A stretch of 64,000 nucleotides of DNA from Neoroseomonas lacus (GTDB taxonomy: Bacteria; Pseudomonadota; Alphaproteobacteria; Acetobacterales; Acetobacteraceae), in assembly GCF_014644535.1 (NCBI RefSeq), contig NZ_BMKW01000010.1:91664-155663 (forward strand), read 5' to 3'. This document shows, piece after piece, positions 1 to 64,000 of this stretch. Position numbers and translations under genes: made by a program. The notes under the pieces were generated by a model. That model saw nothing but the letters and a program-made list of their open reading frames with translations, was not told the origin of the DNA and ran no database searches. How positions within the stretch are numbered: position 1 is the first letter of the stretch; each line of letters opens with the position of its first letter.

Positions 1-142
1 CCTGCCGCTGTTCCGCGCGGCCGCCGGTAAGCGCGAGGGCTTCGCCGCCTGGCACCTGCTGTTCCATGCGCTGTGGCACAAACGGCATGTCGAGGGTGTG
101 ACCGCGCAGGGTGACGTGCTCGCCTTTCTGGCAGAACGCTGA
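1..142 (+). CDS. Probable asparagine synthetase, C-terminal end (partial)
   Basis: The last 46 codons of a gene that begins before the window; the stop is TGA at 140-142, two bases before the radA start. The visible tail reads LPLFRAAAGKREGFAAW, then HLLFHALWHKRHVEG and ends DVLAFLAER. A Trp-rich helix of the WHLLFxALWH type near the end is what I remember from AsnB-type glutamine-hydrolysing asparagine synthetases of this group, but too little is present to be certain. Close spacing suggests cotranscription with radA. Confidence 0.4.
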   Translation, partial: LPLFRAAAGKREGFAAWHLLFHALWHKRHVEGVTAQGDVLAFLAER

Positions 143-144
143 GC

Positions 145-1554
145 ATGGCCAAGGACAAGACCAGCTTCGTCTGCCAGGCCTGCGGCGCCGCCTATCCGAA
201 ATGGCAGGGCCGCTGCGATGCCTGCGGCGAATGGAACACCCTCGTTGAGGAAGCGCCCACGCCGCGCGGCCCCGGCCCGGCGGCCAAGGCGGGCGGCGGG
301 CGGCGCGTGGAATTCGTTGGGCTCAAGGGGCATTCCGCGCCGCCGCCGCGCATCCCGACCGGCATCGCCGAACTTGACCGCGTGTTGGGTGGCGGGCTGG
401 TCGCGGCGTCGGCGATCCTTGTCGGCGGCGATCCGGGCATCGGCAAGTCCACCATCCTGTTGCAGGCGGCCGCCCGCGTGGCCGCCGCCGGGCGGCGCGT
501 GTTGTATGTATCGGGCGAGGAAGCGGTCGAGCAGGTGCGGCTGCGCGCCGCCCGGCTCGGCCTGACGGAAAGCCCGATGGGACTGGCCGCCGCGACCGCG
601 CTGCGCGACATCGTCGCTAGTCTCGAACAGGAGACCGATGCCGCGCTGGTGGTGATCGATTCGATCCAGACGGTGTGGCTCGATGCGCTCGATTCCGCAC
701 CGGGCACCGTGGCGCAGGTGCGCGCCTGCGCCGCCGAGCTGATCCGCCTGGCCAAGGCGCGCGGCTTCGCCATCGTGCTGGTCGGGCATGTGACGAAGGA
801 AGGGACGCTGGCCGGGCCGCGCGTGCTGGAGCACATGGTCGACGCGACGCTGTATTTCGAAGGCGATCGCGGCCACCAGTTCCGCATCCTGCGCGCGGTG
901 AAGAACCGCTTCGGCGCCACTGACGAGATCGGCGTCTTCGAGATGACCGGCACCGGGTTGATGGAGGTCGCCAATCCTTCCGCGCTGTTCCTCGCCGAAC
1001 GACGCGGCAATGTGGCGGGGTCGGCGGTGTTCGCGGGCATCGAGGGCACGCGGCCGGTGCTGGTGGAGATCCAGGCGCTGCTCTCGCCCAGCAATGCGGG
1101 CGGGTCGCCGCGACGGCAGGTGGTGGGCTGGGATTCAGGGCGGCTGTCGATGCTGATGGCGGTGCTGGAGTCGCGCTGCGGCATGTCGCTCGGGCAGAAC
1201 GACGTCTACCTGAACATCGCCGGCGGGTTGCGCATCGCCGAGCCCGCCGCCGACCTCGCCGTGGCCGCCGCGCTGGTCTCGGCCGCGACCGACCGGCCGA
1301 CCGACCCCGACCGCGTCTATTTCGGCGAGGTCGGGCTGTCGGGCGAGGTACGCCAGGTCTCGCAGGCCGAGGCGCGGCTGCGCGAGGCGGCCAAGCTGGG
1401 CTTCGGCCGGGCCACCCTGCCCCGTCGCGTCGCCCGTGGCGGCAAGGCGCAGGCACCGCCGGAGGGCATGGCGCTGGCCGAGATTGGGCATCTCGCGGAC
1501 CTCGTTGCGGTTTTCGCAGAGCAGACCGTCAAGCCGCGCAAGGCCGGCGGGTGA
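145..1554 (+). CDS. radA: DNA repair protein RadA
   Basis: RadA is a RecA-related ATPase that drives branch migration at recombination intermediates. All family parts are visible in 469 residues: an N-terminal zinc finger with Cys10, Cys13, Cys24 and Cys27; a Walker A loop GGDPGIGKST at residues 94-103; the RadA signature KNRFG at about 253-257; and a C-terminal Lon-protease-like domain (roughly 300-450) that contains the usual NDVYLNIAGG stretch. Length is normal for the family. ATG at 145 follows the upstream stop by two bases. The downstream neighbours cvpA and purF are close, so a common transcript is likely. Confidence 0.97.
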   Translation: MAKDKTSFVCQACGAAYPKWQGRCDACGEWNTLVEEAPTPRGPGPAAKAGGGRRVEFVGLKGHSAPPPRIPTGIAELDRVLGGGLVAASAILVGGDPGIGKSTILLQAAARVAAAGRRVLYVSGEEAVEQVRLRAARLGLTESPMGLAAATALRDIVASLEQETDAALVVIDSIQTVWLDALDSAPGTVAQVRACAAELIRLAKARGFAIVLVGHVTKEGTLAGPRVLEHMVDATLYFEGDRGHQFRILRAVKNRFGATDEIGVFEMTGTGLMEVANPSALFLAERRGNVAGSAVFAGIEGTRPVLVEIQALLSPSNAGGSPRRQVVGWDSGRLSMLMAVLESRCGMSLGQNDVYLNIAGGLRIAEPAADLAVAAALVSAATDRPTDPDRVYFGEVGLSGEVRQVSQAEARLREAAKLGFGRATLPRRVARGGKAQAPPEGMALAEIGHLADLVAVFAEQTVKPRKAGG

Positions 1555-1587
1555 CGCGGCCATGACGCGCCGCTATAGGGGGGCGCC

Positions 1588-2148
1588 ATGAACTGGGTTG
1601 ATGCCGCTTTCATCGGGGTCGTCGTGATCTCGGCCGCCGTCGCCTATTTCCGCGGGCTGGTGCGGGAAGTGCTGAGCCTCGGCGCCTGGATCGGCGCGGC
1701 GGGCGTGGCTTTCCTGGCGCGCGAGCCGCTGCGGCCGCATGTCTCGGCCTGGATCGAACCGCCGGTCCTGGCCGATGCGGTCGGCACCGGCGCGGTGTTC
1801 CTGGTGGTGCTGGTGATCCTGAAGATCATCACCAACATGATCGCCGATCGCGTGCAGGATTCCATGCTCGGCGGCATCGATCGCGTGCTCGGCCTGGTCT
1901 TTGGTGCGGTGCGGGGTGCTTTCGTGCTGGTGCTTGCCTATATCCTGGCCGGGATGTTCGCCCCGGAGACGAGCACCTGGCCCACCGCCGTGAAGGATTC
2001 CCGCGGGTTGCCCATCGTCGCCGACGCCGCGCGCCGGCTGGTCGAGAAGGTGCCCGAAGCCTACCGGCCGCGCCTGGTGGAAGCCCCCGGGCCGGGCGGC
2101 CCGACCGTTGATGACCTGCTGCGTCCCCCCGCGCGCAGCCGAAACTGA
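1588..2148 (+). CDS. cvpA: CvpA family inner-membrane protein
   Basis: A 186-residue membrane protein that begins MNWVDAAFIGVVVISAAVAY and has about four hydrophobic segments (approximately 5-25, 30-50, 64-84, 103-125), followed by a soluble Pro-rich tail. The FRGLVREVLSL motif after the first segment is typical of CvpA/colicin V production proteins. It lies eight bases before purF, the same pairing as the E. coli cvpA-purF operon. Family members support envelope integrity; the exact biochemical role is unknown. Confidence 0.9.
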   Translation: MNWVDAAFIGVVVISAAVAYFRGLVREVLSLGAWIGAAGVAFLAREPLRPHVSAWIEPPVLADAVGTGAVFLVVLVILKIITNMIADRVQDSMLGGIDRVLGLVFGAVRGAFVLVLAYILAGMFAPETSTWPTAVKDSRGLPIVADAARRLVEKVPEAYRPRLVEAPGPGGPTVDDLLRPPARSRN

Positions 2149-2156
2149 GGACCACC

Positions 2157-3617
<1,461 letters not shown>

Positions 3618-3620
3618 CCA

Positions 3621-3641
3621 GAAAGGGGCTTTGCCCCTTTC
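3621..3641 (+). terminator. Hairpin after purF
   Basis: GAAAGGGGC-TTT-GCCCCTTTC is a perfect 9-bp stem with a 3-base loop starting three bases after the purF stop. No T-run follows, so it may be a weak or factor-assisted terminator. The GGGGCTTTGCCCC core also forms the tips of the dispersed repeats elsewhere in the window. Confidence 0.6.
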
Positions 3642-3719
3642 CGTGCGCGCCTACTTTTGCTGCGCAGACGATCATTCGCGGGCGGAGCCCGCCTCCGCCC
3701 GCATTTCCTTGAGGCTTCC

Positions 3720-4442
3720 ATGACCGACACCCCTGCCCGCGTCGCGCTGATCACCGGCGCCTCCCGTGGCATCGGCGCCGCCGTCGCCATCGAACTCGGC
3801 CGGCGCGGCGTGCAATGCGTGCTTGTCGCGCGCACGCAGGGGGGGCTGGAGGAGACGGATGATGCCATCCGTGCCGCCGGGGGCCCTGCGGCGACGTTGT
3901 TCCCGCTCGATTTGCAGAAGCGGGCGGCGGACATCGACATGCTCGGCCCGTCGGTCGTGGCGCGGTTCGGGCGGCTGGACATTCTGGTGCATGCGGCGGG
4001 AGCGCTGCCGAAGCTGACGCCGGTCGCACATATCGAGCCCCGCGATATGGATGAATCGATCGCGGTGAACATGGCGGCGACCTGGCGGCTGATCCGCACC
4101 TGCGACCCGCCGTTGCGCGCCGCGCCGGCCGGCCGGGCGGTGGTGCTGACCGATGCGGTGGCGACGGCGCCGGGCGCCTATTGGGGCCTGTATGGCGCGG
4201 CCAAGGCGGGGATGGAGTATCTGGTCCGCTGCTGGGCAGCCGAGACCGAGGCGTCCGCGCTGCGCGTGAACCTGGCCGATCCGGGGGCGGTGGCGACGCG
4301 GCTGCGCGGCCATGCCTTTCCGGGGCAGGAGCCGGAGCGGATGGCGCGCCCGGCCGATGTCGCGCCGGCCATCGCCGCGCTGTGCGAGGCGGGCGAAACG
4401 CGGCATGGGGCGCTAGTTCTGGCTCAGGCCAATACCCACTGA
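3720..4442 (+). CDS. SDR family NAD(P)-dependent oxidoreductase
   Basis: A 240-residue short-chain dehydrogenase/reductase. The cofactor loop TGASRGIG is at residues 12-19, an acidic DL follows the fourth strand (FPLDL), the HAAG motif is at about 91-94 and the catalytic Tyr158-x-x-x-Lys162 lies in LYGAAK. The Ser normally 13 residues before the Tyr reads as Thr-Asp here (VVLTDAVA), which may alter catalysis. The start at 3720 is preferred over an in-frame ATG 63 bases upstream because the extension is Arg-rich and the fold starts at MTDTPARVALITG. Substrate unknown. Its 3' end overlaps the opposing lipoprotein gene by 30 bases. Confidence 0.88.
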   Translation: MTDTPARVALITGASRGIGAAVAIELGRRGVQCVLVARTQGGLEETDDAIRAAGGPAATLFPLDLQKRAADIDMLGPSVVARFGRLDILVHAAGALPKLTPVAHIEPRDMDESIAVNMAATWRLIRTCDPPLRAAPAGRAVVLTDAVATAPGAYWGLYGAAKAGMEYLVRCWAAETEASALRVNLADPGAVATRLRGHAFPGQEPERMARPADVAPAIAALCEAGETRHGALVLAQANTH

Positions 4443-4976
4443 GGCCCCTGGGGTGGGGATGAGCGCGCGCGCCGCCGCCTCGGCCGCCGCCGCCCCGAAT
4501 TGGGGCGGCGGTGGGTAGGGCGGCGCCGGCACCAGCACCTCGACAGTGCCCTGGGGGGGGTCGGGCGGCGGGGTGGGCGCCGGCTCCAGCGCGCGGGCGA
4601 TGCGGCGCGGCCAGCCGATGCGGTTGTTGTCCTGGGCCTCGGTGAGGGTGGAGGGGCCGTTGGCGACGCCGCGATAGGGCGGCCAGGCGGCGGGCGGCAC
4701 GGTCCAGCAATCTACCGCGCCGAGGCTACGGGTGCACATGGGCGGGGGCGTGGGGGCCGGGTCCTGGCCGCAATAGGCCTCGCCCCGGCCGATGCGGGCG
4801 ATCGAACAATCCTCGCCGGTGACCAGCGAGACGATCGAATCGCCTGTGGTGCGGCCGAAGGCGCGCAGGGAGACGGCCTCGACCACCGCGGGGATGGCGA
4901 TGAGCGGCGCGCCGGGGGCGCCGACGGCCGCGCATCCGGCCAAAAGCAGCATGAGGGGCAGCAGGATCCGGCGCAT
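4413..4976 (-). CDS. Hypothetical Pro-rich lipoprotein
   Basis: A 187-residue protein with an N-terminal lipoprotein signal: MRRILLPLMLLLAGC, a short basic start, hydrophobic core and lipobox L-A-G-Cys15. The mature part contains three more Cys residues (DC, YC, MC and DCW contexts) that could pair as disulfides, followed by a Pro-rich C-terminal stretch (APTPPPDPP, APPYPPPP). Family not recognised. Start chosen at the lipoprotein signal; a longer in-frame reading to 5276 would hide it. Its 3' end overlaps the SDR gene tail-to-tail. Likely anchored in the outer or inner membrane; function unknown. Confidence 0.75.
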   Translation of the reverse strand: MRRILLPLMLLLAGCAAVGAPGAPLIAIPAVVEAVSLRAFGRTTGDSIVSLVTGEDCSIARIGRGEAYCGQDPAPTPPPMCTRSLGAVDCWTVPPAAWPPYRGVANGPSTLTEAQDNNRIGWPRRIARALEPAPTPPPDPPQGTVEVLVPAPPYPPPPQFGAAAAEAAARALIPTPGASVGIGLSQN

Positions 4977-5084
4977 GAGGGGCAGGTAACCCCGAACGGG
5001 CTTAACGCCTTGCCAACGGGAGGCTATGGTCCGGCCCCTTTTCCAGGACGGCCGCGCCGGCCGGCAGCCCAGGGGTGCCTGACT

Positions 5085-5735
5085 TTGCCCGACATTTTCG
5101 ACGAGGTGGAGGAAGATCTCCGCGCCGAACGCGCCCGGAAATTCTGGTTGCGCTTCAGCACGCCGATCTTCGCCGCCCTCCTGCTTGTTCTTGCCGGCGT
5201 TGGCGGCTGGCAAGGGTGGCATTGGTACCAGACCCGCCAGCAGACGGCCGCCGCCACCGCCTTCATGGCCGCCCATCGCGCCGCCGAGGCGGAAGGTGCC
5301 GACCTGGCCGTCATGGCGACGCGCTTCGAGGCGCTGACCGCGGAGGCGCCGGAGGGCTATCGCGTCATCGGCCTGCTGCGCGCCGCTGCGCTGAAGGCCG
5401 AGGTGGGCGACCGCGACGCGGCGCTGGCGCTGTATGACCGCGTGGCGAACGATACGGCGGCCGATCCGGTCTATCGCAATCTCGCCGCACTGATGTGGGT
5501 ATTGCGCTCGATGGACACCGCCGCCCCCCCCGTGCTGACCGCCCGCCTCGCCCCGCTGATGAGCCCGGAGGCGCCGTTCAGCGCCTCAGCGCGGGAATTG
5601 GCGGCGCTGGTGCAGCTCAAGGCCGGGCAGCGCGACGAAGCGCGCCGGTCCTTCGAGGCGCTGGCCGGCGATGTGACCGCGCCGCAGGCGATCCGCGACC
5701 GTGCCGGGCGCGTCGCCTCGGGGCTCGCCTCGTGA
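5085..5735 (+). CDS. Tetratricopeptide YfgM-like membrane protein
   Basis: A 216-residue protein starting with TTG (AGGGG at 5071-5075, nine bases upstream). The start PDIFDEVEEDLRAERARKFW is characteristic of the alphaproteobacterial TPR_21 family related to E. coli YfgM, an ancillary SecYEG/chaperone-network protein. A single transmembrane segment (about residues 23-45, FAALLLVLAGVGGWQGW) is followed by an Ala-rich helical periplasmic domain with TPR-like repeats. It is followed directly by a bamB-type gene and der, the same order as in E. coli (yfgM-bamB-der), which supports the call. An in-frame CTG six bases upstream is the alternative start. Confidence 0.85.
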   Translation: MPDIFDEVEEDLRAERARKFWLRFSTPIFAALLLVLAGVGGWQGWHWYQTRQQTAAATAFMAAHRAAEAEGADLAVMATRFEALTAEAPEGYRVIGLLRAAALKAEVGDRDAALALYDRVANDTAADPVYRNLAALMWVLRSMDTAAPPVLTARLAPLMSPEAPFSASARELAALVQLKAGQRDEARRSFEALAGDVTAPQAIRDRAGRVASGLAS

Positions 5736-5746
5736 CCGGCGGGGCG

Positions 5747-7075
5747 ATGACGCGCCGGGGCGCGCTGTTCGGCGCGGCCGCCTTGCTCGGCGGCTGCGAC
5801 ACCCTCAGCGACTGGTTCGGCGAACGCCGGGAGCGCTTTCCGGGCGAGCGCCGCTCGATCCTCGACATTCCCGAACGGAGCCTGCGGGCCGATACGGCGG
5901 CGCAGGGCGCGGCCGTCGCCCTGCCGCCTTCCGTGCCTCGGGCCGACTGGCCGGTGGCCGGCGGCGATGCGCCCCATTCGGGCGGGCATATCGCCTTCGG
6001 GCCGGGCCTGGCCCGGACCTGGAGCGCCGGGTTCGGCAGCGGCAACGCCTATCGCCGCCGGCTGCTGGCCGGGCCGGTGGTGGCCGGCGGGACCGTCTAT
6101 GTCTCCGATGCGTTGGGGGCGGTCTCGGCCTTCGATGTCGCCACCGGCAATCGCCGCTGGCGGCGCGACACCGACCGCACCAATGACGATGACGGCACGA
6201 TGGGCAGCGGCTTGGCGGTGAGCGGCGAGACCCTGTTCGTCGCCACCGGCCTTTCGGAATTGCTCGCCTTCAACGTGGCCGATGGTTCGGTACGCTGGCG
6301 TGTCGACCTGCCCGCCCCGGCCCGCGGTGCCCCCGCGGTCGCTGGCGGAACGGTGTTCGTGCCGACCGTTTCGAGCACGCTGGTCGCGTTGTCCGCCGAG
6401 GACGGGGCGCGGAAATGGACGCATCGGGCAGCGCCGAATCCGACCCTGCCGCTCGGCCTCGGCACGCCGGCGGTCGATGGCGAGGTGGTCGTGGCCGGCT
6501 TCCCCTCCGGCGAATTGATCGCGCTACGCGCCAATGACGGGCGCGTGCTGTGGACCGAGAGCCTCGCGGCCGCGGGCGGCGGCGCGCTGTCGGATATCGC
6601 GAGCGTGCGGGCGCGCCCGGCGGTCGCCAATGGCCGCGTCGTCGCGGTCGGCATGGGCGGCCTGACCATTTGCGTTGACCTGCGGTCGGGCCGGCGGCTG
6701 TGGGAGCAGGAATCGGGCGGCCCGGTGGGCGCCTGGATGGCCGGCGACTGGGTCTTCCTGGCCAATGACGCCGGCCAGGTCGCCGCCTTGGAGCGCGAGA
6801 GCGGCCAGGTGCGCTGGGCGACCTCGCTGCGCGCGGCACCCGAGGACGGCAAGCCGCCGCCGCGGATCGAGTTGTCGAGCCCCATCTTGGCGGGCGGGCG
6901 GCTGCTGGTCGGCACCTCGGCCTCGGAACTGGTCTCGCTCGACCCGACGAATGGCGAGGTTTCGGCCCGTCTGCCGCTGCCGTCGGGGCTCACGCTGCAG
7001 CCGGTGGTCGCCGGTGGGCTGCTGCTGGCGAGCACCGATGACGCGACGCTGCTTGCCTTGTCGGGCGGCGGCTGA
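5747..7075 (+). CDS. bamB: Outer-membrane assembly lipoprotein BamB (PQQ-like propeller)
   Basis: A 442-residue lipoprotein with signal MTRRGALFGAAALLGGC (lipobox LGGC). The mature part is a series of PQQ/beta-propeller blades, seen as repeated VAGGTVYVSD, AFDVATGNRRW, LVALSAEDGARKW and LIALRANDGRVLW type units. BamB helps the BAM complex fold outer-membrane proteins. The reading frame is also open at GTG 5732, which would overlap the previous stop as GTGA; the ATG at 5747 places the signal peptide at the very N-terminus. It sits between the YfgM-like gene and der. Confidence 0.9.
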   Translation: MTRRGALFGAAALLGGCDTLSDWFGERRERFPGERRSILDIPERSLRADTAAQGAAVALPPSVPRADWPVAGGDAPHSGGHIAFGPGLARTWSAGFGSGNAYRRRLLAGPVVAGGTVYVSDALGAVSAFDVATGNRRWRRDTDRTNDDDGTMGSGLAVSGETLFVATGLSELLAFNVADGSVRWRVDLPAPARGAPAVAGGTVFVPTVSSTLVALSAEDGARKWTHRAAPNPTLPLGLGTPAVDGEVVVAGFPSGELIALRANDGRVLWTESLAAAGGGALSDIASVRARPAVANGRVVAVGMGGLTICVDLRSGRRLWEQESGGPVGAWMAGDWVFLANDAGQVAALERESGQVRWATSLRAAPEDGKPPPRIELSSPILAGGRLLVGTSASELVSLDPTNGEVSARLPLPSGLTLQPVVAGGLLLASTDDATLLALSGGG

Positions 7076-7087
7076 GCAAAAGAGCGC

Positions 7088-8443
7088 ATGCACCCTACCG
7101 TCGTCATCCTCGGCCGGCCCAATGTCGGCAAATCCACGCTGTTCAATCGTCTGGCGCAGCGGAAGATCGCCATCGTCGACGACACGCCCGGCGTCACCCG
7201 CGATCGCAAGGAAGCGCCGGCGCGGATTGCCGGGCGCGACGTGACGCTGGTCGACACCGCGGGGCTGGAGGAGGCGCCGCCCGATACGGTGGCGGGGCGG
7301 ATGCGCAACAGCTCCGAGGCGGCGCTGCGGGCGGCCGACCTGGTGCTGTTCGTGATCGACGCGCGCGCGGGGCTGATGCCGGCCGACCGCGCCTTCGCCG
7401 CCTGGCTGCGCCGCGCCTCGCTGCCGGTGCTGCTGATCGCCAACAAGGCCGAGGGGCGCGGCGGCATGGCGGCGGCGATGGAGGCCTTCGAACTCGGCCT
7501 CGGCACGCCGATCGCGGTCAGCGCCGAGCACAATGAGGGCCTCGGCGCGCTGCATGAGGCGGTGGCCGAGGCGTTGGGCGAGGCACCCGACGAGGATGAG
7601 GATGAGGACACTGGCGACGACCCCGAGCGCCCGCTGCGCCTCGCCATCGTTGGCCGCCCGAATGCCGGCAAGTCCACGCTGCTGAATGCGCTGATCGGCC
7701 AGGAGCGGATGATCACCGGCCCCGAGCCGGGGCTGACGCGCGATTCCGTCGCGGTGCAGTGGCGCGATCCGACCGGTGGGCTGGTGCGGCTCGTCGATAC
7801 GGCAGGGATGCGCAAGAAGGCGCGCATCGAGGAAAAGCTGGAGCAGATGTCGGTCGCCTCGACCTTGGGGGCGCTGAAGGAAGCCGAGCTGGTGCTGCTG
7901 GTGGTCGATGCCCTGCTGGGCATGGATGAGCAGGACCTGCGCATCGCCCGGCTGGCCGAGCGCGAGGGCCGCGCCGTGGTGATCGCCTTCAACAAATGGG
8001 ATGCTGTCGAGGAGCGGACGGCGACGCGCCAGAAGCTCGATGACGTGCTGACCGCCTCTCTAGCGCAGCTGAAGGGCATCGCGGTGGTGCCGCTGTCGGC
8101 GCAGACCGGGCGCGGGCTCGACAAGTTGATGCCGGCGGTGCGTGCGGCCTATGCGCTGTGGAATCGGCGCATCCCGACCGGCGAGTTGAATCGCTGGTTC
8201 GAGAACGCGCTGGCGCGGCACCCGCCGCCAGCGGTCAGCGGGCGCCGCGTGAAGCTGCGCTATGCCACCATGACCAAGGCGCGACCGCCCACCATCACGG
8301 TGTTCGGCACACGGGCGGAGGAAATCCCGGAAGAATACCGCCGCTACCTGGTGAACAGCTTCCGCGAGGCCTTCACCATGCCGGGCGTGCCGGTGCGCCT
8401 CCAGTTGCGCGGCACGAGCAATCCGTATCACGAGAAGGACTGA
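7088..8443 (+). CDS. der: Ribosome assembly GTPase Der (EngA)
   Basis: A 451-residue double-Era GTPase needed for 50S ribosome maturation. G domain 1: P-loop GRPNVGKST (9-17), DTPGVTRD, DTAGLE and NKAE. An acidic linker (DEDEDEDTGDD, about 168-180) separates it from G domain 2: GRPNAGKST at 189-197, DTAGMRKK and NKWD at about 302. The C-terminal KH-like domain ends with the RLQLRGTSNPYHEKD tail. NKAE rather than NKxD in the first domain is usual for Der. It ends the YfgM-bamB-der run. Confidence 0.98.
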   Translation: MHPTVVILGRPNVGKSTLFNRLAQRKIAIVDDTPGVTRDRKEAPARIAGRDVTLVDTAGLEEAPPDTVAGRMRNSSEAALRAADLVLFVIDARAGLMPADRAFAAWLRRASLPVLLIANKAEGRGGMAAAMEAFELGLGTPIAVSAEHNEGLGALHEAVAEALGEAPDEDEDEDTGDDPERPLRLAIVGRPNAGKSTLLNALIGQERMITGPEPGLTRDSVAVQWRDPTGGLVRLVDTAGMRKKARIEEKLEQMSVASTLGALKEAELVLLVVDALLGMDEQDLRIARLAEREGRAVVIAFNKWDAVEERTATRQKLDDVLTASLAQLKGIAVVPLSAQTGRGLDKLMPAVRAAYALWNRRIPTGELNRWFENALARHPPPAVSGRRVKLRYATMTKARPPTITVFGTRAEEIPEEYRRYLVNSFREAFTMPGVPVRLQLRGTSNPYHEKD

Positions 8444-8578
8444 GCGGCTGTCTGGAGAGCCCGTCAACGGGCCGCGCGACCATGAAGGGCCGGCAGAGGT
8501 GCGGGCACCGGCATGGCGTGGCACTGCCGCACATTGTATGTTTCAGGTTCAACTATCGGGAACTGTGATACCTGCCAC

Positions 8579-9544
8579 ATGAGCGAGCAATCCGGCCATC
8601 TCCTTGATTCCCTCACTGGCCGGCAGCGGCTGCTCGATCGCTTCGATCGGCTCGAGAAGCTCCTCAAGGAGCAGGCCGAGCGCGCCGAACACATCGAGCG
8701 GCGGCTCGAGGAAGCGATCGCCTATTTCGCCATTCGCTCGAACCGGTTGATGGACAGCCAGTCCGTCTATCTCGGCGACAACACGGCCGTCACCTTCCTC
8801 GAGAACGGCATCCGCATCCTCGTCGACACCCGCAGCATCGATATCGGCATCCATCTGCTGACGCTCGGACGGTGGGAGACGGCCTACACTTCGCTGTTCA
8901 CCCGGTTGGTGAAGCCCGGCAACACGGTGATCGACCTCGGCGCGAACCACGGTGTCTATGCGCTGCTGGCGGCGCAGATCGTCGGCCCGACCGGACGCGT
9001 CGATGCCTTCGAGCCCAATCCGCGCCTGTCCAAGCTGGTGGACCTGTCGCTGCGGCTGAACGGCTTCGCGTCCTGGGCGCGGGTGCATGCGCTTGGCGCT
9101 TCGGAAGCGATGGGCACGGCGCGGCTGGTGTTCAACGACAATTTCTCGGGCGGCGGGTCGGTTGCGCTGGCCGGCAGCGCGGCCGAGACGCGCCCGGGCG
9201 TCGAATGCCGCCTGGTCGCGCTCGACGACATGTTCGCCGACCCCACCTATCGCCCCGACGTCATCAAGATGGACGTCGAAGGCCATGAGGGCCGGGCTTT
9301 GCGCGGCATGCGCCGCATCCTCGAACGCTCGCCCGATGTGCGCATCATGATGGAATTCGGGCCGGCCATGATGCGCAACGCGGGGGTCGGCGCACCGGAG
9401 GTGACTGCGTTCTTCGAAAGCCTTGGCCACTCTGCCTGGACCATCGACGAGCAGGGCGGCGTGGTGCCGACCACATGGGCGGCGCTCGCCGCGCAGACGG
9501 ACGGGCTGCAGAACATCCTGGTGGCGCGCGTCGAGCCAACGTGA
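8579..9544 (+). CDS. FkbM family methyltransferase
   Basis: A 321-residue SAM-dependent methyltransferase. Residues about 5-45 form a charged coiled coil (RQRLLDRFDRLEKLLKEQ). The SAM-binding motif VIDLGANHGVYALLA starts at residue 117, followed by VDAFEPNPRL and the family motif IKMDVEGHEGRALRGM. FkbM enzymes O-methylate glycans or small molecules. The start at 8579 is preferred over 8513 because the upstream extension is not conserved-looking. It is the first of three adjacent genes (with a sulfotransferase and a GT61 enzyme) that all modify carbohydrates, so a surface glycan is the probable substrate. Confidence 0.88.
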   Translation: MSEQSGHLLDSLTGRQRLLDRFDRLEKLLKEQAERAEHIERRLEEAIAYFAIRSNRLMDSQSVYLGDNTAVTFLENGIRILVDTRSIDIGIHLLTLGRWETAYTSLFTRLVKPGNTVIDLGANHGVYALLAAQIVGPTGRVDAFEPNPRLSKLVDLSLRLNGFASWARVHALGASEAMGTARLVFNDNFSGGGSVALAGSAAETRPGVECRLVALDDMFADPTYRPDVIKMDVEGHEGRALRGMRRILERSPDVRIMMEFGPAMMRNAGVGAPEVTAFFESLGHSAWTIDEQGGVVPTTWAALAAQTDGLQNILVARVEPT

Positions 9545-9569
9545 GCCGAAACGGAACGAGACGGGCACC

Positions 9570-10859
9570 ATGAGCAATACCGATACTGTCAAAGAGACTG
9601 AGAACGACATTTTACCGGTTCCGCGCGCGGAGGCGGCGAAGGGCGGCGCTCAGGCCGCGGATACGCGTCCGATCTTCTTCCTGCACATCCCAAAGACGGG
9701 CGGCAACACGGTGGTGTCCCACTTCCTGTCGTTCCTGCCAGTTGAAAGCGTCTTCCCTCCGCCACCGCAGCTAACGCTCATGGATCCAGATTTCGCGCCC
9801 GCGCGCGCGCGTATGCCGAGTCTGGCGTTCCTGCACGGGCATCTGCGCGTTCCTGTGCAGAGACTGATGCCACCGGAAGACCTCCGCATCGCCACCTTCA
9901 TCCGCCACCCGGTTCGCCGCGTCGCCTCGCACTACTTGTATTTCCGATACCGGACGGAACTGCCGATGCATCACGTCGCGAAGCAGCTGAGTATCGCCGA
10001 ATTCCTCCGACACTACCCGCTCTACATCGATAACCCGCAATCGCGGTACCTCGCGCAGGCACTAGGTCGGCGCGGCGCGGATCCGCGTCAGGGAGTCGAA
10101 CTCGGCGCCACCCTGATAGAAGATCTGGATTTCGTCGGCGTGACGGAGCGAATGCAGGAATCACTCGACGCCATGTCGGAGCACTATGGGGCACCGAGCT
10201 TCCCCGCGCAGCGGCTAAACGAGGGACAGGCGTCGCGCGATGAGATCGAGGCCTGCGAGGCAGTGCTGCGGCGCGACGAATGGCTGATGCGACTCAATGC
10301 CGACTTCAGCCTGCGCCAGGCAGCGGAGGAGTGGCTCGACCGCTGGCAGTCCAATCGCCGCGCGGCGCGGGCCAGCGCAGATTTGCTAGCCGGTCTGCGC
10401 GGCATCGGTCCCAAGCCCTGGGTCCTCTCGCAAATCGAAGATGCCGGCATCACCTTCCACGAAGGCTGGTATGCGCAAGGCTGGGTCGGCGAGGCTAGGT
10501 CGGAAAATCAGTACTGGTGGTCGTCCGCATCGCCAAGCCTGCTCGTTGCATCGGCCAGCGGCCGCCCGGTCACCGTTCGCATGCATGTGCTCGAGACGAT
10601 GAAATTCGACGCCGCACGGATTCGCGTGATGATCGGAGATCATACGGTGAAGGTCGAGGCCGCTCTGCTCAATCCCGGCGTAGAGTTGAACTTTCACGTC
10701 GATGCGGAGACCTTCAAGCAGCATGGCAACGCCGTCCTCGTCAGGCTGATTGGGCCGAATGGGCCGAATACCTCGACCTTCGCTGCGATCGACCCGACCA
10801 GCAACGACCATCGCCCGCGCAGCTTCGCAGTGCGCAGCATAACATTGCTGCCGGCCTAG
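9570..10859 (+). CDS. Sulfotransferase family protein with C-terminal beta domain
   Basis: A 429-residue protein. The PAPS-binding 5'-phosphosulfate loop FFLHIPKTGGNT is at residues 36-47 and the 3'-phosphate motif FIRHPVRRVASHY begins at about 110, which is typical of Sulfotransfer_2/heparan-type sulfotransferases. After the catalytic part (about 1-290) there is an additional 130-residue beta-rich region (for instance PVTVRMHVLET, VELNFHVDAE) that may bind carbohydrate; I do not recognise its family. Codon choice is less extreme in GC than the flanking housekeeping genes, consistent with acquisition. Start chosen at the ATG 26 bases after the upstream stop. Confidence 0.82.
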   Translation: MSNTDTVKETENDILPVPRAEAAKGGAQAADTRPIFFLHIPKTGGNTVVSHFLSFLPVESVFPPPPQLTLMDPDFAPARARMPSLAFLHGHLRVPVQRLMPPEDLRIATFIRHPVRRVASHYLYFRYRTELPMHHVAKQLSIAEFLRHYPLYIDNPQSRYLAQALGRRGADPRQGVELGATLIEDLDFVGVTERMQESLDAMSEHYGAPSFPAQRLNEGQASRDEIEACEAVLRRDEWLMRLNADFSLRQAAEEWLDRWQSNRRAARASADLLAGLRGIGPKPWVLSQIEDAGITFHEGWYAQGWVGEARSENQYWWSSASPSLLVASASGRPVTVRMHVLETMKFDAARIRVMIGDHTVKVEAALLNPGVELNFHVDAETFKQHGNAVLVRLIGPNGPNTSTFAAIDPTSNDHRPRSFAVRSITLLPA

Positions 10860-10915
10860 GGCTGAATGGCGATGCCGGGATGCCGCTCTCGTGAAACGGA
10901 CATGGGAGCCTGAAT

Positions 10916-12415
10916 ATGGTGGCGCTTCCGAATTCGGACGCGGCGGCGGCGGCGCTGCAGGTCATACTGGCCAAGGTGCATGCTGCCGCCGTTCGCGGTG
11001 ACGGCCAGGCGGCCAGCGAAGCGACGGCCCTTCTCGTGCGCCGCCCCGTACCGCCGCGCCAGGTGAAGCGGATCGTCGTGGCCGCGATCAACCTCAACAG
11101 CCGGGACTTTGTTGCGGTCGCCGCGCGGGTTGCGGTGGGCGCCGACATGCCGCCCAGGATTCGCGTGAACATCGCCTGGCGGCTCGCGATCACTGACTTC
11201 GCGGCGGAGGCGCTCGCGGTGCTGCTCGCCGATCCGCAGATCTTGCCGGACCCTCGGTTCGTACGAATCAGCAACATCATCCTTGCCGAGGTGCGTAACC
11301 GCGGTACCTCAGCGTCCCTGGTGACCGAACAGGCCGAGGCACTGCTGCGCCGGTTGCTGCCCACAGAGACACCGCCCTTCGTCGCATCGCCGTACGGCTA
11401 TCCCGGTAATGCCGCCGCCAAGGCGTGTATGCTCGGCGACCAGACTATCGTGCATGTGGCGCCCGGACTGCCCGTGACGATCCTCACCGAAACCACAGAG
11501 GCAATCGCCAGATTCGAGCGCATGGCCACGACCGCCCAGCACCCCAAGGTCAAGATGCTGACCGACGTGTTCGTCAACCGAACGGGGCAAATATGGACCC
11601 GCGAAGGCCGGGTGTTCCGTGCTTACAACAGGCCGATCCCCCCTCAATCCCGCGCAGCGGAAGCGACGGCGCGGGAACTCGCTCAGGCCGCTCTAGCGGT
11701 CGAGTCTCACAACAATATCTTCCATTGGCTTGTTCAATGGTTCCCGTCGCTTGCCTGGCGCCTCGGCGATGCGGCGAGCGACATGCCCTTGCTGATCCGC
11801 GACGAAGCTGCGCGCTTCCTGCACGAAAGCCTTGAGCTGGGCGCGGTCTCGTCGCTGCCGATCGAGTCCACTGGCGATGCCATCATGGTCCGCCAGCTCC
11901 ATCTCGGGGATCCGCGCTTAGTGCTGTTGGCGCGGCCTGGCCTCGCCGGACCACTCTACACGCGTATCCGCGAACGGGCGGCGTCCACTACGCCCGCCGC
12001 CGAGATGCGGCCGATCTATATTTCCCGTCGCGATACGCAAAAGCGGCCGCTTGTGAATGAGCCCGACCTCGAGGCCGCGCTTGCGGAGCGGGGCTTCGAT
12101 ATCCTCACAATGTCGTCGCTGAGCTTCGCCGAACAGGTCGCACGGGTTGATGCGGCCACTATGGTTGTCGGAGCGCACGGCGCCGGCTTCGCTTTGCTCG
12201 CTACGGCGCGGCCGGGCCGCGAGGTGGTGGAAATCGTGCCGTCCTTTCGCGGCGACATGCAGATCCGCGTATGCATGGCCAATATCTCTCGCATCGTCGG
12301 GCACCGCCACCACCTGTGGCTGGAGCCGATGCCCGCGACGACGGCCGGGCACTGGAGCGTTGCACTCGACCCCTTCCTTGCCCTCATCGACCGCCTGCGG
12401 GCGGGGCGAGCGTGA
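10916..12415 (+). CDS. Glycosyltransferase family 61 (DUF563) protein
   Basis: A 499-residue protein whose C-terminal half matches the GT61/DUF563 family: IYISRRD, a HNIFHWLVQ stretch (family members have HN near the donor site), and VVGAHGAGFALLA with His421, followed by VVEIVPSF. The N-terminal 150 residues are helical and Ala-rich, resembling TPR-like regions often fused to these enzymes. GT61 enzymes transfer xylose, GlcNAc or related sugars. GGGAG lies seven bases before the ATG. Last gene of the three-gene glycan-modification cassette. Confidence 0.85.
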   Translation: MVALPNSDAAAAALQVILAKVHAAAVRGDGQAASEATALLVRRPVPPRQVKRIVVAAINLNSRDFVAVAARVAVGADMPPRIRVNIAWRLAITDFAAEALAVLLADPQILPDPRFVRISNIILAEVRNRGTSASLVTEQAEALLRRLLPTETPPFVASPYGYPGNAAAKACMLGDQTIVHVAPGLPVTILTETTEAIARFERMATTAQHPKVKMLTDVFVNRTGQIWTREGRVFRAYNRPIPPQSRAAEATARELAQAALAVESHNNIFHWLVQWFPSLAWRLGDAASDMPLLIRDEAARFLHESLELGAVSSLPIESTGDAIMVRQLHLGDPRLVLLARPGLAGPLYTRIRERAASTTPAAEMRPIYISRRDTQKRPLVNEPDLEAALAERGFDILTMSSLSFAEQVARVDAATMVVGAHGAGFALLATARPGREVVEIVPSFRGDMQIRVCMANISRIVGHRHHLWLEPMPATTAGHWSVALDPFLALIDRLRAGRA

Positions 12416-12458
12416 CGAGGGAGCGGGACACCGCGCTGATGTGCTACCGGGTGCGGCC

Positions 12459-13262
12459 ATGACCGACCTGCTTTTCGCCCTGTCCAAGATCCTGTGGTTT
12501 CCGGCACGCCCCGGCCACTTCGCCATCATCATCGGCTTCATTGGCCTGTTCATGGTCTGGCGCGGGCGGCGCTCGGGCCGCTGGCTCATCCTTGCCAGCC
12601 TCGGCTTCTTTTTCCTGCTGGTGGTCACGCCGGTGAACCAGTGGCTGCTGCTGCCGCTGGAGGACCGCTTCGCCCGCCCTTCTCCGCCGCCCGCCCATGT
12701 GGACGGTATCATCGTGCTCGGCGGTGCGGTGGAGCAGAACATCACCGAGGCGCGCGGCATCCCCTCGCTCAATGGCGCGGCGGAACGCATGACCGAGGGC
12801 GTCATCCTGGCGCGGCGCTACCCGGATGCCCGGCTGGTGTTCACCGGCGGCCAAGGGTCCTTCGTGCATGGTGGCCTGACCGAGGCGGATGTGGCGCGGC
12901 AGCTCTGGACCGCGATGGGCGTTCCGCAGGACCGCGTCATCTACGAAGACCAGGCGCGCAACACGCATGAGAATGCGGTGTTCACCTACCGGATGGTGCA
13001 GCCCAAGCCGGGCGAGGTGTGGCTGCTGGTGACCTCGGCCTCGCACATGCCGCGATCAATGGCGGTGTTCCGGGCGGCGGGCTGGCGCGACATTGTGCCC
13101 TGGCCGGTGAATTACCGCACCGGGCATTCCTGGGCGGCCTGGTACGACGCGCCCTTCCCCGAGCGGCTCGGCCAGCTCGAATGGGGCATCCGCGAATGGA
13201 TGGGGCTTATCGCCTACCGACTGATGGGGCGGACGGAGAGCGTTCTGCCGGCGCGGGAGTAG
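12459..13262 (+). CDS. YdcF/ElyC-like (DUF218) membrane protein
   Basis: A 267-residue protein with two N-terminal transmembrane segments (about 17-32 and 40-58) and a DUF218 domain: DGIIVLGG at residue 82, GGQGSF, the basic/acidic cluster RVIYEDQARNTHENA and LVTSASHMPRS. Relatives such as E. coli ElyC (YcbC) and SanA act in envelope or peptidoglycan-precursor metabolism. The start is chosen at the ATG immediately preceding the hydrophobic segment. The gene converges on mltG and overlaps it tail-to-tail by 56 bases. Confidence 0.85.
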   Translation: MTDLLFALSKILWFPARPGHFAIIIGFIGLFMVWRGRRSGRWLILASLGFFFLLVVTPVNQWLLLPLEDRFARPSPPPAHVDGIIVLGGAVEQNITEARGIPSLNGAAERMTEGVILARRYPDARLVFTGGQGSFVHGGLTEADVARQLWTAMGVPQDRVIYEDQARNTHENAVFTYRMVQPKPGEVWLLVTSASHMPRSMAVFRAAGWRDIVPWPVNYRTGHSWAAWYDAPFPERLGQLEWGIREWMGLIAYRLMGRTESVLPARE

Positions 13263-14268
13263 CGCTGCCGCGCTCGACCTCGCGCCAGCGGGCGACATTG
13301 CGGTTGTGCTCGTCCAGCGTGCGGGAGAAGGCATGCCCGCCGGAGCCGTCGGCGACGAAGTACAGGTAGTCGTTCGCGTCGGGGTGCAGCGTAGCGCCCA
13401 GAGCCGCCTTGCCGGGGCTGGCGATCGGGCCCGGCGGCAGGGCGCGGTTGCGGTAGGTATTGAAGGGGTGGTCGCGGTCGAGGTCGGCGCGGCTGATCGG
13501 CCGGTCCATCGGCGCGCCGGCGGTCGCGGCATAGGCGACGGTGGGGTCCGATTGCAACGGCATGCCGCGGCGCAGACGATTGATGAAGACGCCGGCGACC
13601 TTGGCGCGCTCATCGGGCTTGCCGGTCTCGCGCTCGACGATGGAGGCGAGGATCAACGCCTCGCGCGGGGTGGTGAGCGGCAGGTCGGGGGAGCGTTTGG
13701 CCCAAGCCTCGACCAGGGCGCGGTCCATCGCCGCATCGGCTCGGCGGACGATGGCCGCCCGCGCCTCACCCCATTCATAGGCATAGGTTTCGGGCAGCAG
13801 GTCGCCCTCGTCGAAGGCCGGGACCTCGCCGGTCAGGCCCTCGGTGCGTTCCAACAGGACGCGGATCTGATGGGCGGTGAGGCCCTCGGGGATGGTCAGG
13901 CGACGCTGGACCGGACGTTCCTCGCGCAGGATGTGCAGCACCTCGGCGAGCGGGGCGGCGGCGGGGAAGCTGAATTCGGCGGCGCGCAGGGGGCCGGCGT
14001 CACGGGTCAGCCAGGCGGCGATGGCGAAGGTCCGGGCATCGCGGATCACACCCCGTTCCAGCAGGGCTTCGGCGATGCGCTCGGTGCCGCCACGCGGGAT
14101 GACGATCTGCGCGGGCTCGGCAAGCGGGCCGGGGCGGTTGTAGGCGCGCCAGCCGGCGGTCGCGCCGAGGCCACCAGCGGCCAGCAGGATGATGCCCACG
14201 AGGAGGCCAAGCAGCGCGGCGGCGCGGCGGCGGCGGGGCGCGGGGATTGGCGGTGTAGCCTCGCTCAT
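13207..14268 (-). CDS. mltG: Endolytic murein transglycosylase MltG
   Basis: A 353-residue inner-membrane enzyme that cuts nascent glycan strands and limits peptidoglycan chain length. One transmembrane helix at about 17-38 is followed by a LysM-like region (IVIPRGGTERIAEALLERG, about 55-73) and the YceG domain. The catalytic Glu is Glu212 in ILASIVERETG; downstream FINRLRRGMPLQSDPTV and NDYLYFVADGSGGHAFS are also family hallmarks. It lies downstream of acpP and fabF on the same strand, a common arrangement, but separated by a repeat-filled gap of about 470 bases. Confidence 0.95.
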   Translation of the reverse strand: MSEATPPIPAPRRRRAAALLGLLVGIILLAAGGLGATAGWRAYNRPGPLAEPAQIVIPRGGTERIAEALLERGVIRDARTFAIAAWLTRDAGPLRAAEFSFPAAAPLAEVLHILREERPVQRRLTIPEGLTAHQIRVLLERTEGLTGEVPAFDEGDLLPETYAYEWGEARAAIVRRADAAMDRALVEAWAKRSPDLPLTTPREALILASIVERETGKPDERAKVAGVFINRLRRGMPLQSDPTVAYAATAGAPMDRPISRADLDRDHPFNTYRNRALPPGPIASPGKAALGATLHPDANDYLYFVADGSGGHAFSRTLDEHNRNVARWREVERGSATPAPAERSPSAPSVGRR

Positions 14269-14737
14269 GCGGCGCCGGGCCTTGTCATGTGCCGCGCAGG
14301 GGCGCCGCCCCATAAGCGCGAGGATGGTGATGTCGCGCGGCGGAACCGGAGAGGGCTTTGCCCCCTCCAGACCTCCCCCACCAAAGGCCTAAGGGCCTTT
14401 GGACACCAATACCTGGTGTTCGGCGGGAGGGTGTCTGCGGTAACAGAAGGCGTCCTGGGCATGGAGGTGAATTTGGGCACTGAACCCGCCGGGTAAACCA
14501 AGTATCAAGTATCGGTGTCCTCAGGGCATCAGGCCCGCGAAAGGCTGATTCCTGATGCGGGGAAGCGGGGTCAGTCCGCCTTCTCACTGTACGATCCGCG
14601 CCCGAATCGACGTTCCAATGCACAGGTAGGTCACAGCGGGCAGGGCCAAGTGACGGTGTCCAGAGGCCTTTGGTGGGGTGGCCTGGAGGGGCAAAGCCCC
14701 TCCAGTCGTCCTGCCCCGGACGGCGCCAGCACCGAGA
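14269..14737. other. 469-base intergenic gap filled by repeat copy A
   Basis: No coding gene is supported between mltG and fabF. Most of the gap is a paired palindromic element (separate entry). Its middle holds an extra partial arm, AAGTATCGGTGTC at about 14507-14519, suggesting nested or repeated insertion. If acpP-fabF-mltG are one transcript, this element would be transcribed inside it. Confidence 0.7.
14347..14704. repeat. Paired palindromic (BIME-like) element, copy A
   Basis: The left arm (14347-14420) has a GAGGGCTTTGCCCCCTC palindrome, then CCAAAGGCCTAAGGGCCTTTGG and ACACCAATACCTGGT. The right arm (about 14648-14704) is the inverted counterpart: GGTGTCCAGAGGCCTTTGG, then GGAGGGGCAAAGCCCCTCC. 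The centre is about 230 bases, longer than in copies B and C. Confidence 0.85.
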
Positions 14738-16021
14738 TCAGGGTGCGGCGCGGAACACGATGCTGGCGTTGGTGCCGCCAAAGCCGAAGGAGTTCGACAG
14801 CGCGATGTTGATGTTTCGCGGCTGGGCCTGCAACGCGACGCGGTCGATGGCGCTTTCGCGCGACGGCTTCTCCAGGTTCAGCGTGGGCGGGGCGACCTTG
14901 TCGCGGATCGCCAGGATCGAGAAGATCCCTTCCACCGCGCCGGCCGCGCCGAGCAGGTGGCCGATCGCCGATTTGGTCGACGACATCGCGACGTTGCGGG
15001 CGTCGTCGCCGAACAGCCGCTCCACCGCTTCCAGTTCCAGATCGTCGCCGAGCGGCGTCGAGGTGCCATGGGCATTGACGTACTGGATGTCCGCCGGGGT
15101 GATGTTGGCCGAGGCGAGTGCGGCCTTCATGGCGCGGAAGGCACCTTCATGACCCTCGGCCGGGGCGGTGATGTGGTAAGCGTCGCCGGACATGCCGTAG
15201 CCGATCACCTCGGCGTAGATTTTCGCACCGCGCGCCTTGGCGTGTTCGAGTTCCTCGAGCACCAAGACGCCGGCGCCCTCGCCCATGACGAAGCCGTCGC
15301 GGCCTTCGTCCCAGGGACGGGAGGCAGCTGCCGGCGTGTCGTTGAAGGCGGTGGACAGGGCGCGCGCCGCGCAGAAGCCGGCCACGCCGAGTTCGCACAC
15401 CGCCGCTTCGGCACCACCGGCGACCATCACCTCGGCATCGCCGAGCGAGATCAGCCGGGCCGCGTCGCCCAGCGCATGCACGCCGGTCGCGCAGGCCGTG
15501 ACGACCGAGTGGTTGGGGCCCTTGAAGCCGTATTTGATCGAGACTTGGCCGGAGGCGAGGTTGATCAGCGCCGAGGGGATGAAGAAGGGCGAGATGCGCT
15601 TCGCCTTGCCGGAGACGGCAAGCTGCGCGGCCTCATGGATGGTCTCTAGCCCGCCGATGCCCGAACCGATCATAACGCCGGTGCGGCAGCGGGCTTCCTC
15701 ATCGGGCGGCACCCAGCCGGAATCCTCGACCGCTTCCGCAGCCGCGACGAGCGCGAACTGGATGAAGCGATCCATCTTCTTCTGATCCTTGACGGGGATC
15801 CATTCGTTGATGTCGAGCCGACCATCCGCCTTGACGCCGGTCGGGATCTGCCCGGCGATCTTGGCGGGCAGCGTGGTGGTGTCGAAGGACTGAATGCTGC
15901 CGATGCCGGATTCGCCGGCCAGCATCCTTTTCCAAACATGCTCGACACCGAGGCCGAGCGGGCAAGCGATGCCCATGCCGGTCACGACAACGCGTCGCGG
16001 CGAGAAACCGTTCTGGAACAC
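14738..16021 (-). CDS. fabF: 3-oxoacyl-ACP synthase II
   Basis: FabF condenses malonyl-ACP with acyl-ACP during fatty-acid elongation. In 427 residues the thiolase-fold active site is complete: Cys177 in VVTACATG, His318 in YVNAHGTSTPLGD, Lys350 and His355 in TKSAIGHLLGAAG. The reading begins at GTG with an AGGGGG stretch upstream; the fold starts at RRVVVTGMG. The C-terminus carries the usual NSFGFGGTNAS. It follows acpP after 30 bases on the same strand, the standard acpP-fabF unit. Confidence 0.97.
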   Translation of the reverse strand: MFQNGFSPRRVVVTGMGIACPLGLGVEHVWKRMLAGESGIGSIQSFDTTTLPAKIAGQIPTGVKADGRLDINEWIPVKDQKKMDRFIQFALVAAAEAVEDSGWVPPDEEARCRTGVMIGSGIGGLETIHEAAQLAVSGKAKRISPFFIPSALINLASGQVSIKYGFKGPNHSVVTACATGVHALGDAARLISLGDAEVMVAGGAEAAVCELGVAGFCAARALSTAFNDTPAAASRPWDEGRDGFVMGEGAGVLVLEELEHAKARGAKIYAEVIGYGMSGDAYHITAPAEGHEGAFRAMKAALASANITPADIQYVNAHGTSTPLGDDLELEAVERLFGDDARNVAMSSTKSAIGHLLGAAGAVEGIFSILAIRDKVAPPTLNLEKPSRESAIDRVALQAQPRNINIALSNSFGFGGTNASIVFRAAP

Positions 16022-16051
16022 GCGCTTTACCCCCTGGGCCAGTCTCGGGCG

Positions 16052-16291
16052 TTACTCGCCCTTCTGCTTCTCGATGTAGTCGATGGCATCCTTCACGGTC
16101 GTGATCTTCTCGGCCGCATCGTCGGGGATCTCGACGCTGAAGGCTTCCTCGAAGGCCATGACCAGCTCGACCGTGTCGAGGCTGTCGGCGCCCAGGTCGT
16201 CGATGAACGACGCCTCGGGGGTGACCTTGGCTTCTTCGACGCCGAGGTGCTCGACGACGATTTTCTTCACCTTCTCGGCGGTGTCGCTCAT
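16052..16291 (-). CDS. acpP: Acyl carrier protein
   Basis: A 79-residue acidic carrier protein. The phosphopantetheine site is Ser37 in [19 protein letters not shown]. Length and the ATG start are normal. It supplies the acyl carrier for FabF encoded immediately downstream. Confidence 0.98.
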
Positions 16292-16854
16292 CGTGTTTAC
16301 TCTCTCCGTTCTGCCGGGCCTGACCCGTGCGAAAATACCGTCTGCGTTCCGCCCGGTACCGGCCGGACTCGTGCCCCGGGCCCCCGCGGAGCTCGGCGCT
16401 TATCATGGAAGCGTAGCGCGGCCTAGGCGGTCCCACCGCTTCCGGTCAAGGCTCGGTTGCCGGCGGGCCCGCCGCGATCGCCGATGTGCCCACGGCGCCA
16501 CACTCCCCAGGCGGGGGCACATAGACATCGCGGGATGAAAAGCAAAGGTGCTGGCGCGGCGAGGCCGGCCAATACCGGCTTCAGAGTCCGTTTGGAAGCG
16601 CGCCTTTCGGCGCGTCTCCACGTCCGATCACCCACCTCAGTATCCTGGACCGGGTGACCGGGCGGGGATGCGGGCCGGTGGCCTGCATTCCAAACTGCCT
16701 CTCATGCCAACGGCACGAGTCTTCAACTCGTGCCGCGGCCACGAATGCGGCCCGCCGGTCGTGCGGCGAAAGCCAAGTAAACCGGAGGTTTGCGCCACCC
16801 GGTTGAAGGTACGAACAAGCTGATACCAACGGTCGAAAATTTCGGCCGATGGTA
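16292..16854. other. 563-base intergenic gap between acpP and the Bug gene
   Basis: No credible coding gene is present; short open frames here have no start signal or family features. The right part of this gap (from the 16290s) must hold the acpP promoter, but I see no clear consensus. It also contains a 115-base terminal-inverted-repeat element and, at its right edge, the hairpin that ends the Bug gene (separate entries). Confidence 0.6.
16581..16695. repeat. GTTTGGAA/TTCCAAAC-bounded element, copy 1
   Basis: The outer inverted repeat is GTTTGGAA (16590-16597) and TTCCAAAC (16688-16695). Just inside the left end is a hairpin, GGAAGCGCG-cctttcgg-CGCGTCTCC. The second copy at 56085-56222 is inverted; both share TCCGTTTGGAA at one end, the hairpin position and a following CCACGTCC. 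No ORF lies inside, so it is a non-coding dispersed element. Confidence 0.75.
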
Positions 16855-16858
16855 TCAG
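16820..16858 (-). terminator. Stop-codon-embedded hairpin ending the Bug gene
   Basis: CTGATACCAACGGTCGAAA pairs with TTTCGGCCGATGGTATCAG (two mismatches in 19). On the minus strand it begins with the TGA stop codon of the Bug receptor gene, so the stop is inside the stem. A related CTGATAC...GTATCAG hairpin overlaps another stop codon at 52596. Confidence 0.65.
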
Positions 16859-17826
16859 TCGACCGTGATCCTGGCCTGGCGGATCACCGTCGCCCAGCGC
16901 TCGCGCTCCCAGCGGATCAGCCGCGCGAAGCCTTCCCCGTCGAGATCCGACGGTTCGGCGCCTTCGTCGCGCAGGCGGCGGATCACGTCGGGATTGGCGA
17001 GCGCCGCGCGCAGCGCGGCAAACAGGCGCGCCTTCGGCTCGGCCGGCGTGCCGCGCGGCACCAGCAGCCCGTACCAGGCGGTCGCCTTGTAGCCAGGCAC
17101 GCCGGATTCGGCGACGGTCGGCACATTGGGCAGCACCGCGATGCGCGTCTCGCCAGTCACCGCGATGGGGCGCACCTGGCCGCCATTGATCAGGCCCACC
17201 ACCGAGGGCAGCGTCGTGATCATGAAGTCGAGATTGCCGGCGACCACGTCGGTCAGCGCCGGGGCGGCGCCGCGGAAGGGCACGTGTTCGGCGCGCAGGC
17301 CAGTCATCTGCAGCAGCAGGGCCGCGGCCAAGTGGCTCGCCGAGCCGTTGGACGCCGAGCCGTAGGTGGTGTCGCCGGTGCGGATCTCGGTCAGCAGCTC
17401 CTGCAGGTTCTGGGCGCGTGATTTCGGGCCGACCACCACGACGAGCGGCGCATCGGCGACCAGGCCGATGGGGTCGAGTGCCTGTTCGGGGTCGATGCGC
17501 ATGTTGCGGAACAGGGAGACATTCACGCTCATCGGGCCGTGATTGCCCATCAGCACGGTGTAGCCATCCGGCCGCGACGTGGCGGCGGCTTCGGTGGCAA
17601 TGTTGCCGCCGGCGCCGGGGCGATTTTCCACCACCACCGGCTGGCCGAGCGTGCCCTGCATGGAAGCGGCGACTGTGCGCGCGATGAGGTCGGTGCCGCC
17701 GCCCGGGGCGAAGGCGAGCAGGATGCGCACCGGGCGGCTCGGGAAGGCAGCCTCCTGCGCAGCGGTGGGCGCCGCGATGCTGGCGGCGGCGCCGATGGTA
17801 CCGATCAGGGTCCGGCGGGTAATCAT
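16855..17826 (-). CDS. Tripartite tricarboxylate transporter receptor (Bug) protein
   Basis: A 323-residue periplasmic binding protein of the Bug/TctC family. A signal peptide MITRRTLIGTIGAAASIAAP is followed by the domain start FPSRPVRILLAFAPGGGTD and family motifs VVENRPGAGGNIATEA, DGYTVLMGN and HVPFRGAAPALTDVVAGNLD. Ligands are usually carboxylates, with Asp in the binding loop. No TctA/TctB membrane partners are nearby, so it is an orphan receptor. Start chosen at the ATG of the signal peptide. A divergent transporter pair begins 140 bases away. Confidence 0.92.
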   Translation of the reverse strand: MITRRTLIGTIGAAASIAAPTAAQEAAFPSRPVRILLAFAPGGGTDLIARTVAASMQGTLGQPVVVENRPGAGGNIATEAAATSRPDGYTVLMGNHGPMSVNVSLFRNMRIDPEQALDPIGLVADAPLVVVVGPKSRAQNLQELLTEIRTGDTTYGSASNGSASHLAAALLLQMTGLRAEHVPFRGAAPALTDVVAGNLDFMITTLPSVVGLINGGQVRPIAVTGETRIAVLPNVPTVAESGVPGYKATAWYGLLVPRGTPAEPKARLFAALRAALANPDVIRRLRDEGAEPSDLDGEGFARLIRWERERWATVIRQARITVD

Positions 17827-17965
17827 GGGGGTGCCTTTGCGTGTTGGGCCGGCCGATGCCGGCATGGGCCTCCGCCGCTGTAATCCGATCGCCGCAGAAG
17901 GTGAAGCGGCGGCGACTCGGGCCGGGTATTGATCCAGCGCGCCCGCCGCTGTCCCCTGGGGGGCG

Positions 17966-18529
17966 ATGACCGAGCCCGACCCGCCGCCCCGTCCCGTACC
18001 CACCCTGCTCGACCTGTTCCTCACCTACGGCAGGATCGGGCTGATCGGGTTCGGCGGCATCAATGCCTGGGCGCGGCGCGTGCTGGTCGAGGAAAAGCGC
18101 TGGCTGACCGACCAGGAATACGCCGAGACGCTGGGGTTGGGGCAGGTGCTGCCCGGCCCGAATGCGCTCAATGCCGCGATCATGGTGGGCGACCGGTTCC
18201 ATGGCACGGCCGGGGCGATCGTCGGCCCCGGGGCGATGTTCGGCGGGCCGCTGCTGCTGCTGGCGGGCCTGGCGATGTTCTACGACGCCTATGGCGACGT
18301 GCCGGCGGTGAAGGCGGTGCTGGCGGGGGTTGCGGCGGCGGCGGCGGGGATGGTGCTCGGCACCGCGGCCAAGATGACGCAGAAAATCAGGCCACCCCCT
18401 GCCCTGCTGGCGGTCGGGTTGTGCGCCCTGCTGGCGGCGGGCGTGTTCCGGGTGCCACTGCCCTATGTCGTGCTGGGGCTCGCCCCCTTCGGCATCCTGG
18501 GCGCCTGGCGGGCGCTCTCGGCCAAATGA
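17966..18529 (+). CDS. Chromate transporter (CHR) family, N-terminal-type half protein
   Basis: A 187-residue membrane protein with one CHR domain: FLTYGRIGLIGFGGINAW, the EEKRWLTDQEYAETLGLGQ stretch and the PGPNALNAAI motif, then about four to five hydrophobic helices. Two-gene short-chain CHR systems work as heteromeric pairs; the partner follows with an ATGA overlap. Chromate/sulfate transport is the known role of long ChrA proteins, but the substrate of short-chain pairs is not certain. Confidence 0.88.
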   Translation: MTEPDPPPRPVPTLLDLFLTYGRIGLIGFGGINAWARRVLVEEKRWLTDQEYAETLGLGQVLPGPNALNAAIMVGDRFHGTAGAIVGPGAMFGGPLLLLAGLAMFYDAYGDVPAVKAVLAGVAAAAAGMVLGTAAKMTQKIRPPPALLAVGLCALLAAGVFRVPLPYVVLGLAPFGILGAWRALSAK

Positions 18530-19050
18530 CCGCCGCGGTCTTCTGGCAACTCGTGCTGGGCTTCGGCGCGATCTCGTTGGTCTCGGTCGGTGGCGGCATC
18601 GCCGTGCTGCCTGAGATGCACCGGCTGGTCGTCGAGGTGCATGGCTGGATGTCGGATGCCGACTTCGCCCAGCGCTTCGCCCTGGCGCAGGCGGCGCCGG
18701 GGCCGAATGTGCTCGTTGTCGGGCTGTTCGGGTGGCATGTCGGCGGCGTGGCCGGGATGTTGACGGCGACGTTGGCGATGACCTTGCCGACTTCCTTCCT
18801 GGCCTTCGCCTTCTCGCGGCTGCGCACGCGGCTGGCCGGGCGGTTCTGGCTGCGGGTAGTGGAGCGCGGGCTGGTGCCGATCGCGGTCGGTCTGATCGGC
18901 GCCTCGGGGCTGATCCTCGCCCAGGGGACGGCGACGGGGTGGGTGCCGGTGGTGTTGACGGCGTGCTCGACGGTGTTCGTCTGGCGGACCGACTTCTCAC
19001 CGCTCTGGGTACTCGGCGCCGGGGCGCTGGTGGGGCTGGCCTTCCTCTGA
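18526..19050 (+). CDS. Chromate transporter (CHR) family, C-terminal-type half protein
   Basis: A 174-residue second CHR half. It starts at the ATG inside the overlap ATGA with the preceding gene. It carries VSVGGGIAVLPEMHR, HGWMSDADFAQ and QAAPGPN motifs, followed by four hydrophobic segments. Together with its neighbour it makes the two-domain equivalent of full-length ChrA. Confidence 0.88.
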   Translation: MTAAVFWQLVLGFGAISLVSVGGGIAVLPEMHRLVVEVHGWMSDADFAQRFALAQAAPGPNVLVVGLFGWHVGGVAGMLTATLAMTLPTSFLAFAFSRLRTRLAGRFWLRVVERGLVPIAVGLIGASGLILAQGTATGWVPVVLTACSTVFVWRTDFSPLWVLGAGALVGLAFL

Positions 19051-19298
19051 TGCGTTATCGAGTCGCTATATCGTTTCAATGTCGGTATCATTAAGCTAGT
19101 TTGCTGAAGCGCGGATCGTCTCGGGACGCCAGACGCAGCGCAGTCGAACAATGGCGTCTCCCTTGGCATCCGCATCCTTCGCGCGTGTGGGAGGTCTGCC
19201 CCGATGCCTGTCCATCGCCCCACATCTCGTTTTTCCGGCCGGCCAATGCGGCAATCGTGGTGCGGCGGTTTCGGCCACGCGGAAGAGTGGTCCGATTG

Positions 19299-21563
19299 AT
19301 GGTGCGCCATCATGCCACCGCCGCGATGGCATGGGCCGATGGCGGTCGAACCGCGAGCCGCCCCCGCGCGGCGTGGCGGCCACCCGGCCCACGCGCCCTG
19401 GCCGCCTTCTGGGGCGTGGTGCTGATCGGCGCCGCGGCGGGTGCGGCCGTGTTGGAGTACCTTGGGCCGCCGGTCGCCGGGAGTGCCGCCGCGGCCAGCG
19501 GCATCGAGCGAGGGCTCGGCTTCGCCGCGGCGGTATCGATGCCCGGCCCGGCAGCGATCGCCATGCCGGAACCACCGGCCGCGCCGAATGCCCTGGGCGA
19601 CGCCACCATGGATGCCGCCGGGTCCTTTCCCGCCGCCGCGCCGGTGACGAGTGAGCCAGAAGTGCCGGTGCTCGTCCTGGCCCCTGCGGCAGAAGAACCG
19701 CCAGCGGCGCGACTGGCCGGCGCGCGCCCCGAACCGGAGGAAGCGCCAGCGGCGGATCCGGCCGCCACCGATGCGCCTCAGCCATTCGCCGCGGCCGCCA
19801 CGCTGGCGATACCGCTCGCGGAAGCCGCCATCGTCCCGCTCGAACCGCCGGTGCCATTGACCGACGGCCAGTTGCTGCCGACCGACGCCGGCACCGGGGC
19901 GCGCGGCGACGATTCCCCGGGCATGGGGCCGCAGCCAGAGACCTCGGCCATCGCACTGATGCTGCCGGAGGGCAGGGCTGGGTCGGGCATGGCGCCGGCG
20001 GGCGAGCCGGCACCCGTCATCGGCATGGACGAAGCGGCCGCCACCTCCGTCGCCCCGGAATCGATGGAGGCGATGGAATCGGCCGTGGCGATCATCGCAC
20101 CACCAGCCGAGGCACCACCGCCGGCTGTGGTCGAGGCGCCGATGCCCGAGCCTCGCGCGGTGGTGATGGAGGCCGTGATCGACCAGCCGACGCCCCTTGC
20201 AACAGGCGCCGCGGCGCCACCACAGGCCGTGGAGCCCCCGGCTGTCGCGCCCGGTGTGACGGAACCCGACCGGGCGCCCGTGGTGGTCGCCAGCCTCGAG
20301 CCAGGGCGTCCGAGCGCCGACACCGTGGCCTTCGACACGGCATTGCCGGCCCCGGACGTCCCGTCGCCGGTCATGGCGCCGCCGCGGACCGTGGCCGAGC
20401 CAATGCAAGACGTGTCGCCAAGGCCTGCCGACGCCGCCACCGGGCCCGAAGCGATGGCCGCTGATGCCTTGGTGACACCAGAGGCAACGGCTGACGCCCC
20501 GGCGACACCCGAGGCGGCGACGAACGCATTGGTGACGGCCGAAGCAGCCATGGACGCCACCACATCGCCAGGACCGACAACGGACCGTCCTGTCGGACGC
20601 GAGGCCGAGCCGAGTGGCCCCGCAACGCCGGAACCGGCCCCGGTCGCGGCCGTAGCGCCCGAGATGGCAGCGCATGCAGCCGCAACGCCGGAACCTGCCA
20701 CTGTCGTCACCGTGGCGCCCGGCCCGGCGGCCGACACCGCCGCAGCGCCGGAACCGGCTGCTGCTGCCACCGTTGCTCCCGACCTGGCGGTCGACGCCGC
20801 CGCAACGCCGGAACCGGCCGCTGTCGCCACTGTAGCGCCCGATCTCGCGGCCGACGCCGCCGCAACGCCGGGACCGGCCACTGGTGCCACCCTGGCGCCC
20901 GAGACGGCGGCCGAAGCCGCCGTAGCGCCAGGGCCGGCCGCTGTCGCCGCCGTAGCGCCGGATCCGGGAGCCGAAGCCGCCGTGACGCCCGAAGTGGCCG
21001 CGCTCCCCGCTGCAATACCCGACGCGGCAGAGCATGCCGCCGGCACCACGCCGGCCGCGCCGGGACACGTCGCGCTCGCGCCTGACATCGCCGTCGCCTC
21101 GCCACCCGACGCCGCGCAACCGCCGGCGCCGCCCCCCAAGGCAGCCCTGATGCCGAGTATCGTCGCCCCACACCCGCCGCCATCGACCGAGCCGCCCGCC
21201 AACGCTGTCGTGCTGCCGCAACCAGCGACGCCGCCGGTCGTCCCGCCAGCGGCCCTGCCGCGCCCGCCGTCGCTGTCGCCCGCCATGACCGCGGCGCTGA
21301 TCCAGCGCGGCCACGAGATGCTGTCGGTCGGCGACATCTCCGCCGCGCGGCGGCTGTTCGAACGGGCGGCCCATGCCGGCAGCGGGGTGGCGGCGACGGC
21401 ACTCGGGCGAACCTATGACCCCCGCGTCCTTGCCGCCCTCGGCGTGCATGGGATCCGGCCCGACGCGGCGGCCGCAGCCGAGTGGTACCGGCGCGGCGCC
21501 GCCTCCGGTGACGCCGAGGCCGCAAGCCTGTTGCAGGGCCTGCCCGCGCCGCGGGCACCATGA
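19299..21563 (+). CDS. Membrane-anchored Ala/Pro-rich repeat protein with Sel1-like C-terminus
   Basis: A 754-residue protein. A basic N-terminus is followed by one transmembrane segment (about residues 35-55, ALAAFWGVVLIGAAAGAAVL). Residues about 60-660 are low-complexity, rich in Ala, Pro, Val and Glu, including six exact-period 20-residue repeats (nucleotides 20631-20990) such as EPAAVATVAPDLAADAAATP. The last 90 residues fold as a Sel1/TPR-like helical repeat (LIQRGHEMLSVGDISAARRLF, AAAAEWYRRGAASGDAEA). This layout suggests an inner-membrane anchor with a long spacer across the periplasm and a C-terminal interaction module. The TAXI receptor gene starts within its stop codon (ATGA). Start at 19299 has GGAAGAG upstream. 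Confidence 0.72.
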   Translation: MVRHHATAAMAWADGGRTASRPRAAWRPPGPRALAAFWGVVLIGAAAGAAVLEYLGPPVAGSAAAASGIERGLGFAAAVSMPGPAAIAMPEPPAAPNALGDATMDAAGSFPAAAPVTSEPEVPVLVLAPAAEEPPAARLAGARPEPEEAPAADPAATDAPQPFAAAATLAIPLAEAAIVPLEPPVPLTDGQLLPTDAGTGARGDDSPGMGPQPETSAIALMLPEGRAGSGMAPAGEPAPVIGMDEAAATSVAPESMEAMESAVAIIAPPAEAPPPAVVEAPMPEPRAVVMEAVIDQPTPLATGAAAPPQAVEPPAVAPGVTEPDRAPVVVASLEPGRPSADTVAFDTALPAPDVPSPVMAPPRTVAEPMQDVSPRPADAATGPEAMAADALVTPEATADAPATPEAATNALVTAEAAMDATTSPGPTTDRPVGREAEPSGPATPEPAPVAAVAPEMAAHAAATPEPATVVTVAPGPAADTAAAPEPAAAATVAPDLAVDAAATPEPAAVATVAPDLAADAAATPGPATGATLAPETAAEAAVAPGPAAVAAVAPDPGAEAAVTPEVAALPAAIPDAAEHAAGTTPAAPGHVALAPDIAVASPPDAAQPPAPPPKAALMPSIVAPHPPPSTEPPANAVVLPQPATPPVVPPAALPRPPSLSPAMTAALIQRGHEMLSVGDISAARRLFERAAHAGSGVAATALGRTYDPRVLAALGVHGIRPDAAAAAEWYRRGAASGDAEAASLLQGLPAPRAP
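20631..20990 (+). repeat. Six tandem 60-bp units inside the Ala/Pro-rich gene
   Basis: Units begin at 20631, 20691, 20751, 20811, 20871 and 20931, each 60 bases and 20 codons, of the form (E/G)PA...VAP..A.(D/E)AA..P. Substitutions between units are mostly silent or Ala/Val/Thr changes, consistent with duplication followed by drift under low-complexity constraint. Confidence 0.9.
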
Positions 21564-22582
21564 CGAGGGATACGACAATGCATCGCATCGCACCGCGCCG
21601 CCGCCTGCTGCTGCTGTCGGGGGCGCTCGCGCTGCCCATCCCGCGCCTCGCCCGCGCGCAGGACCTAGTCGCCCGCACCAACGCCATGACAGCGCGGGCC
21701 AATGGCGGGACGGTGGGCGTGATCGCCGGGGGGGTGGACGGCACCTATATCCGCATCGCCACCGACCTCGCCGCCGTGCTCGACGACGGCGTCCGGCTGC
21801 GCGTGATCCCCATCATCGGCAAGGGGTCGCTGCAGAACCTGTCCGACATCATGTTCCTGCGCGGCATCGACATCGGCATCGTCCAGTCCGACGTGCTGGC
21901 CTTCGCACAACGCCAACGGCTGTTCCCGGGCCTCGAACAGCAGGTGCACTACATCGCGAAACTGTACGACGAGGAGGTCCATCTGCTGGCCGGTCGCGAC
22001 GTTCGCCGCGTCGAGGACCTGGCCAACCGGCCGGTCAATGTGGACGTGCGCGGCAGCGGAACGGCGATGACCTCGGCGGTGCTGTTCGAAAGCCTCGGCA
22101 TCCCGGTCCAGATGGTCAATGACGTGCAGGACACCGCCCTTGAGAAGCTCCGCCGCGGGGAAATCGCCGCCATGGTCTATGTCGCGGGCAAGCCGGCACG
22201 CCTTTTCACGGCCATCCCGCCCGAATCGAACCTGCATTTCGTGACCCTGCCGATGTCTCCGGCGCTGCTCGGCACCTACCTGCCGGGGGAACTGGCCGCC
22301 GCGCAGTATCCCACGCTGGTCCCAGACGGTGCGCCGGTCGAAACCATCGCGGTCGGCGCCGTGATGGCCGCCTATGCCTGGCAACCCGGCACCGATCGCC
22401 ACCGCAAGGTGACCACCTTCGTCAACGCGTTCTTCGAGAATTTCGAGGCGTTCCTGCGCCCGCCGCGCCATCCGAAATGGCGCGAGGTGAACCTCGCCGC
22501 CAGGGTGCCCGGCTGGACCCGGCTGCGCGCCGCGGATGACGCCGAAGCACGGCTGCGACCGGGCCCGGCGCGATCAGGCTGA
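21560..22582 (+). CDS. TAXI family TRAP transporter solute-binding protein
   Basis: A 340-residue periplasmic binding protein with a signal peptide (RRRLLLLSGALALPIPRLARAQ) and TAXI/NMT1-like features: GGVDGTYIRIATDLAAVLDD, a DIGIVQSD stretch, VNVDVRGSGTAMTSAVLFE and AMVYVAGKPA. The ATG at 21560 overlaps the stop of the preceding gene; an internal ATG at 21578 is the alternative start. No TRAP membrane subunit (DctQM fusion) is encoded nearby. Translation coupling to the Sel1-like protein suggests a shared task. Confidence 0.85.
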   Translation: MTRDTTMHRIAPRRRLLLLSGALALPIPRLARAQDLVARTNAMTARANGGTVGVIAGGVDGTYIRIATDLAAVLDDGVRLRVIPIIGKGSLQNLSDIMFLRGIDIGIVQSDVLAFAQRQRLFPGLEQQVHYIAKLYDEEVHLLAGRDVRRVEDLANRPVNVDVRGSGTAMTSAVLFESLGIPVQMVNDVQDTALEKLRRGEIAAMVYVAGKPARLFTAIPPESNLHFVTLPMSPALLGTYLPGELAAAQYPTLVPDGAPVETIAVGAVMAAYAWQPGTDRHRKVTTFVNAFFENFEAFLRPPRHPKWREVNLAARVPGWTRLRAADDAEARLRPGPARSG

Positions 22583-22751
22583 CGGCCCGTTCGGCGATCC
22601 TGTCCCGGTGCTGCCCGTCGGCGCGGCACGGCCGGTCGGTACTGCTCGCGGCGCGCGCCGGCCGGGGCGGCGTCACCGTCGATGTGCCGGAACAGTCGAC
22701 GCCGCCGCGCCCGCGGCCCATAGGGTCCGCGCAACGCGAAGGATGCCCCCG

Positions 22752-23075
22752 ATGATGGACAAGGAAGCGCTGACCGCCTGGGCGCTGGCCAATGGCTGGA
22801 CGATGATCGCCGGCAACCCAAGCCTCACCAAGCCGTCCTCCCCCAAGGAGGCGATCGTGCGCATGCTGCTGAAGGCGACGGTCGTGACCATCGAGGCCAA
22901 GAAGCCGGCCGGGAAATGGGAGAAGGTCGCCTCGGAAGCCTATGGCAAGGTCGAGGCCGACCCCGAGGGCGGACTGCCGCAGGGGCTTGGGCTGGGGAAC
23001 ATCCCGAGCCTGACCATGCTGATGCAGGAAAACCGCGACCGGCAGGTGTTCGCGCGGATGACCGGCAAGCAGTGA
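22752..23075 (+). CDS. Small hypothetical protein
   Basis: A 107-residue soluble protein, MMDKEALTAWALANGWTMIA, with a basic middle section (MLLKATVVTIEAKKPAGKW) and a helical end. GAAGGA lies eight bases before the ATG at 22752; an ATG nine bases upstream is possible. Family not recognised. No membrane segment. The pattern of hydrophobic and charged residues and its good ribosome-binding site suggest that it is a real gene. Confidence 0.65.
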   Translation: MMDKEALTAWALANGWTMIAGNPSLTKPSSPKEAIVRMLLKATVVTIEAKKPAGKWEKVASEAYGKVEADPEGGLPQGLGLGNIPSLTMLMQENRDRQVFARMTGKQ

Positions 23076-23084
23076 GCGGCGGCG

Positions 23085-23130
23085 TTGGAGGGGCGCCGCC
23101 CCGCCAAACTACCCGGCCAAATGACGGTGT
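23085..23130. repeat. Degenerate single arm of the paired palindromic element
   Basis: TTGGAGGGGCGCCGCCCCGCC followed by AAACTACCCGGCCAAA and a GACGGTGTC resembles one arm of the elements at 14.3, 31.0 and 59.1 kb, in shortened form. The second arm is absent. It lies between two genes in the same direction. Confidence 0.45.
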
Positions 23131-23253
23131 CACGTGGAAAGCCGCCTTCTGGCGCCAGGCAGGACGGGCCGGCTCCGCCCGCCGAGCGCCTGCCGTGCCG
23201 GGGAGCGGGGCATGGCGATTGACCCGGCTCGTTGCGGGGGGTTTTCTCCGCCC

Positions 23254-24681
23254 ATGCCTGACGCCCTTCCGCCCGACGGCCTGCTGGCCGACCTCTCCGC
23301 CCTGCTCGGCCCCGCGGGCCTGCTCACCGACGCCGCCGACATCGCGCCGGCGCTGTCGGATTGGCGTGGCCTGTACCAAGGCCGCGCCATGGCCGTGCTG
23401 CGTCCGGCCAGCACCGACCAGGTCGCCGCATGCGTGAAGCTGTGCGTCGCCGCCGGCGTGCCGATCGTGCCGCAGGGCGGCAATACCTCGATGGTCGGCG
23501 GCGCGACGCCAAGCGAGGATGGCCGCGCCGTCATCCTCTCCCTCGCCCGGATGAACCGCATCCGCGCGCTCGACCCGGTCGACATGACGATGACGGCCGA
23601 GGCCGGGGTGGTGCTGAAGATCGCGCAGGATGCCGCGGCGGATTGCGGCTGCCTGTTCCCGCTCAGCCTCGGCGCCGAGGGCACCGCGACGATCGGCGGC
23701 GTGCTGTCGACCAATGCCGGCGGCAACACCACCGTGCGCTACGGCAATGCGCGCGACCTGATGCTCGGCCTGGAGGTCGTGTTGCCGGATGGACAGGTCT
23801 GGAACGGGCTGCGCCGGCTGCGCAAGGACAATACCGGCTATGCGCTGCGCCATTTGTTCGTGGGCGCGGAGGGCACGCTCGGCATCGTCACCGCGGCGAC
23901 CTTGCGGATGTTCGCGCGACCGCGCGCGAATGAGGTGCTGTTCTGCTCGGTGCGCGACGAGGATGCCGCGCTGTCGGTGTTCCGTCGCTTCCGCGAGACC
24001 GATGAGACGGCGATTCGCGCCTTCGAATACATGTCTGGCGTCGGTGTCGATTTCGCGGTCAAGCACATCCCCGGCGTCACCCTGCCGGTGGCGGAACGCG
24101 CCGACCACTACATCCTGGTGGATCTCGCCTCGACCCGCGCCGATGCCGATTTGCAGGGCCTCGCCGAACAGGTGCTCGGCGCGGCGATGGAGGAAGGCGA
24201 GGTGATCGACGCCGTGGTCGGCGGCAGCGAGGCGAAGCGCACCGCCATCTGGCGCATTCGCGAGGAACACCCCGAGGCGCAGCGCAAGGAAGGCGCCTCG
24301 GTGAAGAACGACGTCTCGGTGCCTGTCTCGAAGGTACCGGAGTTGATTCGCCGGGCGTCCGCCGCCTGCGTCGCGCTGATCCCCGGCACGCGGCCGGTGC
24401 CCTTCGGGCATATGGGCGACGGCAATATCCACATGAATCTCGAGCAGCCGGTGGATATGGACCCGGCAGCCTTCCTCGCCCGCAGCCACGACATCATGGA
24501 TACGGTGAACGAGGTGGTGCGCGAGTTGGACGGATCGTTCAGCGCCGAGCACGGCATTGGCCGGCTTAAGACCGACATGATGGAGTCCTGGCGCGGCGGG
24601 GCGGAGCTTTCGACCATGCAGCGTATCAAGTCGGCGCTCGACCCGGCCGGGCTGATGAATCCGGGCAAGGTCCTTCCCTGA
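23254..24681 (+). CDS. FAD-linked D-2-hydroxyacid dehydrogenase (GlcD/D-lactate type)
   Basis: A 475-residue flavoprotein. The N-terminal FAD_binding_4 domain has VPQGGNTSMVGGATP and GAEGTATIGGVLSTNAGGN; the C-terminal FAD-oxidase domain has GHMGDGNIHMN (metal-binding His) and FSAEHGIGRLKTDMM. This is the D-lactate / D-2-hydroxyglutarate dehydrogenase group, which passes electrons to a carrier. A longer start, ATG 23212 with GGAG six bases upstream, adds 14 residues and is a good alternative. The gene stands alone, so the substrate is undecided. Confidence 0.9.
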   Translation: MPDALPPDGLLADLSALLGPAGLLTDAADIAPALSDWRGLYQGRAMAVLRPASTDQVAACVKLCVAAGVPIVPQGGNTSMVGGATPSEDGRAVILSLARMNRIRALDPVDMTMTAEAGVVLKIAQDAAADCGCLFPLSLGAEGTATIGGVLSTNAGGNTTVRYGNARDLMLGLEVVLPDGQVWNGLRRLRKDNTGYALRHLFVGAEGTLGIVTAATLRMFARPRANEVLFCSVRDEDAALSVFRRFRETDETAIRAFEYMSGVGVDFAVKHIPGVTLPVAERADHYILVDLASTRADADLQGLAEQVLGAAMEEGEVIDAVVGGSEAKRTAIWRIREEHPEAQRKEGASVKNDVSVPVSKVPELIRRASAACVALIPGTRPVPFGHMGDGNIHMNLEQPVDMDPAAFLARSHDIMDTVNEVVRELDGSFSAEHGIGRLKTDMMESWRGGAELSTMQRIKSALDPAGLMNPGKVLP

Positions 24682-24822
24682 ACGCACGAAGCCGTGTGCC
24701 AGCGGTGGGCTACCGTCCGGGCGACCCGGCACCACATGAGCCGGCCCGAGGTCATCGGGCACGGCGCGGCCGATGGGCCCTGTCCGGCAGCATGTGTTGG
24801 TTCGCAGGGGCAAGGAGCCGCC

Positions 24823-24894
24823 ATGTTCACCGAAGCGTTACAGTGTAACCCGGGCGAGGTCGCAAGACTTTCGGCGCGGGGGACAAACCTCTAG
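24823..24894 (+). CDS. Possible leader peptide upstream of lptF (23 residues)
   Basis: A short open frame, MFTEALQCNPGEVARLSARG then TNL and TAG, begins five bases after a strong AAGGAG (24812-24817) and ends 14 bases before lptF. Its seventh to ninth codons lie in the palindrome GTTAC-AGT-GTAAC. It has no recognised homology. The strong ribosome-binding site and its position in front of an essential operon make it a candidate leader peptide or uORF. Confidence 0.4.
   Translation: MFTEALQCNPGEVARLSARGTNL
24837..24849. promoter_or_regulatory. Palindrome GTTAC-AGT-GTAAC before the lpt operon
   Basis: A perfect 5-bp inverted repeat with a 3-base centre, 60 bases before the lptF start and inside the possible leader ORF. 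It could be an operator half-pair; alternatively it is chance. Confidence 0.3.
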
Positions 24895-24908
24895 GTTCGC
24901 GCCGCCTC

Positions 24909-26060
24909 ATGACCCGCATCGATCGCTATCTCTTCCGCCAGCTCTCGATCGCCCTCATTGCCGTCACAGTGGGGCTGGCGGCGCTTGTCTGGCTGACGCA
25001 ATCGTTGCGCTTCATCGAACTCGTGCTCGACCGCGGCCTGTCGATGGTGGTGTTCGTCGAACTCACCAGCCTGATGCTGCCCTCCTTCTTCGCGGTCATC
25101 CTGCCGATCACCACCTTCATCGTGGTGCTGTTCGTCTATGTGCGCCTCGCGTCGGACCGCGAATTGGTGGTGTTGCGCGCGGCCGGCCTGTCGCAATGGA
25201 GGCTCGCGCGCCCGGCGGTGATGCTCGCCATGGTGGCGACCGGCGTGTGCGTCATGCTGAACCTGTGGCTCGTGCCACTGTCGCATACGGCCTTCCGACA
25301 ATGGCAGTTCGAGATCCGCAACCAGCTGGTCGGCGTGCTGTTGCAGGAAGGCGTGTTCTCCCAGGTGGGCAACGACCTGACGGTGTATGCGCGTTATCGA
25401 GACCCCGACGGCACGCTGCGCGGCATCATGGTGCATGATCAGCGCGAGACAGGCGCGCCGGTGACGATCCTCGCCGAACAGGGCCGCATTACCAATTCGC
25501 CGACTGGTCCGCGGGTGACGCTGCTGAACGGCGTGCGCCAGCAGGTCGAGCGCGCGGCGCCCAATGCGGCGCCGGGCACGCCGCTGATGCGGCTGAACCT
25601 GCTGTCGTTTTCCGAGAACAGCGTCGATCTCGCCCGCGCGACGCGGGGGGAGGAAGTGCGCTCCCGCGATTCGCGCGAACGATCGGTGGAGGAATTGTTG
25701 CACCCTGACCCGGCCGAGGGCCTGCGTGAGCGCGAATTGCGCCGCTACTACGCCGAGGCGCATCAGCGCCTGTCCGGCCCGCTGACGGCGCTGAGCTTCG
25801 CGCTGGTTGGTCTGGCGGTGGCGCTGACCGGGGAATTCCGCCGCCACGGCGGCGGCGCGCGCATCGCCGTGGGCATCGGGCTGGTGGTGGCGCTACTCGC
25901 GTTCGGGTTGACCGGGGGCAACCTCGCCGCGCGCGACAATGCCTGGGTGCCGCTGATCTGGGTGCAGGCGGTGCTGCCGGGCTTCATCGCCCTGTGGTGG
26001 GTGGTCGGCGCGCCGGGCTGGCCGAAACCCGCGCCACCGCCCATACCCGCCGGCGCATGA
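24909..26060 (+). CDS. lptF: LPS export ABC transporter permease LptF
   Basis: A 383-residue permease of the LptB2FG transporter, which lifts LPS from the inner membrane. It has the N-terminal YLFRQL start, transmembrane helices at about 12-32, 48-78 and 95-125, a periplasmic beta-jellyroll in the middle, and three helices after residue 280. The cytoplasmic loop RELVVLRAAGLSQWRLARP contacts the ATPase. The ATPase lptB is not in this window. The next gene starts within its stop (ATGA). Confidence 0.95.
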   Translation: MTRIDRYLFRQLSIALIAVTVGLAALVWLTQSLRFIELVLDRGLSMVVFVELTSLMLPSFFAVILPITTFIVVLFVYVRLASDRELVVLRAAGLSQWRLARPAVMLAMVATGVCVMLNLWLVPLSHTAFRQWQFEIRNQLVGVLLQEGVFSQVGNDLTVYARYRDPDGTLRGIMVHDQRETGAPVTILAEQGRITNSPTGPRVTLLNGVRQQVERAAPNAAPGTPLMRLNLLSFSENSVDLARATRGEEVRSRDSRERSVEELLHPDPAEGLRERELRRYYAEAHQRLSGPLTALSFALVGLAVALTGEFRRHGGGARIAVGIGLVVALLAFGLTGGNLAARDNAWVPLIWVQAVLPGFIALWWVVGAPGWPKPAPPPIPAGA

Positions 26061-27181
26061 CCTTCACCCGCACCCTCACGCTGTATGTGTCGCGACGCTT
26101 CGCGGCCATGACGGTGGCCATGCTGGCGGCGCTGGCCTGCCTGGTCGCGCTGTTCGACCTGATCGAGCTGTTGCGCCGCGCCGCGACCCGCCAGGACGTG
26201 ACCTTCGGCCTGGTAACGCAGATCGCCGCGCTGCGGCTGCCCTTCGTCGCCATGCAGATCCTGCCCTTCGCCATCCTGCTGGGCGGCATCACCGCGTTCT
26301 GGCGGCTGACCCGCTCCTCTGAACTGATCGTGGCGCGGGCGGCAGGCATTTCCGCTTGGGGCTTCCTGACCGGGCCGGTCGTCGTCGCGGTAATGCTCGG
26401 CGTGGTCGCCACCACCATGGTCTCGCCGATCTCCTCGGCGATGCTGGCGCGGGCGGAACGGCTCGACGCGCAGTATTTGCGCAACACCTCGGGCATCACC
26501 GCGCTGGCTGGCGGGCGATTGTGGCTGCGCCAAGCCGATCCGGGGCTTGAGCCGCAGGGTGTCGCCATCCTGTCGGGACGCCCGGTACCCTTCGCCAATC
26601 TGCGGCCGGGGGAGGCTTTCCGCCTCGATGAGGTGTCGCTGTGGCGCCTGTCGGCCGATGACCGGCCGCTGGCGCGGGTGGAGGCTGGCTCGGCCGTGCT
26701 GCAGCCCGGGCATTGGCTGATGGAAGACGCCGTGATCTTCGGCGCGGACCGCATGCCTTCCCCGCCGCAGCGGCTCGTCATGCCGACGGAGCTGACACCC
26801 GCGCGCATCCAGGATTCCTTCGCCAGCCCCGATACGCTGTCCTTCTGGGCCTTGCCGGATTTCATCGACGTTCTTGAAAAGGCGGGATTTTCGGCGGTGC
26901 GCCATCAGCTTCAGTACCAGTCCCTGCTCGCCCTGCCGCTGCTTGCCGCGGCGATGGCGTTGCTCTCCGCGGGGTTTTCCATGCGATCCTCCCGTCGCGG
27001 CGGAGTCGGGCAGATGATCGGTGGCGGCGTTGCGGCCGGCTTCGCCTTGTTCGTGATCGACAAGGTGACCGGCGAATTCGGCGAGGCCGGGACATTGCCG
27101 TTGATATTCGCCGCCTGGGCGCCGGCCGGGGCGGGCTTCCTGCTCGCCAGCGCCTTGCTGCTGCACCTCGAGGACGGATGA
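26057..27181 (+). CDS. lptG: LPS export ABC transporter permease LptG
   Basis: A 374-residue partner permease of LptF, with the same layout: TLYVSRRFAAMTVAMLAALA at the N-terminus, SELIVARAAGISAWGF as the ATPase-coupling loop, a periplasmic domain (about 130-270), and C-terminal helices including MAMALLSAGFSMRSSRRGG. The start ATG overlaps the lptF stop; its own stop overlaps the next start, so lptF-lptG-lptD are tightly coupled. Confidence 0.95.
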   Translation: MTFTRTLTLYVSRRFAAMTVAMLAALACLVALFDLIELLRRAATRQDVTFGLVTQIAALRLPFVAMQILPFAILLGGITAFWRLTRSSELIVARAAGISAWGFLTGPVVVAVMLGVVATTMVSPISSAMLARAERLDAQYLRNTSGITALAGGRLWLRQADPGLEPQGVAILSGRPVPFANLRPGEAFRLDEVSLWRLSADDRPLARVEAGSAVLQPGHWLMEDAVIFGADRMPSPPQRLVMPTELTPARIQDSFASPDTLSFWALPDFIDVLEKAGFSAVRHQLQYQSLLALPLLAAAMALLSAGFSMRSSRRGGVGQMIGGGVAAGFALFVIDKVTGEFGEAGTLPLIFAAWAPAGAGFLLASALLLHLEDG

Positions 27182-29475
27182 GGCCCATGGCCGTCTTGGC
27201 GAAATGCCTCGGTTTCGGGGCGCTGCTCACACTGTCGGCCGCGCCGGCCTTCGCGCAGGTCAGTGCGCTGCCGACGATCGAAACGCCGCAGGGCGCCGCT
27301 GCGGTGCTGCCGGGCCAAGAGGCGGGGCGCGCCGCCGCCCCGGCCCCCACTGCTGCCGCCGCCACGCCCGGCGCGCCACCGGCGCAGGACCAGCCCGTGA
27401 CCTTCACCGCCGAGGAGGTGGAGTACGACCAGAACCGCGCCATCGTCACCGCGCGCGGCCATGTCGAGGCGTGGCAGGGCAACCGCGTGCTGCGCGCCGA
27501 TGAATTCACCTATGACCGCAACACCGGCGTCGCTACCGCGCGCGGCAATGTCCAGCTGATCGAAGCCGACGGCCAGGTGATATTCGCCGAGAGCGTCGAG
27601 TTGCGGAACGAGTTCAAGGACGGCGTGCTGGAGGGCCTGCGCGGACTGCTGGCGCAGAACGGGCGCGTAGCCGCCGCCGGCGCGCGACGAACGGGGGGCA
27701 ATTTCTTCGACCTCTCGCGCGTCGTCTATTCGGCCTGCGAACCCTGCCAGACCGACCCGCTGGCGCCGCCCATCTGGCAGCTGCGCGCGCGCACCGCGAC
27801 ACTCGACCAGAATGCGCGGCAGGCGCGTTACCGCGACGCGACCGTCGAATTCGGCGGCGTTCCGCTGTTCTGGACACCGTATCTGCAGCACCCAACCGGC
27901 TCGGCGCCGCGGCAATCGGGCTTCCTGAGCCCGACCTTCGGCATCACCGACTACCTCGGCGGCTTCGTCGAGACGCCGTATTACTGGGCGATCGACGAAA
28001 GCCAGGACCTGTTGCTGCGGCCGCAGATCGCGACCAACAACGTTCCCAATCTCGGACTGGAGTATCGCCGCCGCTTCAATTTCGGCGAGATCGCCGCGGA
28101 AGGCTCGCTCGGCTACCTCGACGGCAGCCAGAACACGCCCGTGGGCGCGGCCGGGCACATCTTCTCGCGCGGTCGCTTCGCCATCGACGAGAATTGGCGC
28201 ACCGGCTTCAACTACAACTACGCGACCAGTGAGGATTACCTGCGCATCTATCGCTACGGTGCGCGGCGCCTGCTCGACCAGAACGCCTATGCCGAGGGCT
28301 TCTGGGGCACCGATGCCTATGCGCGCATCGACGGGCGCGCCTATCAGGGCCTGCGCTCGACCGACAACAACAGCCAGATCCCGTATGTCCTGCCCAACAT
28401 CTATGCGGACTGGCAGGCGCCGCGTGATTCGCTGGGCGGTACCTTCACCGTCGATACCTGGAACTTCGCGGTGTTCCGCGACCAGGGCACCAGTACCCAG
28501 CGCGGTTCGACGCGCATCGGCTACAACCTGCCCATGTATGACCGGGCGGGCGGGCTTTGGACCGTGCGCGCCCAGTCCGATCTCTCCGCCTATGCCTATA
28601 CCGACCTCGCCGGCGCGCCGAATTATTCGACCAGCGCCGACAATGGCTCGATCGGCGCGGCGAATATCCGCGCCGCACTCGATTGGCGCATGCCTTTCGT
28701 CCGATCGGCGGGCGAATACGGCCACCAGGTGATCGAACCGCGCGTGCAGTTCGTGGGCGGGCCGCTGACCGGAAACCAGTCCTCGGTGCCGAACGAGGAC
28801 AGCATTGACCTCGAATTCACCGATGCGAACCTGTTCAACCTGAACCGCTTCGCCGGGCGCGACCGGCAGGAAGGCGGCACCCGCGTCGACTACGCGCTAC
28901 GCAGCGCCTGGTACTTCCCCAATGGCGGGCTGCTCGAAGGGCTCGCCGGCGCGTCCTACCGCATCCAGAACGATGGCGGGCCGTTCTACACCAATAGCGG
29001 GCTCGAAAACCGCGCCTCGGACTACGTCGCCCGCGCCCGTCTGATGCCGGTGACCTGGCTGGAATTCCTCGGACGCGGGCGCTTCGCGCAGGATGACGGC
29101 GCGATGCAGTTCCTCGACCTGTCGAGCACGGTCAGTCTGGGGTCGGGCACTGCGCTGACCGGCGGCTACCTGTTCACTCCGGCGATGCCTTATCTGACGC
29201 CCTACCAGGAACGCAACGAGGTCGCCTTCGGCATCAACCAGCGTATTGGCAATTGGCGTTTCGGCGCCTTCGCGCGCTACGACGTCGAGCTGAACCGCCC
29301 CGTGGTGGTGACCGCCTCGGCCGCCTACGAGGATGAGTGCTTCCTGTTCGAGGCCCGCTTCCTCAAGCGCTTCGCCGAGGATCCTTCGACCAACAGCCTG
29401 TATCCGGCCAGTACCGTCCTGTTGTTCCGTATCGGGCTGAAGACGGTGGGCGATGTCGGGTTCAGGGCGATTTGA
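27178..29475 (+). CDS. lptD: LPS-assembly outer-membrane protein LptD
   Basis: A 765-residue outer-membrane protein that inserts LPS into the outer leaflet. Signal peptide MAVLAKCLGFGALLTLSAAP..AQ (the ATG at 27187 may be the true start); a beta-taco OstA domain from about residue 75 (VEYDQNRAIVTARGHVEAWQ); and the large C-terminal beta-barrel (LptD_C). The Cys pair Cys187 and Cys190 (SACEPC) and Cys721 (EDECF) are placed to form the inter-domain disulfides needed for activity. It follows lptF-lptG; surA, encoding a chaperone for LptD, comes next. Confidence 0.95.
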   Translation: MRPMAVLAKCLGFGALLTLSAAPAFAQVSALPTIETPQGAAAVLPGQEAGRAAAPAPTAAAATPGAPPAQDQPVTFTAEEVEYDQNRAIVTARGHVEAWQGNRVLRADEFTYDRNTGVATARGNVQLIEADGQVIFAESVELRNEFKDGVLEGLRGLLAQNGRVAAAGARRTGGNFFDLSRVVYSACEPCQTDPLAPPIWQLRARTATLDQNARQARYRDATVEFGGVPLFWTPYLQHPTGSAPRQSGFLSPTFGITDYLGGFVETPYYWAIDESQDLLLRPQIATNNVPNLGLEYRRRFNFGEIAAEGSLGYLDGSQNTPVGAAGHIFSRGRFAIDENWRTGFNYNYATSEDYLRIYRYGARRLLDQNAYAEGFWGTDAYARIDGRAYQGLRSTDNNSQIPYVLPNIYADWQAPRDSLGGTFTVDTWNFAVFRDQGTSTQRGSTRIGYNLPMYDRAGGLWTVRAQSDLSAYAYTDLAGAPNYSTSADNGSIGAANIRAALDWRMPFVRSAGEYGHQVIEPRVQFVGGPLTGNQSSVPNEDSIDLEFTDANLFNLNRFAGRDRQEGGTRVDYALRSAWYFPNGGLLEGLAGASYRIQNDGGPFYTNSGLENRASDYVARARLMPVTWLEFLGRGRFAQDDGAMQFLDLSSTVSLGSGTALTGGYLFTPAMPYLTPYQERNEVAFGINQRIGNWRFGAFARYDVELNRPVVVTASAAYEDECFLFEARFLKRFAEDPSTNSLYPASTVLLFRIGLKTVGDVGFRAI

Positions 29476-29557
29476 TGCCCTCGGACACCGGGCGCGGCCC
29501 ATACGGACCGCTTGGCTTCGCGCCGGGCACTGGCGCGTCGGGCGGCCTGGGCACGGT

Positions 29558-29597
29558 CGCACCGTGCGCTCCCGGATCGCGGCGGGGCCGCGATCCG
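29558..29597. repeat. 40-bp hairpin repeat between lptD and surA
   Basis: It contains the hairpin GGATCGCGG-cgggg-CCGCGATCC preceded by CGCACCGTGCGCTCCC. The reverse complement of 61297-61336 matches it at 37 of 40 positions by my hand alignment. In the 208-base lptD-surA gap it could act as a terminator or an mRNA stabiliser. Confidence 0.75.
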
Positions 29598-29683
29598 ATT
29601 GGTGTACATGATGGGGTCCGCCGTCACCTCCTGCCTCGCTCGGACTCGCCCCTGACCATTCGAGCCCCTATGAAGGCGCTGCC

Positions 29684-31021
29684 ATGACCATTGCAACGCA
29701 TACCCTTCTCGGGCGCCTGCCCACGATCGCCGTCACCGCGATGGCCGCATTGCTGGCGCTGACCGGTCCCGCACGGGCGCAGGTCAACCGCGTCGCCGCG
29801 GTGGTGAATGGCGACGTCATCACGCTGAACGAGGTCGAGAGCCGGCGCCGCCTGCTGGCGCTGTCGGCCGGCATCACCGGTGACACGGCGGGCCGCGCCA
29901 ATGACCAAATCCTGCGGCTGCTGATCAATGAACGCCTGCGCACCCAGGAAGTCGCCCGCCGCCGCATCCCGGTGACCGATCAGGACATCGCCACCGCGGT
30001 GGGCGAGATCGAGAGCCGCAACAACGTGCCGCCTGGCGGGCTGCGGGAGAATCTGCGCCGCGCCAACATCGACCCGCGCGTGCTGTATGACCAGATCCGC
30101 GCCCAGATCGGCTGGAACCGCCTGCTGCGCGCCCTGCTCGGCAGCCAGGCGCAAATCGGCGACGCCGAGGTGGCGGAATACCTCGCCGCCGCCCAGGCCC
30201 GCGCCGGCCAGCCGGAGTACATGGTCTCCGAGATTTTCATCCCGATCTCGAGCCCCGGCCAGGAAGCCGAGGTGCAACGCTTCACCGCCGACATCATCGA
30301 CCGGCTGCGCGCCGGCGCGCCCTTCACCATGGTGGCGACCCAGTTCAGCCAGGCGCAGTCGGCGCTGCTCGGCGGCGATCGCGGCTGGACCACGGCCGAA
30401 CGGCTCGACCCCGAAGTGGCCGCGATCGTGCGCCAGATGCCCGAGGGCGCTATCTCCAACCCGATCCGCGTCCCTGGCGGCTTCGTCATCGCGACGTTGC
30501 GGCAGAAGCGGACCGCCGGGCGCGACATCGCGACCATGCTGACGGTCCGCCAGGCGGTCTTCCCGTTCGAGGGACAGGTCAATCCGGTGGCGCCCACCGC
30601 GCAGCAGATGCGCCAGGTGGAGAACGCCCAGCGCCTTTCGGAGACGGCGCGCAGTTGCGAAGGGCTGGACGCAGCCGGTGCCGCCGGGGCACGACTCAAC
30701 GAGCCGGGCCAGGTGCGCCTTGACGCGGTCACGCCGCCGGAACTGCGCGACCTGCTCGGCAGCCTACCGATCGGCCGGCCGACCCAGCCGATCATCGCCC
30801 CGGACGGCGCCATGATCCTGGTGGTCTGCACGCGGGAGACGCGCAACCTCGCCGAGGTCACGCCGGAACAGGCGCGCGACCAGATCCTGCGCGAACGGGT
30901 TGAGCTGGTCTCCCGCCAAGTGCTGCGCGACCTGCAGCGGCGCGCGCAGATCGACATCCGCTCCGTCGCGCCGGCGGCCCCGGCGCCGGCCGCGACCCGG
31001 CAGCCCGGGCGGCGGGGGTAA
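29684..31021 (+). CDS. surA: Periplasmic peptidyl-prolyl isomerase/chaperone SurA
   Basis: A 445-residue chaperone for outer-membrane proteins. Signal peptide ending LALTGPARAQ; SurA N-terminal helical domain (VNRVAAVVNGDVITLNEVE); a parvulin domain (about 180-290: PEYMVSEIFIPI, FTMVATQFSQ, GGDRGW); and a second, more divergent parvulin-like domain to about 425. The C-terminus is Ala/Pro-rich. LptD, encoded upstream, is a classic client. Confidence 0.92.
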   Translation: MTIATHTLLGRLPTIAVTAMAALLALTGPARAQVNRVAAVVNGDVITLNEVESRRRLLALSAGITGDTAGRANDQILRLLINERLRTQEVARRRIPVTDQDIATAVGEIESRNNVPPGGLRENLRRANIDPRVLYDQIRAQIGWNRLLRALLGSQAQIGDAEVAEYLAAAQARAGQPEYMVSEIFIPISSPGQEAEVQRFTADIIDRLRAGAPFTMVATQFSQAQSALLGGDRGWTTAERLDPEVAAIVRQMPEGAISNPIRVPGGFVIATLRQKRTAGRDIATMLTVRQAVFPFEGQVNPVAPTAQQMRQVENAQRLSETARSCEGLDAAGAAGARLNEPGQVRLDAVTPPELRDLLGSLPIGRPTQPIIAPDGAMILVVCTRETRNLAEVTPEQARDQILRERVELVSRQVLRDLQRRAQIDIRSVAPAAPAPAATRQPGRRG

Positions 31022-31033
31022 GGCCGTGACGGC

Positions 31034-31221
31034 TGGAGGGACGTCGCCCCTCCAAACCACCCCATCAAAGGCCAGAGGCCTTTGGAATGCCGTCAAGGGG
31101 TACCGGGCCCTGATAACCGCACGTGGATGTTTCGACTCACCGACGCCGCCAAGCGCCAAGTATCGGTGTCCAGAGGCCTCGGGCCTTTGGTGGGGAGGTT
31201 TGGAGGGGCAAAGCCCCTCCA
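31034..31221. repeat. Paired palindromic (BIME-like) element, copy B
   Basis: This compact copy fills the surA-rsmA gap. Left arm (31034-31085): TGGAGGGACGTCGCCCCTCC, AACCACCCCATC, AAAGGCCAGAGGCCTTTGG. Right arm (31156-31221): CCAAGTATCGGTGTCCAGAGG, CCTCGGGCCTTTGGTGGGG, then GGAGGGGCAAAGCCCCTCC. The arms are inverted copies of each other and of copies A and C. It ends 14 bases before the rsmA start. Confidence 0.9.
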
Positions 31222-31234
31222 ATCTGGCGCACCA

Positions 31235-32086
31235 ATGACCCCCTCCGACTTGCCCAGCCTGCGCGACGCCATCGCCCGCCATGGCCTCGATGCGCGCAAA
31301 TCGCTAGGCCAGCATTTTCTGCTCGACCCTGGCGTCTGCGCCCACATCGCCGGCCTGGCCGGTGACCTCACGGGCCGGCATGTGCTGGAGGTCGGCCCCG
31401 GCCCCGGCGGGCTGACGCGCGCACTACTGGCGACGCCGGCCGCGCAGGTGGTGGCGCTGGAACTCGACCGCCGCGCCGTGGCGTTGCTGGCCGAACTCGC
31501 GGCGGCGCATCCCGGCCGGCTGAGTGTGATCGAGGGCGATGCGCTCGCCGCCGACGCGCTGACGCTGGTGCCGGCACCGCGGCGGATCATCGCCAACCTG
31601 CCCTACAACATCGCCTCTCCCTTGCTGATCGGCTGGCTGCGCCAAGCGGCGAGCATCGAGGGCATGACCCTGATGTTCCAGCAGGAAGTGGCGGAACGCA
31701 TCTGCGCCGCGCCCGATACCGGCCCCTATGGCCGGCTCGCCGTGCTGGCGCAGTGGCGCTGCCGCTGCGATCTGCTGCTGCGCCTGCCGCCGGGCGCCTT
31801 CACGCCACCGCCCAAGGTGTGGTCGGCCGTGGTCGGCTTCACCCCGCATGCGGAGGAGCCTGGCCCAGCGCTGTTCAAGGCGATGGAGCGCACCACCGCG
31901 GCCGCCTTTGGCCAGCGGCGCAAGATGCTGCGCGGGTCGCTGAAGTCGCTCGGCGACGCGGAAGGGCTGCTGGCGACCGCCGGCATCGAGGGGACGCGGC
32001 GGGCCGAGACGCTGACTGTCGCGGAGTTCGACCGGTTGGCGCGGGCCGTGCTCCAGCGCACGGAACCGGCCGCCAGCGGCGCTTGA
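31235..32086 (+). CDS. rsmA: 16S rRNA dimethyladenosine transferase
   Basis: RsmA (KsgA) dimethylates two adjacent adenines near the 3' end of 16S rRNA. The 283 residues include the N-terminal KSLGQHFLLD, SAM motif LEVGPGPGGLTRALL, the VVALELDRRAVALL acidic residue, catalytic NLPYNIASPLL and FQQEVAERI, plus the C-terminal helical domain. The start is the ATG 14 bases after repeat copy B; no clear Shine-Dalgarno other than the repeat's GCCCCTCC-flank is visible, so translation may be affected by the repeat's fold. Confidence 0.96.
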   Translation: MTPSDLPSLRDAIARHGLDARKSLGQHFLLDPGVCAHIAGLAGDLTGRHVLEVGPGPGGLTRALLATPAAQVVALELDRRAVALLAELAAAHPGRLSVIEGDALAADALTLVPAPRRIIANLPYNIASPLLIGWLRQAASIEGMTLMFQQEVAERICAAPDTGPYGRLAVLAQWRCRCDLLLRLPPGAFTPPPKVWSAVVGFTPHAEEPGPALFKAMERTTAAAFGQRRKMLRGSLKSLGDAEGLLATAGIEGTRRAETLTVAEFDRLARAVLQRTEPAASGA

Positions 32087-32141
32087 CGCCACCCATCGGC
32101 AGCCATGAGGCTGCCGGCCGTTTCGTGGTGGGATCATCGCA

Positions 32142-34043
32142 ATGTTGTTCGGCGCACTGTTCGGTCGCGGCATTTGCCGCTGTGGGTCGGCGTCGGACGC
32201 CGTGCCATTGCGGGCGGAGCCGGTGCCGCCCCGCCACGGTGGGGACCCGGCGCTCGGCCCCGCCTTCGGCCCCCTGCCGGACCCGCAAACGGCCTGGGCG
32301 CGCTACACCGCCGGGCCGGTCACCATCGTCTATACGCTCGACGCCGCCGCGCATCCGCTGCATGCGCTGCCGACGGCGCTGGCCGCCCCGCCCGCCGGCG
32401 CGACCGCCTGCACGGTCGCCGGCCTCGAGTTGGGGCGCATCGCCGACCTCGCACATCCGGCCCATGTCCAGTCCGTCGCGCTGATGGCGGCGCATTCGAT
32501 CGAGGTGTTCCGCGGGCTGGGCTTCCGGGTACCGGGCAGCCTGACCATCCATCTGTGCACCTTCGGCGCCGAGACGGGGGCGACGTATCGCGGGGGTACC
32601 GAGGTGTGGCTCGACCATGTGTGGGTCTCGACCCGGCTCGACGGGGCGGATGCGCTGCTGACAGTGGCGCATGAGCTGTTTCATCGGGTGCAGTACCTCT
32701 ACAACCCGACCACCGCGAAGACCTCGCCGCTCTATGCCGCGCTGCGCGAGGGCGGCGCGCGGCTGGCCGAGGATTGGGTGCTCGATTCGGGCGACCGCTA
32801 CCTCAAGGACGGCATCGAGTTCCTCGGCGACCCGGGTCGGCCGCTGATGCACCATGCGGCCCCAGGCGGCGAGATCGCGCCGCACAGCTATGCCGCCGCG
32901 CTGTTCTGGCGCTGGCTGTGCGAACAACATGGCGAGATCCCGCGCGGCTCGGATTTCGGGCATGACGTGATGCGCACCATCCTCGAACGCATGTCCGATA
33001 CGTCCGGCTACATCCTTCAGGACCTGCGGGAGGCGCGCGGGCTGGTGGCGGGGGCGGGGCATCTCGACCGCTTCGAACATCTCAGCCTGGCCGATGGGGA
33101 GGTCCTGTCGACCGAAACGGATTGGGGCAATTTCCTCGTCGCCAACTGGATGCATGGCACCGCCACTCCCACGCCCGACCTGCGCTTCGACTATGTGGAG
33201 GATGACGAGGGCGGTGGGCGGTTCAGCCGCAAGCGCCCCTTCGTCTGGCCCGGCGAGACGCTGCGCGCCGAAACCCTCGCGGCCAAGCCGTACCTGTTCA
33301 CCATCCCGCCCGGCGCGGTGCGCGCCGGCTTTGCCGCCCGCTACACGGTGGTCGACCTCGCGGGCGCGCCACCGCCGCTGCTGCAGGTGGATTTCGCCGC
33401 CGAGGACGGCATGGTGGACCCGCTGGTCCAGCTGCTGCTGGTCCGCCGCGACGCCGCCGGGCAGGAGCATCTGCAGGACCTGATCCGCAGCGACGCCGCC
33501 CGCTGGACGCGTTTCGTGCCGACCGCCGACCTTGCGCAGGTCGTCATCATCGTCGCCGCGCGGGAACGGGCCGGCCGCTATCGGCTTGGCGTCAGCGCGG
33601 CGGCGGGGCGGGCGGTGCTGCACATGACGCCATGGAATGCGGCGCCGGGCACCAGCTTCGAGACCGATCCGCGGGCCGGCGTCTGGCCCTGGACCTCGCC
33701 CGACCTGATGCTGGATGGCGACCATCTGCGCCTGCGCGTCACCAATCGCGGCGATGCGGCGAGCGGCACGCTGCGGATCGCGGTCGACGCGCAAGGGACG
33801 ACGCCCGACCTGCCCTTGCGCGCCGGCGCCTGGCATTCGGTCGGCGAGGCTTCGCTGCCGCCGATCGCGCCCGGCGCGAGTGCGCAGATCCGCCTGCCCT
33901 GGCAGGCGCCGCGCACCCCGGCCGGGGCCAAGGGCTGGGGATTGCGCGCCACGGTGACGGATAGCGCGTCGGGTACGCGGCTGGTGGTGCTGTCCTCGGT
34001 CGGCAACCTCACGCGACCCCAGCGTTTCGACGCGGTGCTGTGA
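32142..34043 (+). CDS. Predicted gluzincin-like metallopeptidase, family not recognised
   Basis: A 633-residue protein. A zinc-peptidase motif His177-Glu178-x-x-His181 (LTVAHELFHRVQYLY) is followed by LREGGARLAEDW, where Glu203 or Glu210 could be the third ligand, as in gluzincins. The arrangement resembles poorly studied bacterial proteases with a HExxH plus EGxAxWxED signature. The C-terminal 250 residues are beta-rich and include a CARDB-like module (LRLRVTNRGDAASGTLRIAV). No clear signal peptide is visible: the N-terminus is short and Cys-containing (CRCGSASD), so secretion is uncertain. Two-gene context gives no further clue. Confidence 0.65.
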   Translation: MLFGALFGRGICRCGSASDAVPLRAEPVPPRHGGDPALGPAFGPLPDPQTAWARYTAGPVTIVYTLDAAAHPLHALPTALAAPPAGATACTVAGLELGRIADLAHPAHVQSVALMAAHSIEVFRGLGFRVPGSLTIHLCTFGAETGATYRGGTEVWLDHVWVSTRLDGADALLTVAHELFHRVQYLYNPTTAKTSPLYAALREGGARLAEDWVLDSGDRYLKDGIEFLGDPGRPLMHHAAPGGEIAPHSYAAALFWRWLCEQHGEIPRGSDFGHDVMRTILERMSDTSGYILQDLREARGLVAGAGHLDRFEHLSLADGEVLSTETDWGNFLVANWMHGTATPTPDLRFDYVEDDEGGGRFSRKRPFVWPGETLRAETLAAKPYLFTIPPGAVRAGFAARYTVVDLAGAPPPLLQVDFAAEDGMVDPLVQLLLVRRDAAGQEHLQDLIRSDAARWTRFVPTADLAQVVIIVAARERAGRYRLGVSAAAGRAVLHMTPWNAAPGTSFETDPRAGVWPWTSPDLMLDGDHLRLRVTNRGDAASGTLRIAVDAQGTTPDLPLRAGAWHSVGEASLPPIAPGASAQIRLPWQAPRTPAGAKGWGLRATVTDSASGTRLVVLSSVGNLTRPQRFDAVL

Positions 34044-34089
34044 CGAAGGTCACAGCGCGCAGCCGGCCATAGCCCCAGCCTCGGCCTGT

Positions 34090-37000
34090 TCAACCGGGGA
34101 GAGCCTGCATCATGGCGCGAATGCGCGTCGCCAGGGGACGCATCGATAATTCCTCGGCGATGGCCAGCGCGGCGCTGAACTGTTTCATAGCGGCCGCGTC
34201 ATCGCCATCATGACGCGCGAGGCGCGCCTCGATCATCAGGGCATGCGCGAGCGCGCCGCGGGCGCCCTGGCGTTCGGCCAAGCCGCGGGCGGCTTGCGCT
34301 TGGGTGGCGGCGGCCGTGATCTCGCCAGTGGCCAGATGCGCCTCGGCGAGCAGCGCGAGGCGCAGCGGCTGTTGAAACAGGAAGCCCATCGCATCGGCCT
34401 CCCGCACCGCAGCCGAGAGATGCGTCACGCCGTCGGACCAGCGCCCGGCCGCGGTGCAGGCGGCGCCGAACAGGCCCTCGGCGACCGGGATCATGAGCTG
34501 CGTCTCGGCCTTGCGGGCGTAGTCGAGCGCCGCCTCGAGGGACGCCATGGCGGTGGTCGGCTCGCCGGTCATCAGCCGCAGATGGCCTTCGGCGATGGAC
34601 GCGAAAATCGAGGTGAAGGGCTTCTGCACCAGGGCAGCGAGGGCGAGGCATGCTTCCGTCGCCTCGGCGGCGCGCTGGAATTCGCCGAGTTCGGCCAGCG
34701 CGCGCGACCGGTAGCCGAGGGCGACCACGGCGAGCGGTCGATCAAGCCCGAAGCGGTTGAGATAGCCCGGCTGTTCGGCGAGTTCGGCGACCGTCGACAT
34801 GGAGGCGGCGGCGTCCTCGAACAGGCACAGCCCGACTTGGCCAAGCCCGGCCTGAAAGCCGGCGCGCACCACCAAAGCGGGATCCCCGGCGCTGCGCCCG
34901 ATCGCGGCGGCGCGTTCGGCGGCGCCGATCGCCCCGGCATTGTCGCCGGCCAGCCAGCATTGGTGGCTCATGAAAATAGCGAGTTGGCCGAGCCGGTCGT
35001 AGTCGCCGAGCCGCTGGGCGAGCGCCTCGGCCTCCCGCAGGCGGTCGAACAGCGCGCCGACCTGGCCGAGGCGGAACAATGGCGTGCGCAGGTCGAACCG
35101 CAGATCGACGGACTCGCGCAGCACCTCCTCGTTCTGGGGCAGATGCGTCAGGGCGTCCATCGCCTGCTCGATGAACTGGGCGGCTTCCCGGTTCGCCGAG
35201 CGCGCCGCGGCCTTGGCGCCGGCCTGCCGGCCGTAGCGCGCCGCCTTGGCCCAGGACTGGCCGCGCGCGGCGTGCAACGCCAGCGCCTCGACCCGGTCGG
35301 TCAGGCGGTCGCCATGCGGACCTTCGAGCACTTCCATCAGCCGCGCATGCCAGGCCCGGCGATGCGACTTCAGCAGGCCGGCATAGGCGGTCTCCTGGAT
35401 CAGCGCGTGGAAGAAGCCGAAGTTCATCGTCTCCCCCTGCGCTGCGCCGACCATCAGGTTGGCGGCCTCGAAGCGCAGCAGGGCGGGGAGCACGTCGTCC
35501 TCGCTGCGTTCGAGCATGGCGGCGAGGATGCCCGGTTCGATGTCGCGCGCCATGATGGCGGCAGCCTGCAGCACCTGCTTGTCGGCCGGCAGCAGGCGAT
35601 CGAGGCGCGAGGCGATCAGGCTGCGTACCGTGTCGGGCAGGTCGAGCGTGTCGAGTTCGGCGACCAGGCGATAGGCGCCGCGCGCGCCCACCAGCGCCCC
35701 CTGCTCGAGCAGGGAGGCGACGCATTCCTCGAGGAAGAACGGGTTGCCACCGGTGCGGTCGGCCAGCATCCGGGCGAGACGGTGATTGCCGATATCGTCG
35801 CCGAGCAGCCGGCGGATCAGGTCGAGCGTGTGGTCGCGCGAGAGCGGGCCGACGCGCACCGGGGTGATCGTCGACGGCCAGTCATGGGTGAAGTCGGGCC
35901 GGTGGTCGAGCAGCAGCATCTGCCGCTCCCCGGACAGGTTCTCGGCGACGCGGTCGAGCACGGCGAGCGTCTCGCCATCGGCCCAATGCACGTCCTCGAC
36001 GGTGAGAATGAGGGCGCGTTCCTCCGCGAGGTGGTGGAAGAAGCCGGTGAAGGCGCTGTGCAGGCGGCGCTGCCGCTGGTCGGGTGCGAGGGCGCGCCAG
36101 GCGGCTTCCTCGGCGCCGCGGCTAATGGTCGCGACCAGGGCCGGGATGGCGTCGGCCATGCCGGGGCCGGCATGGCGCAGCCCGGCCTCGACGCGTTCAT
36201 GGACGCGTTCGGTGTCGTCTTCCGGCGTCACGCCGAAATGGGTGCGCGCGAGGCTCGCCAGCGGGGCGAGCGGCGTCGCGGCATCGTAGCGCTGGCAGAA
36301 GGCGTGCATCACGCGCGGGTTGTCGAGCGGCTGGCGGGCGAGGAATTCCTGCACCAGACGCGACTTGCCGCAGCCGGCATCGCCCACCAGCACCACACCC
36401 GTGCCGGTGCCGGCACTGCTGCGATTGAGCGCCTCATCGAGCACCGCCATCTCGCCGGTGCGGCTGACGAAGGGGGCTTGGCCGCGACGGGCGGCGACCT
36501 GCTGGCGGGTCCGCCGCGGATCGGCGGCGACGAGACGATAGACCTCGACCGGCTCGGTGGCGCCGCGCAGGTCGACCATGCGCGGCGTATCGACCGTGAC
36601 GTAGCCTTCCACCAGCCGGCGCGTGGCGAGCGAGATCCAGACCTCGCCCGGCTCGGTCGCCTGTTCGATGCGCGCGGCGATGTGCACCACCGCACCAGCG
36701 GCATCGAGGCCGGCAGAGAGGTCGTTCACGACATCGTGCACCACGACTTCGCCCGAATGGACGCCGATGCGCACGGCGAAGTCGATGCCGTGACGGGCGC
36801 GCTGGTCGGCGCCGATCCGGCGCAGCGCGTCGCGCATGTCGAGCGCCGCGCAGCAGGCGCCGAGGGCGTGCTGTTCCATCGCCGCCGGCGCACCGAACAT
36901 CGCCATGATGCCGTCGCCGACCACGCGGTTGACGGTACCGCCGAAGCGGCGGACGCCGTCGATCATCGCGTCCATGGCTGGCTTGAAGAGTTCCCGGGCG

Positions 37001-37197
37001 CGTTCCGGGTCCTCATTGTAGATCAGGCGGGTCGAGCCGCGGATGTCGGCGAAGAGCACCGAGAGCGCCTTGCGTTCCTCGCCGCGCGGCGCCGATGGCG
37101 CGGTCAGGACCTGTCCGCAATTGTGACAGAAGCGCGCATTCGCGAGCGCAAGCGTCGCGCATCGTGGACACCGAGAAGCATCTTCCGGCAGCGGCAT
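34090..37197 (-). CDS. Class III adenylate/guanylate cyclase fused to AAA ATPase and TPR region
   Basis: A 1035-residue signalling protein. An N-terminal zinc ribbon has Cys10, Cys13, Cys24, Cys27. The cyclase domain (about 43-225) has both metal-binding Asp residues, Asp51 (LFADIRGST) and Asp95 (VVGDGIMAMFGAP). A STAND-type ATPase follows: Walker A VGDAGCGKSR ending at 280, Walker B LILTVEDVHWAD at about 397-408. The C-terminal 500 residues are TPR-like helices. Such proteins are thought to make cyclic nucleotides in response to a signal sensed by the ATPase/TPR part. The domain order is intact; nucleotide specificity (ATP or GTP) cannot be read with confidence. Confidence 0.9.
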   Translation of the reverse strand: MPLPEDASRCPRCATLALANARFCHNCGQVLTAPSAPRGEERKALSVLFADIRGSTRLIYNEDPERARELFKPAMDAMIDGVRRFGGTVNRVVGDGIMAMFGAPAAMEQHALGACCAALDMRDALRRIGADQRARHGIDFAVRIGVHSGEVVVHDVVNDLSAGLDAAGAVVHIAARIEQATEPGEVWISLATRRLVEGYVTVDTPRMVDLRGATEPVEVYRLVAADPRRTRQQVAARRGQAPFVSRTGEMAVLDEALNRSSAGTGTGVVLVGDAGCGKSRLVQEFLARQPLDNPRVMHAFCQRYDAATPLAPLASLARTHFGVTPEDDTERVHERVEAGLRHAGPGMADAIPALVATISRGAEEAAWRALAPDQRQRRLHSAFTGFFHHLAEERALILTVEDVHWADGETLAVLDRVAENLSGERQMLLLDHRPDFTHDWPSTITPVRVGPLSRDHTLDLIRRLLGDDIGNHRLARMLADRTGGNPFFLEECVASLLEQGALVGARGAYRLVAELDTLDLPDTVRSLIASRLDRLLPADKQVLQAAAIMARDIEPGILAAMLERSEDDVLPALLRFEAANLMVGAAQGETMNFGFFHALIQETAYAGLLKSHRRAWHARLMEVLEGPHGDRLTDRVEALALHAARGQSWAKAARYGRQAGAKAAARSANREAAQFIEQAMDALTHLPQNEEVLRESVDLRFDLRTPLFRLGQVGALFDRLREAEALAQRLGDYDRLGQLAIFMSHQCWLAGDNAGAIGAAERAAAIGRSAGDPALVVRAGFQAGLGQVGLCLFEDAAASMSTVAELAEQPGYLNRFGLDRPLAVVALGYRSRALAELGEFQRAAEATEACLALAALVQKPFTSIFASIAEGHLRLMTGEPTTAMASLEAALDYARKAETQLMIPVAEGLFGAACTAAGRWSDGVTHLSAAVREADAMGFLFQQPLRLALLAEAHLATGEITAAATQAQAARGLAERQGARGALAHALMIEARLARHDGDDAAAMKQFSAALAIAEELSMRPLATRIRAMMQALPG

Positions 37198-37243
37198 GAG
37201 GATGCGATACCATACACGAACGAAATCAAGGACCGATAATCCT

Positions 37244-37591
37244 ATGTCCGACGATCCCTTTGAGAAGATGCCCCTCGCAAAAGCGCGCGAGGCCGCCTTC
37301 GACGCCGATGCGGATGTGGCGAGCTATGAAATCCTGTGGCCGCCCGGCTCCGTGACGCGCGCCGTGTTCCATCCCGGCCCGTTCAGCGTGACCTACAAGC
37401 AGTCGGGCCGAATCCAGCGCTACCTGATGAAGGATGGCGTCTGGGAAGCGCAGGCGCCCGAGGATGTCGTCGCCGGCGAGCCGGTGCGGCGCGAGGAGGA
37501 AGGCGTCATCCAGCGCGTGGTGAACCTCGGCGCCACGCCGCTGGAAGCCGACAAGGACCAGGAAGGCGGGCGGTCGAAGGTCTGGCCGTAA
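37244..37591 (+). CDS. Small hypothetical protein
   Basis: A 115-residue soluble protein beginning MSDDPFEKMPLAKAREAAFD and ending QEGGRSKVWP. Its middle (FHPGPFSVTYKQSGRIQRYL) looks like a small beta fold. Divergent from the cyclase gene with 46 bases between the starts, so their promoters overlap. AAGGA lies 11 bases before the ATG. Family not recognised. Confidence 0.65.
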   Translation: MSDDPFEKMPLAKAREAAFDADADVASYEILWPPGSVTRAVFHPGPFSVTYKQSGRIQRYLMKDGVWEAQAPEDVVAGEPVRREEEGVIQRVVNLGATPLEADKDQEGGRSKVWP

Positions 37592-37670
37592 CGCTGGCCT
37601 GACTGGCGCGACGAGGCCGCCGGCCCCGTCGCGATCGGCCCGGCGGGCACCGCCCCGCGAGCACGGCGCG

Positions 37671-38585
37671 TCAGTGGCGCCCAAGGAAGGCGACGATGGC
37701 GGCAACCGTCGCCTCGGGCTGTTCCTCCATCAGCCAGTGGCCGGAATTCGCGATCACGGCGCCGTCCACGTTCGTCGCGGCAAACCGCATCACGTCGGCC
37801 ATGGTCGTGCCGAAGGAAGCGCCGCCACCGATCGCCAGCACCGGCATGGTGAGCTCGCCGCGAGCGAGGAAGGCGCGGTTGTCGATCGCGTCCTGATCAA
37901 AGGCGGCGAATTGCGCGAAGCCCGCGCGCATTGCCCCGGGCTGGGCATAGAGCCTGGCGTAATGCTCGCGCGATGCCTCATCGAAACGCCGCGGATCGGC
38001 GGAGAACTCGTTCCAGAAGCGGTCGAGGTAGATGCGCTCGCGGCCGGCGACCAACCGCTCCATATCAGGTCCGCCGAAACGGAAATGCCAGAGCAGCGGG
38101 TTCTTGAGGATCTCCTCCCACGGGCCGATGCCGGGGACCGGCGCATCCATCAGCACGAAGCGCGTCACCCGCGCCGGGTACTGCGCGGCAAAGGCGTAGC
38201 CGACCATGTTGCCGATGTCGTGCGTCACGAGGTCGGCGCGCTGGACGCCGAGCGCATCGAGCACCCGGGCCATGTCGCCGGCCTGAGTGCGCTTGTCGTA
38301 GCCACCCTCGGGCTTCGAGGAGAGGCCCATGCCGCGCAGGTCGGGTGCGATGACCGTATGGTCGCTGGCCAGGGCGGCGGCGAGCGGCGCCCACATGTCG
38401 CCGGTCTCGCCATAGCCGTGGATCATCAGCACCGCCGGTCCCTGCCCGCCGATGCGGACATGGATGGTGGCCCCGTCCACCTCGACTGCCTGCGTGCGGA
38501 AGCCGGCGGGATAGGGTGGCACCTCCGCCATGGCGGGTAGGGCGAAAGCCAGCGCGGCAGCCGCGCCGATCAAGGACCGAAGCAT
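37671..38585 (-). CDS. Exported alpha/beta hydrolase, epoxide-hydrolase/dehalogenase type
   Basis: A 304-residue protein with signal peptide MLRSLIGAAAALAFALPAMA. Alpha/beta hydrolase features: HGYGETGDMW (oxyanion loop), DLRGMGLSSKP, and the nucleophile elbow THDIGN with Asp123 rather than Ser, which is the hallmark of epoxide hydrolases and haloalkane/haloacetate dehalogenases. The catalytic His is His283 (NSGHWLMEEQP). Export of this class to the periplasm is unusual but seen in some proteobacteria. The start at 38585 puts the signal peptide at the N-terminus; the longer open frame upstream is antisense to the LysR gene. Confidence 0.88.
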   Translation of the reverse strand: MLRSLIGAAAALAFALPAMAEVPPYPAGFRTQAVEVDGATIHVRIGGQGPAVLMIHGYGETGDMWAPLAAALASDHTVIAPDLRGMGLSSKPEGGYDKRTQAGDMARVLDALGVQRADLVTHDIGNMVGYAFAAQYPARVTRFVLMDAPVPGIGPWEEILKNPLLWHFRFGGPDMERLVAGRERIYLDRFWNEFSADPRRFDEASREHYARLYAQPGAMRAGFAQFAAFDQDAIDNRAFLARGELTMPVLAIGGGASFGTTMADVMRFAATNVDGAVIANSGHWLMEEQPEATVAAIVAFLGRH

Positions 38586-38655
38586 CGTGTCGTCTCCTGT
38601 GGGAGCGGGCCTGGGTCGTATCACCCCGGCCGCCTCCGATGGTGCGACAATGGCG

Positions 38656-38715
38656 CTTTCCGATCGTTCGGAGCAGACTTTGAATATCGAAACTCGAATT
38701 CGGCTTTCCCGAACA
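38656..38715. promoter_or_regulatory. Divergent control region of the hydrolase and LysR genes
   Basis: The 130-base gap holds AT-richer sequence with partial dyads: CCGATCGTTCGG (38659-38670) and TTGAATATCGAAACTCGAATTC (38681 onward), the last overlapping a TCGAA direct repeat. This is where a LysR regulator would usually bind to control the adjacent gene. The exact site is a guess. Confidence 0.4.
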
Positions 38716-39657
38716 ATGATCAGGCTCGACGGCATCGCCACCTTCGTCCAGGTCGTCGAGGCCGGTTCCATCAGCGAGGCCGCCCGCCGCCTGCGCCTGG
38801 CCAAATCCGTCGTCAGCGAGCGGTTGGGCGAGTTGGAGCGCAGCCTCGGCACGGTGCTGCTGCATCGGACCACCCGCCGGCTGTCACTGACCGAGGACGG
38901 CATCGCCTTCCTCGAACGCGCCGCGCGCATCTCGCGTGAGGTCGAGGATGCCGCCGCCGAAATCGCCGAACGCCGCGGCAGCCTGGCCGGGCCGCTGCGC
39001 CTGTCGGCGCCGGTCACCTTCGGGCGGATGCATCTCGGCCCGGCGATCTACCCCTTCCTGGCGGCGCATCCCGGCATCACCCTGGCGCTCGACCTCGATG
39101 ACCGCCGCGTCGATGTGGCGGCGGAGGGCTATGACGCCGTCATCCGCCACGGGCCGGTCGAGGACAGCCGGCTGGTCGCCCTGCGCCTGGCCTCTAGCCG
39201 CCGATGCCTGGTGGCCTCACCCGACTATCTCGCGCGCCGTGGCAGGCCGGGCTCGTTGGCCGAACTCGAAGCGCATGACGGCATCTATTATTCGAACCGC
39301 GGCGTGGCGGATTGGCGGCTGGTCGGCCCGGGCGGGGCCGTACTGGTGCGGGCCCGCGCGGCGTTGCGCGTCAACAATGGCGATGTGATGCGCGATGCCG
39401 CCGTCGCGGGGCTTGGCATCGCGCTGCTGCCCTCCTTCATCGCGGGTGAGGCCTTGCGCGCCGGGGCGCTGCAACCGATCGATGTCGGTGCCGAGGCGGA
39501 GCCGGAATTCATCTTTCTCGCCCATGCCGAGGGGCGCCGCAGTTCGGCGAAGCTCCGCGCGCTGATGAGCCATCTGCGCAGCGCCTTCGGCGATCCGCCG
39601 CCGTGGGACCGCCCCGTCAGCCCGCCCGCAGCCAGCCCAGCACCGCCGCCAGAGTGA
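38716..39657 (+). CDS. LysR family transcriptional regulator
   Basis: A 313-residue regulator. The winged helix-turn-helix is at residues 5-60 (FVQVVEAGSISEAARRLRLA, SVVSERLGELERSLG), followed by the effector domain (LRLSAPVTFGRMHLGPAI). Type of the CrgA/PecT group that acts as repressor or activator on aromatic or aldehyde genes. Divergent from the hydrolase gene, so it probably controls it. The start ATG 38716 puts MIRLDGIATFVQVVE at the N-terminus; the upstream ATG 38650 adds 22 residues not typical of the family. Its end overlaps the AEC gene tail-to-tail by 41 bases. Confidence 0.9.
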   Translation: MIRLDGIATFVQVVEAGSISEAARRLRLAKSVVSERLGELERSLGTVLLHRTTRRLSLTEDGIAFLERAARISREVEDAAAEIAERRGSLAGPLRLSAPVTFGRMHLGPAIYPFLAAHPGITLALDLDDRRVDVAAEGYDAVIRHGPVEDSRLVALRLASSRRCLVASPDYLARRGRPGSLAELEAHDGIYYSNRGVADWRLVGPGGAVLVRARAALRVNNGDVMRDAAVAGLGIALLPSFIAGEALRAGALQPIDVGAEAEPEFIFLAHAEGRRSSAKLRALMSHLRSAFGDPPPWDRPVSPPAASPAPPPE

Positions 39658-40543
39658 ACACCGAGATCACCGTCGAGACCAGCACCGTCGCACCCGAGCG
39701 GTCCGCGCCGATCGCGTAACGCCGCGCCAGCAGGAAGGCGTTGGCGCCGGTCGGCAGGGCTGCGGTCATCACCGCCACGCCCGTCTCGAGCGGACCGAGC
39801 CCCATCAGCGCGCAGGCGCCCCAGACCAGCAGCGGCAGGGCGGCGAGCTTCAACACCGTCGCCCAGGCGACCTCGCCCCAGGCCTGGCTGGTGCTGAAGG
39901 CGGCGAGCGACCCGCCGAGGCAGAACAGCGCTACCGGCGGCGTTGCGGCACCCAGCATCTCCAGCGTGCGGCGCATCACGCCGGGCACCGGCAGGCCGAT
40001 CGTGCTCCAGGCCAGGGCCACGAAGACCGTCGCCACCACCGGGTTGCGCACCACCCCGGTGAGTGTCGCGACCACGATGCGCCGCCAGGAAGCGTGGCGA
40101 TGCAGGCCGACCTCGGCGACCACCGTCGCCAGCGTCAGCAGCACCATCGAATGCAGCGCGATGATGGTGATCAGGATGGGCAGCCCGGCCTGGCCGAAGG
40201 CCGCGGCGATCAGCGGAATGCCCATCATCACCGTATTGCCGAAGGTGCAGTTCAGGGCGAACAGCCCGGCCTCCCCCAGCGGCATGCGCATGCGCGCCGT
40301 GCCGAGCCACAAGGCCGCGCCATAGATGAGCAGCGCCGCGCCGAAGAAGGCGACCGCCGCCGGCCCACCGCCGTGATGCCCCGAGGTGCCGCCGACGAAC
40401 AGCAGCGCCGGCGCGGCGAGCGAGAAGGTGAAGTCGTTGAGGCCGCGAAATCCCGCCTGGTCCACCAGCCCCCGCACCGCCGCCAGGTAGCCGAGGCCGA
40501 CGATGATGAAGACGGGTGCGACGATGTCGAGGATGACGCCCAA
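39617..40543 (-). CDS. AEC family (auxin efflux carrier-like) permease
   Basis: A 308-residue membrane protein with about ten hydrophobic segments. The N-terminus VILDIVAPVFIIVGLGYLAA, the FTFSLAAPALLF and NCTFGNTVMMGIPL motifs and the C-terminal MTAALPTGANAFLLA match the bacterial AEC (MdcF/YfdV-like) family, which moves small organic acids. It starts with TTG three bases after the gmk stop, so it is probably coexpressed with gmk. Confidence 0.88.
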   Translation of the reverse strand: MGVILDIVAPVFIIVGLGYLAAVRGLVDQAGFRGLNDFTFSLAAPALLFVGGTSGHHGGGPAAVAFFGAALLIYGAALWLGTARMRMPLGEAGLFALNCTFGNTVMMGIPLIAAAFGQAGLPILITIIALHSMVLLTLATVVAEVGLHRHASWRRIVVATLTGVVRNPVVATVFVALAWSTIGLPVPGVMRRTLEMLGAATPPVALFCLGGSLAAFSTSQAWGEVAWATVLKLAALPLLVWGACALMGLGPLETGVAVMTAALPTGANAFLLARRYAIGADRSGATVLVSTVISVFTLAAVLGWLRAG

Positions 40544-40546
40544 GCG

Positions 40547-41182
40547 TCAGCCCGCCAGCAGCCGGGCGATGAAGCCGGCCATGCCGGGCTGGCGGCGGCG
40601 TTCGCTGCGCGCGGCGTGCAGGATCGAGCGGACCGCGGCGACGGTCGTCTCGAAGTCGCGATTGACCACGATGTGGTCGAACTCGTCCCAGTGGGTGATC
40701 TCCTCGCGCGCGGCGGCCATGCGGCGGGCGATCTCGACATCGCTGTCCTGGCCGCGGCCGCGCAGGCGGGCTTCGAGGTCGGGCAAGGAGGGCGGCAGGA
40801 GGAAGATGCCGACAACATCCTCGGGCAGGTTCGCCTTCATCTGGCGATGGCCCTGCCATTCGATGTCGAACAGCACGTCATGGCCGGCGGCGAGCGCGGC
40901 TTCGACCGCGGCGCGCGGGGTGCCGTAGGCGCGGCCGAGGAAGTGGGCGTGTTCGAGGAATTCGCCCTGCGTGACCATGGCGTCGAACTGCTCGGGCGTC
41001 TTGAAGAAGTAGTGGACGCCTTCCTGCTCGGCTGGGCGCGGCGCGCGGGTGGTAGCGCTGATCGAAAGCGACAGCGCCGGTTCGGTTGCCAGCAACGCGC
41101 GGGAGACGGAGGTTTTGCCCGCCCCGGGCGCGGCGGCAAGCACCAGGCACAGTCCGCGACGGGCGATCGGCTCCAGCGCCAT
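40547..41182 (-). CDS. gmk: Guanylate kinase
   Basis: Gmk phosphorylates GMP to GDP. The 211 residues contain the P-loop AAAPGAGKTS (residues 16-25), the GMP-binding TTRAPRPAEQEGVHYFF, FLEHAHFLGRAYGTP and the IFLLPPS stretch before the lid. Length is normal. On the same strand upstream is yicC (with a small opposing ORF in between) and downstream the AEC permease; the yicC-gmk pairing is common. Confidence 0.97.
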   Translation of the reverse strand: MALEPIARRGLCLVLAAAPGAGKTSVSRALLATEPALSLSISATTRAPRPAEQEGVHYFFKTPEQFDAMVTQGEFLEHAHFLGRAYGTPRAAVEAALAAGHDVLFDIEWQGHRQMKANLPEDVVGIFLLPPSLPDLEARLRGRGQDSDVEIARRMAAAREEITHWDEFDHIVVNRDFETTVAAVRSILHAARSERRRQPGMAGFIARLLAG

Positions 41183-41219
41183 CACCAGCCGCCGCCGGTG
41201 GCCCGGTACGCCGTCAGCC

Positions 41220-41237
41220 TTGCATTGTGCAATGCAA
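41220..41237. promoter_or_regulatory. 18-bp palindrome TTGCATTG-TG-CAATGCAA
   Basis: A perfect inverted repeat in the 108-base gap between the divergent gmk and 37-residue ORF, about 38 bases upstream of gmk and 54 bases upstream of the small ORF. TGC/GCA-rich dyads of this kind resemble binding sites of the alphaproteobacterial PHB regulator PhaR, but that is only a resemblance. Confidence 0.5.
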
Positions 41238-41290
41238 CAACCCATGTCGATGAACAGGTTAGGGAGGAATGCCACATAGGAGCGTTCCCA

Positions 41291-41404
41291 ATGCCGTTTA
41301 CGATTTTCATCATCGTTCTCGCCACCCTTGTCGCGGCGCAACTGGCTGCCGGCATCCTCGTGGATGCTGACGGAACCCTGCCGCAGCGCCTGCCGGAAGC
41401 CTGA
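41291..41404 (+). CDS. 37-residue single-pass membrane peptide
   Basis: ATG at 41291 is preceded by AGGAG with eight-base spacing, the best ribosome-binding site in this region. The peptide is MPFTIFIIVLATLVAAQLAA followed by a short acidic, Pro-containing tail ending QRLPEA: one transmembrane helix (about residues 4-22). It lies between yicC and gmk on the opposite strand. Too short for family assignment, but the start signal and hydrophobicity make it a good candidate gene. Confidence 0.6.
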   Translation: MPFTIFIIVLATLVAAQLAAGILVDADGTLPQRLPEA

Positions 41405-41452
41405 GCCGGCGGGCGCCGCCGGTTCCGCGGCGCGGGGACCGGCGGCAGGACG

Positions 41453-42358
41453 TCATTCGACATTCGCCGACTGTTCCTTGAGCCGCTCGATCGCGGCCTT
41501 GAGGTCGAGGCCGATACGCGTCAGCGGTATCGAGGCTGATTTGCTGCACAGCGTATTGGCCTCGCGCACGAATTCCTGAGTCAGGAAGTCGAGCTTGCGG
41601 CCGATCGCGTCGCCGGAGGCGAGCAGCCGGCGTGCCTCGGCGATATGGGCGGAGAGGCGGTCGAGTTCCTCGCGCACATCGGATTTGGTCGCCAGCAGCG
41701 CGACTTCCTGGGCGAGGCGGTCCTCGGGCACACGGCGTTCGCCCTCCAGCAGCGCGGCGAGGGCCTCGCGCAGACGGGCGAGATGCAGCGCCGGCTGGTC
41801 GGCGGCCTGCGTGGTGGCAAGGGCGTGCAGCGCCGCCACCTCGTCGAGCAGCAGGCCGAGGATGGCGGTGAGCTTCTCGCCTTCGCTCTGGCGCGAGGCG
41901 ATCAGGCCATCGAGCGCCGTGGCGTAGGCGGCGGCGATGGCGGCGCGCTTGGCTTCTTCCTCAGCCTCATCGGGTTCGGTGGTTTCGGCGCGCAGCACGC
42001 CGGGCAGGGTCAGCAGCGATTCGGCGCGCGGCGGTGGGCAGCCGGGGATGCGCAGCACCAGTTCCAGCGCGATCTTCAGCGCCTGGTCGAGCGCCGCAGG
42101 GTCCGGCGTCAGGCGCGCGCCGGTGCGTTCCTCGCGCTTGATGGTCAGCGTGGCGGAGACGTTGCCGCGCTTGAGGCGCTTCGCCGTGGCTTCCTTCAGC
42201 GCGGTCTCGATCGCCTCGAAGCCATTGGGCAGGCGCAGGCGAACATCGAGCCCCCGCCCGTTGACGGAGCGCAGTTCCCACAGGAAGGAGGAACCGTCGG
42301 CCAGCGTGCCGCCCTCGCGGGCGAAGCCGGTCATGGAGGAGAGGGGATGTGCGGCCAT
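41453..42358 (-). CDS. yicC: YicC/YloC family endoribonuclease
   Basis: A 301-residue protein. The N-terminus SSMTGFAREGG and the stretch WELRSVNGRGLDVRLRLP are diagnostic of YicC; the C-terminal DUF1732 part has GRKLDFLTQEFVREANTLCS and ends with TRIGLDLKAAIERLKEQSANVE-type sequence (Glu-rich metal site region). Members are RNases affecting small RNA and rRNA turnover. It often precedes gmk, as here. Divergent from the SDR gene, 30 bases away. Confidence 0.95.
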   Translation of the reverse strand: MAAHPLSSMTGFAREGGTLADGSSFLWELRSVNGRGLDVRLRLPNGFEAIETALKEATAKRLKRGNVSATLTIKREERTGARLTPDPAALDQALKIALELVLRIPGCPPPRAESLLTLPGVLRAETTEPDEAEEEAKRAAIAAAYATALDGLIASRQSEGEKLTAILGLLLDEVAALHALATTQAADQPALHLARLREALAALLEGERRVPEDRLAQEVALLATKSDVREELDRLSAHIAEARRLLASGDAIGRKLDFLTQEFVREANTLCSKSASIPLTRIGLDLKAAIERLKEQSANVE

Positions 42359-42388
42359 GGCGCCGCTTCTCCCCCGTGGAGGGGCGCG

Positions 42389-43177
42389 ATGCAAGCGGGC
42401 TGGGACCATGTGCTGATCACCGGGGCTTCCTCGGGGCTGGGCAGCGCGCTGGCGGAGGGCTGTGCCAGGCCGGGTGCGGTGCTGCATATCTCCGGCCGCG
42501 ACGCCGCGAGGCTGGAGGAAGCCGCCGCCGCCTGCCGCGCCCGCGGGGCCGAGGTGCGGCCGGTGGTGCTCGATGTGCGCGACGCGGCGGCGATGGCGGG
42601 GTGGATCGCCGGGGCCGGGCGGCTCGATCTGGTGATCGCCAATGCCGGCGTCTCGGCGGGGACGGGCGGCACGACGGAACCGGCGGAGCAGACTCGGCGG
42701 ATCTTCGACATCAATGTGACGGGGGTGCTGAACACCGCCCTGCCCGCCATCGCGGTGATGACCGGCCAGGCGCCGGGGCCGGATGGGCTGCGTGGGCGGG
42801 TGGCGGTGGTGGCCTCGATCGCAGCTTTCGTCGCCGCGCCGGGGGCGCCGGCCTATTGCGCCGCCAAGGCGGCGGTGCAGCGCTGGGCGGAGGCGCTGGA
42901 CGCCAGCGAGCGCCAGCGCGGCATCCGCCTGCATGCGGTCTGCCCCGGCTATGTCCGCACGCCGATGACGGCGCGCAATGCCTTCTCGATGCCCTTCCTG
43001 ATGGATGCGGAGGAGGCGGCGCGGCGGACGCTGGCGGGCATCGCGCGTGGGCGGGTGCGGGTGGCGTATCCGCTGCCGACCTATCTCGGCGCGCGGGTGC
43101 TGGGCATGATGCCGATCGCGGCGCGCGCCTGGTTCTTCAGTCGCATGCCCGCCAAGTCAGCGGACGGAAACATCTGA
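42389..43177 (+). CDS. SDR family NAD(P)-dependent oxidoreductase
   Basis: A 262-residue short-chain dehydrogenase with the complete motif set: TGASSGLG (11-18), LDVRD after strand four, NAG (about 85-87), Ser143 and Tyr156-x-x-x-Lys160 (YCAAK). It has a hydrophobic C-terminal tail (LGARVLGMMPIAARAWFF), as in membrane-associated DltE/YqjQ-like SDRs. GGAGGGG lies immediately upstream of ATG 42389. One base separates its stop from the M20 peptidase start, so they are cotranscribed. Confidence 0.9.
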   Translation: MQAGWDHVLITGASSGLGSALAEGCARPGAVLHISGRDAARLEEAAAACRARGAEVRPVVLDVRDAAAMAGWIAGAGRLDLVIANAGVSAGTGGTTEPAEQTRRIFDINVTGVLNTALPAIAVMTGQAPGPDGLRGRVAVVASIAAFVAAPGAPAYCAAKAAVQRWAEALDASERQRGIRLHAVCPGYVRTPMTARNAFSMPFLMDAEEAARRTLAGIARGRVRVAYPLPTYLGARVLGMMPIAARAWFFSRMPAKSADGNI

Positions 43178-43178
43178 G

Positions 43179-44312
<1,134 letters not shown>

Positions 44313-44399
44313 TCGGTTCGCACTGAATTAACCTGAATTAGTGTAAACCATGCGAGAATTCACCTACCTCACGCCAATCCATGCGGACGCGACATATCA
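44313..44399 (+). promoter_or_regulatory. AT-rich upstream region with direct repeat
   Basis: In this GC-rich window the 87 bases before the sulfotransferase gene are markedly AT-rich and contain the direct repeat CTGAATTA-AC-CTGAATTA (44323-44340, period 10). Likely promoter or operator region of the downstream gene. Confidence 0.4.
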
Positions 44400-45041
44400 A
44401 TGGCATTAGACATCATCGGCCCGGGCTTCGGGCGCACGGGCACTGCATCCCTCAAGCGCGCGCTTGAAATCCTTGGCCTCGGCCCCTGCCACCATATGGA
44501 GGACTGCTTCGCCAACCCCGCCCAGGTCCCCTTTTGGCAGGCGGTGGCGGCCGGGCGGACGGTCGATTGGGATGTGGTCTTCGACGGCTATCGCGCCCAG
44601 GTGGACTGGCCCGGGGCACATGTCTGGCGCGAACTCGCGGTGCGATACCCGGCGGCAAAGGTCATCCTCACGGTGCGGCCGGAGCAGGCGTGGTGGCGCA
44701 GCTTTTCCAACACCATCGGCGCGGTGCTGGCGAGCAGCGCGGCGCTGCCCGCCCTGCCCTCCCATGTCGGCGACATGCTGGCCGCGATGGGGGAAATGGT
44801 GACGCGCCAGACCTTCGGCTGCGCGCCGACCGACGCGGATGGCGTGCTCGCCGCCTATCGCCGCCACACCGCGGACGTGCGGGCCGCCATCGCGGCGGAC
44901 CGGCTGCTGGTCTATGACGTCGCCCAGGGGTGGGAGCCGCTGTGCCGCTTCCTCGGCGTTGCGGCGCCCAACGTCCCCTTCCCGCACACCAACCGTACCG
45001 AGGCCTTCCTGCACCTGCTGCAGGGCCGGCTGACGGACTGA
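44400..45041 (+). CDS. Sulfotransferase-like P-loop protein
   Basis: A 213-residue protein with P-loop-like GPGFGRTGTASLKRALEILG at the start, then AKVILTVRPEQAWWRSFSNT (3'-phosphate-binding type motif) and a C-terminal PFPHTNRTEAFL. This is the small sulfotransferase family often mislabelled as NAD-dependent epimerase (Sulfotransfer_4). Members probably use PAPS but substrates are unknown. It stands alone in its direction and faces the S49 peptidase gene. Confidence 0.8.
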   Translation: MALDIIGPGFGRTGTASLKRALEILGLGPCHHMEDCFANPAQVPFWQAVAAGRTVDWDVVFDGYRAQVDWPGAHVWRELAVRYPAAKVILTVRPEQAWWRSFSNTIGAVLASSAALPALPSHVGDMLAAMGEMVTRQTFGCAPTDADGVLAAYRRHTADVRAAIAADRLLVYDVAQGWEPLCRFLGVAAPNVPFPHTNRTEAFLHLLQGRLTD

Positions 45042-45052
45042 GGCGCGGGGGG

Positions 45053-45868
45053 CTACAGCCCGAGCCGCATCCAGGCGGCGCGTTCCTCGGCGACGGATGC
45101 GATCGCCTCGACCCCTTCCCGCGCGCCGGGCAGCAACCGCCAGGGGAAACCGCGCTTGCGCGCGCCGAGGCGGATGATCTTCACCTTCTCCCCGAACCGG
45201 CGCTTCGCCTCGCCTTCCGCGTCGCCGAAGCCATCGCCGAGGCCGAGGCCGACCGCGTCGCGGCCGGTCCAGAATCGGCCGGTGAAGAGCTGGTCCTCGG
45301 GCGCCTTCAGCCTGGCTCCGCGGCGGGCGCGGACCCAGGATTTGAATTCGTCATGCAACTTGCCGAGCAGATCCTCGAGCCGTGCGACATCCTGGTCGCG
45401 TGGCGGCACGAACGGATCGAGGAAGGATTTTTCCGACCCCGCGGTGCGCAGGCGGCGTTCCACGCCGAGCCGCGCGATCGCCTGCTCGAAGCCGAAGCCG
45501 GCGCTGATCACCCCGATCGAGCCGAGGATCGAGGCCGGATTGACGATGATCTCATCCGCCGCGCAGGCGATCCAGTAGCCGCCCGAGGCCGCGGCATCCT
45601 CGACCACGGCGATGGCGGGCACCTTCTTTGCCTCGGCCAGGCGGCGGATCCGGTTGGCGATCAGGGCGGATTGCACCGGCGAGCCGCCGGGCGAATTCAC
45701 CACCAGCATGACCGCCGACAGGCGCTTGATCGCGAAGGCGCGGTCGAGCACAGGCCCGATGCCGGCATCGTTCAACCCGGTGGAGAAGGGGCCGGTGGGG
45801 GCGGCGATGAGGCCGGCGAGACGGACCAGCGCCACGCGCGGGGCGCGGTCGAAGAAGGAAAATGCCAT
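45053..45868 (-). CDS. S49 family peptidase (SppA/SohB-like)
   Basis: A 271-residue serine protease of the signal-peptide-peptidase family. Catalytic Ser95 in DAAASGGYW and Lys147 in GSEKSFLDPF form the Ser/Lys dyad; VVNSPGGSP is the oxyanion loop. No N-terminal transmembrane helix is obvious, unlike SppA, so it may be the short cytosolic or loosely membrane-bound form. Adjacent genes give no functional clue. Confidence 0.9.
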   Translation of the reverse strand: MAFSFFDRAPRVALVRLAGLIAAPTGPFSTGLNDAGIGPVLDRAFAIKRLSAVMLVVNSPGGSPVQSALIANRIRRLAEAKKVPAIAVVEDAAASGGYWIACAADEIIVNPASILGSIGVISAGFGFEQAIARLGVERRLRTAGSEKSFLDPFVPPRDQDVARLEDLLGKLHDEFKSWVRARRGARLKAPEDQLFTGRFWTGRDAVGLGLGDGFGDAEGEAKRRFGEKVKIIRLGARKRGFPWRLLPGAREGVEAIASVAEERAAWMRLGL

Positions 45869-45943
45869 GACGCATAGATGCCGACGCGGGCGCCCGCATC
45901 AAGGCGCCTTGCCGGGCGATGCTTGGCGCGCTGCTATGGGGGC

Positions 45944-47131
45944 ATGACAGATGACCGCGTCCTGATTGCCGGCGCCGGGCCTGCCGGGCTCGTCGCCGCC
46001 GCCGTGCTCGCCGATGCCGGCATCCCCATCCTGATCGTCGAACAGGCGCGCGACCTGCCCGACGACCTCCGCGCCTCGACCTTCCATCCGCCGACGCTCG
46101 ACATGCTCGACCGTTTCGGCGTGACCGCGGCGATGATCGAACAGGGGCTGGTCTGCCCGACCTGGCAGTTCCGCGACCGGCACAAGGGCGTGATCGCGAC
46201 CTTCGACCTCGGCGTGCTGCGCGACGACACGGCGCATCCCTACCGGCTGCAATGCGAGCAGTGGCGACTGACGCGCATGCTGCGCGACCGGCTGCCGGCG
46301 GAAGCCTTCCTGTATGACGCGAAGGCGGTGGATGTCGCGCAGGATGCCGATGGCGTGACGCTGACCGTCGAACGCCCGGATGGGTCGCGCGAGCCGTTGC
46401 GTGGGCGCTACCTGATCGGCGCGGATGGTGCGTCATCGGCGGTGCGCAAGGCGCTCGGCATCGGCTTCGAGGGCGAGACCATCCCCGAGATCTTCCTGAC
46501 GCTGTCAACAACCTTCGCGTTTCACGAGCACATCGATGACCTGACCAACATCGCCTACATCTCCGATCCCGAGGAATGGTTCGTGCTGTTGCGCACCGCC
46601 TCGCTGTGGCGCGTGCTGTTCCCCACCGATGCGGCGGAGCCCGAGGCGCGGATGATGGACCCCGCGCGCATCGAGGAACGGCTGCAGGCGGTGGTACCGA
46701 ACCCGGCGGGGTATGAGTTGCGCCATCGCACCGCGTATCGGGTGCATGAACGCGTCGCCGATACCTATGCGAAGGGGCGCTGCTTCATTGCCGGCGATGC
46801 GGCGCATATCAACAATCCGCTGGGCGGGATGGGGATGAATGGTGGCGTGCATGACGCCTTCAACCTGGCTGGCAAGCTCGCCGAGGTGTGGCGCGGCGCC
46901 GAGCCTTCGTTGCTCGACCGCTACACGCGCCAGCGTCGCCGCGTGGCGCTGGAGACGGTGCAGGCGACGACGATGCGCAACCGGCAGATCCTCAACCAGC
47001 GCGACCCGGCGGTGCGCCAGGCCTATCATGACGAGCTACGCGCGACGGCGGCCGACCCGGCGAAGCACCGCGCCTTCCTGCTGCGCAGCTCGATGATCCA
47101 GTCGCTGCGCGATCTGGAGCAAGTGGCTTGA
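45944..47131 (+). CDS. FAD-dependent aromatic-type monooxygenase
   Basis: A 395-residue class A flavoprotein monooxygenase. FAD-binding GAGPAGL at residues 10-16; the YLIGADGASSAVRKALG (DG motif) in the middle; and GDAAHINNPLGGMGMNGG at 284 onward. Relatives hydroxylate phenolic or heterocyclic substrates. The C-terminus (SLRDLEQVA) was duplicated about 174 bases downstream (separate entry). The isochorismatase and DehI-like genes that follow suggest a small catabolic cluster. Confidence 0.9.
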   Translation: MTDDRVLIAGAGPAGLVAAAVLADAGIPILIVEQARDLPDDLRASTFHPPTLDMLDRFGVTAAMIEQGLVCPTWQFRDRHKGVIATFDLGVLRDDTAHPYRLQCEQWRLTRMLRDRLPAEAFLYDAKAVDVAQDADGVTLTVERPDGSREPLRGRYLIGADGASSAVRKALGIGFEGETIPEIFLTLSTTFAFHEHIDDLTNIAYISDPEEWFVLLRTASLWRVLFPTDAAEPEARMMDPARIEERLQAVVPNPAGYELRHRTAYRVHERVADTYAKGRCFIAGDAAHINNPLGGMGMNGGVHDAFNLAGKLAEVWRGAEPSLLDRYTRQRRRVALETVQATTMRNRQILNQRDPAVRQAYHDELRATAADPAKHRAFLLRSSMIQSLRDLEQVA

Positions 47132-47402
47132 ACCGACGCGACCAAAGCCCAGGAGCGCACGGCTCGACCGCGCCGAACCCGCCCGTCGCCGCCAACGCAA
47201 CAGTGCGTGGCGCGAAGGTCAGGCCGAGGCGAGCCGAAGCACAGCGCCGTCCCACTGCACGGCGCGATGGTCCGGCTGCTGCGCGATGCGGAGCAGGTGG
47301 CGTGAGCCGACCCGACCAAGGCCCAGGAGCGCACGGCGCGACCGCGCCCAACCGGCCCGCGGCCGCCGGCGCAACAGTGTGGGGCGCAAAGGCCAGGCCG
47401 GC
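47091..47402 (+). repeat. 174-bp tandem duplication of the monooxygenase 3' end
   Basis: GCGCGAT..GGAGCA.GTGGC.TGA at 47107 onward recurs at 47281 onward, and matching continues through ACCGACGCGACCAAAGCCCA / GCCGACCCGACCAAGGCCCA and GGAGCGCACGG. The first copy ends the monooxygenase reading frame (IQSLRDLEQVA, stop); the second encodes VRLLRDAEQVA, stop, with no gene attached. The units differ by many substitutions, so the duplication is old. Confidence 0.85.
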
Positions 47403-47438
47403 GCATGCCGGCCGCCCGCCGTTTGAGGGACATGAAAT
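47132..47438. other. 307-base intergenic region of duplicated sequence
   Basis: No gene is supported. It is made of the second duplication unit and, at its right end, a 48-bp dispersed repeat (47384-47431). The repeat ends just before the ATG of the isochorismatase gene at 47439. Confidence 0.7.
47384..47431. repeat. 48-bp dispersed repeat, copy 1
   Basis: GCGCAAAGGCCAGGCCGGC, GCATGCCGGCCGCCCGCC, GTTTGAGGGAC. It matches 61332-61379 closely and 61238-61286 more loosely. The GGCCGGC-GCAT-GCCGGCC core is a hairpin. Confidence 0.8.
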
Positions 47439-48071
47439 ATGAGCGGACACCCCGAGGCCGACATCTATCACCGCCAGGGCATGGGCAATCGTGCCGGGCT
47501 CGGGCAGGCGCCGGCGCTGGTCATCATCGATTTCGTCGTCGGCTTCTCCGATCCCGCGCATTTCGGCGGCGGCAATATCGGCCCGGCCATCGAACAGACG
47601 GTTGAGCTTCTTGCCTTTGCGCGCAAGCAAGGTTGGCCGGTGGCGCATACGCGCGTGGTCTATGCGGATGACGGCGCAGATGCCGGCGTCTTCACGTTGA
47701 AGGCGCCGTCGTTGCGCAAGCTCACCGAGACATCGCCGCTGTCGCAGATCGTGCCAGAACTGACGCCGCTGCCGGGCGAATTGGTGATCCGCAAGCAGGG
47801 GGCGTCCGGCTTTTTCGACACCAACCTCGCCAGTTGGCTGGCGTTTCGACGGGTGGACACGGTGGCGGTGGCGGGCTGCACCACCTCGGGCTGCGTGCGC
47901 GCGACGGTGGTGGATTCCATGCAGCACAATTTCCGCACCGTCTGCGTGATGGATTGCGTCGGCGACCGGGCGATCGGCCCGCATGAGGCGAACCTCTTCG
48001 ACATGGGCCAGAAATACGCGGACCTGATGACGCGCGTGGAACTCGAAACCGCGTGGTGCGCGCCGCGATGA
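47439..48071 (+). CDS. Isochorismatase family amidohydrolase (carbamoylsarcosinase-like)
   Basis: A 210-residue cysteine hydrolase. The catalytic triad is Asp31 (VIIDFVVGF), Lys119 (VIRKQGASGFFDTNL) and Cys152 (AGCTTSGCVRATVVD). The TSGCVRAT motif resembles N-carbamoylsarcosine amidase and related ring-cleaving or amide-hydrolysing enzymes. The next gene starts in an ATGA overlap, linking it to the DehI-like protein. Confidence 0.9.
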   Translation: MSGHPEADIYHRQGMGNRAGLGQAPALVIIDFVVGFSDPAHFGGGNIGPAIEQTVELLAFARKQGWPVAHTRVVYADDGADAGVFTLKAPSLRKLTETSPLSQIVPELTPLPGELVIRKQGASGFFDTNLASWLAFRRVDTVAVAGCTTSGCVRATVVDSMQHNFRTVCVMDCVGDRAIGPHEANLFDMGQKYADLMTRVELETAWCAPR

Positions 48072-48847
48072 GCCTCGTCGAAATCCGCGAGGCAGACGCT
48101 GCGCCCGAGGTCGCCACCATCTATGCCGGGCTGCGGCAGGGCGTGGGCGTCGCGCAGGTGAACCTGATCTGGCGGCATGCGGCGGCGCTGCCGGGCGTGC
48201 TCGACTGGCTGTGGGCACAGGCGGCGCCGGCGCTGGCTTCCGGCGCGGCGGCGGGGGCGCGGGACCGCATCGCGGCGCGCGTCGCGGTGCCGGCGCTGGC
48301 ACCCGTGGCGGCACCGCCGGGCGTCGCCGAGCTGATCGAGACCTACAACCGCGGCAACGTCACCAATCTCGGCGTGCTGACGGCGATCCGGCTGCGCGCG
48401 GCCGGCTTGGCGGGTGGCTCGCCGGGCGCCACGGCCGCGACCGGTGCCATGCTGCCCAAGCCCCCTGCCCTGCCGAAGCTCGCCGATCTGCCACCCGATG
48501 TCGCGACCGTCGTGCAGGCGCTGGCCGACCGGCATGGCCTGTCCGATGCCTCGGTGGTGCCGAGCCTGTATCTGCACCTGACGCATTGGCCCGAGGTCGT
48601 CGCGCTGCTGCCGGGCCTGCTCGCGCCTGTGCTCTCGCCAGAGGGCGTCGCCGCCGGGCGCGATGCCGCCGTCGCGGCGGCCGAGGCGGAGGCGCCGGGA
48701 CTGATCGCCGCCCTCGGCCCTGCCCCCGCCGCGCCGGAGGCGCTGGCCGGCTTCGCGCCGACCCTCGCGCTGTTCACGCGGGAGGTGATCCCGGGGATGG
48801 TGCCAATCGGCCTGGCGCTGACGGGCGCCTTGCGCGGCGCGGGCTGA
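48068..48847 (+). CDS. Probable DehI-type (2-haloacid dehalogenase/halocarboxylate) protein
   Basis: A 259-residue all-helical protein. The N-terminus IREADAAPEVATIYAGLRQG followed by QVNLIWRHAAALPGVLDWLW matches my recollection of DehI (group I 2-haloacid dehalogenase) proteins, which lack the HAD or alpha/beta folds. An internal duplication typical of DehI is suggested by the second helix-rich half (LYLHLTHWPEVVALLPGLL resembling NLIWRHAAALPGVLDWL). It begins in the stop codon of the isochorismatase gene. Family assignment is moderately sure; the substrate may not be halogenated. Confidence 0.6.
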   Translation: MSLVEIREADAAPEVATIYAGLRQGVGVAQVNLIWRHAAALPGVLDWLWAQAAPALASGAAAGARDRIAARVAVPALAPVAAPPGVAELIETYNRGNVTNLGVLTAIRLRAAGLAGGSPGATAATGAMLPKPPALPKLADLPPDVATVVQALADRHGLSDASVVPSLYLHLTHWPEVVALLPGLLAPVLSPEGVAAGRDAAVAAAEAEAPGLIAALGPAPAAPEALAGFAPTLALFTREVIPGMVPIGLALTGALRGAG

Positions 48848-48914
48848 CGGCCGGCCCGCACCCCATGGCGCCGCCGCGCGTCGTCATGGGGCCTGCGGCC
48901 AGACGCCCGGCCCT

Positions 48915-49889
48915 TCAGTTTGTTCGCGCCCCCGTCGCGCGGATGATTGCGCCCATCGTCTCGGTCTGCTCGGCCATGAACCGGGCGAATGCCGCTCGCC
49001 GCATGATGGTCGGGATGGACCCGCCGGTGATGATACGCTGCCGCAGCGCCGGTTCCTCGAGCGACGCCGTCAACGTCTCGTCGAGTTTCGCCAGAATCGG
49101 CTCCGGCACGCCGGCCGGTGTCGCGAGCCCGAACCAGCCAGTGGTGGTCACGTCCACTCCCTGCTCGCGCATGGTGGGCAGGTCGGGGAAGGCCGGCACG
49201 CGATCGGGCCCGGAGACGGCGATGGGCCGCATCCGCCCCGCCTGCGCCATCGAGGCAACCGCCGAGATTGACTGGAACAGCACATCCAGCCGCGCCTCGA
49301 TCAGATCTGTGTTCATCTGGCCGGCCTGGTTGTAGGGCGCGTGGATGATCTCGATGCCGGTGATCAGGCCGAACTGCGCGGCGGCGAGGTGCTGCGACGA
49401 CCCGATGCCGACCGAGCCGAAATTCAGCGGCCGGCCGAGCCCCTTCGCCCAGGCGATGAACTCGGTGAGGCTCCGTGGCGGGATCGAGGGTGGGATGACG
49501 ACGATGTTCGGCACCAGCGCGATCATGCCGATGGCGGCGAAGTCCTTCTCCGCATCGAAGGGCATGTTGGCATAGAGCCACTTGTTGGCCGCGTTCGACG
49601 CGATCGAGGCAAGCCCGACCGTGTAGCCGTCCGGCGCGCTGTGCGCGACCGCGGTCATGCCGATATTGGTGCCGGCGCCCGGTCGGTTGTCGATCACCAC
49701 GGGCTGGCCGAGACGGGCGGAAAGGCGGTCGCCGACCAGGCGCGACAGCACATCCCCCGCGCCGCCGGCCGGGCCGGGATTGATCCAACGCACCGGACGG
49801 TCGGGCCAGGCGGCCTGCGCGCGGGCGATGACGGGAAGAGCGAGCAATGGCGGCGCGAGCAGAAGCGCGCGGCGGCGCAACCCGGTCAT
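48915..49889 (-). CDS. Tripartite tricarboxylate transporter receptor (Bug) protein
   Basis: A 324-residue orphan periplasmic receptor. Signal peptide MTGLRRRALLLAPPLLALPV..ARAQ, then WPDRPVRWINPGPAGGAGD, VVIDNRPGAGTNIGMTAV, DGYTVGLAS and IIHAPYNQAGQMNTDLIEARLD. These are the Bug family signatures; no permease partners are adjacent. It diverges from the maleate-isomerase-like gene, which hints that the ligand could be a related dicarboxylate. Confidence 0.9.
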   Translation of the reverse strand: MTGLRRRALLLAPPLLALPVIARAQAAWPDRPVRWINPGPAGGAGDVLSRLVGDRLSARLGQPVVIDNRPGAGTNIGMTAVAHSAPDGYTVGLASIASNAANKWLYANMPFDAEKDFAAIGMIALVPNIVVIPPSIPPRSLTEFIAWAKGLGRPLNFGSVGIGSSQHLAAAQFGLITGIEIIHAPYNQAGQMNTDLIEARLDVLFQSISAVASMAQAGRMRPIAVSGPDRVPAFPDLPTMREQGVDVTTTGWFGLATPAGVPEPILAKLDETLTASLEEPALRQRIITGGSIPTIMRRAAFARFMAEQTETMGAIIRATGARTN

Positions 49890-50013
49890 GATTTTCGTTC
49901 TCCATCGTGAAGCCGTGGAAATCTCCCGCGCCCTCCGGGGCAAGGCAAGGGCTGGCAGGCCGCTATGGCTGTGGCAGGCTGCGCGCCGCGTCGGATCGCG
50001 AAGGATGTCGGAT

Positions 50014-50763
50014 ATGGGCAAGGATGTGCTGGGCTGGCGGAAGATGTTCGGGGTGATGGGTCCATCGACCAACACAGTCGTGCAGCCGGATTTCGACATG
50101 ATGCGCCCGGCCGGCGTAACCAACCATTATTCGCGCATCTACACGCCGAATGCCGACGCCGTCTCGAACGAGACCTTCCGCGCCGGGGCGGAGCTGATCG
50201 GCGCCAATACGCTCGACGCGGTGCGCTCTGTGATGACCTGCTCGCCCGACTATCTGGTGATGGGCATGTCGGCGGTGACCTTCTTCGACGGCGCGAAGGG
50301 GGCGGACCGCTTCATCGCGCAGGTGAAGGAGGTCTCGGGCGTGGGTATCTCGGTCGGCAGCCACGCCTGCACGGCGGCGCTGAACGCCCATGGCGGGGTG
50401 AAGCGGCTGGCGGTGCTCTCGCCATACTGGCCATCGATGAACATCGAGGTGGCGCGGTATTTCGGCGATATGGGTTTCTCGGTTGTGCGCGACATCGCCC
50501 TGCAATGCCGGTCCTGGACGGGCATCGCGCAGGTCACGCCGCAGCAATGCGTCGAGGCGATCAAGAAGATCGACGGCGACGATGTCGACGCCATCATCCA
50601 GGTCGGCACCAATCTTTCCATGGTGCGGCTGGCAGCGATGGCGGAGCTGTGGCTCGGCAAGCCGGTCATCGCCATCAATACCGCGACCTACTGGCATGCG
50701 CTGCGCGCCAACGGGATCATGGACCGCGTCGAAGGCTGCGGCCGGCTGCTAGAGGAATTCTGA
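50014..50763 (+). CDS. Maleate isomerase/arylmalonate decarboxylase-like protein (Cys-lacking subfamily)
   Basis: A 249-residue Asp/Glu racemase-fold protein. FGVMGPSTNTVVQPDFDMMR at the start and IQVGTNLSMVRLAA near the end align with maleate isomerase motifs. In maleate isomerase two catalytic Cys face each other; here the positions read MGMSAVTFF and VGTNLSM, so both appear to be non-Cys. ATG 50014 has AAGGA eight bases upstream; an ATG nine bases earlier is less well placed. A GNAT gene follows without a gap. The real reaction is unknown. Confidence 0.75.
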   Translation: MGKDVLGWRKMFGVMGPSTNTVVQPDFDMMRPAGVTNHYSRIYTPNADAVSNETFRAGAELIGANTLDAVRSVMTCSPDYLVMGMSAVTFFDGAKGADRFIAQVKEVSGVGISVGSHACTAALNAHGGVKRLAVLSPYWPSMNIEVARYFGDMGFSVVRDIALQCRSWTGIAQVTPQQCVEAIKKIDGDDVDAIIQVGTNLSMVRLAAMAELWLGKPVIAINTATYWHALRANGIMDRVEGCGRLLEEF

Positions 50764-51273
50764 ATGCCGATCCGCCCGGCCACGGAGGCCGACCTGCCGG
50801 CGATCACCGCCATCTTCAACGACGTGATTGCGACCTCGGCGGCGATCTATGCCGATGACCCCTTCACGCTGGAGGACCGCGCCGCCTGGTTCGCGACGCG
50901 CCAGGCGCTGCGCTACCCGGTGCTGGTCGCCGATGAGGGGGATGGCGTGCTCGGCCTCGCCTCCTTCGGCGATTTCCGGCCCTGGCCGGGCTTTCGTCAC
51001 ACAGTCGAGCATTCCGTCCATATCCGCGCCGATGCACGCGGCAAGGGGCTCGGCAGCGCCTTGGTCGCCGCGCTGTTCGAACCGGCCCGCGCCCTCGGCA
51101 AGCATGTGATGATCGCCGGGGTGGATGTGGCGAATGAGGGGTCGATCCGGATGCATGAACGGCTCGGCTTCCTACGTGGCGCAGTGCTGCGGGAAGTGGG
51201 GCGGAAGTTCGACCGCTGGCTCGACCTGGAATTCATGCAGAAATTCCTCGATGCGCCGGGCGCGGGACGATGA
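50764..51273 (+). CDS. GNAT N-acetyltransferase (Pat/MddA-like)
   Basis: A 169-residue acetyltransferase. IRPATEADLPAITAIFNDVI at the start, HSVHIRADARGKGLGSALV as the acetyl-CoA loop (R92-x-G-K-G-L-G), and the DVANEGSIRMHERLGF stretch match the phosphinothricin/methionine-sulfoximine acetyltransferase group. It starts directly after the previous stop and its own stop overlaps the next start. Confidence 0.9.
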   Translation: MPIRPATEADLPAITAIFNDVIATSAAIYADDPFTLEDRAAWFATRQALRYPVLVADEGDGVLGLASFGDFRPWPGFRHTVEHSVHIRADARGKGLGSALVAALFEPARALGKHVMIAGVDVANEGSIRMHERLGFLRGAVLREVGRKFDRWLDLEFMQKFLDAPGAGR

Positions 51274-51686
51274 CCGACGAACAAATCCGCGACCTACTTA
51301 TGCGCACGCGGCGCATCGCCGTGGTCGGCGCCTCGGACCGCGCCGACCGGCCGAGCCATGGCGTCTTCGGCTTCCTGCTTGCGCACGGCTACGACGCCGT
51401 GCCGGTGAACCCGGCGCTGCGCGGGCGCGCCGTGCACGGCATCGCCGCGCTCGCCAGTCTGGCCGAGGCGGCGCCGCTCGACATGGTGGACATCTTCCGC
51501 CGCTCGTCCGAGGCGGGCGCGGTGGTGGATGAGGCGATCGCGCTGGGGGCAACATCGGTCTGGATGCAGCTCGGCGTCATCGACGAGGCTGCGGCGGCGC
51601 GGGCCCGCTCGGCCGGGCTTGTCGTGGTGATGGACCGCTGCCCGGCGATCGAATGGCGGCGGTTGGGGCTGCCTGCGCGGATATGA
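51270..51686 (+). CDS. CoA-binding domain protein (YccU-like)
   Basis: A 138-residue single CoA-binding Rossmann domain: RRIAVVGASDRADRPSHGVF, then VPVNPALRG and VWMQLGVIDEAAAARA, ending with MDRCPAIEWRRL. Proteins of this family bind CoA and have no known reaction. It starts with an ATGA overlap after the GNAT gene. Confidence 0.9.
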   Translation: MTDEQIRDLLMRTRRIAVVGASDRADRPSHGVFGFLLAHGYDAVPVNPALRGRAVHGIAALASLAEAAPLDMVDIFRRSSEAGAVVDEAIALGATSVWMQLGVIDEAAAARARSAGLVVVMDRCPAIEWRRLGLPARI

Positions 51687-51818
51687 CACGCCCCCGCTAC
51701 CATCCGTAACATGTCGATGCCTTGAATCGCCCCCGGCTTCGGGCCACTTCGCTGCGCGACGGATAGAGCGCGCCACAGCCAGGCGCGCCACCGGACAGTC
51801 GGGAGAGGATGGAGTCTG

Positions 51819-52601
51819 ATGACGGAAGAAGAGCGGCGGATCATTTCCGCCTTCGTGGAACGGATCAGCGGCGCGGCGCCGGTGCCGCAGGCGCCGAGCG
51901 GCCCTTGGGGCGCCGCCTCCGCGCCGCAGGTGCCAACGCTGCCTCCGGTGGACCCGGAGGCGGATCGGCTGATCGGCGAGCTGTTCACCCGCTACCCCGA
52001 GGCGCGCTACCGCCTCACCCAGACCGCCTTCGTGCAGGAGGCGGCGCTGCATGAAGCGAACAACCGCATCCAGCAGCTGGAATGGGAAGTCGAGAACGCC
52101 CGTCGCCAGGGCCAGGCCCAGGCGGCGCAGGCCGGTGGCGGCGGGCTGCTCGGCGGGCTGTTCGGCGGGCGCTCCAACGCGCCGATGCCCCCGCCCATGC
52201 CGCCCCGGCCGCAGCCGCAATACCCGGCCGGCTACGACCCGCAGGCGCTGGCCCCGCAGCAGGGCCGCGGCGGGATGGGCTTCCTCGGAACCGCGGCCTC
52301 AGCGGCGGCCGGCGTGGCGGGCGGCATGCTGCTCGGCAACATGCTGATGAACGCCTTTGGTGGACATGGCGGGGCGGCCCAGGCGGCCACCAGCCCCTTC
52401 GCCACCGGCGGGGCGGATGCCACGCCGACCTCCTCGCCCTGGACCGACCCGGCTTCGGCGGTGGCCGATGGCGGCGCCAAGGCGCCGGTCGATGACGCCT
52501 GGGGCCAGCAGGATGCCGCGCCGGTCGATGATGGCTGGTCGCAGCAGGATGCCGGCGCCGATGATGGCGGCGGCGACTGGGGCGGCGACGAGGAGATCTG
52601 A
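51819..52601 (+). CDS. DUF2076 domain protein
   Basis: A 260-residue protein. The N-terminal motif MTEEERRIISAFVERISG, the DPEADRLIGELFTRYPEARY stretch and LTQTAFVQEAALHEAN are DUF2076 hallmarks. A Gly/Ala-rich hydrophobic region (GMGFLGTAASAAAGVAGGML) precedes an acidic, repetitive C-terminus (repeated DDGWSQQDA type units). Possibly periplasmic or membrane-associated; the function is unknown. Its stop codon lies in a hairpin. Confidence 0.88.
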   Translation: MTEEERRIISAFVERISGAAPVPQAPSGPWGAASAPQVPTLPPVDPEADRLIGELFTRYPEARYRLTQTAFVQEAALHEANNRIQQLEWEVENARRQGQAQAAQAGGGGLLGGLFGGRSNAPMPPPMPPRPQPQYPAGYDPQALAPQQGRGGMGFLGTAASAAAGVAGGMLLGNMLMNAFGGHGGAAQAATSPFATGGADATPTSSPWTDPASAVADGGAKAPVDDAWGQQDAAPVDDGWSQQDAGADDGGGDWGGDEEI

Positions 52602-52633
52602 TACCGGCCAGCCTTCCGGCCGACCTGTATCAG
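52596..52633 (+). terminator. Stop-codon-embedded hairpin after the DUF2076 gene
   Basis: CTGATAC at 52598-52604 pairs with GTATCAG at 52627-52633 and an inner GGCC..GGCC pair is present. The TGA of the stem is the stop codon. It is similar to the hairpin at 16820-16858. Confidence 0.5.
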
Positions 52634-52685
52634 GATCCTGGTTTCGCCCTCAGCCACGACGCGAGCCCTGCGCGCCATGCCGTTC

Positions 52686-52714
52686 CCTGCCCGATGACGC
52701 CGTCATCGGGCAGG
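52686..52714. terminator. Perfect 13-bp hairpin
   Basis: CCTGCCCGATGAC-GCC-GTCATCGGGCAGG, with no T-run. It lies between the DUF2076 gene and a stronger terminator, and may be part of a bidirectional structure or a regulator-binding site. Confidence 0.55.
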
Positions 52715-52747
52715 CTCGGCGGTATGATCCCTTGCACCATGGATCGA

Positions 52748-52776
52748 GGCCGGACCCCCAGGGGGCCGGCCTTTTT
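52748..52776 (+). terminator. Rho-independent terminator
   Basis: GGCCGGACCCCCA followed by GGGGGCCGGCC gives a stem of about ten base pairs, and CTTTTTC follows directly. This is the clearest intrinsic terminator in the window, ending the transcript of the Bug-divergent gene run (50014-52601). Confidence 0.85.
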
Positions 52777-52826
52777 CATTGGCAAATGTCATTGACGGCG
52801 CGTGGCGCATGATGGTTCCTCATGCC

Positions 52827-53681
52827 ATGCGTGTCCCCGACCTTGATCTCGACCTGCTGCGCGGCTTCGTCACCGTGGCCGAACGTGGCGGCTTCACCGC
52901 CGCCGGCACCGCGCTCGGCCTGACTCAATCGGCCATCAGCCTCAAGGTGAAGCGGCTCGAGGACATCCTCGGCAAGCGGGTGCTCGACCGCGGCGGCCGC
53001 GGCGTGGCGCTGACGCGCGAGGGCGAGACGCTGCTCGCCTATGCGCGGCGCATGCTGGCGCTGAATGACGAGGCGGTGCGGCGGATGATCGCCCCGCCGG
53101 TCGAAGGGCGGCTGCGCCTGGGTGTCGCCGACCATTTCATCCCGCGCAACCTGGCGCCGGTGCTCGCACGCTTCGCGCAGATCTATCCGCAGGTGCGCCT
53201 TGAGGTCGAAGTCGGCCGCAGCCACGACCTGCGGGCGGCGATGGCCGATGGCGTGCTCGACCTCGTGCTCGGCAAGCGGCGCGACGGGGAGACCGAGGGC
53301 CGGCCGATCTTCACCGAGACCATCGTGTGGGTCGCCGCGCCGGATTGGCAGGCGCCGGCCGAACGCCCACTGCCGATCGCCATGCTGCCGCAGGGCTGCA
53401 TGTTCCGCGACCGCGCGCTGGCCGCGCTCGCCCGCGCCGGCATCGCCTTCGAGGTGGTGTTCACCTCGGCCTCCCTGCCCGGCGTCGCGGCGGCTGCCCA
53501 GGCGGGCTTCGCGACGACGGTGCTGGGTCGCGCCGGGCTGCCGCCAGGGTTGGTGGAACTGCCCGGCCTGCCCGGCTGCGGCACGGCGGAGATGTGCCTG
53601 TTCGGCGATGCCGAAGGCCGCTCGGCGCTGGTCGAGCCGCTGATCGGCTTCATCCGGGAGAGTCTGGCGCCGGCTGGCTGA
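52827..53681 (+). CDS. LysR family transcriptional regulator
   Basis: A 284-residue regulator with a helix-turn-helix at about 8-60 (FVTVAERGGFTAAGTALGLTQ then SAISLKVKRLEDILG) and an effector domain from about 90 (GRLRLGVADHFIPRNLAPVL). The start at ATG 52827 is chosen over in-frame ATGs at 52779, 52809 and 52812 because family members begin just before the helix-turn-helix. It faces, tail-to-tail, the decaying gene at 53650; its target is unclear. Confidence 0.88.
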   Translation: MRVPDLDLDLLRGFVTVAERGGFTAAGTALGLTQSAISLKVKRLEDILGKRVLDRGGRGVALTREGETLLAYARRMLALNDEAVRRMIAPPVEGRLRLGVADHFIPRNLAPVLARFAQIYPQVRLEVEVGRSHDLRAAMADGVLDLVLGKRRDGETEGRPIFTETIVWVAAPDWQAPAERPLPIAMLPQGCMFRDRALAALARAGIAFEVVFTSASLPGVAAAAQAGFATTVLGRAGLPPGLVELPGLPGCGTAEMCLFGDAEGRSALVEPLIGFIRESLAPAG

Positions 53682-54345
53682 GCGGTACCGGGCCGGGCCG
53701 CCAGACGCCGTCCGGCGGCAGTGTGTCGCCGAGCAGCACCTCATCGACGAAACGCCGCCAGACATTGGCGAGGAACAGGTCGGCCACCACACCGTGATGC
53801 GTCACCCCGGCCACGACGAGCACGCGGCAGGCGGTGATGCTCATGGCGAGCAGCGACCCGCGCACCGCGTAGCGCTGGCAGCCTTCGCCATGGGCGCAGA
53901 CCAGCCGTGTCCGGCCCGGCGAGGCGCCCGCCAGCATGCGCCGGAACAGGCCTCGATCGAGCCCGCCTGGCGCCTGGGCCAGCTGCATCGCCGCCGGCGA
54001 CATGCCACCAAGGCCAAGCGACATTGCCGCCCCGATGATCGGCCCGAAGGCCAGCGCCGGTGAAGGCGACCACCAGGCTGCACGGGGTGCCGGCCGGCCG
54101 CTGGCCTTCGTAGAAGCAGACATTCTCGGCGAAGTCGTGGCGCCGGTAGGGTTCGGCCACCGGCTGGTTCGCAGCACCATATCGGCGAGCCGGCGGACCC
54201 ATTCATGCGATTCCGCCGGCAGGGCATCGATGCGCGCGTGCAACGCCAGGGCGGCGGCGGGGTCCAGCGTGTTCTCGGCGAGCATCTGCACGCGGTAATG
54301 GTCGGCCTGCGTGGTGCAGGCCGCGAGGGCTGCCGGGATATCCAT
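53650..54345 (-). pseudogene. Frameshifted gene of unknown family in an adenylation/ACP cluster
   Basis: The start MDIPAALAACTTQADHYRV overlaps the ACP stop (ATGA). After LADMVLR the sensible reading moves to another frame (QPVAEPYRRHDFAENVCFYE, GQRPAGTPCSLVVAFTGAG) at about 54150-54180, then back to the first frame at about 54050-54065 (FGPIIGAAMSLGLGGMSPAA, then CAHGEGCQRYAVRGSLLAMS). Two compensating frameshifts are needed for a continuous protein of about 230 residues. I do not recognise the family. Sequencing error cannot be excluded. Confidence 0.6.
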
Positions 54346-54614
54346 CAGCCGCGCGCGGCGAGATGCGTGGCGAGCGCCATCAGCCCCGGATGATCGAGCA
54401 TCTCCGCCTCGCGCAGCGGGATGGCGGCATTCACCTCCATCCAGATGCAGGTCTCGAGCCGGCCGAGCGAATCCATCGCGACCTCGTCGAAGGCGCAATC
54501 AGCGTCCGGATTGTCGAGCCGTGCGAGGACATCCGGCGCGGAGAGATCGATGACGGGGTTGTTGCGCAAGGCTTCGGCCAACAGCGCGCGCAGGGTGGTG
54601 CCGTCGCGGCTCAT
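54345..54614 (-). CDS. Acyl carrier protein (biosynthetic type)
   Basis: An 89-residue carrier protein: MSRDGTTLRALLAEALRNNP, then DEVAMDSLGRLETCIWMEVN with the phosphopantetheine Ser in MDSLGRLE. Distinct from the housekeeping AcpP at 16 kb. It overlaps the disrupted adenylation gene upstream and the disrupted unknown gene downstream by ATGA. It is itself intact, although its neighbours are not. Confidence 0.8.
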   Translation of the reverse strand: MSRDGTTLRALLAEALRNNPVIDLSAPDVLARLDNPDADCAFDEVAMDSLGRLETCIWMEVNAAIPLREAEMLDHPGLMALATHLAARG

Positions 54615-55913
54615 GGCATGGCACCGGCCAGGGCGGCGAGGTCGCGGCGCAGCACCTTGCCCTGCGCGTTGCGCGGCAGCGCCGGCAGTTCCAGCCCGCG
54701 GCGCGGCGCACGGACGCCGAGCCGCGCCCGGCAATGCGCGAGCAGCGCCGCCGCGTCGAAGCCCGGCGCACCCACCACCGCCAGCAGCGGGATGTCGCCG
54801 AAGCGTTCCGAGTGCATCGCGAAGGTGGCGCAGTCCGCGAGGCCCGGGAAGCCTTCCGCCACCGCCTCGATCTCGGCGGGGAAGATCTTGATGATGCCGA
54901 GCGTCATCGTGTCGTCGCGCCGTCCGGCCACCAGCAGGTCGCCCGCCGTGATGACGCACTCGACATCGCCGCGGTGGAACCAGCCATCGCCGAAATGGCA
55001 GGCGTTCGCCGCTATCATCGTCGAGATAGCCTAGCACCGTGCCGGCGGAGCGGAACCGCAGCGGCCCTTCCTCACCGGCCGGCAGGGGGCGGCCGTCATC
55101 GTCCACCGCCTCCACCGCGACGCCGGGCAGCAGGCGTCCGACCGCGTCCGGATGCGCGTCATGGTCCGCGGGGCCGGCGATACTGACCATGCCGACCTCG
55201 GTCGTGCCGAACTGGACATGCAGGTCGCAGCCGAACGCTGCCTGGAGTTGCAGGCGGCCAACGCCGAAGCGCGCGACGAGCTGCGCGATCTGCTCGGGCG
55301 TCGCGCCGCCGCCGACGATTTCGGTGCCCCCGGTGACCAGGCTGCGCAGCGTCAGTCGCCTGCCGTGATTGCCGTCAAAGCCGAGGCGATGGAGAAAGAT
55401 GCGCCCTTAGCCCGCCAGGATCTCGGCCTTGTCGACCATCATCGGCTCGGTCGCGACCACCAGCTTGGGGCGGCCGGTGGTATCCGAGATGCCGACCACC
55501 AGCTCCGCCCCGCCGGCAGGCGGCGGAACATCTGGTGCAGCGACGGCCGCTTCGATATCCGGCCGGATCAGCGCCGCACCGCCCAGCGCGTCGGGCGCCG
55601 CCATGCCGACCACGGCGACCAGGCCGAGGCGTCGGGCGAGATCCTCGCGCAGTGGCGCCGGGTCGCGCGGCAGCAACGCCACTGGCCGGCAGCCGAGGCG
55701 GATGCGTGCCAGTGTCGTCCGGATATTGGCCCGGTCATCGGCGAGGGCGATACCGACCGCATCGCCCGGAGCGAGCCCGGCGCGGGTGAATTGCGCGGCC
55801 ACGGTCCGCACCTGCCGCACCAGCGCGGCATAGCTCAGCGGTGCGCCGTCAAGAATGCAGGCGGGCAGGTCCGGCGCACGTCGCGCAGCCGCCTCGATCG
55901 CTGCCGTGATGAC
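54611..55913 (-). pseudogene. Disrupted AMP-dependent synthetase/ligase (adenylation enzyme)
   Basis: The reading runs from about 55913 (VITAAIEAAARRAPDLPACI, no ATG/GTG/TTG start in front) through GISDTTGRPKLVV (adenylate-forming P-loop), meets an in-frame TAA at 55407-55409, resumes with GRIFLHRLGF, LRSLVTGGTEIVGGGATPEQ and FGTTEVGM, and then needs a frameshift at about 54995-55018 (between SAGTVLGYLDDD and FGDGWFHRGDVE) to reach the C-terminal domain ending NAQGKVLRRDLAALAGAMP. At least three lesions make it a pseudogene, or poor sequence, of a FadD/acyl-AMP-ligase-like enzyme that would load the adjacent ACP. Confidence 0.8.
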
Positions 55914-56084
55914 CGGCGCGCGTGCGGAGTGTGCGTTTAAGCGGCCATGCGTCCTGTGCCCGTGCTCGATTCCATTAATGCGGCACTAACGAGACCGCAT
56001 CAATCGGCAAGGCACCGGTAAGGAATCGCGCGATGGGGGCGATCGACCGGGGTCGCCCGGCCGATGCGCCTGTCCTCAGAAGTT

Positions 56085-56222
56085 GTTTGGAAAGTCCGGT
56101 ACATGCCCACACCCCCACCCGGCCACCCACGTCAGAATCCTGGAATGGGTTTCCGGGTGGGGGTGGGCCGGTACGGGACGTGGAAACGCGCCAGCTCGCG
56201 CGTTTCCAAACGGACCCTCAGC
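56085..56222. repeat. GTTTGGAA/TTCCAAAC-bounded element, copy 2
   Basis: Outer inverted repeat GTTTGGAA (56085-56092) and TTCCAAAC (56204-56211), with inner hairpin GGAAACGCG-ccagctcg-CGCGTTTCC and a G-rich/C-rich stem (CACCCCCACCCGG and CCGGGTGGGGGTG). Inverted relative to copy 1 at 16581-16695. It abuts the stop codon of the Bug gene at 56218. Confidence 0.8.
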
Positions 56223-57186
56223 GTTGCGACCAGGGCGTGCGCTGCCACAGGGTACGGTAGCCCTCCTGCAACCCGCGCAGCCGGGTGAACCAGGCCGTCC
56301 CTTCCTCGTAGCGCGGCTCGGTGAAGCGGGCGCGGAAGGCGGCCACGAAGGCCGGGTCCTGCACCACGTCGCCCATCGCCTCGCGCAGCTTGGCGAGCAC
56401 CGCAGGCGGCGTGCCGGCCGGGGCGACCAAGCCGCGTTCGGACGCCATCTCGACATCGAAGCCGAGTTCCTTGAGCGTCGGTACCTCGGGGCGGAAGGAG
56501 CTGCGCGCCGCCCCGGCCATCGCCAGCGTCCGCAGCTTGTCGCGATTCGCGGAAACCGGGCCGAGATTCAGCCCCATCGAATCGACCTGCCGGCCCAGCA
56601 CCGCCGTCATCAGCTGCGGGTCGCCCTGGAATACGACATGGGTGAAGCTGGTGCCCGTCGCGGCCTGCAGCAGCACCAGTTGCAGATGGTCGTCGGTGCC
56701 GACGCCCGGCGAGGCATAGGTGATCGCATCCGGCCGCGCGCGCGCCGCCGCTAGCAGGTCGGCCAGCGTGCGGTAGGGGCTCTCCTCATGCACGGTGATC
56801 GCGGTCGGGTCGGTGACCATGTTGGCGATGCCGGCGAAGTCGTCGAGCTTGAACTGCGCCTGGCGCTCGATCGGGATGGTCAGCAGCCCCGGCATGTTGG
56901 TGGTGCCGAGCGTATGCCCATCCGGCCGCGCGCGGGCGACGGAGGCGAGTGCCACCTCCCCGCCCGCACCGGGCCGGTTCACCACCACTACCGACCCGCC
57001 GATGCGCCTTTCGAGCATGGGTGCGACGGCGCGCGCATCGAGGTCGGTCGCACCGCCGGGGACGAAGCCGACGACGATCTCGACCGGCTTCTCGGGCCAG
57101 CGATTCGTCTGGGCGAGTGCCGGGGCAATGCCCGGCGCGGCGAGCCCCGCCCCCGCGGCCAGCAGTGTTCTTCTTGTCGTTGTCAC
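56218..57186 (-). CDS. Tripartite tricarboxylate transporter receptor (Bug) protein
   Basis: A 322-residue orphan receptor. GTG start with GGGAGGAC upstream, overlapping the epimerase stop (GTGA). Twin-arginine-like start TTTRRTLLAAGAG, then WPEKPVEIVVGFVPGGATD, VVVNRPGAGGEVALASV and DGHTLGTTN. Translationally coupled to the epimerase gene upstream, an unusual pairing that could mean the ligand is a sugar acid or related to the epimerase's substrate. Confidence 0.9.
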   Translation of the reverse strand: MTTTRRTLLAAGAGLAAPGIAPALAQTNRWPEKPVEIVVGFVPGGATDLDARAVAPMLERRIGGSVVVVNRPGAGGEVALASVARARPDGHTLGTTNMPGLLTIPIERQAQFKLDDFAGIANMVTDPTAITVHEESPYRTLADLLAAARARPDAITYASPGVGTDDHLQLVLLQAATGTSFTHVVFQGDPQLMTAVLGRQVDSMGLNLGPVSANRDKLRTLAMAGAARSSFRPEVPTLKELGFDVEMASERGLVAPAGTPPAVLAKLREAMGDVVQDPAFVAAFRARFTEPRYEEGTAWFTRLRGLQEGYRTLWQRTPWSQR

Positions 57187-58196
57187 GATGTCCTCCCTTC
57201 GTTTCTGTCGATCCAGGCCATCAGGCGGCGGAGGCCTTCCTCCATCTCCACCTGCGGCTTCCACCCGATGGCCTTGAAGGCTTCTTCATGGGCGATGCGG
57301 AAGGCGCCGCCGGAGGTCAGGCGCACTTTGCCCGGCGTGTCGCCGACGAATTCCGGCTCGATGCTGCTGCCGGCGAGCGCCGTGACCATGCGCACCAGTT
57401 CGAGCGTGGTGACCGGCTTGGGGCCGGAGGTGTTCACCGCGACATCGGTCGCGTCGGCCTCGAAGGCCATGCGGTTGGCGCGCGCCAGGTCGCCGACATA
57501 GACGAAGTGCTTGGTCTCCGACCCATCGCCGAAGACCTGCGGGCGTTCGCCCTTCTTCACCTTGTCCCAGGTTTCGATGATGTAGAGCGCATTGGCCGCG
57601 CGATAGTGCTGGCGCTCGCCATAGACGGTGGAATATCGCAGCACAACGTAGTCCTGGCCGAAACGGCGCTTGGCGTCGCGGCAGAGCTGCTCGCCGATGA
57701 TCTTCGTCGCGCCATAGAGAATCGCGGCCGGCGGCGCACCGACGGAATGGAAGGGCGTGTCCTCGACGAGGTCGCCCTTCACGCCCGGACCATATCCATA
57801 GACGGCGTTGGAGGAGGCGAAGACGACCTTCTTTACCTTGTTGACGCGGGCGGCTTCCAGCGCGTTCTGCACACCGCGGATGTTGACGTCGAGCCCGCCC
57901 CACGGGTCGTTGTTCATGTTGAGCGTCATGTAGGCGGCGAGCAGCAGCGCGCCGTCGCAGCCTTCCATGGCGCGCAGCAGGTCGGGCAGGCGCATCACGT
58001 CGCCACGCACCAGCTTCAGGCGCGGATTGTCGCGGATATGCGCGATGGCCTGTTCGGAGCCCATCGAGAAATTGTCGAACAGCACCACTTCCGACGCGCC
58101 GGCGTCGAGCAGTTCGGCGGCGGTGGCGGAGCCTACGAGGCTTGCCCCGCCGACGATGATGAATTTGTGGCCAGCAACCGGCACGGCGGCAGTCAT
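57183..58196 (-). CDS. NAD-dependent epimerase/dehydratase (extended SDR)
   Basis: A 337-residue extended short-chain dehydrogenase. GGASLVGSA (residues 16-24) binds NAD; FDNFSMGSEQAI follows; the catalytic Tyr161-x-x-x-Lys165 lies in LYGATK; FGDGSETKHFVYVGDLARA and PEFVGDTPGKVRLTSG are typical of nucleotide-sugar or sugar-acid epimerases/dehydrogenases. Start chosen at ATG 58196. It ends in the start of the Bug gene. Confidence 0.9.
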   Translation of the reverse strand: MTAAVPVAGHKFIIVGGASLVGSATAAELLDAGASEVVLFDNFSMGSEQAIAHIRDNPRLKLVRGDVMRLPDLLRAMEGCDGALLLAAYMTLNMNNDPWGGLDVNIRGVQNALEAARVNKVKKVVFASSNAVYGYGPGVKGDLVEDTPFHSVGAPPAAILYGATKIIGEQLCRDAKRRFGQDYVVLRYSTVYGERQHYRAANALYIIETWDKVKKGERPQVFGDGSETKHFVYVGDLARANRMAFEADATDVAVNTSGPKPVTTLELVRMVTALAGSSIEPEFVGDTPGKVRLTSGGAFRIAHEEAFKAIGWKPQVEMEEGLRRLMAWIDRNEGRTS

Positions 58197-58451
58197 GCGC
58201 GTTCCAATCCCTCTTGAACGATTTCCCGGGCGGGATGATCGCGCGGGATGGGTGGCGCGGCTAGAGCCTATCCCGATCGGGTGACGATGTGCGCCAGGAC
58301 AGGCACCCGGCAGCGGCTGCCACGAGCCAAGGCGGACGAAGCGCATCTGAGGGCACACCACACCTGCGGTGAATCGGTCAGGCGCGTGACGATGCTCGAT
58401 TAAACAACGGCCTGAAGCGCGCTGCCTGCGCGCCGCCGAACGCAAGCCGAC

Positions 58452-59072
58452 CTAGTATCCGGCCCGCGCCTGCAAGGCCGTCAGTTCCTCGATGAAGCGC
58501 GCCGCCGCCACATCCGGCGTCCAGGGCCGCCAGGGCGGGTCGCCATAGCGCACCGCGAGCGGGTCCGCCGCCATCACCGCGGCGCGGATGCCGAGCGTCT
58601 CGCGCACCTCCGTCGCGGTCCAGCCGACGACATGCACCGCCTCAGCCGCGGCGACCGCGACATCGACCGCCTTGTGGGCGCGCTTCTCCTCCGCCGTCCA
58701 GGCCGGCAGGCGGTAGCGCTGCGCAATCACCGCCAGCAGCCGCGCCTGCAATTCGGCGAAGCCCGGCCCAAGGAAGGGCTTGAGCGGGGAGATGCAGTCG
58801 AAGTTGATCAGCCCCTCATCCGCGTCATGCAGCAGCTCGCGCAATTCCTGCACTGGCGTCAGCCGATGGCGCGTGCGGGCGCGGCGCAGGGCAAGCACGG
58901 TCAGCGAATGCTGCGCGACCGAGAGCGGCTCCGGCCAGGCGGAATGGCCGCCCCAGCGGAAGGTGCGGGCGAGGCCCGTGGCGAGGTCCGCATCCGTCCA
59001 GTCGAAGGGCGTCGGCGAGAGCAGGTCGAGGCGCCGGCCGGAAGGCAGTCGGACCCACGCACGGTCGGGCAT
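58452..59072 (-). CDS. HD-domain phosphohydrolase (YfbR-like)
   Basis: A 206-residue HD protein. SVAQHSLTVLALRR supplies one His ligand and ELLHDADEGLINFDCISPLK the HD pair and downstream Asp; the layout matches 5'-deoxynucleotidase YfbR-like hydrolases that accept dNMPs. Start ATG 59072; the longer reading upstream runs into the repeat at 59113. The repeat therefore sits in its 5' leader. Confidence 0.82.
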   Translation of the reverse strand: MPDRAWVRLPSGRRLDLLSPTPFDWTDADLATGLARTFRWGGHSAWPEPLSVAQHSLTVLALRRARTRHRLTPVQELRELLHDADEGLINFDCISPLKPFLGPGFAELQARLLAVIAQRYRLPAWTAEEKRAHKAVDVAVAAAEAVHVVGWTATEVRETLGIRAAVMAADPLAVRYGDPPWRPWTPDVAAARFIEELTALQARAGY

Positions 59073-59424
59073 TAGCGGGGTGTCCGGCGGCGGTGAGGCG
59101 CGGCGCGACGATTGGAGGGGCTTTGCCCCTCCAAGCCACCCCACCAGAGGCCTGAGGGCCTCTGGACACCATTACCTGGTACCGGGCTTCGGGGGATGAC
59201 TGTGTGCGCTTTTTGCCCGACACGATTGTCGGTCGTGGGAACGCCCCTCCCGCCCACCACCCAATATTGGTGTCCAGAGGCCCTTAGGCCTTTTGTGGGG
59301 GAGGTCCGGAGGGGGCAAAGCCCTCTCCGGTTCCACTGCAGCACTCGATCCACGGTGATCACACCGGGCATCCTGGCACGCGCAACGACGATGGACGACC
59401 CCTCGCCCGCCGCGACGGACCAGG
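59073..59424. other. 352-base intergenic gap holding repeat copy C
   Basis: No gene is supported between the HD hydrolase and the asparaginase gene. Most of it is the third paired palindromic element; the right 90 bases before the asparaginase stop show nothing recognisable. Confidence 0.7.
59113..59330. repeat. Paired palindromic (BIME-like) element, copy C
   Basis: Left arm 59113-59185: TGGAGGGGCTTTGCCCCTCC, AGCCACCCCACC, AGAGGCCTGAGGGCCTCTGG, ACACCATTACCTGGTACC. Right arm 59261-59330: CCAATATTGGTGTCCAGAGG, CCCTTAGGCCTTTTGTGGGG, GGAGGGGGCAAAGCCCTCTCC. Same architecture as copies A and B. Confidence 0.88.
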
Positions 59425-60420
59425 TCAATACGCCGCGAAGATGCGCTCGAGGTCCGTGACGCCGGCGGCGAGCGCCAGCGACAGCAGGATGCGCGCCTTC
59501 TGCGGTGTCAGGTTGTCGGCGGTGACGAAGCCGGCATTGCGCCCGCGCGTGGTCTTGCCCGCGCGGCCCGAGCCGGCGCGCGACGACAGCACAACGACGA
59601 CACCCTTGGCGACCGCCTCCTCCAGCGCCGTGGCCATGGCGGGCGTCACGAAGCCGGGCGCGAAGCCGGCGGTGACGATGCCCTTGGCACCGGCGGCGAC
59701 GAAGGCCTCGATCGCCGTGCCATCAGCGCCGGCGTAGGTATAGGCGACGTCGACGCGCGGCAGCGCATCGAGCCCGCGCACGTCGAATTCAGTGTCCGGC
59801 GCCATACGGCGCAGCGGCTTGCGGTACCAGACGACCTCATCGGCATCGGCCTGGCCGAGCACGCCGAAATCGGGTGTACGGAAGGTCTGCAGGCGCAGGG
59901 TGGAGGTCTTGGTCACCTCGCGCGCCGCCTGGATCTCGTCGTTCAGCAGCACCAGGGCGCCGAGGCCGCGCGCGCGCGGGTCGGCGGCGACGCGCACCGC
60001 ATTGACCAGGTTCATCGGCCCATCGCCGGCCAGCGCGGACGCCGGCCGCTGCGCGCCGACGAGCACCACCGGCACCGGGATCTTCAGCGTCAGCGAGAGG
60101 AAATAGGCGGTCTCCTCCAGCGAGGCCGTGCCATGGGTGATGGCGATGCCGGCGAGGTCAGGGTGTTCGGCGACCAGGCGGTCGCAGATCAGCAGCAATT
60201 CCTTCCATTCCGCCCAAGCGATGGCGGTGGAGGCGATCGCCTTGAACGGCACCGGGATGATCTCGGCGACCAGTGCGAGTTCGGGCACGCGCGCGATGAC
60301 GTCGTTGACGTCGAGGACCTTGCCCGCGGCGGAATAGTCGATCAGGTCGAGCGGCCCGCGGCCGACCGAGGAGATGGTGCCCCCGGTGCCGATGATCGCG
60401 ACTTTCGGTTTCGTGCTCAT
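59425..60420 (-). CDS. Asparaginase-like protein with altered active site
   Basis: A 331-residue type II asparaginase fold. The first nucleophile Thr12 is present (IIGTGGTISS) and the catalytic Lys171 lies in VTKTST. The second conserved motif, normally HGTDT, reads HGTAS here (His96 to Ser100): Asp is Ala99, although the Thr98 remains. Both in E. coli numbering Thr89-Asp90 are considered essential. The protein may have weak activity, another substrate or none. Its start overlaps the isochorismatase stop (ATGA). Confidence 0.82.
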   Translation of the reverse strand: MSTKPKVAIIGTGGTISSVGRGPLDLIDYSAAGKVLDVNDVIARVPELALVAEIIPVPFKAIASTAIAWAEWKELLLICDRLVAEHPDLAGIAITHGTASLEETAYFLSLTLKIPVPVVLVGAQRPASALAGDGPMNLVNAVRVAADPRARGLGALVLLNDEIQAAREVTKTSTLRLQTFRTPDFGVLGQADADEVVWYRKPLRRMAPDTEFDVRGLDALPRVDVAYTYAGADGTAIEAFVAAGAKGIVTAGFAPGFVTPAMATALEEAVAKGVVVVLSSRAGSGRAGKTTRGRNAGFVTADNLTPQKARILLSLALAAGVTDLERIFAAY

Positions 60421-61121
60421 GCTGCCTGCTTCCCCGCCGCGCCGGCGCGCAGCCGGTCGATCACATGGTCCGTGGTCATGACATCCCCGAAGATGTTCCA
60501 GAAGGAGGCGAGCGACGCATTGTGCTCCGCATCGCTGTTCGCCGCGTTGCAATCGGCCACCATGACGGTGCGGAAGTCGAGCATCATGGCGTCGCGCGCG
60601 CTGCTTTCGCAGCACACATTGGTCACGGTGCCGCCGATCAGCACCGTGTCGAAGCCGCGCGCGCGCAGGCGTTGCGGCAGGTCCGAGGAACCCTGGATGA
60701 AGGCGCTGAAGCGACGCTTGAGCACCTTTTCATCCTCCGCCCGAACGTCCAGCGCCGGCCACAGGGCGTGACCCGGCGTGCCTTCCATCATGGCGGCGTT
60801 GCGCCGCGCGCGGGCGGCTGGCGTGACCATGCGCTGCATCACCGTCCATTCCGTCTCGCAGGCCTCGTCGTGGGTGTTCTGGATCCAGAACACGCCGCCG
60901 CCGGTTTCGCGCACCGCAGCGGCCAGGCGATTGACGGCGGGGACGATGCGTTCGGCCATCGGGCAGCAGGCATGGCTGATAGCGGGGTCCATGAAGCCGA
61001 TCTGCATGTCGATCACGACGAAGGCGGTGCGGCGCGGGTCCAGCTCCTCGAAGGGGTGGGCGCGGCCGCAACGGGCCTCGACCCGCGCGACGATCTCGGG
61101 CGGGATGGCAAGCGGATGCAT
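60417..61121 (-). CDS. Isochorismatase family cysteine hydrolase
   Basis: A 234-residue cysteine hydrolase: Asp38 (FVVIDMQIGF), Lys135 (VLKRRFSAF) and Cys170 (GTVTNVCCESSARDA) form the triad. It is related to ureidoacrylate/N-carbamoyl amidohydrolases (RutB-like). It is translationally coupled to the asparaginase-like gene, which suggests successive amide hydrolysis in one pathway. Confidence 0.9.
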   Translation of the reverse strand: MHPLAIPPEIVARVEARCGRAHPFEELDPRRTAFVVIDMQIGFMDPAISHACCPMAERIVPAVNRLAAAVRETGGGVFWIQNTHDEACETEWTVMQRMVTPAARARRNAAMMEGTPGHALWPALDVRAEDEKVLKRRFSAFIQGSSDLPQRLRARGFDTVLIGGTVTNVCCESSARDAMMLDFRTVMVADCNAANSDAEHNASLASFWNIFGDVMTTDHVIDRLRAGAAGKQAA

Positions 61122-61237
61122 GCGGGCGGTCTCCTCGGGGCAGACAGAGGGCCGGCGACGATTGGGGTTTCCGGGCCGCAGGCTATCGGCGCCGCCGTGG
61201 CGCGGCAACCGGGCGCGCGGAAGGCCCGCAGGCGAAC

Positions 61238-61286
61238 AGCACGAAGGCGAGCCCGGCAGGTGCCGGCCGCCCGTCATCTGAGCGAC
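61238..61286. repeat. 48-bp dispersed repeat, copy 2 (divergent)
   Basis: GAAGGCGAGCCCGGCAGG, TGCCGGCCGCCCGTCATC, TGAGCGAC: the least conserved of the three copies. Confidence 0.65.
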
Positions 61287-61296
61287 ACCACAAAAC

Positions 61297-61336
61297 CGGA
61301 TCGCGGCCCCGCAGCGATCCGCGAGCGCACGGCGCG
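61297..61336. repeat. 40-bp hairpin repeat, second copy
   Basis: CGGATCGCGGCCCCGCAGCG, ATCCGCGAGCGCACGGCGCG; its reverse complement differs from 29558-29597 at three positions by hand alignment. Hairpin stem GGATCGC / GCGATCC. Confidence 0.75.
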
Positions 61337-61379
61337 AAGGCAAGGCCGGCGGATGCCGGCCGCCCGCCGGTTGAGGGAC
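61332..61379. repeat. 48-bp dispersed repeat, copy 3
   Basis: GCGCGAAGGCAAGGCCGGC, GGATGCCGGCCGCCCGCCG, GTTGAGGGAC: nearly the same as 47384-47431, in the same orientation. Confidence 0.8.
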
Positions 61380-61428
61380 GATAGAAGCAGCGTGGCTTGC
61401 GCGGCCACAAGCCACGCAAGCCACGCGT

Positions 61429-61857
61429 TCAGTCGCGCCGCTCGATCACCGCGGTCGTCAGGCGGGAGACGCAGGCGAGCCGGCCATCGGCACGGTGGAT
61501 CTCGGTCTGCCAGACCTGGGTGGTGCGCCCCAGATGCAACGGCCGGCAAATCGCGGTGACCACCTGGCCCACGGGGACGCCGGCGATATGATTGGCATTG
61601 ACCTCAAGCCCGACGGCGCGGCGGTCCTCGGGGAGGGTGAGCGTGCTGGCGATGCTGCCGATCGTCTCGGCCAGCACGACGGACGCGCCACCGTGCAAAA
61701 TACCAAAGGGCTGGGCATGACGCTCATCGACTGGCATTTCGGCGCGGATGAAGTCAGGACCGACCTCAAGGATACGGATGCCGAACAAGCCGGGCAGGCT
61801 GCCCTGGAAGCGCGCTTCCATCTCGGCCGGGTCGGCATTGCGACGCCATATGTTCAT
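61429..61857 (-). CDS. PaaI/EntH-like hotdog-fold thioesterase
   Basis: A 142-residue hotdog thioesterase. GILHGGASVVLAETIGSIAS is the catalytic helix region (Gly-Gly and Glu), followed by GLEVNANHIAGVPVGQVVTA and QVWQTEIHRADGRLACVSRL. It resembles EntH (YbdB), which proofreads loaded carrier proteins. Start at ATG 61857; a GTG 12 bases upstream is also open. It stands apart from the nearest carrier-protein gene (54 kb). Confidence 0.88.
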   Translation of the reverse strand: MNIWRRNADPAEMEARFQGSLPGLFGIRILEVGPDFIRAEMPVDERHAQPFGILHGGASVVLAETIGSIASTLTLPEDRRAVGLEVNANHIAGVPVGQVVTAICRPLHLGRTTQVWQTEIHRADGRLACVSRLTTAVIERRD

Positions 61858-62114
61858 CGAATCACACACTTTCGTCAGCTACGACGACAGAGTCTGGCTT
61901 GGAATGGCAACTCCCGCCAGGGCTGAACCTTCCGTGTTGACTTCGCGCCCTGCGAAAGGACTAAGGTTGTGGTAACGAAGATTGCGGGCGAAACGTCGTA
62001 TCGCCGCGCGCATCCCGCTCGAGAAGGGTGCCGTGGAACTTTTGGGCACAACGCCCATCCATGGTGGGTCAGATCGGGAGCCGGCATGCTTGGCCGGCAG
62101 GGAATGGTGGTGCC

Positions 62115-63422
62115 GTGCACGTAATTCTGGACGTGTCCCGGTTTCTCGCCTGTGGCCGCCGCCGGGCGCCATCGGGGATTGACCGAGTCGAGGCCGCTTA
62201 CGCGGCCAAGTGGCTGGCAGCGACGCCGGCCGACGTCACCTTCTGCGCGCGCGGACCCTGGGGCGGCTATGCCGCGGTGCCGCATTCGCTGGTCGCCGAC
62301 TTCGCCGCCGCGCTGACCACGGGCTGGGCCGGTGGCCCCGGCGCCGAGGTGGCGCGCCAATCCGCCCTGCGGCTTGGGCGCATCGCGCTGTTGCGGCTGG
62401 CCGTCTCGCGCGGGCGAGCCCGGCTGAACGGCGTCATGGCCCGCGAGCGACGCTGCCTGTTCCTGTTGGTCTCCCACCGCCTGATGGAAAAGCCTGAGCC
62501 GATCGCGGAACTGCGCGCGGCCGGCGCGGCCTTCATTCCGCTGGTGCACGACCTCATTCCAGCAACGCATCCGGAATATGCCCGTCCCGGCGTCGCCATG
62601 CAGCATCTGCGGCGGCTGGAGACGGTCGCCTCCCTGGCCGCTGGCATCATCGCCAATTCGGCGGCGACCGCCGCGGTGCTGCAGCCGCATCTGGTGCGCC
62701 AAGCCGACCCGCCGGATGTCGTCGTCGCCCCGCTCGGCATCGAGATGTCGGCACCCGCCACCGATGTGCCGGCGATGCCGGACGAGCCTTATTTCGTCTC
62801 GATCGGCACCATCGAACCGCGCAAGAACCACCTGCTGCTGCTGCATCTGTGGCGCGACTTCGCCGCCAAATGGGGCCCGGCCGCACCACGCCTCGTGCTG
62901 GTCGGCAGGCGGGGGTGGGAGAATGAGAATGTCCTCGACCTGCTGGAACGCTGCACCTTGCTCAAAGGCTTGGTGACCGAGGCCGGCTCGCTGCCTGACC
63001 CCGCTGTCGCGGCGCTGCTCGCCGGCAGCCGCGCTCTGCTGTTCCCTTCCTTCGCCGAGGGCTACGGCCTGCCGCTCGCCGAGGCGCTCGCCGCCGGCGC
63101 ACCGGCGATCTGTTCGGACCTGCCGGCGCTGCGCGAAGTGGGCGGCGACGTGCCGGAATATCTCGACCCGCTGGATGGCGCGGGATGGCGGCGTATGGTG
63201 CTCGACTATGCCGGGCCGGACAGCCGCTCGCGCGCGGCGCAGCTCACCCGGCTGCGCGGCTGGGTGGCGCCTGGCTGGGACGAGCATTTCGATGCGGTGG
63301 ACGGGATGCTCGCGCGCGTCGCCGCGCGCCATGCCGCGCTCGGTGCCGGTGCGTCCCGGCGGGCCGGCGCGTCCGCGCCCTCGGCCGAACCGCTTTCCGC
63401 CCATCCGGCGGCGCTGCGGTGA
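62115..63422 (+). CDS. Glycosyltransferase family 4 protein
   Basis: A 435-residue GT-B enzyme. The N-terminus HVILDVSRFL and the middle FIPLVHDLIPATHPEY, the donor-domain YFVSIGTIEPRKNH, VGRRGWENENV and FPSFAEGYGLPLAEALAAGA (Glu-x7-Glu retaining motif) define GT4. Start is GTG 62115, with AGGGA upstream; ATGs farther upstream lie in a Trp/Pro-rich stretch. Precedes the polyketide synthase gene in the same direction, so it may decorate or build the same product. Confidence 0.87.
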   Translation: MHVILDVSRFLACGRRRAPSGIDRVEAAYAAKWLAATPADVTFCARGPWGGYAAVPHSLVADFAAALTTGWAGGPGAEVARQSALRLGRIALLRLAVSRGRARLNGVMARERRCLFLLVSHRLMEKPEPIAELRAAGAAFIPLVHDLIPATHPEYARPGVAMQHLRRLETVASLAAGIIANSAATAAVLQPHLVRQADPPDVVVAPLGIEMSAPATDVPAMPDEPYFVSIGTIEPRKNHLLLLHLWRDFAAKWGPAAPRLVLVGRRGWENENVLDLLERCTLLKGLVTEAGSLPDPAVAALLAGSRALLFPSFAEGYGLPLAEALAAGAPAICSDLPALREVGGDVPEYLDPLDGAGWRRMVLDYAGPDSRSRAAQLTRLRGWVAPGWDEHFDAVDGMLARVAARHAALGAGASRRAGASAPSAEPLSAHPAALR

Positions 63423-63432
63423 CCACCCTGGC

Positions 63433-64000
63433 ATGGCGCAAGGCGTCGGGCCGGTCGTGCGGATGACCGCCCGCAACCGAGCGAAAACCAGCCGCGCCGC
63501 CCCCCCCTCCGGCGGCATCGCGATTATCGGCGCCGCTTGCCGCCTGCCCGGCGCGGCGGACCTCGAGGCGTTCTGGACGCTGCTCGCCGAAGGGCGCGAC
63601 GCCGTCACCACCGTGCCGGCCGAACGCTTCGACCAGGCGCGCTGGGGCCATCCGCGCAAATCAGAACCGGGGCGTGCCTATACCTTCGCCGCCGGCACCA
63701 TTGGCGATGCGGCGGGGTTCGACGCGCCCGCGTTCGGCCTTTCCCCGCGCGAGGCGGCCGAGATGGACCCGCAGCAGCGCCTGCTGCTGGAAGTCGCCGC
63801 CGAGGCCTTCGAGGATGCCGGCTGGCCGGCCGAGAGGCTGGCCGGGCGCAACATCGCCGTCTTCGCCGGCGGCTCCTCGACCGACTATGCGGAACTGCGG
63901 CTGGAGGACCCCTCGGCCGGCGACCGCTTCTTCATGACCGGCAATGCGCTGTCGATCCTCGCCAACCGGATCGGCAATGTCTTCGACCTGCGCGGCGCGG
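63433..64000 (+). CDS. Type I polyketide synthase, N-terminal part (runs off the window)
   Basis: The first about 189 residues of a beta-ketoacyl synthase domain: GIAIIGAACRLPGAADLEAF, FGLSPREAAEMDPQQRLLLE, EVAAEAFEDAGW. The MDPQQR motif marks PKS/polyunsaturated-fatty-acid type KS domains rather than FabF. The active-site Cys is beyond the end. Start at 63433 or the ATG at 63463 (TARNRAKTS). Eleven bases follow the glycosyltransferase stop. Confidence 0.9.
   Translation, partial: MAQGVGPVVRMTARNRAKTSRAAPPSGGIAIIGAACRLPGAADLEAFWTLLAEGRDAVTTVPAERFDQARWGHPRKSEPGRAYTFAAGTIGDAAGFDAPAFGLSPREAAEMDPQQRLLLEVAAEAFEDAGWPAERLAGRNIAVFAGGSSTDYAELRLEDPSAGDRFFMTGNALSILANRIGNVFDLRGA

Follow-up and report, generated by a model that had tools for sequence, protein, structure and literature searches.

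A stretch of 64,000 nucleotides from Neoroseomonas lacus (the window, meaning this whole stretch) carries palindromes that face each other in pairs within intergenic gaps, which raises the question of what kind of repeat these elements represent, how they reached their sites and what enzyme might have placed them there. An earlier note had described three two-armed copies sharing one architecture at 14347-14704, 31034-31221 and 59113-59330, and all three are present with that architecture. As shown below, at least 80 copies of an old paired-hairpin repeat are scattered through the genome, and we read it, at a probability of roughly 0.68, as an old repeat of REPIN/BIME type, dispersed and non-autonomous. 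The elements of the window are as follows.

14342..14709, no strand assigned: copy 1, composite, in the gap from mltG/YceG (13207-14313, minus strand) to fabF (14738-15925, minus strand)
14344..14432, plus strand: left arm of copy 1, with a terminal hairpin at about 14348-14368, a spacer and hairpin 2, CCAAAGGCC-TAAG-GGCCTTTGG, at 14381-14402
14498..14535, minus strand: extra inner arm of copy 1, decayed (E 0.0095)
14641..14707, minus strand: right arm of copy 1, with terminal hairpin TGGAGGGGC-AAA-GCCCCTCCA at 14684-14704 and a shortened hairpin 2
23084..23169, plus strand: copy 4, a lone degenerate arm (nhmmer E 1e-10)
31030..31225, no strand assigned: copy 2, in the gap from surA (29684-31021, plus strand) to rsmA (31235-32086, plus strand)
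31031..31113, plus strand: left arm of copy 2, hairpins at 31034-31054 and 31066-31084
31141..31225, minus strand: right arm of copy 2, hairpins at 31171-31189 and 31200-31222
59106..59335, no strand assigned: copy 3, in the gap from a gene without Pfam match (58452-59072, minus strand) to an asparaginase gene (59425-60420, minus strand)
59110..59196, plus strand: left arm of copy 3, hairpins at 59112-59134 and 59144-59165
59242..59332, minus strand: right arm of copy 3, hairpins at about 59274-59295 and 59306-59330

Copy 1 looks composite because of the extra decayed arm inside it. Copy 4, which the earlier note had missed, lies between a gene at 22752-23075 and an FAD-oxidase gene at 23254-24681; among the seven relatives that have the same adjacent gene pair, the junction measures 39-103 nt in six and 366 nt in G306, and an arm is absent from it in all seven. 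The assignment of copies 1 and 2 to mltG-fabF and surA-rsmA was right, whereas the "HD hydrolase leader" given for copy 3 was not confirmed, its neighbours being a 206-aa gene without Pfam match on one side and an asparaginase gene on the other. Rfam covariance models gave no match to the window at the gathering score. Three sub-threshold matches fell on copy 3, among them one to a miRNA family (E 0.00041), whose 32.4 bits are far under the cut-off of 128 and which we attribute to hairpin structure in general.

The full element is about 235 bp long and has four hairpins, in the order hairpin, C-rich spacer, hairpin, centre and inverted counterpart. A typical arm begins outermost with a GAAGGT or GGAACC edge, followed by a terminal hairpin of the form GGAGGGGC-NNN-GCCCCTCC or of a longer one, GAGAGGGGC, then a C-rich spacer with CCCCACC at its end, and hairpin 2 (for example CCAAAGGCC-loop-GGCCTTTGG). 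Inward of hairpin 2 stand GGACACC or GGAAACC and a GATACTTGG-like sequence, so that the inverted repeat extends further inward than the GGACACC edge at which the earlier note had ended it. When arms no more than 450 bp apart were paired, 69 two-armed units were obtained, 47 of them from the genome of N. lacus itself, with a median length of 237 bp (range 142-369, mostly 190-280 bp). The 82 sampled clusters of this genome comprise 48 with a plus-strand arm first and a minus-strand arm last, 33 with a single recognised arm and one with two minus-strand arms. Some right arms (loci L012, L013, L019 and L024, read by eye) contain an extra hairpin module, indicating that the repeat family is a mosaic.

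We examined the stems in 208 distinct arms from the own genome and its relatives, aligned by sequence only and compared with 200 shuffles that ignore kinship. In stem 1, 93.9% of cells were paired and 102 two-sided changes were found, compared to a shuffled mean of 23.4 (maximum 38); in stem 2, the values were 85.5% and 39, compared to a mean of 13.3 (maximum 20). Stem 2 occurs in differing paired forms, such as CCAAATGAC, CCAAAGTGC, CCAGGGACC and CCAGGTGCT, and was unbroken in 121 of 186 arms under a strict search. The two arms of one element, on the other hand, resembled each other no more closely than did arms taken from different elements (39.8 vs 41.1), and the spacers, recognised in 55 of the 69 pairs, were less alike within a unit than after shuffling (6.82 vs 7.18 of 11 positions; 983 of 1000 shuffles equalled or exceeded the observed value). 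Taken together, the local hairpins look maintained, keeping their pairing through two-sided changes in the alignment, and the left-right match does not. Single strands of copies 2 and 3 folded much more stably than shuffled sequence (z −9.4 and −10.0 as RNA, and −8.0 for copy 3 as DNA). Folding favours one long hairpin that joins the two arms, but since arm-to-arm likeness is not in excess, there is no sign of selection for it.

Short pieces of the arm carry little information. With up to three mismatches, GGAGGGGC-NNN-GCCCCTCC matched the window 5 times compared to a shuffled mean of 2.43 (11 of 100 shuffles reached 5), and GGTGTCCANAGGCC matched 27 times compared to a mean of 24.7. As such counts are within the range of shuffled sequence, these pieces prove little by themselves, and it is the whole arm that is telling. 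Across the genome (6.40 Mb in 73 contigs, 97% complete), a 17-base inner arm pattern with at most one mismatch matched 169 times, compared to a single match for the reversed control. A query with a 67-base arm had 268 candidate places, of which 40 were scored, and gave at least 53 matches. In a set of 80 loci, 10 matches in 6 loci were found in the true sequence and none in its reverse. Chance palindromes of a G+C-rich genome, an explanation with which the counts of the short pieces would agree, are refuted by the 169 matches against one, and we regard their probability as negligible. Thus, the repeat is far from confined to the three copies first seen; a genome with those three alone would, by the earlier note, have refuted its reading. 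Because the arm profile finds seven arms in the window where the strict pattern finds five, the genome may hold somewhat more than 200 arms, a figure extrapolated from this one window.

Arms were found in 15 of 16 relatives of the same genus and in none of the 12 other members of the class that were drawn. A class-wide draw matched in 2 of 289 genomes, namely the own genome and one weak match, and listed three genomes of the same family, none of which matched. In a draw of Acetobacteraceae, at least 67 of 249 genomes and at least 36 of 102 genera matched the repeat, a lower bound because at most three candidates per genome were scored. To date, nearly all finds of the repeat family are from Acetobacteraceae. 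Among named records, 6 of 80 rsmA neighbourhoods contain arms, including those of Falsiroseomonas stagni, F. algicola and Pararoseomonas baculiformis; the rsmA of the own genome shares 85% identity with the gene of Neoroseomonas terrae LMG 31159 and 90% with the one in an Acetobacteraceae MAG. By eye, the sequences upstream of rsmA in G014, G012 and G322 are the same as in N. terrae, this MAG and Roseomonas sp. CECT 9278, which places the genus at or near Neoroseomonas. The same hairpin-spacer-hairpin plan recurs at 15 loci of other genera, where it is often more compact and the arms face each other in 6 of the 15; a seventh, L197, has only a weak partner arm. A phage search for the repeat gave no match, and a plasmid search gave one match of 35 bases, on an Eggerthella lenta plasmid, which was taken as chance. 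A 41-base exact pattern found no match in genome contigs, which shows only that the variants are the species' own or that near records were left out.

The position of the elements relative to genes was evaluated in the window together with 70 loci of the own genome, stretches picked for holding arms, with genes called by our own gene finder. The 82 clusters lie in tandem gaps in 58 cases, in convergent gaps in 21, in divergent gaps in none and at edges in 3, compared to 225 tandem, 48 convergent and 41 divergent background junctions in the same stretches. The absence from divergent gaps (0 of 79) has a p of 3e-5 by junction share, of 4e-9 by the share of divergent gap length (0.22, clusters subtracted) and of 0.002 against the window's own junctions (7 of 58 divergent), and for convergent gaps the excess is of borderline significance (p 0.053). 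In the 37 tandem two-armed cases, the element stood at a median distance of 18 from the stop codon before it and of 55 from the start codon after it, and the stop was the closer of the two in 27 of the 37 gaps (Wilcoxon p 0.003). At the 15 loci of other genera, read by eye, 8 gaps are tandem, 7 convergent and none divergent. The strict intergenic placement that the earlier note wished to see checked holds for most clusters, but 5 of the 82 overlap a predicted gene, one of them by 735 bases.

Orthologous junctions were compared in ten relatives, and they proved filled or empty depending on the species. The surA-rsmA gap with arms measures 213 nt in the own genome, 285 in G012, 202 in G001 and 592 in G014; without an arm it measures 1-11 nt in six relatives and 144 nt in G010. 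The mltG-fabF gap, comparable in eight relatives, measures 469 nt in the own genome and 255 in G012 with arms, 231 in G010 with one arm, and without arms 13 nt in four relatives and 79 and 169 in two. Conversely, the guanylate-kinase junction is 3 nt long in the own genome and 166 and 398 nt long, with arms, in G003 and G014, compared to 1-31 nt in five others (seven comparable), and two more orthologous junctions have arms in relatives alone. Extra DNA without arms of this family was also seen, in the 144-nt surA-rsmA gap of G010 and in 488 nt of G003 at the junction orthologous to window 52601-52827; such junctions, filled elsewhere by the family, may accept several kinds of insert.

The repeat has subfamilies, and the doublet is copied as one unit. 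In 32 of the 47 own two-armed units, the centre is common to another element, forming nine groups, and in the three centre groups that were aligned, the similarity stops at the element ends. Shared centres together with similarity that ends at the element ends indicate that the copying to new places involved whole units. No target duplication was evident at 69 element pairs, flank words of 5-9 bases being shared only as in shuffles; 4-base words were slightly in excess (61 of 69 vs a shuffled mean of 54.5, p 0.03), this being one of six lengths. Among own pairs with an alignment over 80% or more of their length, the highest identity is 83.9%, so that no recent burst is seen among the sampled copies and present activity is unproved.

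RAYT is the transposase usually thought to move REP-type repeats, and the earlier note had put it forward as the mobiliser. A search with its Pfam family PF01797 (Y1_Tnp) was negative in the own genome and positive in 1 of 35 genus genomes, G305, which is outside the set screened for the repeat. Within the Acetobacteraceae draw, PF01797 occurs in 26 and the repeat in at least 67 of the 249 genomes, with both in 9 compared to about 7 expected by chance, so that there is no association across Acetobacteraceae and 58 of the 67 repeat-matching genomes are outside the PF01797 list. RAYT as mobiliser was therefore rejected. The IS91-type Y2 transposase PF04986 was also rejected: it is not detected in the own genome, and a single relative among 35 genus genomes is the sole positive, all 14 named control genomes being negative too. 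The 157 proteins flanking sampled elements form small similarity groups only (the largest of 6), and neither a gene between arms nor a full-length copy was found in the sampled loci. No constant GTAG or CGTC tag stands at either end of 130 arms. GTAG occurs in the outer 18 nt of 7 arms compared to 4 outside flanks; the counts there for CTAC, CGTC and GACG are 0, 2 and 21 (control 11 for GACG), and those in the inner 25 nt are 0 for GTAG, 1 for CTAC, 15 for CGTC and 2 for GACG.

Several published systems resemble the repeat. E. coli BIMEs and rhizobial RIME/ABC elements are mosaic intergenic elements of several palindromes, and the Acetobacteraceae repeat is likewise a mosaic of palindromes, but its host group and modules seem to differ from theirs. 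Correia/NEMIS MITEs, which carry target duplications, are also short and numerous and have inverted ends, whereas no target duplication was detected here. REPINs of Pseudomonas and E. coli are described (PMC3116915) as extragenic, hairpin-forming inverted palindrome doublets copied as a unit, with singles as likely remnants. The present repeat shares the inverted doublets, unit copying, extragenic position, hairpins and lone arms that are likely remnants, but each of its ends has two hairpins, the unit measures about 235 bp, and no RAYT was found with it. REP families without a dedicated transposase are known, many of them alphaproteobacterial, with dimers, variable spacers and heterodimers; according to PMC3733652, Acetobacteraceae are devoid of CGTC repeats. 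Our repeat resembles those CGTC-tagged and untagged REPs in that no dedicated transposase was found with it and in its dimers and variable spacers, and differs from the CGTC-tagged ones in having no constant CGTC or GTAG tag. "REP/BIME-type", the class proposed in the earlier note, agrees with how the elements are built, how many there are, their position between genes and behind gene ends, and their copying as whole elements, but "mobilised by RAYT" does not fit. As the repeat works like a REPIN or BIME yet lacks the RAYT feature, we file it under REP-type palindromic repeats rather than as a REPIN; RAYT-less REP families have been published before (PMC3733652). A literature text search returned no account of extragenic palindromic or miniature inverted-repeat elements in Roseomonas, which does not prove the repeat unpublished, and nothing was found that joins REPIN, RAYT, inverted repeats and Alphaproteobacteria; PMC4686929 mentions REP in passing.

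How the units spread can be weighed against these results. A REPIN moved in trans by a RAYT (a Y1 tyrosine transposase) would account for the inverted doublets, the hairpins, the extragenic placement and the undetected target duplication, all of which match REPINs (PMC3116915), but the absence of PF01797 from the own genome and its rarity in the genus, the 58 of 67 repeat-matching genomes outside its list and the scarcity of outer-end GTAG make this reading very unlikely. A MITE of a DDE-type insertion sequence with long terminal inverted repeats would explain the inverted ends, the usual size of 190-280 bp and the subfamilies with shared centres. We nevertheless consider it improbable, since the 69 pairs show no clear target duplication, the changes preserve local hairpins and not left-right complementarity, and a full-length copy is absent from the sampled loci; a single known insertion-sequence end that would explain all the matches, the second outcome the earlier note had named against itself, did not appear either.

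The elements could instead be a 3'-end module maintained by the host, either a bidirectional terminator or an mRNA-stabilising stem, copied by recombination and not by transposition. The complete avoidance of divergent gaps, the closeness to stop codons and the stem-keeping two-sided changes in old copies speak for such a module. However, the aligned ends, read by eye, have no consistent T-run beyond the outer stem, several copies separate genes that lie close together in relatives (surA-rsmA, mltG-fabF), which would be awkward for a terminator, and the copying of whole units into unrelated flanks looks like transposition, so that we hold this explanation to be rather unlikely.

For the old, non-autonomous REPIN/BIME-type repeat that we favour, the most likely situation is that the mobiliser is lost or unknown and that the repeats are tolerated or used as 3'-end hairpins. 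Units would have spread in the past through an enzyme recognising the folded terminal hairpins in single-stranded DNA and inserting them without duplicating the target, an enzyme that would now be lost or unrecognised. Copies would be kept where the hairpins do no harm or are of use, at mRNA 3' ends and between operon genes, positions at which 3'-to-5' exonucleases can be stopped, or transcription influenced, by a stable stem, and those landing in promoter regions would be removed by selection; any 3'-end role is suggested by position. Only tentatively do we propose that an unrecognised hairpin-reading enzyme other than the Y1 and Y2 HUH types inserts the four-hairpin units behind genes without target duplication and sustains the repeat across Acetobacteraceae. 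The repeat adds a large, family-wide population to those known, with copies, subfamilies and empty sites that can be read and the usual mobiliser not found, and it offers a natural test between REP-type hairpins that persist by transposition and those that persist by use at mRNA 3' ends.

Several minor observations were made at individual sites. Within window 31022-31240, GTGACGGC on the left of copy 2 resembles, by eye, the rsmA start region of relatives, and the present ATG lies on the right of the element; from this the insertion of copy 2 seems to have displaced the rsmA start codon, a caution for gene prediction. The junction at window 24682-24908 measures 227 nt in the own genome compared to 926-983 nt in G001, G010, G306, G308 and G004, and the extra DNA of these relatives looks coding and glycosyltransferase-like by eye. 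At locus L172 (7292-7426 of the locus; contig C13 of the own genome, 90791-90925), another long palindrome with the ends GAGTCCGTTTGGAAA and TTTCCAAACAGCCTC sits within the loop of hairpin 2 with TAA on either side; it looks like a miniature element of the IS5/IS1031 type. Loci L160 and L166 have GAG-type starts at the same CTAAGAG spot as the L172 insert. REPs are known as targets of insertion sequences (PMC1525189).
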